Part shown: piece after piece, positions 1 to 35,772 of the stretch | Layout of the letters: every line of letters begins with the position of its first letter | How positions within the stretch are numbered: the stretch's first letter is position 1 | Assembly: GCA_024280095.1 (NCBI GenBank) | Contig: JAJRQU010000131.1 | Coordinates: 1-35,772, forward strand | Reading direction: 5' to 3' | Length of the DNA stretch: 35,772 nt | Source of the DNA: Alphaproteobacteria bacterium | Lineage (GTDB): Bacteria > Pseudomonadota > Alphaproteobacteria > Sphingomonadales > Emcibacteraceae | Program-made: the position numbers and the translations under genes | Notes under the pieces: generated by a model | What the model was told of the DNA's origin: nothing | Seen by the model: only the letters and a program-made list of their open reading frames with translations | Databases searched by the model: none

Positions 1-1
1 A

Positions 2-46
2 GCCGAAAAAATCCTTCAAAGACTTCATGAGGAGAAAAGAATATGA
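2..46 (+). CDS. C-terminal end of an upstream gene (partial)
   Basis: Frame 2 is open from the window edge and reads AEKILQRLHEEKRI before TGA at 44-46. That stop overlaps the ligC ATG (43-45) as ATGA, the usual sign of translational coupling inside an operon. Too little is present to name the product. A protocatechuate-pathway gene is a reasonable guess because of ligC. Frame 1 also ends nearby (TGA at 28-30), so the frame choice rests on the overlap. Confidence 0.4.
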   Translation, partial: AEKILQRLHEEKRI

Positions 47-984
47 AAATATGTCTCGCGGGCACAGGCGCCTTTGGAATGAAACATCTTAGTGCCATTA
101 ACAATATCGACGGCGTGGAAGTCGCTTCCATCGTCGGGCGCGAAATAGGCTCTGCTGAAAAAGTCGCCAAAGAACACGGCATCCCCCATTGGACCGCTGA
201 CCTGTCGACAAGCCTTGCCCTACCGGGTATTGACGCCGTCATCCTTACCACGCCGACGCAATTGCATGCAGAGCAAGCTATCCAGTGTATGAAGGCAGGC
301 AAACATGTTATGGTGGAAATTCCCATGGCGGATACGCTGGAAGATTCCGAGCGTATAGTGGCCACCCAGAAAGAAACAGGCCTTGTGGCCATGGCCGGAC
401 ATACCCGCCGTTTTAACCCCTCCCATCAGTGGATTCATAACAAGATTCAGGCCGGAGAATTAAAAATCCAGCAAATGGATGTGCAAACCTATTTCTTCCG
501 CCGAAAAAACATTAATGCGGAGGGAAAGGCGCGCAGCTGGACCGATCACCTTTTGTGGCATCATGCCTGCCATACGGTTGATCTTTTTCAATATCAGACA
601 GGAGAGTTGATTTCGGAAGTATATGGTATTCAGGGCCCGCCGCATGCTGAATTGGGGATAGCAATGGATATGAATATTATCATGAAGGTTCCTTCCGGGG
701 CCATCTGTACCCTTTCATTATCGTTTAACAACAACGGACCTCTGGGGACTTTCTTCCGTTATATCGGAGATAATGGCACATATCTCGCCCGTTATGACGA
801 CTTGTTAGATGGCTACGAAAAACCGATCGACCTTAGCGGTGTCGCGGTATCCAACAACGGAATAGAGCTACAGGATCGAGAGTTTTTTGCCGCAATCCGC
901 GAGGGACGCGAACCAAATGCCAGCGTCGCCCAATGCCTGCCCGCCATGAAAATTCTTGATCAGGTCGAGCGGGGTTTTAAGTGA
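43..984 (+). CDS. ligC: 4-carboxy-2-hydroxymuconate-6-semialdehyde dehydrogenase (LigC-like)
   Basis: A 313-residue Gfo/Idh/MocA-family oxidoreductase. The N-terminal Rossmann fold shows GTGAFG at residues 7-12. The central part carries the segments GHTRRFNPSHQ, MDVQTYFFRRKN and RSWTDHLLWHH, which I recognise from sphingomonad LigC. LigC oxidises the 4,5-ring-cleavage product of protocatechuate to 2-pyrone-4,6-dicarboxylate with NAD(P)+ in the cytoplasm. The start is supported by AGGAG eight bases upstream and by the ATGA overlap with the preceding frame. Its stop overlaps the GTG start of the next, broken gene. No other lig gene lies downstream, so any remaining pathway genes would have to be left of the window. 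The family call is firm. The exact substrate rests on remembered similarity. Confidence 0.85.
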   Translation: MKICLAGTGAFGMKHLSAINNIDGVEVASIVGREIGSAEKVAKEHGIPHWTADLSTSLALPGIDAVILTTPTQLHAEQAIQCMKAGKHVMVEIPMADTLEDSERIVATQKETGLVAMAGHTRRFNPSHQWIHNKIQAGELKIQQMDVQTYFFRRKNINAEGKARSWTDHLLWHHACHTVDLFQYQTGELISEVYGIQGPPHAELGIAMDMNIIMKVPSGAICTLSLSFNNNGPLGTFFRYIGDNGTYLARYDDLLDGYEKPIDLSGVAVSNNGIELQDREFFAAIREGREPNASVAQCLPAMKILDQVERGFK

Positions 985-1140
985 TAACAAGAAAACTGGG
1001 GCAGTTCTCATCTTTTGCCATGGGTCTTGGCTGTATGAATTTGTCCCACGCTTACGGCACCCCGCCAGACACGCAAACCGCCAGATGTCTCTTAAATGAA
1101 GCCCTCGATATAGGCTATTCTCTGTTTAATACGGCGGCAT
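981..1140 (+). pseudogene. aldo/keto reductase, 5' fragment
   Basis: A GTG at 981 overlaps the ligC stop (GTGA) and opens a frame reading RKLGQFSSFAMGLGCMNLS, then ARCLLNEALDIGYSLFNTA. This is the start of an aldo/keto reductase: the first strand, the GLGCM turn and the F-x-T-A strand that should carry the active-site Asp, which is Asn here. After about base 1135 the family pattern stops: the Y-G and N-E-E segments expected next are absent and unrelated sequence follows. About 50 of roughly 300 residues remain, so the gene is dead. It was probably the next gene of the ligC operon before a recombination event. Confidence 0.7.
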
Positions 1141-1174
1141 GTTCAAGAATGATGAAGGTGTGCGGGAAATTAAT

Positions 1175-1297
1175 GGCAGGCCCGAGGTTATTGGCAAGCT
1201 TCTTGGTCACTCACAGCCCCAAACAACCGCCCGCTATGCTCATCTGGATGCCAGCCCGGTCGGAGAAGCCACCAATCGAATAATCCCGGAACATTGA
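1175..1297 (+). pseudogene. tyrosine recombinase/phage integrase, 3' fragment
   Basis: The frame starting at 1175 reads GRPEVIGKLLGHSQPQTTAR followed by YAHLDASPVGEATNRI and a TGA at 1295-1297. This is the C-terminal end of a tyrosine recombinase: LLGH carries the conserved His of box II, and the Y of ARYAHL is the nucleophile. The upstream catalytic Arg and Lys are absent. The fragment lies directly between the aldo/keto reductase stub and the point where the opposite-strand DUF4198-like gene loses its own sequence (about 1280-1297). It is therefore the remnant of an integrated element now largely deleted. Confidence 0.8.
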
Positions 1298-1660
1298 GGC
1301 CGGAAGCGCGATATAATCCGGGTGGGCCGCAAGTCCGGCAAGTCCGGTGCCATTGGGCTGTGCCACAAGACCGATATAGGTGGCAAGCAATTTTGGGTTG
1401 TTATCAACGTCACGTACGTCGCCGCCTGCTTCCTCAGGGGTCATGCGCTTGCTGCCCATAACAATACTTATGTCACGGGACATTTTCTTGGTGATGGAAT
1501 AACCGCTCTTATAGTAAGTGCCGTTATACAAGGTTAGGAAATTATCCTTACCTGGCAACATATTATACAGGTCCGAAAACAAGTATGTCTGATGGGCATT
1601 TGCCGATGATGAGATCAAGGCTACGGCGCCAGCGATCATAGAGATGAGTAGTTTTTTCAT
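1211..1660 (-). CDS. DUF4198-like periplasmic protein, 3'-truncated
   Basis: A 149-residue frame with a clear signal peptide (KKLLISMIAGAVALISSSANA, with predicted cleavage just before His23) and a mature start HQTYLFSD typical of DUF4198-like periplasmic proteins found next to metal transporters. Family-like sequence continues to about residue 127 (PDYIALPASMFRDY). The last ~20 residues are antisense to the integrase fragment, so the native C-terminus has been replaced. It lies 41 bases downstream of the HupE/UreJ-like gene in the same direction, with AGAAAGAAG as a possible ribosome site. It probably served the same uptake system. Whether the shortened product folds is unknown. The family assignment is moderate. 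Confidence 0.55.
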   Translation of the reverse strand: MKKLLISMIAGAVALISSSANAHQTYLFSDLYNMLPGKDNFLTLYNGTYYKSGYSITKKMSRDISIVMGSKRMTPEEAGGDVRDVDNNPKLLATYIGLVAQPNGTGLAGLAAHPDYIALPASMFRDYSIGGFSDRAGIQMSIAGGCLGL

Positions 1661-1701
1661 TTTGACTTCTTTCTGTTTAAAGTTGATGTAAGAGTGAGTG
1701 A

Positions 1702-2517
1702 TTAGTCATGGCGGGGCCTTTTAGGTAAGACTTCTCCCCCATATTCTGTCTGGCCCTGACTATTTTTGAGCATGGTGGCATGGGTGTGAGAATGATCATC
1801 CTTGCTGATGGGGAATTCTTCCCCGTAAGTAGTGTGCACAAACCCATGGAGTTGCATCAGGGCCAGCAACGCACCGATAACGATCAGTGAAACATTGGCC
1901 GCGCCGCTAAAGGCTTTGAAACTTTTTGTCGACCGCCAGAAATGAAGCACGATCCACATAATAACAAGTGCCGCGATCTGTCCAAGTTCGACGCCCACAT
2001 TAAACGAAATTATATGCATCAGCATGCCGGTGTCGGCATCAATCGGCAACGTTTGTAGACGCGTTGACAGGCCAAAACCGTGGATCAGGCCAAAGAGCAG
2101 AACCATCAGCAACAGGCTGGGGGCTTCCCGGTTTAAATATTTTTTAAAGCCATCCAGGTTTTCAAAGCCCTTATAGATAACGGTAAAGGCAATGATGGTA
2201 TCGATCAGATAATAATCCATGGTTATCTGAAGATACGTTGCTGAAATCAGGGTTATGGTGTGGCCAAGGGTGAAGGCGGTTACAAACTTTAGAATTGAGG
2301 TAAATCGGGTCAGAAAAAACATGACCCCAAACAGGAACAATAGGTGATCGTAACCTGTCACCATATGTTCTGCACCCAGAATTAGATATTGAAGGTCGCC
2401 GCCTTCAATCATTCTGCGTCGGGCCTCCTCCGTAATGCCGTGGGCAAAAGCCGACGAGTTGATGCCAGCAAATACGGCGGTGGTAAAAAAGAATAAAAAG
2501 AATTGTTTTAAACGCAT
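1702..2517 (-). CDS. HupE/UreJ family membrane protein
   Basis: 271 residues. A signal peptide (residues 1-25, ending SSAFAHG) is followed by six or so hydrophobic helices. The family pattern is visible: GAEHMVTGYDHLLFLFGV, then FTLGHTITL, then GLIHGFGLS, histidine-rich segments expected to line a metal path. The C-terminal tail is soluble and also His-rich (DDHSHTHAT). HupE/UreJ relatives are linked to nickel or cobalt entry, but members beside TonB receptors have no settled substrate. GGGAG eight bases before the ATG supports the start. It lies 62 bases after the reductase gene on the same strand and is probably co-transcribed with it. The family is confident, the transported ion is not. 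Confidence 0.8.
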   Translation of the reverse strand: MRLKQFFLFFFTTAVFAGINSSAFAHGITEEARRRMIEGGDLQYLILGAEHMVTGYDHLLFLFGVMFFLTRFTSILKFVTAFTLGHTITLISATYLQITMDYYLIDTIIAFTVIYKGFENLDGFKKYLNREAPSLLLMVLLFGLIHGFGLSTRLQTLPIDADTGMLMHIISFNVGVELGQIAALVIMWIVLHFWRSTKSFKAFSGAANVSLIVIGALLALMQLHGFVHTTYGEEFPISKDDHSHTHATMLKNSQGQTEYGGEVLPKRPRHD

Positions 2518-2579
2518 TATTATCTCCCAAAAGATTCAAAATCAGAATTGTGTCAGGCCTGTTTCGGCCCAGGTTTTTG

Positions 2580-5081
2580 TTAAATCCCAAAATCGTCGAA
2601 CGAAATATTATTCTCTGGTATGCCAAGGTCATGCAGCATGGCTCTGGTCGCGGCCAGCATGGCTGGTGGGCCACAAAGATAAAACTCGCTATTGTTCAGG
2701 TCAGGATGATCTGACAGATAGTGCTTCATTGTAATCTTATGAATGAAACCTGTTGGGCCATCCCAGTTGTCTGTGTCTTTTGGCTCAGACAAGCCAATCT
2801 GAAACATCATATTTTTATGATTATTCATCAGGGATTCGAATTCTTCCTGATAGAAAATATCTTCCCTGTTTCTGACGCCGTACCAGAAACTGATTTTTCG
2901 GTCGGTTTTTTTATAGAGTAACTGGTCCCGGATGATTGCCCTGAGCGGCGCCATGCCGGCTCCGCCGCCAATAAGGATCATTTCCCGGTCACTGTCTTTA
3001 GCCGCAAAATGACCAAAGGGTCCGGACAGGGTAATTTTCTCTCCAACCTTGAGGCTGCACATATAACTCGACCCTATACCCACGGGAATATCCAGTTGGC
3101 CAACAGGAGCGGGCATCTGGCGGACATTCAAAACGATCTCTTGCGGATTTTCTTCAGAAGGTGTTGCCAGAGAATAGGCACGGCTTACTGTCATTTCATC
3201 GTCGGTGGGGATATCCACAAGCATATAACTGCCGGCCCGGTAGGAGAATATGTCGCTGGAGGGTATTTTCAGTGTTATTTCCTTGATATTCGGCGTGAGG
3301 AATTTGCTTGAGATAACTTCTGCCTGATAGGGCTTTTGAGATAAAATATCCTGCGGTATTTCCACAGCAATATCCTCAATCAGGCGGTGCTGACAGGATA
3401 AGCGGTAGCCTTCATCCAATTCTTTTTGCGAGAAATGATGCTGGTCTGCATCTAGAATGGGGGTATCGATATTGGTGAATTTAACCCGACACAGGCCGCA
3501 GGTGCCACCGCCGCCACAGCTTGAAGGCAAATGAATTCCTGCCTGAGCCAGGCTGTTGTAAACTGGCGTGCCTAATTCTGTTGCAAGCTTATTGTTCAAA
3601 CCACCATAGATATCGAGAACGGTTAGATTCAGGCTGGTTTTTCTACGCAATATTCTGTTCCAGGCTGCCTTGAATTCCGTAAGGGTAAAAGACTGAAACA
3701 GAAGGATGACGCCGCTGATAGCCAACCACAGCGAGAAAAAGCCAATAGCAATTATCCACGGGCTGTTGAAGTGAAGATTTCCGGGATAATCCATAAAATG
3801 AAGCATTATAAAAAAGTCAAATATCCGCCATGTATCATTACGACGTGCTACGATATGTCCGGTTTCAACCGATATATAAAGTGCTGTTTGCCGATTATCA
3901 TCAAAGTCAATTTTCCAGGCAGGGCCTTTTTCATCCGGTGTGTCGGATGTTGGCATCTGGACGGTCTGGGCATATAGGACTTTGGCGGATCCGCTATAAT
4001 CATTGACAGCGATCTTGCGGCTTGTTTTTTCATCGACAATAACGGGTTGATCCAATCTGGCATCAATAAGACGATCACCGTTCTTATCGGTAATCTGATA
4101 AACCAGTTGTCCATTTAAATTGCGTAGTGTTAGCTTTTGGAAGCTGTTGAGATCTTTCAGGTTAATAATATCTATAATCTCAGGCTGTGTGGCATCCGAA
4201 AAGAGTATCTGAGGGGCAAGGTGCCGTGACCTATCGTCGCCCTGTACGGTTTCATGATGCAATATGGACATGCCTAACCCGGTGGCACACCATATGATCA
4301 CTTGCAGGCCAATAATAAGGCCTAGCCATTTATGAATTGTTCTGAAGAACTGTCCCCTCAGAGAGGAAGAACTTGTTGTGACAGCTTGAGAGCGCTTGTT
4401 GTTGAAACTGTAAAATAATAACCATATACCGGTGAGGGCGGATAGGGTAACCAGGGTTGCCGCAATGCGCAATAGCCAATTATTGACGTCGGACCGGTCT
4501 TCATAGTCCATAATATGCAGCATCCAGAGAAAATCAAAAGCGCGCCAGAAATCATGGCGTTTGGCAATTAATTTTCCGGTTACCGGGGAAATATACAGTG
4601 TTGGCGAGGCCAGATCATGGAAATTTACCTGCCATAGGGGCAAGGGTCGGCTTTGAATTTCAGAGGGCGGATTATCTGTCAGCAACCGTATGGACAAAAT
4701 TGGTCCCGGACCGGCATAGAGCTTTTGAGCTATGGTCAGAATGGTCGTCTCTGGTAAGGGAGAAAGTTTCTGACCATCCCGGGCATCAACCAGATGAACA
4801 GTATTTGGGGTTTCTATTTCATAGACGGGATTATCGAGCAGACTTCCGGCTTCTATTTTTGTTGCCGTTGGAAATTTTTTTATCAAATCATTGATGTTAA
4901 CGGAATAAGAAGTTTGATCGGATGTTAAAGGTTTTTCAATATTCACGAGATGGTCGCCGTGAATATAGTCAATGGAAATGGTGACCATATAAAAGCCACT
5001 TAAAGCCCAGAGGAACATTTGTACACCAATGACCAGGAAGAGCCATTTATGCCATTTTCTTGAAAGAAAGGAAGCCTTCAT
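2580..5081 (-). CDS. duplicated PepSY-TM protein fused to an NqrF-like ferredoxin/FAD/NAD(H) reductase
   Basis: 833 residues from the ATG at 5081. A longer reading from a TTG at 5108 has no ribosome site, whereas GGTGAAG lies eight bases before 5081. Residue numbers here follow the longer frame. Two PepSY-TM units follow each other: KWHKWLFLVIGVQ (~19-31) to FWRAFDFLWMLHIMDY (~188-202), and IHKWLGLIIGLQ (~258-269) to TWRIFDFFIMLHFMDY (~426-441). A 2Fe-2S ferredoxin domain follows with Cys 531, 537, 540 and 572. Next come an FAD domain (RAYSLATP, ~643) and an NAD domain (GGGAGMAPLRAI, ~714; YLCGPPAM, ~810). The end, ENNISFDDFGI, resembles NqrF. The likely role is moving electrons from cytosolic NADH to a periplasmic or membrane acceptor such as a ferric chelate. 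The acceptor is inferred from the neighbours. Confidence 0.85.
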   Translation of the reverse strand: MKASFLSRKWHKWLFLVIGVQMFLWALSGFYMVTISIDYIHGDHLVNIEKPLTSDQTSYSVNINDLIKKFPTATKIEAGSLLDNPVYEIETPNTVHLVDARDGQKLSPLPETTILTIAQKLYAGPGPILSIRLLTDNPPSEIQSRPLPLWQVNFHDLASPTLYISPVTGKLIAKRHDFWRAFDFLWMLHIMDYEDRSDVNNWLLRIAATLVTLSALTGIWLLFYSFNNKRSQAVTTSSSSLRGQFFRTIHKWLGLIIGLQVIIWCATGLGMSILHHETVQGDDRSRHLAPQILFSDATQPEIIDIINLKDLNSFQKLTLRNLNGQLVYQITDKNGDRLIDARLDQPVIVDEKTSRKIAVNDYSGSAKVLYAQTVQMPTSDTPDEKGPAWKIDFDDNRQTALYISVETGHIVARRNDTWRIFDFFIMLHFMDYPGNLHFNSPWIIAIGFFSLWLAISGVILLFQSFTLTEFKAAWNRILRRKTSLNLTVLDIYGGLNNKLATELGTPVYNSLAQAGIHLPSSCGGGGTCGLCRVKFTNIDTPILDADQHHFSQKELDEGYRLSCQHRLIEDIAVEIPQDILSQKPYQAEVISSKFLTPNIKEITLKIPSSDIFSYRAGSYMLVDIPTDDEMTVSRAYSLATPSEENPQEIVLNVRQMPAPVGQLDIPVGIGSSYMCSLKVGEKITLSGPFGHFAAKDSDREMILIGGGAGMAPLRAIIRDQLLYKKTDRKISFWYGVRNREDIFYQEEFESLMNNHKNMMFQIGLSEPKDTDNWDGPTGFIHKITMKHYLSDHPDLNNSEFYLCGPPAMLAATRAMLHDLGIPENNISFDDFGI

Positions 5082-5130
5082 TACCGCATCTTCACCGTTA
5101 GGATACAAATATTATTGTGTGAAAATTAGT

Positions 5131-5156
5131 AGGGCTGCAACTTTTGCCGCAGCCCT
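5131..5156 (-). terminator. hairpin between receptor and reductase genes, possible attenuator
   Basis: A perfect 8-bp inverted repeat, AGGGCTGC (5131-5138) and GCAGCCCT (5149-5156), with a 10-base loop. It lies in the 67-bp gap after the TonB receptor stop. On the minus strand it is followed by ACTAATTTTC, a weak U-tract. It could partly terminate receptor transcription or protect the receptor mRNA 3' end, allowing more receptor than reductase. Confidence 0.45.
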
Positions 5157-5175
5157 GTATATATAAGCTAAAGCC

Positions 5176-8100
5176 CTATTCCATACGATATGTCAGGCGA
5201 ATATACCCTCGACGCCCGGCCAGATCATAGGTCATGGTATCCGTGTTGCCATCTGTCCAACTGGCTACCCGTGGAGCCTTCTTGTCTAAGAGGTTGTCAA
5301 TACCGGCAGAAACAACCAGATTTTCCATCAGGTTATAAGTACCCTGGATATTGTGATACATCACAGCACCCATATAGGACCCGATACCATCGGTGGCAAA
5401 GAAGTCATTGCCGGAACCGATATACTGGATTGAATAAGTGGCAGACCAGTCTTCCGCAGCTGTATTAAAGCTTGTCAGGGCGCGCCAAGTTGGATAGCCG
5501 CCGAAGCCGGCTCCTATGAAACCATTGAGGACAAAAGGCGTATCACCAACAAACGCCGTCCTTTCGAAGGTATCAAGATAACTTACCTGAACGTCGATCG
5601 TGTTGTTCATTTCCATGGCTTCAAAGTTATAAACCACACCCACATCAACACCTTTGACACGTTCTGAACCTGCATTGGTTTTTTGGGCTGACAGGAAGTC
5701 AATAACGCCGGTTACAGGATTACGTTGTTGATGTTGCGGACCACAGAATTCATGAGACAGGTTATCTGATTCATAACATTGTAACAATTTCACTGATCCT
5801 GAAGGTTCCGTAATGGCGTTGGTGATTTTTATGTCAAAATAATCGACAGTCACTGACAGGCCATCAACAAATTCAGGCTGCCATACAGCACCAATGGTAA
5901 GTGTCTTGGCATCTTCAGGCTGGAGATCCGGATTACCACCACGGTCAGTCAGAATGGTATTCCCAAGCTGGACATATCCGTTGGGAACGCCAATAGCCTG
6001 ACAGTTCTTGTAGATATTGGAGTTTGGATCAAGACCGTTCCAGCCACTGCAAGGATCGCTGGTTGTCAACTGCCCTTCGGATACGCCGCCAAAAAGCTCT
6101 GGTACATTTGGAATACGGAAAGCAGTGGAATAAGTTCCGCGCAGTTTGAACCCATCGATAATCTGCCAGTTAACACCAATTTTGTAGTTTGTATCAGAAT
6201 CAAACTTGTCATAATCGGAATAACGTAACGCCAGATTAAGTTCCAGACTTTCGACAAAAGGAATACCTTCCAGAACCGGAATGCTCAGCTCGGCATAAGC
6301 TTCCTTGGCTTGGGTCTTGCCGAAGATTGGGTCTTCAGCATTTGAGTTGGCAATACCAAGAACTTTGAGAGAATCGGGTTGACGCCAGCCCTTGTCTTCC
6401 CGGTATTCAAGACCGGCAGCAAATCCAACCATGCCGGCAGGAAGCTCAAAAATGGAACCGGAAATATTGGCCGTGAAGCTCAACTGTTCATTGCCGCCCA
6501 GGTCTGTCATGTCAAATGGTAAGTAATCGAGTACTTCCTGACTGATGTTGCCCACACCCAGATAGTCCCCACAAGGGATGCCGTTTGTGCCACAAATGCT
6601 GGTGTCGATGGTTTCGGCGAAGCGTTCCAGGTTGACCACGTTAGTGATCGTATCTGAACCTGTATTGCGTCCCCAGTTCATGGCAATATCCCAGCCCCAG
6701 CCATCGCCAACTGTGCCGTCCAGTCCTGCAACTATCCGGAAGGTGTTGACTTCCTGTAAGAAAATTCGTTCGCCCAGTTCCACCAGACGGCGACGCTCAA
6801 ACGTCAGGTCTTCGCCAGTCGGGTTGGTTGGATGATCCGCTGCGATGTTAAAGTTACGGAGGGTATTTGGTGATGCCGGTTGTGTTGACCGACGGTTGGT
6901 ATACATCAATTCTCCAAACATACGCACATCATCGGTGATATTATAATGACCGAAAGAGCTGAATGACAGTCGCTTGATTGGGTTAACCGCGTTAAAGTTC
7001 ACATTGTAGTTATAGCCATGGATCGACGGGTCATAAAGTTCCCAGGTTTTTCCGCCCGGTTCATTGTTAAAGTTGATGCGCACCACTTCGCCCGCGCCAT
7101 CAATATAGACTGCCCGGCCACCTGCGGTACTGGAACTGCCTCTACATTCTGTTTCACTGGTTGAGGAGAGGGGGCAAGGTACCCGAGCAGCCAGAGGGGA
7201 TGGTTTGTTATCCTGATAGCTGATACTGGTGACCAGACTGCCACGGTCATTTGACGCGCCCCAGGTCAGGTCCATGAGATACTCTTCACCGTCTCCCTTA
7301 CCTGTCATGCCGAATTTAGCGCTGACTTCGAGGCCATTGAAATCGCTGTCTGTGATGATATTTACCACGCCGGCAACGGCATCCGCGCCGTAAATCGCTG
7401 AGGCACCATCTTTCAGGACTTCAACCTGTTTAACGATTGCCATGGGCACCATTGATAAATCGACGGAACTGTTGGCACCGGTGCCACCATTCACCATACG
7501 ACGGCCATTGAGCAGAACCAGGGTTCGGTTGATACCAAGGCCGCGCAGGTTGACCTGAGGCGTTCCCCAGCCGTTGCTGACCCAGTAAGCAGCGGTCTGA
7601 TTACCACCGAAGCCAGCGGAAGCAGGCATGCGCTGCAAAAGATTTTCCATGCTGGTAATACCTGTATTTTTGATCATCTGCCGTGTCATGATGGTAACTG
7701 GCCCAACGCCTGTCAGATCTTTGCGTTTAATCCGGCTACCTGTTACGACGACTTCTTCAAAAGGACTGTCTTCTGCAGAGCTTCTTTCTCCTTCAAAAGC
7801 AAGATTGCTTTCATAATGGGCAATATCTTCTGCATCAGCAGAAAGGCTAATATTTCTCATTAAAGGCGAATTGTTTGATTGAGGGGAGCGTATGATTATA
7901 GTACCGTCCCGTTGTTCAATCACTTCAAAGGCTGTATTTTGTAATAAATAAGATAAAGCTCTTTTAGCGGACATTTCACCCTGAATAGCAGGGGAAGTTT
8001 TACCCGCCAGGAGGTTAGACCTCACCGTAATCACGACATTGGTTTTCTTTGAAAATTGCATGAGTGCCTCTGCCAGAGGTAATTCCTGCAATTCAAATTT

Positions 8101-8217
8101 ATATATGTCAGAAGCCTGTGCATTCGCAAAGGCGGTACTGATTGCAATAATTGACGTTGCGCCTAATATTTTTGCGCTAGTGATTGCTTTTGATTTTAAA
8201 TTGTTCATGGATTTCAT
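5176..8217 (-). CDS. TonB-dependent receptor with N-terminal STN signalling domain
   Basis: 1013 residues. A signal peptide (~1-35, ending ANAQA) is followed by an STN domain (~39-111: FELQELPLAEALMQFSKKT to DGTIIIRSP), which marks transducing receptors that talk to a FecR-type anti-sigma. The TonB box is probably EEVVVTGSRI (~154-163). A plug domain (~165-285, with VNLRGLGINRTLVLLNGRR and ADAVAGVVNIIT) and a 22-strand-type barrel follow. It should import a ligand across the outer membrane using TonB energy. The final residues GYIRLTYRME end in Glu rather than the usual aromatic residue. GGGAG eight bases before the ATG supports the start. Regulation by the adjacent ECF sigma is indicated by the promoter element at 8272-8299. 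The substrate cannot be read from sequence. Metal chelate or haem is an inference. Confidence 0.93.
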   Translation of the reverse strand: MKSMNNLKSKAITSAKILGATSIIAISTAFANAQASDIYKFELQELPLAEALMQFSKKTNVVITVRSNLLAGKTSPAIQGEMSAKRALSYLLQNTAFEVIEQRDGTIIIRSPQSNNSPLMRNISLSADAEDIAHYESNLAFEGERSSAEDSPFEEVVVTGSRIKRKDLTGVGPVTIMTRQMIKNTGITSMENLLQRMPASAGFGGNQTAAYWVSNGWGTPQVNLRGLGINRTLVLLNGRRMVNGGTGANSSVDLSMVPMAIVKQVEVLKDGASAIYGADAVAGVVNIITDSDFNGLEVSAKFGMTGKGDGEEYLMDLTWGASNDRGSLVTSISYQDNKPSPLAARVPCPLSSTSETECRGSSSTAGGRAVYIDGAGEVVRINFNNEPGGKTWELYDPSIHGYNYNVNFNAVNPIKRLSFSSFGHYNITDDVRMFGELMYTNRRSTQPASPNTLRNFNIAADHPTNPTGEDLTFERRRLVELGERIFLQEVNTFRIVAGLDGTVGDGWGWDIAMNWGRNTGSDTITNVVNLERFAETIDTSICGTNGIPCGDYLGVGNISQEVLDYLPFDMTDLGGNEQLSFTANISGSIFELPAGMVGFAAGLEYREDKGWRQPDSLKVLGIANSNAEDPIFGKTQAKEAYAELSIPVLEGIPFVESLELNLALRYSDYDKFDSDTNYKIGVNWQIIDGFKLRGTYSTAFRIPNVPELFGGVSEGQLTTSDPCSGWNGLDPNSNIYKNCQAIGVPNGYVQLGNTILTDRGGNPDLQPEDAKTLTIGAVWQPEFVDGLSVTVDYFDIKITNAITEPSGSVKLLQCYESDNLSHEFCGPQHQQRNPVTGVIDFLSAQKTNAGSERVKGVDVGVVYNFEAMEMNNTIDVQVSYLDTFERTAFVGDTPFVLNGFIGAGFGGYPTWRALTSFNTAAEDWSATYSIQYIGSGNDFFATDGIGSYMGAVMYHNIQGTYNLMENLVVSAGIDNLLDKKAPRVASWTDGNTDTMTYDLAGRRGYIRLTYRME

Positions 8218-8271
8218 TAATGTCGCTCCCGTATCTATGGTGGTCAGATTTTTTCTGAACCCTATCTATGG

Positions 8272-8299
8272 GACGTGGGGTGTTCCAAAAATCGCACCC
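8272..8299 (-). promoter_or_regulatory. putative ECF-sigma promoter of the TonB receptor gene
   Basis: On the minus strand the element reads GGGTGCGATTTT (8299-8288), 12 bases, then CGTC (8275-8272). The same 12-mer, the same 12-base gap and the same CGTC occur upstream of the sigma gene at 10090-10117. CGTC is a familiar -10 core for ECF sigma factors, and the spacing suits a -35/-10 pair. It lies in the 122-bp gap between fecR and the receptor gene, 55 bases before the receptor ATG. The leader below it carries a small hairpin (TCAGA/TCTGA, 8244-8258). Confidence 0.7.
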
Positions 8300-8339
8300 C
8301 TTTTTTTGTATTTAATATGATAAAATTTCTATCTCATTG

Positions 8340-9395
8340 TTATTTATACCTTATTAGTCTTACATTTTGTCTTTTTTGTTTTCTTAGTGGCTTAATTATA
8401 ACATTTCCAGAATAGAGATATACCACATCGACTTCAAATATTTCAGGTAGAGTTTTAAGAAATATATCAATCTGGTCCACATCAAAGCTGGTGGTCACAT
8501 GGACATCCGCGAGACTATCATCCTCTAGTAATATATGTCCTGAATAATAACGATTGGCATCTGCAATGATATTGGCAAAGGTCTCGTTCTTGTAGGCAAG
8601 TCTGCCTCCTCTCCAGGCACCGGGTTTTATCTGTGCGATTGTAATGTCGTTCTTAAACCCGGATTCTGCAGTCGATACTATTTGGCCCGCAACCAGAACT
8701 TTGGTATGGGAAGTTTCTGTTTCAAATTTCTTGGGCGTTACCTGAACTCGCCCCTCCAATACACCAACGGTCATGCCTTGTGGTCCTAAATGTACGTCAA
8801 ATTTGGTACCTAAAACACGAATTGTAGTATCCTGTGCCTTGACATAAAAAGGTTTCTCAGGGTTTCTAGCCACATCAAAAAAGGCTTGGCCTTGTTCCAA
8901 TGATACATTTCGTCGGTCATCTGTATAGAGTACTTCCAGACGAGACATGGCCCCCAAGGTAACTATGCTACCATCTGCAAGTGTGATTTCCTGTACCTCT
9001 GATGTGGTTGTCTGATAAACTTCAGGGGTAAATGTCGGGGGTTGTTGCATAAAAAACATAATCCCTAAAATGGCTGTAATAGAAGCAAGTGCATATTGTG
9101 GCAAACTCAGCCTTTGTTTAACGGCCTGAATGAAACCGGTAAAGATATTCTCTTTTTGCACTCTTTCATCCGCAGATCGCCTAAGGTTTTCTCCCTGTGG
9201 GGAACGGGCCAACACACCTAGTTCATTCCATATCTGACTGATGCCCGCATAGGCTTCCCCATGCTCCGGGTTTTCATCCCGCCATGCTACAAAGGCTTCA
9301 ATATCTGAATCGGTAGCTTTATCAGACATGATTGTCATGAGCCATTCATGGGCTGTTTTCTCAATCTGACTATGGTTGTTGTTGAGCATATTCAT
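8340..9395 (-). CDS. FecR-family anti-sigma/sigma regulator
   Basis: 351 residues. A cytoplasmic N-terminal DUF4880-type helical region that should bind the sigma factor (AHEWLMTIMSDKATDSDI to HGEAYAGISQIWNEL, ~15-59) is followed by one membrane helix (~99-117) and the periplasmic FecR domain (~127-225: EITLADGSIVTLGAMSRLEV, RNVSLEQGQAFFDVARN, FYVKAQDTTIRVLGTKFDV). A C-terminal segment should contact the receptor's STN domain. It carries the surface signal to the ECF sigma encoded just upstream. The ATG overlaps the sigma stop as ATGA (9392-9395), so the pair is translationally coupled. Confidence 0.93.
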   Translation of the reverse strand: MNMLNNNHSQIEKTAHEWLMTIMSDKATDSDIEAFVAWRDENPEHGEAYAGISQIWNELGVLARSPQGENLRRSADERVQKENIFTGFIQAVKQRLSLPQYALASITAILGIMFFMQQPPTFTPEVYQTTTSEVQEITLADGSIVTLGAMSRLEVLYTDDRRNVSLEQGQAFFDVARNPEKPFYVKAQDTTIRVLGTKFDVHLGPQGMTVGVLEGRVQVTPKKFETETSHTKVLVAGQIVSTAESGFKNDITIAQIKPGAWRGGRLAYKNETFANIIADANRYYSGHILLEDDSLADVHVTTSFDVDQIDIFLKTLPEIFEVDVVYLYSGNVIIKPLRKQKRQNVRLIRYK

Positions 9396-10000
9396 CTGTT
9401 TAACTCCGACTTTTCAGTCTTTAATCCTGCCCGTTTCAAGGCCTTGTTGAAATCTGTCAGGGCTTTCATTACATGCTTTCTAACCGCTGATTGCGACAGA
9501 CCCGATTGGCGCGAAATCTCTGCATATGTTAGTCCATCAAACCTATTTAGTACCAACATGCGCCTTCGTTTTACCGGCATATCCCACATTACCCGCTCTA
9601 AAAGAGCCAACCTCTCTCTGGTTATCAGGATACGTTCAGGATGGATATCATCATGTTCCCGGTCAGGGTTATTGTTTCTTTGCTCTACCATATGCCGTCT
9701 GCGTGTTGCAGCTTTGCGATGATGGCTTACCACCATGTTATGGGCAGACCGATACAAAAAAGCACGCGGATTTTCTATTTCAGCAGAATTATCCAGAGCG
9801 GCATAATTGGTAAATACGGCTTGCGCTATATCCTCTGGATCGGGCGGGCCACTTCCAAAGGTACTGTTTACATATTTACAGATATCATCCCAAAAGCGAC
9901 TGTATAATTTACTCAGGCTTTCATATTTTCCTGATTTCGTCGAATTTTGTGCAGGACTTTCATACGGGAAAGCCTTAATTCCTTCGATGTTTATATCCAT
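9392..10000 (-). CDS. FecI-like ECF RNA polymerase sigma factor
   Basis: 202 residues with the two ECF sigma domains. Region 2 is about residues 25-95 (LYSRFWDDICKYV, DPEDIAQAVFTNYA, ENPRAFLYRSAHNMV). Region 4 is about 130-190 (MPVKRRRMLVLNRFDGLTYA, EISRQSGLSQSAVRKHVMKA, a helix-turn-helix that reads the -35). AAGGTGAG eight bases before the ATG supports the start. It is the first gene of the sigma-FecR pair and controls the receptor locus by family precedent. Its own upstream DNA carries the same bipartite element as the receptor promoter, which suggests autoregulation. Confidence 0.93.
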   Translation of the reverse strand: MDINIEGIKAFPYESPAQNSTKSGKYESLSKLYSRFWDDICKYVNSTFGSGPPDPEDIAQAVFTNYAALDNSAEIENPRAFLYRSAHNMVVSHHRKAATRRRHMVEQRNNNPDREHDDIHPERILITRERLALLERVMWDMPVKRRRMLVLNRFDGLTYAEISRQSGLSQSAVRKHVMKALTDFNKALKRAGLKTEKSELNR

Positions 10001-10089
10001 GTAAAATACTCACCTTTACAGATTTCCATATCCTGACCAACCGCAGCTTTGGACATTTGGCCAACAGGCATAACTACCTTAACTATTAA

Positions 10090-10117
10090 GACGCGCAAGG
10101 CATATAAAATCGCACCC
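10090..10117 (-). promoter_or_regulatory. putative autoregulated ECF-sigma promoter
   Basis: The minus strand reads GGGTGCGATTTT (10117-10106), a 12-base spacer, then CGTC (10093-10090), 89 bases before the sigma start codon. All 16 specified bases and the spacer length match the element before the TonB receptor gene. The spacers themselves differ, so this is not simply a duplicated segment. Confidence 0.68.
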
Positions 10118-10264
10118 ATAAAAAGATATTTATAGTCAGAATAACAAAATGATTTCAACAACTATAGCTGATTTTTGATGGTTTGCTGAAATTCTATGGC
10201 TTCCTTTCAGTGACAAAAGGACTTATGATAGTACAAAATATAAATTTATCGGGACGGAATTTTA

Positions 10265-10963
10265 GTGAAAAGAATATATGTTTTTATTCCTTTTCTACTG
10301 CTTGTATTTCTAATCAACCCAGTTTCTGCTGATGAGACATACTGGACAGAAAAAAAACTGGGAAAGGTTATATTAAAGGCAGATAAGGCAGCCCGTCAGA
10401 AAAAATGGGCCCGTGCGATTATGTATGGTGAACAGATGCTTGAAGGCTGTAAAGCCCTTGATAAACAGATTAATGCCAGATATATTAATCAGCTAAAAAA
10501 CCTCAATTATTATTATGATAAAGCAAACCGTCTGAAAGAAATTCCTTCCCGGATTAGCGAAGCATATAACTTGTCCCAAAAATATTTAGGCCCCGTAAAT
10601 AACACAACCATATTGAGCCGTAATCTTTATTACAAACTCCTCATATTAGACAGAGAATATTATCAGGCTATTGACCTGATTCTAGAATCTATCTCCATTT
10701 TAAGGGAAAATGAAGATGATAAATTCAAAGTGCATGGACATTTGAAATCGCTTTATTCTCTTTATGGACTGACAGGACAACTTGAGCTGGAAGAAAAGAC
10801 CCTTCTTCAATTCATAAAACTGAATGGAGAATTAGTGGGCAAAGACGACGATAATATCTTCGGGGTGATTGTCATTCTTGCTAAAAATTACTGTCGTCAG
10901 AAAAAGCTGGAAAGATTTGCACAATTGATAGATTTCCATGGCCTGAAGTATACCTGCAAGTAA
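10265..10963 (+). CDS. predicted secreted helical-repeat protein, unknown function
   Basis: 232 residues starting at a GTG (the nearby ATG is out of frame), with GGGACGG as a plausible ribosome site. The first 22 residues (KRIYVFIPFLLLVFLINPVSA) form a signal peptide. The remainder is strongly helical and rich in Lys, Leu and Tyr, with spacing such as QKKWARAIMYGEQMLEGCKA, YYQAIDLILESISIL and QLELEEKTLLQFIKL that resembles tetratricopeptide repeats without a clean consensus. It is transcribed away from the sigma gene across a 264-bp gap. I see no copy of the ECF element facing it. I do not recognise a family. Exported, possibly TPR-like, is all that can be said. Confidence 0.6.
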   Translation: MKRIYVFIPFLLLVFLINPVSADETYWTEKKLGKVILKADKAARQKKWARAIMYGEQMLEGCKALDKQINARYINQLKNLNYYYDKANRLKEIPSRISEAYNLSQKYLGPVNNTTILSRNLYYKLLILDREYYQAIDLILESISILRENEDDKFKVHGHLKSLYSLYGLTGQLELEEKTLLQFIKLNGELVGKDDDNIFGVIVILAKNYCRQKKLERFAQLIDFHGLKYTCK

Positions 10964-11011
10964 GGCATATATTTAGATACCGATAGACAGTCGGTGTCAT
11001 AGGTCTTATAG

Positions 11012-11416
11012 GGCACTGTCATGTGGCCCCCTCCTGGTTCGCAAGGATTTTTTGTCATTGATATCGTTTTAGGATATTTTTCAATAGGTTGAGTGCTGCT
11101 TTCTTATCACGCTTCTTGGTAACAATGGACTCTAAAACTTCACCTTCATGGTCGACTGTGCGTCAAAGATGGTGGGTTTCGCCCCTAATTTTCATGAAGA
11201 CTTCATCCAGATTCCATTTCCAGTTCGAATAATCCCTAGGATAGGAAATACGTCTTTTCTGATTTTGGCAGCAAGTGCGGGACCGAATCTGTTCCACCAA
11301 AGGCAGACCGTTTCTTGACAAATATCTATACCGCGTTCAAATAACAGGTCCTTCACATGTCGTATTGAAAGTGGATACAATTGAGCCATATACGCTACTT
11401 GCAACAACCTTAACAA
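11012..11416 (-). mobile_element. IS6-family insertion sequence relic with internal deletion
   Basis: Decayed transposase sequence (11055-11416) is followed 36 bases later by GGCACTGT (11012-11019), which matches the start of typical IS6-family terminal repeats (GGCACTGTTGC). The C-terminal half of the transposase, including the last catalytic Glu, is missing, so the terminal repeat now lies close to the middle of the gene. I could not find the opposite terminal repeat near 11420-11525. Confidence 0.6.
11055..11416 (-). pseudogene. IS6-family transposase remnant
   Basis: The first part reads YPLSIRHVKDLLFERGIDIC then ETVCLWWNRFGPALAAKIRK, the N-terminal HTH region of IS6-family DDE transposases. 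A frameshift near 11215-11250 moves the reading to NWKWNLDEVFMKIRGETHHL, which holds the first catalytic Asp (W-N-L-D-E-V-F). A TGA follows where a coding residue is expected, then RTVDHEGEVLESIVTKKRDK and AALNLLKNILKRYQ, ending at TGA 11055-11057. About 120 of the usual ~230 residues remain. It cannot be functional. Confidence 0.8.
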
Positions 11417-11525
11417 ACATTGTTTGTGACGGTAAGGTCATGGAACGTTTCAGATCAAATCATCCAAAGCATCCGCGTGATCCAAAACGTCAGGCATAAC
11501 CAAAAAAATACCAACCATAGAACTT

Positions 11526-13960
11526 TTACTTTTTCTGCTTTTCCCAAAGAGGGAGTAATTCTCGTACACTATAACCAAGGCTATTATATCCTGTCATGCG
11601 TTTGTTACTCATACGGTTCAGGACGGGAACCTGTCGATCCATATAGTCATATATTCGTACTTCAGTTTTGTGATGATGCGTGCGGTGCAAACGCCCTGCA
11701 TATTGTGCTAACGTCCCTTTCCATGAAATCGGCATAGCAAGGAAGAGGGTATCTAACCGGGCATCGTCAAAACCTTCTCCAATATAGCCACCGGTAGCTA
11801 TTAATACACGATCTTCATCATCCTTGATATTTTTAAGATTTTCCAGCATCTCTCTATGTGCTTTTACGCTCATGCCACCCTGAAGAATAATAACATGTGC
11901 TGAAACATCTTTCAGGCATTTGGCAAAATAGGCCACATGTTCTTTACGTTCGGTAAGAATAATCGGAGAGCGCTTTTCCTTCAAAACCTCCAAAACATCG
12001 CCCAAAATCATCTGGTTACGCTTTTCATCTTTAACCAATTCTGCATAGACCGTATGGATGGGAGGGTTCTGATATTGTTCTATAATGCTCGCCGTGAGGT
12101 GAAATTCCGTATAACGCGGAATAACATAATGTTCGAAAGGGCGTTTCCCCGCTTGAGTTTTGGCATCCACATGGTAGCGAACAGGACCACATTGCATGAA
12201 GATGATCGGATGCTGGCCATCTTTACGTATAGGGGTTGCTGTTAATCCCAAAACATACTTGGCTTTACATTGCCGCGCGACAGCTTCAAAGCTCACCGCA
12301 GAAATATGATGACATTCATCAATAATCAACTGCCCATAATCTGCGACGCAATCATCAACCTCACCTTTACGCACAAGACTTTGAATCAGCGCCACATCAA
12401 TCTGCCCGGAAAGTTTACGTTTGCCGCCGCCAATTTTTCCGATGGTAATATGATCCATATTCAGGAAGGCCTGCAATCGTTCTATCCATTAATCAAGTAA
12501 CTGCTTACGGTGTACAAGAATAAGCGTGTTGCGCTTACGTTTGGCAATAATATGAGCGGCAATCACCGTTTTTCCAAATCCAGTTGCGGCGGAAAATACG
12601 CCAGCGTCATATTTAAGTAAAGCTTTTACGGCTGGTTTTTGTTCCTTTTTGAGACTGCCTAAAAATTTTGTCCGTAGTGGCTTTCCTGTGTTTCTCTCAT
12701 CTAAAATATTGGGGATTATATTAACGCTGGCCAATAATTCATTTACCTCATCAAGACAACCTCTTGGTAGCCCAATATGCTGAGGGAAATTCTCTGCACA
12801 GGCAATAATGCGCGGCTTATCAAAAACTGGAAATCGCATTGCCTGCATCCGGTAAAATTCCGGGTTCTGAAAAGCTGCCACACGAATAAGACGATTGATG
12901 AGCCTCGGCGGCAAACCTTCCTTGGGGATATAAAGTTGATTGCCGTAAATGATATCAACAGAAGCGGGTAGCGGTTCTGAAATTTCCAAGGGTTTTACTT
13001 TGCGTGATGGTGTAGCCTTCCATGGTTCATTTGCATCTTCGTCATCAATAGCCATCCGCACCCCTGTTACACGGCCACGGCTTATTGCCTCACTAACAAT
13101 GATCATCACCTCTTCGGACGACATCCGCTGCACTGATGATAGCAAGTTCCATTGATCCTGATGAGGTTCGAAATTCTCATCCAGAAAAACACTATTTCCA
13201 TTTTGGCGAGGGCGATACTGCAGGGGCAATGCAATCAAATTACCAAATCCTCCGGACGGCATCCTGTCCTGATTGGGGAAAAGACGGTCATATGACTCAA
13301 ATCCAATACCAGGGTAATGCTCCATGGTTTCCGTGAGCAGGTATGAACCAAGCTTTCTGGCATCAGATGCAAGAACGGGTTCTTGAAAGAAAATCCATAC
13401 ATGCCCGCCATTTCCCGACCGCGAACGTTCCAAATAAGCGGGTACTTTTTGCTTATCGCAAGTTTGCAAAAAAGCAGTGACATCTTCTTTCCACCCTGCT
13501 TTGTCAAAATCCGCCGCCAAAAACCAACAAGTCTCATCAAATAGCAATGGATAGGTACCGAGCGTATAATCTTTCTTCTTACTCCCATGCTGGCCTGTCA
13601 GATGTTGACGCAACATCTCGTCCGTAACAGGCAGAAACGCCTGATGTTGGCAATCACTACTTTGACCTTTGGTTTACCACAGATGCCGCGCACCCATTCA
13701 TTGCCGCAAGCGGGGCTATACCCTGCCTTGCCCGTCTTCTGATTTTCCCAACGTTTTGGATGCACATCCTCCCTTCCCCGGAAAAGACTGCTGAATATGG
13801 CTATTTTCTCTGAAGGAGAAAAAACAGGAGAAGACTCTAACTGTTCTATAGACGGTTGCTCAATTTCGATCCGATCCAAACGCGCAAGTAAAGTCGCGCG
13901 TTCCTTATCAAGGACATGTAAACGTTGTTTGATTTGGTTTGCTTCAGAATTGCCCTTCAT
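11526..13960 (-). pseudogene. TOTE-type primase-helicase (AEP plus SF2 helicase), broken by one frameshift and one nonsense codon
   Basis: Read across two lesions, this is one protein of about 810 residues. The N-terminus is a coiled segment (~1-45), then PSEKIAIFSSLFRGREDVHP and KTGKAGYSPACGNEW, a zinc-binding region, the archaeo-eukaryotic primase core (CWFLAADFDKAGW with its D-x-D; RSRSGNGGHVWIFF), and an SF2 helicase with Walker A ATGFGKT, the box IDECHH and the motif QYAGRLHR. Lesion 1 is near 13645: a base is missing after KVK, and restoring it gives SDCQHQAFLPVTDEM in frame, so a zinc-ligand Cys codon is damaged. Lesion 2 is TAA at 12489-12491 between HRKQLLD and WIERLQAF, where CAA (Gln) is expected. 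The C-terminus looks complete. Relatives are called TOTE conflict-system primases, a proposed defence or conflict function. Confidence 0.8.
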
Positions 13961-13971
13961 GCTGAATATGC

Positions 13972-14358
13972 CTATCCGATTGTCATATTCTCAGATATCC
14001 ATTTGCAAAGGTCTGCTTCTGACAAGCTACTATCTGCAACATTTAAAATGGTCAAAACACAGTTCTCATCGCTGGCTGTTAGCTCATAGCCATTGAGTGC
14101 CAGAAACAATTCCGCAGCCACCAAACCCGTGCGCTTATTTCCGTCCACAAAAGGATGATTGCGTATTATACCGCAGGCATAGGCTGCGGCCAACTCGGCA
14201 ATATCCGGATCACCATAAGCGACCAAATTACGGGGCCGCGCCAAGGCAGAGTCCAGAAGATTAGCATCCCTCACACCAACAGCGCCGCCATGTTCTGCAA
14301 GCTGTTCTTCATGGACTGCGAGAACGACCTCTTTTTCAATCCAATATATGGTTGTCAT
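13972..14358 (-). CDS. doc: Doc-like (death-on-curing, Fic fold) toxin
   Basis: 128 residues with the Doc/Fic catalytic motif HPFVDGNKRTG (His68 to Gly78) and the Doc N-terminal pattern (IEKEVVLAVHEEQLAEHGG, VRDANLLDSALARP). Doc enzymes of phage P1 type phosphorylate elongation factor EF-Tu and stop translation. All core motif residues are present, so the toxin looks active. Its ATG overlaps the antitoxin stop as ATGA (14355-14358), so it depends on antitoxin translation. It lies 11 bases upstream of the decayed primase-helicase on the same strand. Confidence 0.93.
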   Translation of the reverse strand: MTTIYWIEKEVVLAVHEEQLAEHGGAVGVRDANLLDSALARPRNLVAYGDPDIAELAAAYACGIIRNHPFVDGNKRTGLVAAELFLALNGYELTASDENCVLTILNVADSSLSEADLCKWISENMTIG

Positions 14359-14576
14359 TTGGCTAATTCATGCAATGCCGCACGGCGTTTCTTCATGACT
14401 TTCCGTGCTGCGTCCATTTGCTTGCCAAAGTCAGGATTGAAAGGTGTTAACCGGTATCCGTCGGGAGATTCCGTCAACCAGATATGATCGCCTTTAGCAA
14501 CCTTCAGCTTTGCTAAAGTTTCCTTAGGCAAGACGACTCCGACAGAGTTGCCAACTTGTGTGAGTTTAAGTTCCAT
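14355..14576 (-). CDS. AbrB/MazE-type antitoxin of the Doc pair
   Basis: 73 residues from the ATG at 14576. An N-terminal swapped-hairpin AbrB/SpoVT fold is visible (KLTQVGNSVGVVLPKETL, then LKVAKGDHIWL), the DNA-binding half. A charged C-terminal helix (FGKQMDAARKVMKKRRAAL) is the likely toxin-neutralising tail. Two ATGs lie at 14582 and 14576. AGAAGGG ends immediately before the first and six bases before the second, so the second is the better start. The order antitoxin then toxin with ATGA overlap is standard for type II pairs. It probably represses its own promoter. Confidence 0.88.
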   Translation of the reverse strand: MELKLTQVGNSVGVVLPKETLAKLKVAKGDHIWLTESPDGYRLTPFNPDFGKQMDAARKVMKKRRAALHELAK

Positions 14577-14659
14577 ATTCATCCCTTCTCTGTAATTACT
14601 AATGTTATAACAAAAAACATCAAAAATCAATTTAATTGTTGACGGAATGCCCAAGGCCA

Positions 14660-14890
14660 TTAACGCGTACCGGGATACTCAGTCCTATCCCCTGCCCTGC
14701 TCCAATTGATCAGGTCGTCGATATGATAGACAACCCGGCCCCCATGTTTGCGATAGCGCGGACCAAGACCGAGCGCGCGCCTGTTGATAAGTGTTTTAGG
14801 CTTCAGCCGCAGAAACCCGGACGCTTCATTCGTCGTCAGGAACGGACTATTATGGGATGCCGGTGATCTGTTTTCCGTTGAGTTAATCAA
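14660..14890 (-). CDS. small helix-turn-helix (AlpA/excisionase-like) DNA-binding protein
   Basis: 76 residues with a single winged HTH of the AlpA/excisionase kind: FLTTNEASGFLRLKPKTLIN, then GPRYRKHGGRVVYHIDDLIN, where the last part is the wing and Tyr-x-x-x-Asp-Leu helix. The start is a TTG at 14890, since no ATG or GTG precedes the HTH. A GGAG lies at a suitable distance, and the start overlaps the stop of the upstream gene (14883-14885), which suggests coupling. Such proteins are common on integrative elements, where they control excision or transfer genes. Confidence 0.75.
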   Translation of the reverse strand: MINSTENRSPASHNSPFLTTNEASGFLRLKPKTLINRRALGLGPRYRKHGGRVVYHIDDLINWSRAGDRTEYPGTR

Positions 14891-15173
14891 TATGCCGCTC
14901 CAGCTCTTTCAACAGCCTTTCCACCCCTTGATTTATATGGTCAATTTCACCTTCACAATCCAGCAGGGTATAGAGCTTGCCAATAGAAAAAGTGGTATTG
15001 ATAATCAAGCGCCCGAGATACTTGTCCACAGCGTCATGATCCCGGGCAATGTCTTTCTGAATAAGCCCCCTAACATAGGTAGCCGTTGGTAAATCTGCCA
15101 TCTCTGCACGGCGGGTGATATCACGCAGTTGGACCTCTGAAAATCTGAGGTTAATCCGGTGGTCTTTGCTCAT
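14883..15173 (-). CDS. small ribbon-helix-helix-like protein of the accessory region
   Basis: 96 residues. The N-terminus (DHRINLRFSEVQLRDITRRA, then LPTATYVRGLIQKDI) follows the strand-helix-helix pattern of ribbon-helix-helix DNA-binding proteins such as MobC-like mobilisation accessory factors. The C-terminal half is helical and acidic (EGEIDHINQGVERLLKELER) and not recognised. GGAG lies about nine bases before the ATG at 15173. It is co-directional with and overlaps the HTH gene. A role in mobilisation or its control is an inference from fold and company. Confidence 0.6.
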   Translation of the reverse strand: MSKDHRINLRFSEVQLRDITRRAEMADLPTATYVRGLIQKDIARDHDAVDKYLGRLIINTTFSIGKLYTLLDCEGEIDHINQGVERLLKELERHID

Positions 15174-15236
15174 TGGCTTACTCCGGCCCCAAAAAGAGGA
15201 AAAGCCTCATTAGACTTCCGGAGGTGCATATTTATT

Positions 15237-15533
15237 TTACCAATCCACATGCCCCACCCCCCACTTTATAGCGGCGGCCCGCACAGCCATTTGATGCTCT
15301 TCGAGAATCTCTTCATCCCCGAAAAGGATAAGAAGATGTAGGCTTGCCACGGCGCAATAAGCAATATCATACATCAGACCATTCCGGACGCGGCTGCTCC
15401 CCCCTTTCAGATCATCATCAATGATCAGGCGAAGATGTTCAGGAACTGACCGACCGCGATCCTCTGCAATGGTTTCAAACGCGATAAAGTCATCACGTTC
15501 CAGACGTATTGTTAAATGAGATTTTTTGTACAT
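15237..15533 (-). CDS. small ribbon-helix-helix-like protein, second copy type
   Basis: 98 residues from the ATG at 15533, chosen over the ATG at 15560 because GAAGG lies seven bases upstream. The N-terminus YKKSHLTIRLERDDFIAFE, then RGRSVPEHLRLIIDDDL, gives the same strand-helix-helix layout as the next gene. The C-terminal half (GLMYDIAYCAVASLHLLILF) is more hydrophobic and not recognised. It is the first gene of the minus-strand accessory run, 63 bases before the next one. Function unknown, DNA binding likely. Confidence 0.55.
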   Translation of the reverse strand: MYKKSHLTIRLERDDFIAFETIAEDRGRSVPEHLRLIIDDDLKGGSSRVRNGLMYDIAYCAVASLHLLILFGDEEILEEHQMAVRAAAIKWGVGHVDW

Positions 15534-15655
15534 GAAAATACCTTCAAACCAGGAGTTCAAATAATTGTTTATTACAAGTGGTATGGTAATACCCCCGTTA
15601 AATAAAGGTACTCAGAAGTAGAATTTTCTCGTAATTATAAAGCAGGAGATTTTAC

Positions 15656-15910
15656 ATGAAGAAGTCACGATATTCAGACAGTCAGATTATCAGTATTTTA
15701 AACCAGGTCGAGGCCGGTACGCCGGTGACGGAACTTTGCCGGGAGCATGGCATGAGCAGTGCGGCCTTCTATAAATGGCGGGCCAAGTATGGCGGCATGG
15801 ATGCGTCGCTTATGGCTCGCATGAAGGAACTGGAAGCCGAGAATGCCCGTCTGAAGAAGATGTATGCTGATGTCCAGTTGCAGAATGATGTTATCAAGGA
15901 AGCCCGTTAA
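15656..15910 (+). CDS. IS3-family transposase OrfA
   Basis: 84 residues: an HTH of the transposase-8 type (MKKSRYSDSQIISILNQVEA, TPVTELCREHGMSSAAFYKW) and a leucine-zipper-like coil (LEAENARLKKMYADVQLQND). Length and layout match OrfA of IS3-family elements. It ends at TAA 15908-15910. An A6G run at 15923-15929 lies after the stop, and orfB is in the same frame, so the usual -1 frameshift layout has been altered. AGCAGGAG lies before the ATG. With orfB truncated this copy cannot move by itself. Confidence 0.85.
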   Translation: MKKSRYSDSQIISILNQVEAGTPVTELCREHGMSSAAFYKWRAKYGGMDASLMARMKELEAENARLKKMYADVQLQNDVIKEAR

Positions 15911-16483
15911 ATATTTGGGGACAAAAAAGTGGTAAAGCCGTCTCTGCGCCGTAAAATGGCAAAAGTTGCTGTCGGCGCGGGACGGCTGAGTATCCGGGCG
16001 GCCTGTGGTGTCTTCATGATTAGTGAGACATGCTATCGCTATCAGCCCAAGTTGAATGACGAGAACGCATTGATTGCGGATTGGCTTCTGGGTTTGACCA
16101 GTCGTCAGCGCAACTGGGGTTTTCAGCTTTGTTTTCTATATCTGCGCAATGTGAAAGGGTTCAAATGGAATCACAAGCGTGTCTACAGGATCTATCGTGA
16201 GTTAGAGCTTAATTTGCGGATCAAACCAAAAAGACGCCTGTACAGGGATAAGCCAGAGCCCTTGGCTGTACCACAAAACATCAATGAGGTCTGGTCAATG
16301 GATTTTATGCATGACCAGTTGTCTGATGGCCGCAGTATCAGGCTGCTTAACGTCATTGATGATTATAACCGGCAAGGGCTGGAGATTGATGTTGATTTTT
16401 CTCTGCCAGCATGTCGTGTTGTGCGCGCTCTTGACCGGATCATTGAATGGCGGGGTAAACCATTCGCCATACGCTGCGACAAG
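15656..16483 (+). mobile_element. IS3-family insertion sequence, 3'-truncated
   Basis: The orfA and orfB of an IS3-family element are present, but orfB is cut just after its second catalytic Asp (about 16480). I cannot identify either terminal inverted repeat with confidence. The break coincides with the left arm of an AAATCAAA/TTTGATTT inverted repeat (16484-16512), which may be the end of a different element. Confidence 0.8.
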
Positions 16484-16534
16484 AAATCAAAGGGGTCAGA
16501 GTCATTTGATTTTTCATCCCTAACAGAATTTTAA
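15929..16534 (+). pseudogene. IS3-family transposase OrfB, truncated
   Basis: The frame opens at a GTG (15929) and carries the HTH_21-type region ([18 protein letters not shown]) and the start of the rve integrase core: first Asp in [12 protein letters not shown], second Asp in PFAIRCD. In intact copies an N-G-P-E segment follows, with the final catalytic Glu about 35 residues later. Here the frame instead runs into [13 protein letters not shown] and stops at 16532-16534. Family sequence therefore ends near base 16480. Confidence 0.88.
16484..16512. repeat. inverted repeat at the IS3 breakpoint
   Basis: AAATCAAA (16484-16491) and TTTGATTT (16505-16512) are exact reverse complements around GGGGTCAGAGTCA. 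The repeat begins within a few bases of where the IS3 orfB sequence is lost. I associate the core GGGGTCAGAGTCA with ends of small mobile elements, possibly REP/RAYT-linked, but that is from memory and uncertain. Confidence 0.5.
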
Positions 16535-16655
16535 TTTTATGCATGATAGCACCAATAATCTCCATAATGCTATATTACATATTGATATATGGAAATCAAA
16601 TAGCCGTCATAGGGTGATCAAAAATATAATGTTAAATTTATATGAGAAAAAAATT

Positions 16656-16732
16656 TGGTAGCGGGAGAGGGACTTGAACCCCCGACACGCGGATTATGAT
16701 TCCGCTGCTCTAACCAGCTGAGCTACCCCGCC
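16656..16732 (-). tRNA. tRNA-Met (CAT), elongator type
   Basis: The reverse complement starts GGCGGGG and ends CTCTCCCGCTACCA, with the CCA encoded. The cloverleaf has D-arm AGCTCAGCTGGTTAGAGC, anticodon stem GCGGA/TCCGC around the loop ATCATAA (anticodon CAT), and T-arm GGGGGTTCAAGTCCC. The overall pattern matches alphaproteobacterial elongator tRNA-Met rather than the lysidine-modified tRNA-Ile2, which usually starts GGACC. Its 3' end faces the accessory region on the left. Confidence 0.93.
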
Positions 16733-16799
16733 GCGCTATCTGGCCTCAATGGCAAGACTACGCCGAACAAGACATGGTCAGTAACTCTATAGGGAAGAG

Positions 16800-16874
16800 T
16801 GGTGACCCCTACGGGAATCGAACCCGTGTTTCAGCCGTGAAAGGGCCGCGTCCTAACCGCTAGACGAAGGGGCC
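16800..16874 (-). tRNA. tRNA-Glu (TTC)
   Basis: The reverse complement starts GGCCCCTTCGTCTAGCGGTT and ends GTAGGGGTCACCA. The acceptor stem GGCCCCT pairs with AGGGGTC (one G-T). The anticodon stem CGGCC/GGCTG encloses CTTTCAC, giving anticodon TTC, and the T-arm is ACGGGTTCGATTCCCGT. CCA is encoded. A 10-bp inverted repeat, CCGAACAAGA (16763-16772) and TCTTGTTCGG (16876-16885), flanks the gene. Confidence 0.95.
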
Positions 16875-16959
16875 ATCTTGTTCGGTGAGGTGTTTTTAAG
16901 TGTTGTTGGCTCTTCGGTCAACAGGTTTCTTTGGAATTAATCGCTTTTTTCAAAACCCT

Positions 16960-18744
16960 TTAATTTTCTGCCGCATCATCGATGAATATTTCCGCAGAAA
17001 CATTACCGTTCCAGCTATTTTTCCGTAATGTGCCTGCCACATGAATTCTGCGGCCCCGGGATTTTAGAATCAATTGACCAAGGGGCTGATCCGCCGACCG
17101 GAAGGCCATGGCCTTGATCTGTGCGCCGTCTCCCCCCTTTAACGTGCATTTCACATGATCCTTGCCCACCACATCGGCATATTGCACCGTCACATTGGCC
17201 AGCGCAAAACGCGGCTGGGCATTCCCCTGTCCGTAAGGGCCAAGCCCGTTCAGTTGATCAACCAAGTCGCACGACACAGCCGAAGGAGTCAACACGCCGT
17301 CCAGCTTTAAAGACAGCCCCTTCAATGCCGCCCCTACGGTCTTGGTTAATCTGCTTGTCATGAAGGCCTCCAGATCAGCGATCGAGCCTTCTGCAACAGT
17401 CAGTCCCGCCGCCATGGCATGACCGCCGCCGGCGGATAATATCCCCGTCTGGCGGGCGGCAGTTACAGCAGCGCCCAGGTCAACGCCGTAAATAGACCGG
17501 CCAGACCCCTTACCCGCGCCATTGTCGTCGATACCAATGACAATACTGGGCCGCTGATAAAATTCTTTTAATCGGCCGGCGACAATGCCAATCACGCCTG
17601 AATGCCAGCCTTTTCCGGCTGCGATGATCACCGGCGGCACATCACCGGCGGGGCCAATATTTGCGGCGACCTGTGACATGGCCTGCTCCAGAACCATTTG
17701 TTCAATGGCTTTACGCTCTGCATTATAACTATTGAGTTCTGCGGCCAGATCCGTGGCTTCATGGACATCATCTGTGCTTAATATGAGCGCGCCGACCTCT
17801 GCCCGCCCTACCCGTCCGCCTGCATTAACCCTCGGGCCGATGAGAAATCCCGCATGGTAAGTGCCCGGCTCTTCGTTAATGCCCGCAACATCCCCAAGGG
17901 CGCGTATTCCGGCATTGCCGCGCCCGGCCATCACTTTCAGTCCCTGGCTCACCAAGGCACGGTTGACCCCCACAAGCGGTACAACATCACAGATGGTGCC
18001 GAGGGCCACCAAATCCAGAAGATCCATTAACTTGGGCTCGGCTATGCCCTCATACCAGCCTTGCTGGCGCAGCAGACGATTGATGCCAACCACAAAAATA
18101 AAGACTACCCCGACAGCGGCCAGCTGACCGAACCCCTCTTCTTCGTCAAGGCGGTTGGGATTTACCACCGCCACCGCTTCGGGTAATTGGGGTTCCGCCT
18201 GATGATGGTCAATGACGATCACCTCAAGGCCGGCCTCCTTTGCGGCCTTTAACGGTTCAAAAGAGACAATACCGCAATCCACCGTAATAACCAGATCAAC
18301 GCCCCGCGCTTTCAAATCAAGAAGGGCTTTGGTTGAGGGGCCATAGCCTTCTTTAATCCGGTCGGGGATATAGATGATCAAATCTTGTGATAACGCCCTG
18401 AAAAATCGTTTCAGTACCGCTGATGAGGTGGCACCGTCCACATCATAATCGCCAAAAACAGCAACCTTTTGACCCTTTTGAATGGCCTGAGCCACCCGCG
18501 CGCAAGCCTTGTCCATATCCTTGAACTGAGACGGGTCTGGCAAGGCGCTGCGTAAGGTGGGATTTAGAAACTCCTGAGCATGATCAAGGTCAATGCCCCG
18601 CCCGACAACAACACGGGCGACAATTTCCGGCAGGTTATGTTGCTGGGCAATGGCCTGAATGAGGCGATATTCAGCGGGCCGTTGTTGCCAGGCCCGCCCG
18701 GTGATTGATGTTTCTATGTCAAGAAGAAAGTCTTCCTGCTGCAT
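16960..18744 (-). CDS. recJ: single-stranded-DNA-specific exonuclease RecJ
   Basis: 594 residues, the usual length. The DHH phosphoesterase core shows VAVFGDYDVDGATSS (~94-108) and VIVIDHHQAE (~175-184), and the DHHA1 domain shows SAGGGHAMAAGLT near residue 440. The C-terminal OB-like part is complete. RecJ degrades single-stranded DNA 5' to 3' in recombination and mismatch or base-excision repair, using two metal ions held by the Asp and His residues of these motifs. The gene starts four bases after glpX and is the last gene of the alaC-hom-glpX-recJ run, an arrangement common in Alphaproteobacteria. The two tRNA genes follow on the same strand. Confidence 0.97.
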   Translation of the reverse strand: MQQEDFLLDIETSITGRAWQQRPAEYRLIQAIAQQHNLPEIVARVVVGRGIDLDHAQEFLNPTLRSALPDPSQFKDMDKACARVAQAIQKGQKVAVFGDYDVDGATSSAVLKRFFRALSQDLIIYIPDRIKEGYGPSTKALLDLKARGVDLVITVDCGIVSFEPLKAAKEAGLEVIVIDHHQAEPQLPEAVAVVNPNRLDEEEGFGQLAAVGVVFIFVVGINRLLRQQGWYEGIAEPKLMDLLDLVALGTICDVVPLVGVNRALVSQGLKVMAGRGNAGIRALGDVAGINEEPGTYHAGFLIGPRVNAGGRVGRAEVGALILSTDDVHEATDLAAELNSYNAERKAIEQMVLEQAMSQVAANIGPAGDVPPVIIAAGKGWHSGVIGIVAGRLKEFYQRPSIVIGIDDNGAGKGSGRSIYGVDLGAAVTAARQTGILSAGGGHAMAAGLTVAEGSIADLEAFMTSRLTKTVGAALKGLSLKLDGVLTPSAVSCDLVDQLNGLGPYGQGNAQPRFALANVTVQYADVVGKDHVKCTLKGGDGAQIKAMAFRSADQPLGQLILKSRGRRIHVAGTLRKNSWNGNVSAEIFIDDAAEN

Positions 18745-18748
18745 TGGA

Positions 18749-19723
18749 TTAATCTTTTGCGCCGCGCTTGTGATCGCCTTTTACCCAGCGAACCGTACCG
18801 GTTTTGGAACGCATCACGACAGATTCAGTTGAATAGCCTTTCCCGTCAGGGGTTTGGTGTACGCCGCGCAGGAAATCGCCATCGGTTACGCCCGTAGCGG
18901 CAAAAATAACATCTCCGCTGGCCAAATCCATGGTGGTATATTTTCTGTCAAAATCAGTAATGCCCCATTTTCTAGCCCGTCCCCGCTCGTCATCATTGCG
19001 GAACGTCAGGCGGCCTTGCATCTGCCCACCAATGCACCGCAGCGCCGCAGCCGCAAGAACGCCCTCAGGCGCGCCGCCCGATCCCATATAGATATCCACA
19101 CTGGTTTCGACATTTGTTGTGTCGATGATGCCCGCCACATCCCCATCGCCAATTAATTTCACCCTTGCGCCTGAATCCCGGACTTCTTTAATAAGATTCG
19201 CATGACGCGGACGATCCAGAACGCAGACCAGAATATTGCTTACGGAACAGCCTTTGGCATCCGCCACGGATTTTATATTCTCGGCAGGGGATTTATCAAG
19301 ATCGACGATACCTTCCGGATATCCGGGGCCAACAGCGACTTTATCCATATAAACATCCGGGGCATTCAACATCTGCCCTTCTTCGGAAATGGCAATCACC
19401 GCCAATGAATTTTGCATGGCTTTGGCCGCAATGGTCGTGCCTTCCAAAGGGTCAAGGGCAATATCAACCTTTGGACCTTTACCGGTGCCGACTTCTTCAC
19501 CGATGAAAAGCATGGGGGCTTCGTCCCGTTCCCCCTCACCGATCACAACCCGCCCTTGAATATCCATCTTGTTCAATGCAGAGCGCATAGCGTCAACGGC
19601 TTCGGCGTCTGCTGCTTTTTCATCACCGCGCCCAACCATTTTTGCCGCCGCAACAGCCGCCGCCTCCGTTACCCGCACAAGGTCTAACACGAGCAGGCGA
19701 TCCAAATTTGATTCAAATGACAT
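18749..19723 (-). CDS. glpX: class II fructose-1,6-bisphosphatase GlpX
   Basis: 324 residues. Class II signature motifs are present: VVIGEGERDEAP (~59-70), DIALDPLEGTT (~87-97, metal- and phosphate-binding) and YMGSGGAPEGVLAAAAL (substrate pocket). It hydrolyses fructose 1,6-bisphosphate to fructose 6-phosphate in gluconeogenesis, fitting an organism that feeds on aromatics and stores PHA. AGGA lies before the ATG. It is separated from hom by 50 bases containing the AT-rich palindrome ATTAAAATTTTAAT (19738-19751), and is followed at once by recJ. Confidence 0.97.
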   Translation of the reverse strand: MSFESNLDRLLVLDLVRVTEAAAVAAAKMVGRGDEKAADAEAVDAMRSALNKMDIQGRVVIGEGERDEAPMLFIGEEVGTGKGPKVDIALDPLEGTTIAAKAMQNSLAVIAISEEGQMLNAPDVYMDKVAVGPGYPEGIVDLDKSPAENIKSVADAKGCSVSNILVCVLDRPRHANLIKEVRDSGARVKLIGDGDVAGIIDTTNVETSVDIYMGSGGAPEGVLAAAALRCIGGQMQGRLTFRNDDERGRARKWGITDFDRKYTTMDLASGDVIFAATGVTDGDFLRGVHQTPDGKGYSTESVVMRSKTGTVRWVKGDHKRGAKD

Positions 19724-19773
19724 ATATTTTTTCCTGAATTAAAATTTTAATACACAGACGTTCATAACTTCTT

Positions 19774-21075
19774 TTACAAATTCTCGATGCGGATTGCCAG
19801 TGCTTTATCAATTACCGATGATAAAGCATTGATTTGGTCAAGCGCAGTCATCACATCTTTCTCACGCACCTCATGGGTAACCATAACCACATAAACGCTC
19901 CCATCCTGCTCGCTGCCCTTTTGCAGCATGATGTGAAGCGACACATTCTTATCCCGCAAAGCCGCCGTAATATCGGCGATAACCCCCGGCTTTTCTTCCA
20001 CATGAAGCCGAATATAATAGGGCCCATAACGATTTGAAATGCTGGCCGCCGGCACATCTTTCATATCATGGCACGGAATGAAAAAGGCCGGGCCGTTATG
20101 CCCGCGCGCAATATCAATAATATCCGCGACAACCGCAGAGGCTGTTGGCCCCTCGCCCGCGCCGCGCCCTTCGAAGAAAGTCCGGCCCACGAAATCACCT
20201 TCGACCACCACCGCATTAAACCCGTCATCCACATGGGCAATGGGCGCGGCATTCGGCACCAGACACGGATGAACCCGTTGCTCCAGTCCCGCATCAGAAA
20301 TACTGGCGATACCCAAAAGCTTTATGCGGTAGCCTAATTCCTTGGCATATTCAATATCCACCAGTTTAATTCGGCGGATACCTTCCATATAAACATTGGC
20401 AAAATCTGTTTTCACGCCAAAAGCAACGCTGCTTAAAATGGCAAGTTTGTGACCCGCATCAATGCCATCAAGATCAAGGGATGGGTCCGCTTCCAAATAG
20501 CCTAAAAGCTTGGTTTCCTCCAGGATTTCACTGTAATCCTTACCCGTTGCTTCCATTTGGGTTAACATATAATTGGTTGTGCCGTTGAGGATACCGCACA
20601 GCCGGGTCAGGTTATTTGCCGCGAGCCCTTCGCCAATGGATTTAATGATCGGAATGCCGCCCGCAACGGCCGCTTCAAATTTTAACGCCGCATTATGATC
20701 CTGCGCCGTTTGCGCCAGCGCAAAACCATGATGGGCAATGAGGGCTTTATTGGCCGTGACGAAGGATTTTCCTGCGGCCAGTGACTGTTTGGCCAAAGAG
20801 GCCGCCACACCGTCAGAACCACCGATAAGCTCGACAACGATCTCCACATCATCGCGAGAGGCAAAATCCAGCGCATTATCGGCCCAGTCATATCCGGATA
20901 TGTCAATGCCCCGATCCCGGCTGCGATTACTGGCGGATACGGCGACAATTTCAATGACTCTTCCCGTACGGGACGTAATCATATCCTTGTTATTTTCCAG
21001 AATTTTTACCACTCCGGCACCAACAGTTCCCAATCCGGCAATAGCAATTTTTAAAGTTTTTTTATTTTTGGACAT
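19774..21075 (-). CDS. hom: homoserine dehydrogenase
   Basis: 433 residues, the standard length of the monofunctional enzyme with a regulatory tail. The NAD(P)-binding fold has GLGTVGAG (14-21). The catalytic domain has ANKALIAHHG, AAVAGGIPIIKSIGEGL and GILNGTTNYML, then EADPSLDLDGIDAGHKLAIL. A C-terminal ACT domain (~355-430, EEKPGVIADITAALRDKNVS) should bind threonine for feedback control. It reduces aspartate semialdehyde to homoserine for threonine and methionine synthesis. The ATG lies two bases after the alaC stop, with GGAG inside the alaC end, so the two are translationally linked. Confidence 0.97.
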   Translation of the reverse strand: MSKNKKTLKIAIAGLGTVGAGVVKILENNKDMITSRTGRVIEIVAVSASNRSRDRGIDISGYDWADNALDFASRDDVEIVVELIGGSDGVAASLAKQSLAAGKSFVTANKALIAHHGFALAQTAQDHNAALKFEAAVAGGIPIIKSIGEGLAANNLTRLCGILNGTTNYMLTQMEATGKDYSEILEETKLLGYLEADPSLDLDGIDAGHKLAILSSVAFGVKTDFANVYMEGIRRIKLVDIEYAKELGYRIKLLGIASISDAGLEQRVHPCLVPNAAPIAHVDDGFNAVVVEGDFVGRTFFEGRGAGEGPTASAVVADIIDIARGHNGPAFFIPCHDMKDVPAASISNRYGPYYIRLHVEEKPGVIADITAALRDKNVSLHIMLQKGSEQDGSVYVVMVTHEVREKDVMTALDQINALSSVIDKALAIRIENL

Positions 21076-21077
21076 CG

Positions 21078-22295
21078 TTATTCATCCGCTCCATTCTTAA
21101 TAGCCGCTATTATATTCGGGCTGTCGGCCATAAATTTTTTGATGTTGCGCGTGGCCTGACGAATGCGTTGTTCATTTTCCACTAAGGCAATCCGCACAAA
21201 TCCTTCGCCATATTCACCGAAGCCTTCTCCGGGGGAGACGGCGACATGGGCATGCTTCAGCAATTGTTTGGTAAATTCCATCGACCCAATCTCTGTCCAA
21301 ATTTCAGGGATTTTCGTCCAGGCAAACATGGTTGCTGCCGGGGGCGGCACATCCCATCCGGCCTCGAATAATCCTTTGATCAGGACATCCCGGCGCGCTT
21401 TATAGGTCTTGCGGGCATAATCAATATAATCCTGCGGGCCATTCAATGCTGCTGTTGCCGCCACCTGTATCGGCGTAAAGGCTCCATAATCCACATAGGA
21501 TTTCATACGAGTGAGAGCTGCCACCAGATCCTTGTTCCCCACCGCAAAACCCATGCGCCAACCGGCCATGGAATATGTTTTGCTTAAGGAAGTAAATTCA
21601 ATGGCCACATCCTTGGCCCCCGGGACTTCGAGAATTGACGGCGGAGGATTTCCATCAAAGTAAATTTCAGCATAAGCCAGATCAGACAGGATATAAATTT
21701 GATGTTTGCGGGCAAAGGCGACAATCTCTTCATAAAAAGTGATATCAACAACTTCGGCTGTCGGATTTGACGGATAATTGATCACAATAGCCAAGGGTTT
21801 TGGAATGGAATGCTTAACCGCATAGGCCAGGCCTTCCATAAAATCTTTATCGCCGCCCACAGGAATATGGCGAATGGTCGCCCCGGCAATCAGAAAGCCA
21901 AAATGATGTATGGGATAGCTGGGATTTGGCACCAAAATCACATCACCCGGCGCCGTTATGGCCTGTGCCAGATTAGCAAGCCCCTCTTTCGAGCCAAGCG
22001 TCACAATGCTTTCGGTATCAGGATCAATATCAACATTAAACCGCCGTTTGTAATAAGCGCAAATGGCCTTGCGCAATCCCGGAATGCCTTTTGAGGCCGA
22101 ATAGCGATGCACTTTAGGATTCTGCAAAGTCTCCGTCAGTTTATCCATAACATGCTGGGGCGGTGTCAAGTCAGGATTCCCCATGCCAAAATCAATAATA
22201 TCCGCCCCTGCCGCCCGCTCTTTTGCCTTCATGGCATTCACTTCGGCAAAAACATACGGCGGCAGTCTTTTGATTCTGTAGAAATCCTTCTCCAT
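21078..22295 (-). CDS. alaC: PLP-dependent aminotransferase, AlaC / LL-diaminopimelate aminotransferase-like
   Basis: 405 residues, class I/II aminotransferase. NYPSNPTAEV (~173-182) is the substrate/PLP region, and SLSKTYSMAGWRMGF (~236-250) carries the Schiff-base Lys239. The N-terminus (MEKDFYRIKRLPPYVFAEVN) is typical of AlaC-like enzymes, which make alanine from pyruvate and are often annotated as diaminopimelate aminotransferases in Alphaproteobacteria. Its place before hom suggests a link to aspartate-family amino acids but does not decide the substrate. AGAGGG precedes the ATG. It is the first gene of the four-gene operon, divergent from phaC across 224 bp. Confidence 0.9.
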   Translation of the reverse strand: MEKDFYRIKRLPPYVFAEVNAMKAKERAAGADIIDFGMGNPDLTPPQHVMDKLTETLQNPKVHRYSASKGIPGLRKAICAYYKRRFNVDIDPDTESIVTLGSKEGLANLAQAITAPGDVILVPNPSYPIHHFGFLIAGATIRHIPVGGDKDFMEGLAYAVKHSIPKPLAIVINYPSNPTAEVVDITFYEEIVAFARKHQIYILSDLAYAEIYFDGNPPPSILEVPGAKDVAIEFTSLSKTYSMAGWRMGFAVGNKDLVAALTRMKSYVDYGAFTPIQVAATAALNGPQDYIDYARKTYKARRDVLIKGLFEAGWDVPPPAATMFAWTKIPEIWTEIGSMEFTKQLLKHAHVAVSPGEGFGEYGEGFVRIALVENEQRIRQATRNIKKFMADSPNIIAAIKNGADE

Positions 22296-22322
22296 TTTTC
22301 CCTCTTGTAATCTTTTGGTCTA

Positions 22323-22346
22323 AATTTGTGACAAAATTTGTGACAA
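22323..22346. repeat. 12-bp tandem repeat in the alaC/phaC spacer
   Basis: The unit AATTTGTGACAA occurs twice in tandem, with a partial third start (AATGG). It lies 28 bases upstream of the alaC start codon, in the 224-bp divergent spacer, where an operator or promoter could be. Nothing else in the spacer is recognisable. Confidence 0.5.
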
Positions 22347-22519
22347 AATGGCCCTGAAATAAATATTCAGAATTTAGCGAATCTTTATGTAACAGCAAAC
22401 GCCCCTAAAGCAAAATGCCTTTTATCGAATAAAAACAAAAAACTATCATATTTACATCATCCTCCTGACACACTAGAATCCGACACAGAAGAATAAATCC
22501 GGACGCTCAAGGAATAGGC

Positions 22520-24301
22520 ATGACAGACAAGAAAACTGAGATTGACCAACTATCAGAAAATTTCGCTGAAATGTCGGCAGAATTTCAGAAAATGGCCCAT
22601 GACTTTCTGGAATCCCAAAATGCCTATAAATCCGACATCGAAAATGACCCTATGCATATTGGTGAAACATTGCTTGAGCTCACCAAATATTACGCCGCCC
22701 ATCCGGAAAAACTGGTCGAAAAGCAAATGTCACTATGGCAGGATTATATGACCCTGTGGCAAAATACCTCTCGCAAAATGATGGGGGAGGATAATATTAA
22801 ACCAATCATTGAACCCGCAGCAAACGACAAAAGATTCAAGGACAGTGACTGGCAGGAAAACCAGATATTTGACTTTATCAAACAATCTTACCTGCTGACC
22901 GCCCGCTATGTGGCGGATGCAGCCGATGAGACAACCCACAAGCCGGGCCATGAAAAAGACAAGATGAATTTCTTCACCCGCCAGTTTATCGAAGCCATGT
23001 CACCCACAAATTTTGCCATCTCTAATCCCGAAGTCATCCGCGCGACAGTGGAAAGCAAGGGTCAAAATTTGGTAAAAGGAATGGAAAATTTCCTGAGGGA
23101 TTATGATCAGGACACGGGCAAATTTACCATCAGCATGACCGATAATGAAAAGTTCGAGCCGGGCCGTAATGTGGCCGCTACCGCCGGGAAAGTCATTTAC
23201 CGAAATGAGCTCATCGAGCTGATCCAATATACACCGACCACAAAGAAACAATATAAGAAGCCCTTATTGATCATCCCGCCGTGGATAAATAAATTTTATA
23301 TTCTCGACCTGCGCCCTGAAAATTCTCTGGTCAAATGGTTGACAGATAAAGGCTATAGCGTCTTCATCATCTCATGGCGCAATCCGGACGCGAGCCTGTC
23401 TCATTTGGGCTTAGATGATTATATGAAGCTCGGCACGCTTTCTGCCATTGATGTGGTCAAAAAGGCCACGGGCGAGGCCCAGATCAACACCGTGGGCTAT
23501 TGCATTGGCGGAACATTGCTGTCCTGCACCTTGGCCCATCTGGCCGCGAAGAAAAAACTGGATCAAATCGGCTGCTCCACATTTCTGGTCACGCAGGTTG
23601 ATTTCAGCGAAGCCGGAGAACTGACCATATTTGTTGACGACAAGCAAATGGCCGATATGGAACAGAATATGGAAAAATATGGTTTCCTTGACGGTAAAAC
23701 CATGTCCAACACCTTTAACATGCTGCGCAGCAATGACCTGATCTGGTCATTTGTGATCAATAATTACATGATTGGCAAAGACCCCTTCCCCTTTGACCTG
23801 CTCTATTGGAACGGCGACAATACCCGCCTGACCCGCGCGTGCCACAGCCAATATCTGCATGAAATGTACATGAATAACAATCTGGTTAAACCGGGGGCCA
23901 TCACCTTGGCGGGCACGCCGCTGGATCTGACCAAGATTGATATTCCCACCTATATTCAGGCGGGACACACAGATCATATATGTCCGTGGAAATCGGTCTA
24001 TAAAGATACATGGCATTTTTCCGGCCCGAAACGATTTATGTTGGCAGGTTCCGGTCATATTGCCGGTGTGGTTAATCCCCCGTCAGCCAAGAAATATAAT
24101 CACTGGCTCAATGACGAATTACCCCATGACCCTGAAGAATGGCTCGAAGGGGCTATGAGCAAGGCCGGCTCATGGTGGGATGACTGGCATTCATGGCTTA
24201 GTAAAAAATCCGGGCCTAAAGTGGCCGCGAGAATCCCCGGAGACGGCCCCGTAAAAAGCATCGGGGATGCGCCGGGCAGTTATGTAAAAACACGTTATTA
24301 G
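22520..24301 (+). CDS. phaC: class I poly(3-hydroxyalkanoate) synthase
   Basis: 593 residues, matching class I synthases. The lipase-like box reads NTVGYCIGGTLLSC with nucleophile Cys328. The other triad members are Asp485 (AGHTDHICPWKSVY) and His513 (LAGSGHIAGVVNPP). The N-terminal PhaC domain (~110-280) and conserved PPWINKFYILDLRPENS (~253-269) are present. It polymerises (R)-3-hydroxyacyl-CoA, typically 3-hydroxybutyryl-CoA, on the granule surface. AAGGA precedes the ATG. It stands alone: no phaA, phaB, phaP or phaR adjoins it. It converges on mnmA with only 18 bases between the stops and no obvious strong terminator. Confidence 0.97.
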   Translation: MTDKKTEIDQLSENFAEMSAEFQKMAHDFLESQNAYKSDIENDPMHIGETLLELTKYYAAHPEKLVEKQMSLWQDYMTLWQNTSRKMMGEDNIKPIIEPAANDKRFKDSDWQENQIFDFIKQSYLLTARYVADAADETTHKPGHEKDKMNFFTRQFIEAMSPTNFAISNPEVIRATVESKGQNLVKGMENFLRDYDQDTGKFTISMTDNEKFEPGRNVAATAGKVIYRNELIELIQYTPTTKKQYKKPLLIIPPWINKFYILDLRPENSLVKWLTDKGYSVFIISWRNPDASLSHLGLDDYMKLGTLSAIDVVKKATGEAQINTVGYCIGGTLLSCTLAHLAAKKKLDQIGCSTFLVTQVDFSEAGELTIFVDDKQMADMEQNMEKYGFLDGKTMSNTFNMLRSNDLIWSFVINNYMIGKDPFPFDLLYWNGDNTRLTRACHSQYLHEMYMNNNLVKPGAITLAGTPLDLTKIDIPTYIQAGHTDHICPWKSVYKDTWHFSGPKRFMLAGSGHIAGVVNPPSAKKYNHWLNDELPHDPEEWLEGAMSKAGSWWDDWHSWLSKKSGPKVAARIPGDGPVKSIGDAPGSYVKTRY

Positions 24302-24319
24302 AGCGCTCTAGAGCAGAAA

Positions 24320-25501
24320 TTACAGGCTCGACGTAATCCAGCCACCGCCAAGAACGCGGTCACCAGCATAGAATACAGCAGCTTGTCCGGGAGAAATTCC
24401 CTCCTGCGGAATATGGAGTTCAAGGCGGGCGGCCGTCATATCCGGCGTTAGAAATAATGTTGCGGGGACTGGTGGTCTGGTTGACCGGACTTTCACCTGT
24501 ATTTCTTGTCCGGCTTCCTGAATTTTCTGATTTTCTTGGCCGCCAAGCCAATTAATTTCCTTAAGGGTGATTTCTGAAATCTTGAGGGCTTCTTTCGGGC
24601 CAACAATAACGCGCTTTTGCGCGGCATCCAGTTTGATCACATAGAGCGGCTCACGCCCGCCAATGCCAATACCTTTACGTTGACCGATGGTATAATGGAT
24701 GATGCCTTTATGCTGGCCCAGGATTTCGCCGTCCAAATGGACAATATCGCCGGCTTCCGATGCGCCGGGGCGCAAACGTTCGATGATGCTGGCATAGTTA
24801 CCGTTTGGCACAAAACATATATCCTGACTATCGGGCTTGTCTGCCACCTGAAGGCCGTATTTTTCGGCAAGGAGCCGAACGTCATCCTTTTCCATGCCGC
24901 CCAGAGGAAAGCGCAGATAATCCAGTTGATCCTGCGTTGTGGCAAACAGAAAATAGCTTTGATCTTTAAGATCATCCACGGCCCTGTACATCTGGGCATG
25001 CGTGCCTGAGAGCCTTTGTTGAACATAATGACCTGTTGCCAGAATATCCGCCTTCAGGTCGCGGGCAGTGGCTAGCAGGTCTTTGAATTTTACTTCCTGA
25101 TTACAGCGCACGCAGGGAATGGGGGTTTCGCCGCGAATATAGCTGTCCGCAAATTCCTGCATCACGCTGTCCTGAAACCGTGTTTCATAATCCAGCACAT
25201 AATGGGGAATGTCGATGGCTTCCGCGACACGGCGCGCATCATGAATATCCTGTCCGGCGCAGCAGGCCCCCTTTTTCTGAACCGCAACGCCGTGGTCATA
25301 CAGTTGCAAAGTGATGCCCACCACATCATAACCCTGTTCTTTCAGCATAGCGGCCACGACAGAGCTGTCCACACCGCCGGACATGGCCACGACCACGCGC
25401 GTATCCGCCGGCGTTTTTGCAATGCCCAGTGAATTTAATTCCAGATTAGTTATAAGATCAATATTTTCAGTCATAATGGGCGAATATAACATATTAGCCA
25501 C
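24320..25501 (-). CDS. mnmA: tRNA-specific 2-thiouridylase MnmA
   Basis: 393 residues from a GTG at 25501; ATGs at residues 4 and 10 are alternatives and none has a convincing ribosome site. The PP-loop [15 protein letters not shown] (~39-53) binds ATP. The two catalytic cysteines are Cys130 ([12 protein letters not shown]) and Cys229 ([11 protein letters not shown]). MnmA places sulfur on U34 of tRNA-Lys, -Glu and -Gln, so the tRNA-Glu(TTC) encoded in this window is a likely substrate. It follows flgL on the same strand after 34 bases but is functionally unrelated to it. Confidence 0.96.
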
Positions 25502-25535
25502 AACTTCAAGAGAAGTTTAATGCCAAAGCTTGCAC

Positions 25536-26459
25536 TTATATGAAATCAAGCAAGGACAATTTGGTCAATTCACTGGTAATTCTATAAGAAGCCTCAAGCG
25601 CGATCTGATCATTATTCAGCCGTGTGATGGCCTCGGCCACATTGACATCCTCAATATCCGAGATAAAAACCTCCAGAAAAACTTCCTGATTTTCATGTAT
25701 TTTAATGATGTTTTCCACGTTATTTTGACGGGTACCGTTTCGGGCGACCAACACCCGAAGCCCTTCTATCGCTGCGTCCATATTGAGCAATTCTGCCTTG
25801 AGAAAGGTAAGCTGGGCGGCATTCAATTTTCCCGACAGCGGCCCGAAGGGCCCTGCGCTATATTCCGCAATATCTTTAAAAACCTGAAAAACATCCTGCG
25901 CCACTTCATCGGCCAACAGACCATATTCCGCCAACGTATTTTCCCCCACTCTGGCCGAAGGACGGCGCTGGTCATTTCTAAAAATATCGGCCACATTTGC
26001 CGCAGCCACAAGATCCGAAATATTATCACCAACCACAGGTTCAATATCTGTGCGGGCCCCACTGAATAAATTCACCCCGCCAACACTTGTATTCAATGAG
26101 CTCACCATTGTGGCATAGGATTCGCCCAGCAACTCATCAAGGGCAAAAGTTTCCTCCTGCGCAATAGCCTCCAGCATAGTATCCCGAATTTTCTGGGCAT
26201 TTTCTACCATGCTTCCTAACTGAATAGCGTTGGTCTGCAGAAAACGATCCGCGTAGGTAGAGGCCCTCAGATATCCCTGAGTTTGGCTAAATACAGTCTT
26301 GGCCCCGAGCAACGTGGAAACTTCGCTGGCAAGGCCGCTGTAACTTTCTTCCTTTTTGCCCGTTGTGATCTGCATCTGGCTTTGAACCACACGGGATTGA
26401 TTATTCAAAAGACTGGATAGCATCACCTGCTGATTGCCAAAACTTGATACCCGTGTCAT
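25536..26459 (-). CDS. flgL: flagellar hook-filament junction protein FlgL
   Basis: 307 residues with flagellin-like helical ends. The N-terminus is FGNQQVMLSSLLNNQSRVVQ then QMQITTGKKEESYSGLASEV. The C-terminus (NVAEAITRLNNDQIALEASY, RITSELTKLSLLDFI) ends in the typical hydrophobic Leu-Leu-Asp-Phe-Ile-like tail. FlgL (HAP3) links the hook cap protein FlgK to the filament and is exported by the flagellar type III system. AGGA lies about seven bases before the ATG. It follows flgK by 45 bases, forming the flgK-flgL pair. Confidence 0.93.
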   Translation of the reverse strand: MTRVSSFGNQQVMLSSLLNNQSRVVQSQMQITTGKKEESYSGLASEVSTLLGAKTVFSQTQGYLRASTYADRFLQTNAIQLGSMVENAQKIRDTMLEAIAQEETFALDELLGESYATMVSSLNTSVGGVNLFSGARTDIEPVVGDNISDLVAAANVADIFRNDQRRPSARVGENTLAEYGLLADEVAQDVFQVFKDIAEYSAGPFGPLSGKLNAAQLTFLKAELLNMDAAIEGLRVLVARNGTRQNNVENIIKIHENQEVFLEVFISDIEDVNVAEAITRLNNDQIALEASYRITSELTKLSLLDFI

Positions 26460-26504
26460 ATCATCATCCTATTCTTAAGTTTCTGGCCTAAATTTCTCGT
26501 TAAA

Positions 26505-28610
26505 TCACACAATCCGAAGAATTGTATCAAACATTTCTTTTGCGGTATTAAGCAGTCTTGCCGAAGCAGAATAAGCATTTTGATAAATAACCATATTGCC
26601 CAGTTCCTCATCCATATTAACGCCAGATATATCTGCTGACTTTCGGTTTAATTCTTCACTTAATGACTTATTATCGCTCATCTTACTCTCGGCCAATTCG
26701 GCCCTTAAGCCTAAATTAGCCAATAAGTTAGCGCTATATTGTGCAAGCGTGACCGTCGCTGCATTCAAACCGCCTGCCCGGGAAAATTTATAAACCGTTG
26801 TTTCAAGGCTTTTCAGCGCCAGCGCCCCTGATTGATCACCAACACTTAAGGCGTTCTCGCCGACTAGTGCGGTCTGATCCAACCGTGCCAACGCCATCAG
26901 ACTTGGATTATTTTCGATCACGGGCCTTACTTTCAGGCCAAGAGCAGCATCCATCCGGAAAGCATCCCCAATGCCGAAGAATGATGATAGAGATACATCC
27001 GTCGCCCCGCGCGCTGTGCTATCCGTTTTGACATGTAACTTAATGTCCGCGCCGCTATTAGAGGTTGCCACAAGCTCTCCTGTTGATGACAGAGAAAATG
27101 TCGCAAGACTGCCCAAGGGACTCGCATTTAAATCGGTCAGAATATCGTTGAAGCTGGTTCCTGCGATAGTCAGATTATATGTCCCAAGCTTAACCCCGTT
27201 TGCATCATTTATATCCAGCTGCATCGTACCGCCCGGCGTGAAACCATGAGGATCCGCCGCTGTAACGCCCGTTTCAAAATTGGACGGCACGCGGGCTTCC
27301 ACCAAATTATTCATCCCAAAGAAATAAGAAAAACCGCGTCCCGCCCGGCTACTTTCATTACCATCAACCTGTGCAATAGAAACCCCATTCGTGGCCGCCG
27401 TCGCCGTCAACGACATTACGCCGTTCGTCAATGTCATCGTTCCCGCACCGGCCAAACCGGCATTCACCGCCGTAATTACATCGCCCACAGTTGTCCCGAT
27501 GGCACCAAAATCAATATTTACTTTTGCAATAAGGTCGCCCGCACTATCCGTTACAGCAAAAACAGATTCTCCTGTAAAATTATGAGGATCCGATGCAAAT
27601 AGCCCTGTATTTATTCCTGTCAGGTTATTGGGGGCTGGTACTGAAGTATTTAAATTGGAAACACGGTTTAATTCATTATTAAACCCCGCAGCCAGACTGC
27701 CCAATTGCAAAGAAATTTCTGGAAGATCCTTATCTCTCAGGATTAATAAACCTTTCAATTCGCCAGATGTCAGTTCGCCATCAAGTTGCAGGTTACTTGG
27801 CCGTACCGCCCCTGATACGGGGTCTAACTGATGCACGGTGATTGGTGGAAATGGTGTTGATGACGCCACCGAACCGGGCGGCGAATATTGCAATAAACTC
27901 CGGGTAACGCCCACAAGGGCAATGCCCGATGACGTTGATACCTGAACAACGTTATTGCCTGTATCCGTAATATTCAAGTCAATAATACTGGATAATTCAG
28001 TTAAAGCCTGCGCCCGGTTTTCAATCAAACCACTCGGGTTTCCGCCCGTAAGTGTTTCTTTCACAATAAGGGGGTTCAGGCTTTCAATACGCTGTGTCAA
28101 GGCATTGATACGGTCAACGCGTTCCGCGATCATATTACTGGCATCCAAGCGCATGGCCTGAATCTTTTCAGACAATGATTCGATCTCTTCACCGAACCGG
28201 TTGATAGAAGATATGGTACCTTCTTTAAGTATGGCAGATAAGGGATTCAGAGCCAACTCCGAAACAGAGTTAAAGACCTCGTCAATTCGGCCAGACAAGG
28301 AATTATTTTGATCTGGCCGTCCCAACAGCGATTGAATACGGCTCTGAAAAGCATTCTCTACTTCATATCGGGAATAGTCCGCATTTGCATCATAGCTTGC
28401 TTTGACAAGAAACCTGTCCACAACCCGTACAATGCCAGATATTTTAACGCCGCCCACGATACCGCCATTGACGATGGTTTCCTGTTGCAAAACCTGCCGC
28501 GCGTAACCCGGGGTATTAATATTTGCAATATTACTGGACGTTGTCCGAAGCGCTGCCTGATTGGTGAAAAGACCGGTCAGAGAATTATTAATAATGGAAT
28601 TAATCGACAT
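26505..28610 (-). CDS. flgK: flagellar hook-associated protein FlgK
   Basis: 701 residues from the ATG at 28610, chosen because AGGAAG lies directly upstream; an in-frame start at 28637 has no such site. The N-terminal rod motif region reads TNQAALRTTSSNIANINTPG, and the C-terminal motif reads MDEELGNMVIYQNAYSASA then LLNTAKEMFDTILRIV. The middle is a long, repetitive variable domain with two similar blocks (FASDPHNFTGESVFAV and AADPHGFTPGGTMQL). FlgK (HAP1) caps the hook and joins it to FlgL. Transcription probably starts at the minus-strand sigma-54 element at 28869-28884, giving a long leader. Confidence 0.95.
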   Translation of the reverse strand: MSINSIINNSLTGLFTNQAALRTTSSNIANINTPGYARQVLQQETIVNGGIVGGVKISGIVRVVDRFLVKASYDANADYSRYEVENAFQSRIQSLLGRPDQNNSLSGRIDEVFNSVSELALNPLSAILKEGTISSINRFGEEIESLSEKIQAMRLDASNMIAERVDRINALTQRIESLNPLIVKETLTGGNPSGLIENRAQALTELSSIIDLNITDTGNNVVQVSTSSGIALVGVTRSLLQYSPPGSVASSTPFPPITVHQLDPVSGAVRPSNLQLDGELTSGELKGLLILRDKDLPEISLQLGSLAAGFNNELNRVSNLNTSVPAPNNLTGINTGLFASDPHNFTGESVFAVTDSAGDLIAKVNIDFGAIGTTVGDVITAVNAGLAGAGTMTLTNGVMSLTATAATNGVSIAQVDGNESSRAGRGFSYFFGMNNLVEARVPSNFETGVTAADPHGFTPGGTMQLDINDANGVKLGTYNLTIAGTSFNDILTDLNASPLGSLATFSLSSTGELVATSNSGADIKLHVKTDSTARGATDVSLSSFFGIGDAFRMDAALGLKVRPVIENNPSLMALARLDQTALVGENALSVGDQSGALALKSLETTVYKFSRAGGLNAATVTLAQYSANLLANLGLRAELAESKMSDNKSLSEELNRKSADISGVNMDEELGNMVIYQNAYSASARLLNTAKEMFDTILRIV

Positions 28611-28688
28611 GTTCTTCCTTTCGAGCCTTAACGTCATCGTTCAAGAGGCAATTTTTTATAGGTTTCTGGATAGGCAACGCTTGCCCAT

Positions 28689-28761
28689 AAGGGTATTTAT
28701 TCCCCCCATTGACAGGATTACAGCGCATTACATTGTCATCTTCAAACATCTAAATACCCTT
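28689..28761. repeat. 11-bp inverted repeat in the flgK leader
   Basis: AAGGGTATTTA (28689-28699) and TAAATACCCTT (28751-28761) are exact reverse complements 51 bases apart. Both arms lie between the proposed flgK transcription start and its ATG, so in the mRNA they could form a long-loop hairpin. A smaller GGCAA/TTGCC hairpin lies just beside it (28673-28685). Confidence 0.6.
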
Positions 28762-28868
28762 CCAAAATATCTACTTAAGTTACTGATAAATCAAAATAAT
28801 AAGATATATCTACACCCATATTCAAGACCTTCTGCCTTACATTTTCGCCTATAATATCCAAATATATA

Positions 28869-28884
28869 TGCAAGGTTGGGGCCA
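28869..28884 (-). promoter_or_regulatory. sigma-54 promoter for flgK-flgL
   Basis: The minus strand reads TGGCCCC-AACC-TTGCA. The -24 GG and -12 GC are ten bases apart as in the consensus TGGCACG-N4-TTGCA. Mismatches are limited to two positions of the -24 block. Transcription would begin near 28857, about 250 bases before flgK. Late hook and filament genes of many Alphaproteobacteria use sigma-54. Confidence 0.65.
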
Positions 28885-28934
28885 ATGTTATCGCCTCGTT
28901 CATTACGCGACGCCATCCTATTCTGCCGCGCTGC

Positions 28935-28968
28935 AATTATTACCATGGAAAATTGGGTAATTATTACC
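28935..28968. promoter_or_regulatory. tandem 10-bp repeat, possible activator site
   Basis: AATTATTACC occurs at 28935-28944 and again at 28959-28968, start to start 24 bases. The second copy is part of the perfect palindrome GGTAATTATTACC (28956-28968). The pair lies between the two outward-facing sigma-54 promoters, about 50 bases from one and 80 from the other, where an enhancer-binding activator would bind. It does not look like the published FlbD-type site I remember. Confidence 0.5.
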
Positions 28969-29045
28969 TAGGCACAGCTCAACCTCATCGCAACAAAACA
29001 ATTATTAACTTTACTTTTCATAGGCTTAGTTAAACTTCCTAAAAA

Positions 29046-29061
29046 TGGCCTGATATTTGCT
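29046..29061 (+). promoter_or_regulatory. sigma-54 promoter for fliK-flgD(-flgE)
   Basis: TGGCCTG-ATAT-TTGCT matches TGGCACG-N4-TTGCT with GG and GC at the required ten-base distance. The predicted start is near 29073, 34 bases before the fliK ATG. This is the better of the two sigma-54 elements in the spacer. Confidence 0.75.
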
Positions 29062-29106
29062 TAACTATTGGAGAGATTATAATATTTATACGCGCCAAGG
29101 AAAATA

Positions 29107-31050
29107 ATGACGTTAAGTTCTGAGCTATTTCTCACGCCCACATATACTGCGCCGCAGGGCAGCAGTAGAGATGGCTTACTTGCGTCAAAATCATTCGCGA
29201 GCAACAGCACAAACAACGGGCCACAAAATATTGACAAGCCCCCCCTAAATCAGCCAAATGACAATTCTAATGATCGATTTAAAGATCATCTTGCCCAAGA
29301 AACAGATACCCGAAAAACGGCTAAAGATTCCGGACAAGTTGAAACAGATTCAAATACAATAAAAGCATCTAAAGAAAACAGCGAAGAAACCACCAGTATT
29401 TCAACCCAGGGGGAAAATATTCCGGCTAACGTTGAGAAGAACACCCCCCCTGCAGGCCTAGTTTATAACGAAAATCGTGATTTGACTTTAAAATATGCCA
29501 AAATGCCTGCCAAAATGCCTAATGGCAATCAAATAGAGAATGCCCTACCCTCAAAACAAGATTCTGTCGCTCAAGGGAAATCTGGCGAGGCGGTTAATAT
29601 AAAGCAAAGCCTTCAGAATAATATGGCCCAAAGCAATATAACCAAGACTGAAGTGAATATTGCTGAGGTTAGTAAAGCCCAATCGACCGAAAATACAGGG
29701 AAAATTCTTGAAACTGCCGCCAAAATTGCCGCCGCAAATACACCGCAAGCGACTTCTCTTGAGAAAAATTCCGCTACAACATTGCCAAACCCAGTCCAAA
29801 ACAACCCGTTATTGCCAGCCGTTAATATGGAAGATATTTCCAAAGCCAAGCCATCAACTGACACCCTTTCTAAGGGGGCAATAGGACAGACATCAACCCT
29901 GTCACCCAAACAAGATAATGCCCTATCGGGTCAAAATATATCTGACGCAGATGTTACGCTGGTCCAGAAAACAGAAACCCAAAAACCAGAAATCCAGAAA
30001 CTAGGCGGCCAGACCATTAACTCACAGAATTCAGCCGTTCAAGCTGGTGCCACGGATATTGCAGGGGTTATTTCAGGGGTTATTTCAGGGGATTTGCCAA
30101 AGGATTTAACTGGGACCCAATCCGTAAATGCGGCACAAGTCAATTCAGAAAACTCAAAAGCCCAATCCGGGACACCGCAACAGTATATTGCCGCTGCGCC
30201 TATTCAAGCGACAAATCAACGCCCCGCTGAACCTCTTAAAGACTCTGTCAAAACATCCCTGAAAGGGGCCGGTAATGCTCAGGCTTCTGAAGGTTCAGAG
30301 AACAAAAACCAAGCGGCATCTTCTGAGAATATAGCGAATGCAAAATCAAATGGGTCTTCAAAGAATTCCGCAGAAAACCAATATTCTTCTCAAAATTCGT
30401 CTTCAGCAGGCCCGGCATCACTGGCCAATGGCCAGAGTATCAATAACCAAATGGGCTCAGTTCCCTTTCAAACGGAACTTAATACGGCCATGACGAAGGG
30501 AGATGTAGGGTCTCCTCTACTGAATAGCCCATCACTACAGGCAACTCTGCTATCGGTTCAGGAAATTGGGCAGCAGAATAATCTGGCTCCCACCAGTCAC
30601 ATCAAACCACCAACTTTGCCCGTCACACCGCAAATGGTCACCAAGCAGATCAGCATGGCAATTTTGAAACAGGCTGCAAATGGTCTCAATAGTTTTAAAT
30701 TATCCTTGAAACCTGCGGAGCTGGGGCAGGTAAATATCCGGATGGATTTTCAAGCTGATGGCAAAGTGATCACCTCCGTAATCGTGGATAATGATCGCAC
30801 ATTGGCCCTGTTACAGCGGGATCAGGGCGCATTAAGCAGAGCATTGGAAAATGCCGGATTTAATACGGGCGGCAATGATCTGAATTTCACCCTGAAAAAG
30901 CAACAACATGATCAGAACCAATCAAAATTTTCAGAAAATAATACAGGCGACGGGGAAAATGATGATTTACACAATAATCTCGACAATATAATCAGTCGGC
31001 AACAGCTTAAAATGGCTTATTCAGATAACGCCTTAGATATAAATATTTAA
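29107..31050 (+). CDS. fliK: flagellar hook-length control protein FliK
   Basis: 647 residues. Residues 1 to about 500 are low-complexity, rich in Gln, Asn, Ser, Lys and Thr, as expected for the ruler part that measures the hook. The C-terminal Flg_hook domain (~520-610) shows QISMAILKQAANGLNSFKLS, LKPAELGQVNIRMDFQADGK, then LLQRDQGALSRALENAGF. The ruler contains short tandem repeats: MPAKMP near 29500, and GGGGTTATTTCA repeated at about 30064-30087 (GVISGVISG). Changes in such repeats would alter ruler length. CAAGGA lies before the ATG. It is followed by flgD after 14 bases. Confidence 0.92.
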   Translation: MTLSSELFLTPTYTAPQGSSRDGLLASKSFASNSTNNGPQNIDKPPLNQPNDNSNDRFKDHLAQETDTRKTAKDSGQVETDSNTIKASKENSEETTSISTQGENIPANVEKNTPPAGLVYNENRDLTLKYAKMPAKMPNGNQIENALPSKQDSVAQGKSGEAVNIKQSLQNNMAQSNITKTEVNIAEVSKAQSTENTGKILETAAKIAAANTPQATSLEKNSATTLPNPVQNNPLLPAVNMEDISKAKPSTDTLSKGAIGQTSTLSPKQDNALSGQNISDADVTLVQKTETQKPEIQKLGGQTINSQNSAVQAGATDIAGVISGVISGDLPKDLTGTQSVNAAQVNSENSKAQSGTPQQYIAAAPIQATNQRPAEPLKDSVKTSLKGAGNAQASEGSENKNQAASSENIANAKSNGSSKNSAENQYSSQNSSSAGPASLANGQSINNQMGSVPFQTELNTAMTKGDVGSPLLNSPSLQATLLSVQEIGQQNNLAPTSHIKPPTLPVTPQMVTKQISMAILKQAANGLNSFKLSLKPAELGQVNIRMDFQADGKVITSVIVDNDRTLALLQRDQGALSRALENAGFNTGGNDLNFTLKKQQHDQNQSKFSENNTGDGENDDLHNNLDNIISRQQLKMAYSDNALDINI

Positions 31051-31064
31051 GTAGGACAGATAAC

Positions 31065-31715
31065 ATGGACATAAATGCACTCACATCAGGCGCGGCATCA
31101 GCAGCAGAAAACAGCCAAACAAAGCTGGCTGAAGACTTTGATCAGTTTTTATCTCTCCTGACAACGCAGTTGCAATTTCAGGACCCCCTGGATCCCATGG
31201 ATTCCAGTGAATTCACCAGCCAACTGGTTTCCTTCACACAGGTTGAGCAATCCGTTGCCACCAACAAAAACCTTGAAGATCTGATTAGCCGAGTGAGAAG
31301 TTCTGAAATGTCTAATGCGGTCGGATACCTCGGCACCGAGGTCACCATCCAAACAGATCGGGCAGGATTACGGGACGGCGTTGCAAAATGGGAATATGGC
31401 TTATCCACCAATTCAGAAGAAACGACCTTAACCGTTAAAGATTCCAATGGTAAAATTCTTCATGAAATATCGGGTAGTATTAAAGCCGGGTTGAGTGATT
31501 TCGTTTGGAACGCCCCTGCAAATACCCCTGATGGTATATATCAGCTGATAGTATCTGCAAAGACCGCCAATGGATCAGAAGTACAAACAGCCATCTATTC
31601 CAAAGGCAACGTAGAAACCATTGAAACCTTAAACGGCGAAATACATTTATCCGTCAACGGAATTTTAACAGCGACGAGCAATATTCAAGCCGTCAAACCA
31701 ATTGATCCTGCATAA
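31065..31715 (+). CDS. flgD: flagellar hook assembly (scaffold) protein FlgD
   Basis: 216 residues. The conserved N-terminus has DFDQFLSLLTTQLQFQDPLD then PMDSSEFTSQLVSFTQVEQS, the FlgD signature. The C-terminal part (~100-200) forms the Tudor/Fn3-like fold (DSNGKILHEISGSIKAGLSD, FVWNAPANTPDGIYQL). FlgD caps the growing hook and guides FlgE subunits, then is discarded. AGGA precedes the ATG. The gene is co-transcribed with fliK and followed by flgE after 135 bases. Confidence 0.96.
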   Translation: MDINALTSGAASAAENSQTKLAEDFDQFLSLLTTQLQFQDPLDPMDSSEFTSQLVSFTQVEQSVATNKNLEDLISRVRSSEMSNAVGYLGTEVTIQTDRAGLRDGVAKWEYGLSTNSEETTLTVKDSNGKILHEISGSIKAGLSDFVWNAPANTPDGIYQLIVSAKTANGSEVQTAIYSKGNVETIETLNGEIHLSVNGILTATSNIQAVKPIDPA

Positions 31716-31850
31716 TTTTCAGGTCACGATACAAATATCCTGTCGCAGAAGTCGCCAGTTCAGCCGCGTGAAACGCTCACAAAACATGGATTAACAGGCC
31801 AGTATGACATATTCTGTAACCTTACTGACAAACTTTAAAGGAGTAACGAC

Positions 31851-33233
31851 ATGAGTCTTTTCGCATCACTTGCATCCGGCGTATCCGGACTAAACGCCTT
31901 TAGTTCAGCCCTTGGTATGATTTCTGATAATATTGCCAACCTTAATACGGTTGGCTACAAAGAAACCCGGGCGAATTTTTCAACTTTGGTAACGGAAACC
32001 GGTGGCGTAGCCAGTTATTCACCGGGCGGTGTTCAGGCCCTGCCACAAAGTTTAATCAGCCGACAAGGCTTGCTGCAATCCTCAACATCTGCAACAGACC
32101 TAAGTATTGACGGGGCTGGTTTTTTCATCGTATCATCCAGAGGGGAAGCCGTAAATCAAAATTCAGAAATCAGCTTTACGCGGGCGGGATCTTTCACACC
32201 CAACGCGGATGGTTTTCTGAAAAACACGGCGGGGCTTTTCCTTATGGGCGTGCCACTTGATGCCACTGGGGAGGCACCAAGTGATTTAGTTCTTACCCAG
32301 CTTCAGCCCATAAATGTATCCAACCTGACCAGTACCGCCGAAGCCACAACGAATATATCAGTCAGGGCCAACCTGCAGTCATCCCAACCGCTGAACGCGG
32401 CAATTGTCGGGGCGACTTATACCTCAGCAACGGTTGCCGGATCCATGGCAGGATACGCCGCTGATGTTGCCGCAGGTATCATTCCCCCTGTGAACGGCGT
32501 AAAGTCTGATTTCCAAACAAATATTCAAATTTTTGATAGTCAGGGTCAAGTTCATACGGTAACCGTTGCGGCCTTAAGACAATCCGATAATTTGTGGAAT
32601 ATTGAAATTTTTGTTGATCCGCCCGGTGGTGTGACTTCTGCTCTTGCCGGAACGGGACAAATTGCGAGTGGCCAGATTGCCTTTAACGGGGATAGTACTA
32701 TCGATCTGGCCAACACCTCTGCCGCTTTGTTAAACCCCATCAATGTCGCCTGGACGGGCGGCGCTGATGCCAGCAGCCTTACCTTTGACCTTGGGACTGA
32801 TGGTTTAAGCGACGGCATTACGCAATTCGCCGGCGCATCTACCATCATTTCATCTTCGGCCAACGGGGCGACATTTGGTAACGTTATCGGGGTATCCATT
32901 GACAAGAATGGTGTTGTCAGCGCTTTGTTCAGCAACGGACTGGCCAAGAAAGTGTCCCAAATTCCTCTTTCCACTTTCCAAAATCCAAATGGGCTTACGC
33001 GGCGGCAAGGGAATTCCTATACCACTTCTGATCAATCCGGCAGCCTTAATCTTAAACTTGCCGGTATTGGCGGGGCCGGATTCTTGGCACCACAGACCCT
33101 GGAAGCATCAACAGTTGACCTTGCAAACGAATTCACCAAATTAATCACCATTCAAAGAGCCTTTTCTGCCAGCACCAAAATCATCACGACGGCAGATGAG
33201 ATGTTAAATGAGTTGAACAGCATTAAACGCTAA
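31851..33233 (+). CDS. flgE: flagellar hook protein FlgE
   Basis: 460 residues. The N-terminal rod-hook motif is MSLFASLASGVSGLNAFSSA then IANLNTVGYKETRANFSTLV. The FlgE D1/D2 domains are in the middle, and the C-terminal motif reads STVDLANEFTKLITIQRAFS then TADEMLNELNSIKR. It polymerises into the flexible hook after export. AAGGAG lies seven bases before the ATG. The 135-bp gap upstream shows no clear sigma-54 element, so it may be read from the fliK promoter or from one I cannot recognise. A strong terminator follows. Confidence 0.96.
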   Translation: MSLFASLASGVSGLNAFSSALGMISDNIANLNTVGYKETRANFSTLVTETGGVASYSPGGVQALPQSLISRQGLLQSSTSATDLSIDGAGFFIVSSRGEAVNQNSEISFTRAGSFTPNADGFLKNTAGLFLMGVPLDATGEAPSDLVLTQLQPINVSNLTSTAEATTNISVRANLQSSQPLNAAIVGATYTSATVAGSMAGYAADVAAGIIPPVNGVKSDFQTNIQIFDSQGQVHTVTVAALRQSDNLWNIEIFVDPPGGVTSALAGTGQIASGQIAFNGDSTIDLANTSAALLNPINVAWTGGADASSLTFDLGTDGLSDGITQFAGASTIISSSANGATFGNVIGVSIDKNGVVSALFSNGLAKKVSQIPLSTFQNPNGLTRRQGNSYTTSDQSGSLNLKLAGIGGAGFLAPQTLEASTVDLANEFTKLITIQRAFSASTKIITTADEMLNELNSIKR

Positions 33234-33253
33234 TAAATCAAATACTTAATGGG

Positions 33254-33291
33254 AAAGCCGCTTGTCATGTCACAAGCGGCTTTTTTAATTT
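33254..33291 (+). terminator. Rho-independent terminator after flgE
   Basis: AAAGCCGCTTGT (33254-33265) pairs perfectly with ACAAGCGGCTTT (33272-33283) around a six-base loop and is followed by TTTAATTTT. It ends the fliK-flgD-flgE unit and separates it from sciP. Confidence 0.93.
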
Positions 33292-33347
33292 TAACCTGCT
33301 CAAATTGTAATAGATAAAATTTTCATCAATATTTTATTTCTAATTAA

Positions 33348-33359
33348 CCTCGTTCATTA
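33348..33359 (+). promoter_or_regulatory. CCTCGTTCATTA motif upstream of sciP
   Basis: This 12-mer is identical to 28894-28905 in the flgK/fliK spacer, and nine of its bases (CGTTCATTA) recur at 34016-34024 before fliF. It lies 68 bases before the sciP ATG and directly after TTAA (33344-33347). It may be a shared operator or promoter part. Confidence 0.45.
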
Positions 33360-33426
33360 GGCTTTCTTTAAAGGCTTGCGATTATTCTGAGTATCACATG
33401 AAGATGTTACCGGAGATTAGTATATA

Positions 33427-33726
33427 ATGAGTAGATTTCAAGATATGTCAGCTGCACCAGTATTGGGGCCGACAGGGGAGCCGCTTACCTTAGAGGACCT
33501 TCCGCCGTCCAATACCAAACGATGGGTCATCCGGCGTAAGGCGGAAGTCGTTGCTGCGGTAAGGGGCGGGCTGCTTTCCTTAGAAGACGCCTGTAAAAAA
33601 TATACCCTTTCTGTTGAAGAGTTCCTCTCTTGGCAGCGCGCCATAGACAAAGACGGCCTGCTTGGCCTGCGCGTCACAAGAGTTCAGGACTATCGGGCAA
33701 CCACACCGCAAAGATATGATAACTAA
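33427..33726 (+). CDS. sciP: SciP-like CtrA inhibitor (DUF1153)
   Basis: 99 residues. The core VLGPTGEPLTLEDLPPSNTK, then RWVIRRKAEVVAAVRGGLLS and EEFLSWQRAIDKDGLLGLRV, is the DUF1153/SciP signature with an HTH of the transposase type. In Caulobacter SciP binds CtrA and its target DNA and blocks CtrA-driven transcription in G1 cells. CGGAGA lies about nine bases before the ATG. As I recall, the Caulobacter gene also sits between flgE and fliF, so the placement appears conserved. It has its own terminators on both sides and so forms a single-gene unit. Confidence 0.93.
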   Translation: MSRFQDMSAAPVLGPTGEPLTLEDLPPSNTKRWVIRRKAEVVAAVRGGLLSLEDACKKYTLSVEEFLSWQRAIDKDGLLGLRVTRVQDYRATTPQRYDN

Positions 33727-33745
33727 AATCATTTTTTTAGTTATC
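33718..33745 (+). terminator. AT-rich hairpin overlapping the sciP stop
   Basis: GATAACTAAAA (33718-33728) pairs with TTTTAGTTATC (33735-33745) across a six-base loop. The sciP stop codon lies inside the left arm. The stem is weak in GC and not followed by a U-tract, so it may protect the 3' end rather than terminate. Confidence 0.55.
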
Positions 33746-33764
33746 AAAAATTCTTAAATATTTT

Positions 33765-33802
33765 AAATAACCATGGGAAGTGATTCTCATGGTTATTTTT
33801 TT
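33765..33802 (+). terminator. Rho-independent terminator after sciP
   Basis: AAATAACCATG (33765-33775) pairs perfectly with CATGGTTATTT (33788-33798) and runs into TTTTAT. It is the main terminator of sciP and insulates fliF. Confidence 0.88.
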
Positions 33803-33833
33803 ATCTCCGCATCAAACGCCTTTTTTTAGGCAA

Positions 33834-33855
33834 AACATACTATATATAGTATGTT
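33834..33855. repeat. perfect 22-bp palindrome
   Basis: AACATACTATA is followed immediately by its exact reverse complement TATAGTATGTT. It may be a dimeric repressor site for the fliF promoter or a cruciform-prone sequence. No known motif is recognised. Confidence 0.6.
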
Positions 33856-33951
33856 ATTTTCAAAGACCTCAATTTGTAGGGGCATTGAGAATCCTCATAT
33901 TTTTGACTGTCAACATATTTATCTGCAATACTAGGCAAAAATTGCCTACCA

Positions 33952-33983
33952 TTAACTTGTTGTTTACTTAATAATTGGTAAAC
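33952..33983 (+). promoter_or_regulatory. degenerate CtrA-like boxes before fliF
   Basis: Two overlapping-class matches to TTAA-N7-TTAAC: TTAA-CTTGTTG-TTTAC (33952-33967) and TTAA-TAATTGG-TAAAC (33968-33983), each with one mismatch in the second half-site. A further TTAAC half-site lies near 33990. fliF is a CtrA-controlled early flagellar gene in Caulobacter, and the CtrA inhibitor gene sciP is adjacent. Confidence 0.45.
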
Positions 33984-34067
33984 TTCATTTAACGTTGACT
34001 CAATTCATCATACAACGTTCATTATTATAGTTAAGTGATTAAAAAAAATATATTAGGGAAACACATC

Positions 34068-35771
34068 GTGAATGGCTTAGCAGAATTTTTTAAGACTTTA
34101 GGGCCAGCCAGATTAGCGGCAATGGCTACTGTTGCGGCAATTACCATAGGCTTCTTTGTTTTCCTGTCCATAAGGTTATCCACACCCAATATGGCGTTAT
34201 TATTTAGCGGCCTTGATTTAGCGGACTCATCCAGAATTGTCCAAAGTTTGGAAGCACAGGCCATTCCCTATAAACTGGTTGGTGATGGCAGTACTATTTT
34301 AGTCCCCGACGACCAAGTCAACAGAATACGGATTTCTGTAGCCGAACAAGGCTTAACAAGTGGCGGGTCACTGGGATATGAAATTTTTGACCGGGGAGAT
34401 TCCCTTGGTGCCACAAGTTTTGTTCAAAACATCAACCGTTTGCGCGCCCTTGAGGGGGAACTGGCGCGGACAATTCAAGCCATTGAAAAAGTGACCAGCG
34501 CCCGTATTCATCTGGTATTGCCGGAACGACGACTTTTCAGCAATGAAAACCGTCAGGCCACCGCCAGTATATTCATTAAAACAAAAGCGGGGCGGCTAGG
34601 CCGAAATCAAGTGATGGCCATTCAAAATCTGGTCGCAGCCGCTGTGCCTGACCTGCAGCCCGAACGCATTTCCATTGTTGATCAAAAGGGCTCCTTACTT
34701 GCCCGTGGATCATCAGAAGATACGACCTCCCTTCTCGCACTATCTTTAGAGGAAAAGAAAATCTCTATGGAGAGCCGTCTGCGCAGTCAAATCGAAAATC
34801 TGATTGAAAAGACGGTTGGTCTTGGCAAGGTTCGGGCGGAGGTCAGCGCGGAACTCGACTTGAACCGGATTACCAGCAATTCAGAAATTTATGACCCGGA
34901 TGGTCAGGTGGTTTTATCAGAATCCAGCGAAGAAAGAATCAGTAACAACCGTGAAAATGCGGATGAAAAAACGGTTTCTGTCAATAATAATCTGCCCGAT
35001 CAGGATGCCGAGGCTGACCCAGAGCAAGCCATAAAAAATCAATCTTCTGATAGTGAGGCCTCAACCACCACAAATTTTTTAAATTCTAAAACCATTCGAA
35101 CTCAAATCCACGAGGCCGGAACGGTGAAGAAAATTTCCGTCGCGGTCTTGATTGATGGCACCTATCAAGATGCCGGCGAAGGTAATCCACCGGTTTATCA
35201 AGCCCGGAATGCCGATGATCTTGCAAATATTGAAGCCTTGGTCAAATCTACCATAGGTTTTGACGAAGAACGCGGTGATTCCGTTTACGTCGTCAATATG
35301 CAATTCGCTACAATAGATTATGGCGAAGAAGCCGCCGAAGAAGGCCTGTTTGATTTCAGTAAAGCCGACATGATGCGTTTCATTGAACTTGGGGGATTAT
35401 TATTGATTGGTCTTATGGTCATTTTCTTTGCCCTCAGGCCGTTGATTAAATTCCTGACGGCGCCGCCCGTAAATTACCTGCCGCAAACGGCCGCCCTAGA
35501 AGGTGCCGCAGATCAGGCTCAATTACCTCCCGGCCAACAAGCCGCAATCACGGGGCCGGATGATCGACCCAGCGTTACATTAGTTGATGATCAAGGCAGG
35601 CAATTGACTTCCCGTGAGGTCGCGAAACAAACAGGTGCCATTGATTCTGCTATTGATGTTGCCGCCGTAGAAGGTAAAATACAAGCCACTGCCCTGAAGA
35701 AAGTCGGGGAACTTGTTGAACGACATCCGGAAGAATCCGCTGCCGTCGTTAGAGGTTGGTTATACGGATAA
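34068..35771 (+). CDS. fliF: flagellar MS-ring protein FliF
   Basis: 567 residues from the GTG at 34068, preferred over the GTG at 34035 because AGGGA lies eight bases before it. The first membrane helix is about residues 16-36. The YscJ/FliF ring-building domain includes MALLFSGLDLADSSRIVQSL, then EQGLTSGGSLGYEIFDRGDS and LEGELARTIQAIEKVTSARI. A second ring domain follows, then a disordered loop rich in Asp, Glu and Asn, the second helix (~437-458), and a C-terminal FliG-binding tail ending in AAVVRGWLYG. It forms the inner-membrane base of the motor. The stop at 35769-35771 is one base from the window end, so fliG probably follows outside. Confidence 0.96.
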   Translation: MNGLAEFFKTLGPARLAAMATVAAITIGFFVFLSIRLSTPNMALLFSGLDLADSSRIVQSLEAQAIPYKLVGDGSTILVPDDQVNRIRISVAEQGLTSGGSLGYEIFDRGDSLGATSFVQNINRLRALEGELARTIQAIEKVTSARIHLVLPERRLFSNENRQATASIFIKTKAGRLGRNQVMAIQNLVAAAVPDLQPERISIVDQKGSLLARGSSEDTTSLLALSLEEKKISMESRLRSQIENLIEKTVGLGKVRAEVSAELDLNRITSNSEIYDPDGQVVLSESSEERISNNRENADEKTVSVNNNLPDQDAEADPEQAIKNQSSDSEASTTTNFLNSKTIRTQIHEAGTVKKISVAVLIDGTYQDAGEGNPPVYQARNADDLANIEALVKSTIGFDEERGDSVYVVNMQFATIDYGEEAAEEGLFDFSKADMMRFIELGGLLLIGLMVIFFALRPLIKFLTAPPVNYLPQTAALEGAADQAQLPPGQQAAITGPDDRPSVTLVDDQGRQLTSREVAKQTGAIDSAIDVAAVEGKIQATALKKVGELVERHPEESAAVVRGWLYG

Positions 35772-35772
35772 T

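Follow-up and report, generated by a model that had tools for sequence, protein, structure and literature searches.

Does the FecI-like sigma factor encoded here act on its own gene? The question is raised by one bipartite sequence element standing both ahead of the sigma gene and ahead of its TonB-dependent receptor gene in the window, i.e., the whole stretch of 35,772 nucleotides that was analysed. A sequence-only reading of this DNA had noted that E. coli FecI is not usually described as autoregulated, and the literature agrees: in E. coli, sigma70 transcribes fecIR under Fur control and there is no autoregulation (PMC9249621), and FecI-like ECFs are named in reviews as the exception to ECF autoregulation (PMC8103513; PMC9249621). 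For HemI the absence of autoregulation was measured (PMC12772443), while self-induction of VreI was described as unusual (PMC2729926). Since FecI-like sigmas are the stock exception, their target promoters could not be deduced from the sequences ahead of their own genes.

The genes of the locus lie on the minus strand in the order sigma, fecR, TonB receptor, PepSY_TM/FAD/NAD reductase, HupE/UreJ_2 protein and 149-aa protein, with one divergent neighbour:

10265 to 10963, plus strand: 232-aa, probably exported all-helical protein, divergent, a recurrent neighbour of FecI-FecR loci
9392 to 10000, minus strand: FecI-like ECF sigma factor, 202 aa (Sigma70_r4_2, Sigma70_ECF; sigma70-ECF superfamily; FecI family below cut-off)
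8340 to 9395, minus strand: FecR-like sigma regulator, 351 aa (DUF4880, FecR, FecR_C), its start overlapping the sigma stop
5176 to 8217, minus strand: TonB-dependent receptor/transducer, 1013 aa (N-terminal STN, Plug, barrel), orthologues found
7774 to 8103, minus strand: STN and linker of the receptor, residues 39-148, the putative exchangeable signalling part, with the junction at the TonB box
2580 to 5108, minus strand: PepSY_TM / FAD-NAD reductase (Pfam), presumed receptor-operon cargo, adjoining the receptor in G004, G006, G010 and G017
1702 to 2517, minus strand: HupE/UreJ_2 family membrane protein (Pfam), presumed cargo, kept in G004
1211 to 1660, minus strand: 149-aa protein, presumed cargo, no Pfam match, with a 91% identical stretch within a DUF4198 protein of G004

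The sigma factor consists of regions 2 and 4 only. The FecR protein carries the DUF4880 anti-sigma end, the FecR domain and a C-terminal surface-signalling domain (FecR_C slightly under cut-off), and its periplasmic part gives a PDB match to the signalling domain of PupR (6ovk). The STN match of the receptor, 28.0 bits, lies just below the Pfam gathering cut-off of 28.4 and is accompanied by plug and barrel. By domains and gene order the locus belongs to the FecI-FecR-FecA kind, and its cargo genes suggest reductive uptake of a metal or metallophore. A small helicase-like protein (ResIII/Helicase_C, RadD-like) is encoded at 11526-12476 on the minus strand.

Three short features are predicted in the two gaps:

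10090 to 10117, minus strand: predicted ECF promoter P-sigma, GGGTGCGATTTT at 10117-10106, N12, CGTC -10 at 10093-10090; exact match, kept in L037 and G004/L039
8272 to 8299, minus strand: predicted ECF promoter P-receptor, GGGTGCGATTTT at 8299-8288, N12, CGTC -10 at 8275-8272; exact match
8239 to 8262, minus strand: small stem-loop in the leader expected for the receptor mRNA; three genomes yield the prediction, with z from -1.4 to -2.3

The sequence-only reading had claimed two identical minus-strand elements, alike in 16 bases and in spacer length but with different spacers, as a match very unlikely by chance. When the window was searched for GGGTGCGATTTT-N10-14-CGTC, exact GGGTGCGATTTT-N12-CGTC was returned at 8299-8272 and 10117-10090 and nowhere else, and the same pattern had no matches in 100 dinucleotide shuffles of the window, so both parts of the claim stood. 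The spacers, TGGAACACCCCA in the 8299-8272 copy and ATATGCCTTGCG in the 10117-10090 copy, are alike at only 2/12 positions and the flanks at chance level, which excludes recent copying of one gap. The pattern was admittedly chosen after the sequence was read, a point in favour of chance or of a recently duplicated intergenic stretch. Against either stand the empty shuffles, the dissimilar spacers, the unmatched flanks and the retention of the element in orthologues, and we regard this explanation as extremely improbable.

The start codons of the sigma and receptor genes lie 48-90 nt downstream of their elements. Set against sister systems, the -35 core comes out as approximately GTGCGAT, roughly 16 nt ahead of CGTC, and the TTTT of the motif first proposed is conserved sequence that extends into the spacer. 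The predicted leader stem-loop closely follows the predicted start in the window, L039 and L040, and the pairs of its outer stem covary (GGG/CC, GUG/CGC, GGC/GCC); no Rfam families were found in 7900-10400.

A scan of the genome and its relatives for the element had also been proposed by the earlier reading. The element was kept in the orthologous loci, but no third strict match to TGCGATTTT-N11-13-CGTC was found anywhere in the host assembly, a 2.63 Mb draft in 221 contigs. When one mismatch was allowed in a genome-wide hunt for targets, the counts were at the background level of the reversed control, and therefore only the strict element is informative. The one promising match, in G012, was rejected as an extra target, being inside coding sequence.

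Only four genomes have close orthologues, and in all of them the receptor-gap element is kept, in the form GCGATTTT-N12-CGTC in L037, G004 and G012. Identity of the sigma factor to that of the window is 91% in L037, 78% in G004 (= L038/L039) and 76.5% in G012 (L040). The sigma gap is off the contig of G012, which begins inside sigma; in the three readable genomes, L037 and G004 among them, the sigma-gap element is kept in every case with the same spacing. In G004 GGGTGCGATTTTATAT is retained in this gap while most of the downstream leader has diverged. Across divergent orthologues the sigma-gap copy is as strictly conserved as the receptor-gap copy. The more distant orthologue G112 (sigma 60%) had no clear copy, only a CTTTT...GTGTCTT-like sequence.

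This conservation bears on the reading in which only the receptor promoter works and the sigma copy is a relic or weak, sigma-fecR being transcribed, like fecIR of E. coli, from a housekeeping promoter. Such a reading fits the reports of non-autoregulated FecI-like systems (PMC8103513, PMC9249621, PMC12772443), and a candidate TTGAAA-N18-TATAAA lies just upstream (10158-10129), although a sigma70 promoter and terminator scan of the region was not above shuffles. The equally strict conservation of both copies and the recurrence of doubled elements at other loci speak against it, and we consider it unlikely.

The recurrence was assessed on sigma-FecR-receptor loci gathered from relatives, of which 126 were usable in the order (the grouping as given for the relatives) and 29 came from the phylum at large. 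For each locus the 12-mer ahead of CGTC in the sigma gap was compared with that in the receptor gap; pairings of gaps across different loci served as the null. Agreement of at least 9/12 was found in 18 of the 126 loci of the order versus 0.61 expected, of at least 8/12 in 25 (2.3 expected), and of 12/12 in three (0.02 expected). At the 9/12 level none of the 29 phylum-at-large loci, a small sample, agreed (0.32 expected). Reciprocal unique best pairs numbered 7, versus 0.18 in permutations (permutation maximum 2). Scores from CGT only, at thresholds 7-8, were noisy, and CGTC with the 9-of-12 threshold is therefore quoted. Three of the 18 passing loci are orthologues (L003, L008, L037), and the rest are different systems from several families. 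The genome of the window itself has a second doubled locus, the paralogous L006, with TGTCCCG-N16-CGTCTTCT in both gaps. About 80% of the loci of the order fail the test, so autoregulation there is either not universal or not detectable. Part of this order-wide pattern may already be tabulated in large ECF classification papers.

The -35s of the passing loci usually begin 22-24 nt ahead of CGT and are specific to each system (TGTCCC, GGTACCCG, TGGAGGG, TGGCCAG, CTGTCGG, GGTACCCGA, TGGCCAGTTT, ATTCCCA, ATTAGGGG and others). The same -35 goes with nearly the same sigma recognition helix, for example TGGAGGG with SVSTVEKYI and GGTACCCG with GISDNMVKKY, an association uncorrected for shared ancestry. 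This joint variation of -35 and local helix argues against a different shared regulator (a Fur/Irr-type repressor, an activator or another ECF sigma) that would bind the element and give co-regulation without autoregulation. Sequence by itself cannot name the binding protein, and Fur co-represses many iron-starvation sigma systems (PMC9249621). Yet the element is non-palindromic, ends in an ECF -10 at ECF spacing and has no other genomic copy, and Fur-like boxes were above shuffles in neither gap; another regulator is, in our judgement, very unlikely.

We therefore return to the sigma factor of the locus. Both elements are very probably promoters read by this FecI-like sigma, with sigma-fecR and the receptor operon as its two targets, a reading supported by their position, the ECF geometry with its CGTC -10, the conservation in orthologues and the order-wide excess. 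With the same promoter element ahead of the sigma gene and the receptor gene, the sigma probably amplifies itself. Direct action at the elements and feedback switching are what we infer from these patterns. In the proposed scheme, a ligand would bind the receptor, the STN domain would signal to FecR, and FecR would then release or activate the sigma. Sigma-RNA polymerase would transcribe the receptor/reductase/HupE operon as well as sigma-fecR, so that receptor, sigma and FecR would rise together in a positive autoregulation that co-expressed FecR would keep in check. The low basal level of sigma would have to be supplied by a separate promoter, for which the sequence at 10158-10129 is a candidate.

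The receptor itself, unexpectedly, is modular: its STN is joined at the TonB box to a receptor which three relatives have without STN. In G010, G017 and G006 the same receptor is found without STN and with the reductase (identity 78-83% in the barrel, 89-91% in the plug); neither sigma nor fecR was present in the flanking DNA read beside these receptors, and the element was absent from the 300 nt read upstream. In G012 sigma, FecR, promoter, leader and STN (79% identical) correspond to those of the window, and past the TonB box the receptor continues with an unrelated plug and barrel. DNA identity between G012 and the window is 85% up to about codon 140 and 43% beyond it. From the TonB box on, the G012 receptor shares 62-80% identity with a paralogue of its own at C77, the STN of which is only 26% identical to that of the chimeric receptor. 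The C77 locus has a doubled element of its own, TGATGGA...TTCGTC. The G012 receptor is thus a chimera, with STN from one surface-signalling system and plug and barrel from a paralogue (L040 1779-4430, L323 3831-6477). Downstream of the swapped receptor (L040 4531-10409) come three beta-lactamase-family/DUF3471 hydrolases and a DUF819 protein, presumably under the same sigma. The arrangements in G010, G017, G006 and G012 thus show promoter and STN remaining with sigma and FecR when the receptor is swapped.

The 232-aa divergent protein (possibly TPR-like) had no Pfam match, and its structure model from three sequences was poor (pLDDT 47). Over a dozen FecI-like loci have a homologue divergent from the sigma ORF and 50-250 nt away from it; in L243, L248, L270, L281, L289 and L316 the homologue shares the strand of sigma and lies about 1.2 kb past it, apparently behind fecR. 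We take the protein to be an unnamed recurrent partner of FecI-like loci.

A broader view, which we hold tentatively as possible rather than probable, is that many FecI-like sigmas of the order activate themselves, each through a -35 code of its own; that a sigma-fecR-promoter-leader-STN cassette captures receptors at the TonB box, taking the promoter along; and that the helical exported protein is an undescribed extra component. If many alphaproteobacterial FecI-like loci do self-activate, their promoter specificities and regulons would be readable from sequence, orthogonal sigma/promoter pairs could be gathered in large numbers, and in these bacteria surface signalling should act as a positive-feedback switch and not as a Fur-gated relay. 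The swap of domains at the TonB box illustrates how nature can point a sensing module towards new nutrients. An order-wide departure from the textbook rule, together with a module of promoter plus STN, would be of interest beyond one locus.

Among known systems, E. coli FecI-FecR-FecA is alike in having a sigma and fecR operon followed by an operon for an STN-type TonB receptor with its own sigma-dependent promoter. The E. coli subtype has a Fur-controlled sigma-fecR pair free of the receptor's ECF element, whereas the sigma operon of the window bears this element, at 10117-10090, without a detectable Fur box. Serratia marcescens HasI-HasS-HasR also repeats a sigma-specific -35, TTTACGGGTTT, ahead of hasS and hasR (PMC9249621), but in that system hasI is not activated, only hasS, the anti-sigma gene, while the element of the window precedes the sigma gene itself. 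Pseudomonas PupI-PupR-PupB and FpvI-FpvR-FpvA share the FecR-type regulator (the 6ovk match) and the STN transducer receptor; unlike the reading given here, their regulators are of a class for which activation of the regulator's own gene is denied (PMC9249621). RpoE-type ECFs are alike in positive autoregulation through a promoter with a CGT -10, and differ in lacking FecR/TonB receptor control and in their AAC-type -35 (PMC8103513). As in autoregulated ECFs, the window has the same motif, kept in orthologues, ahead of both the sigma operon and its probable target, and in the control of its sigma operon the locus appears to depart from the FecI/FecR/FecA kind.
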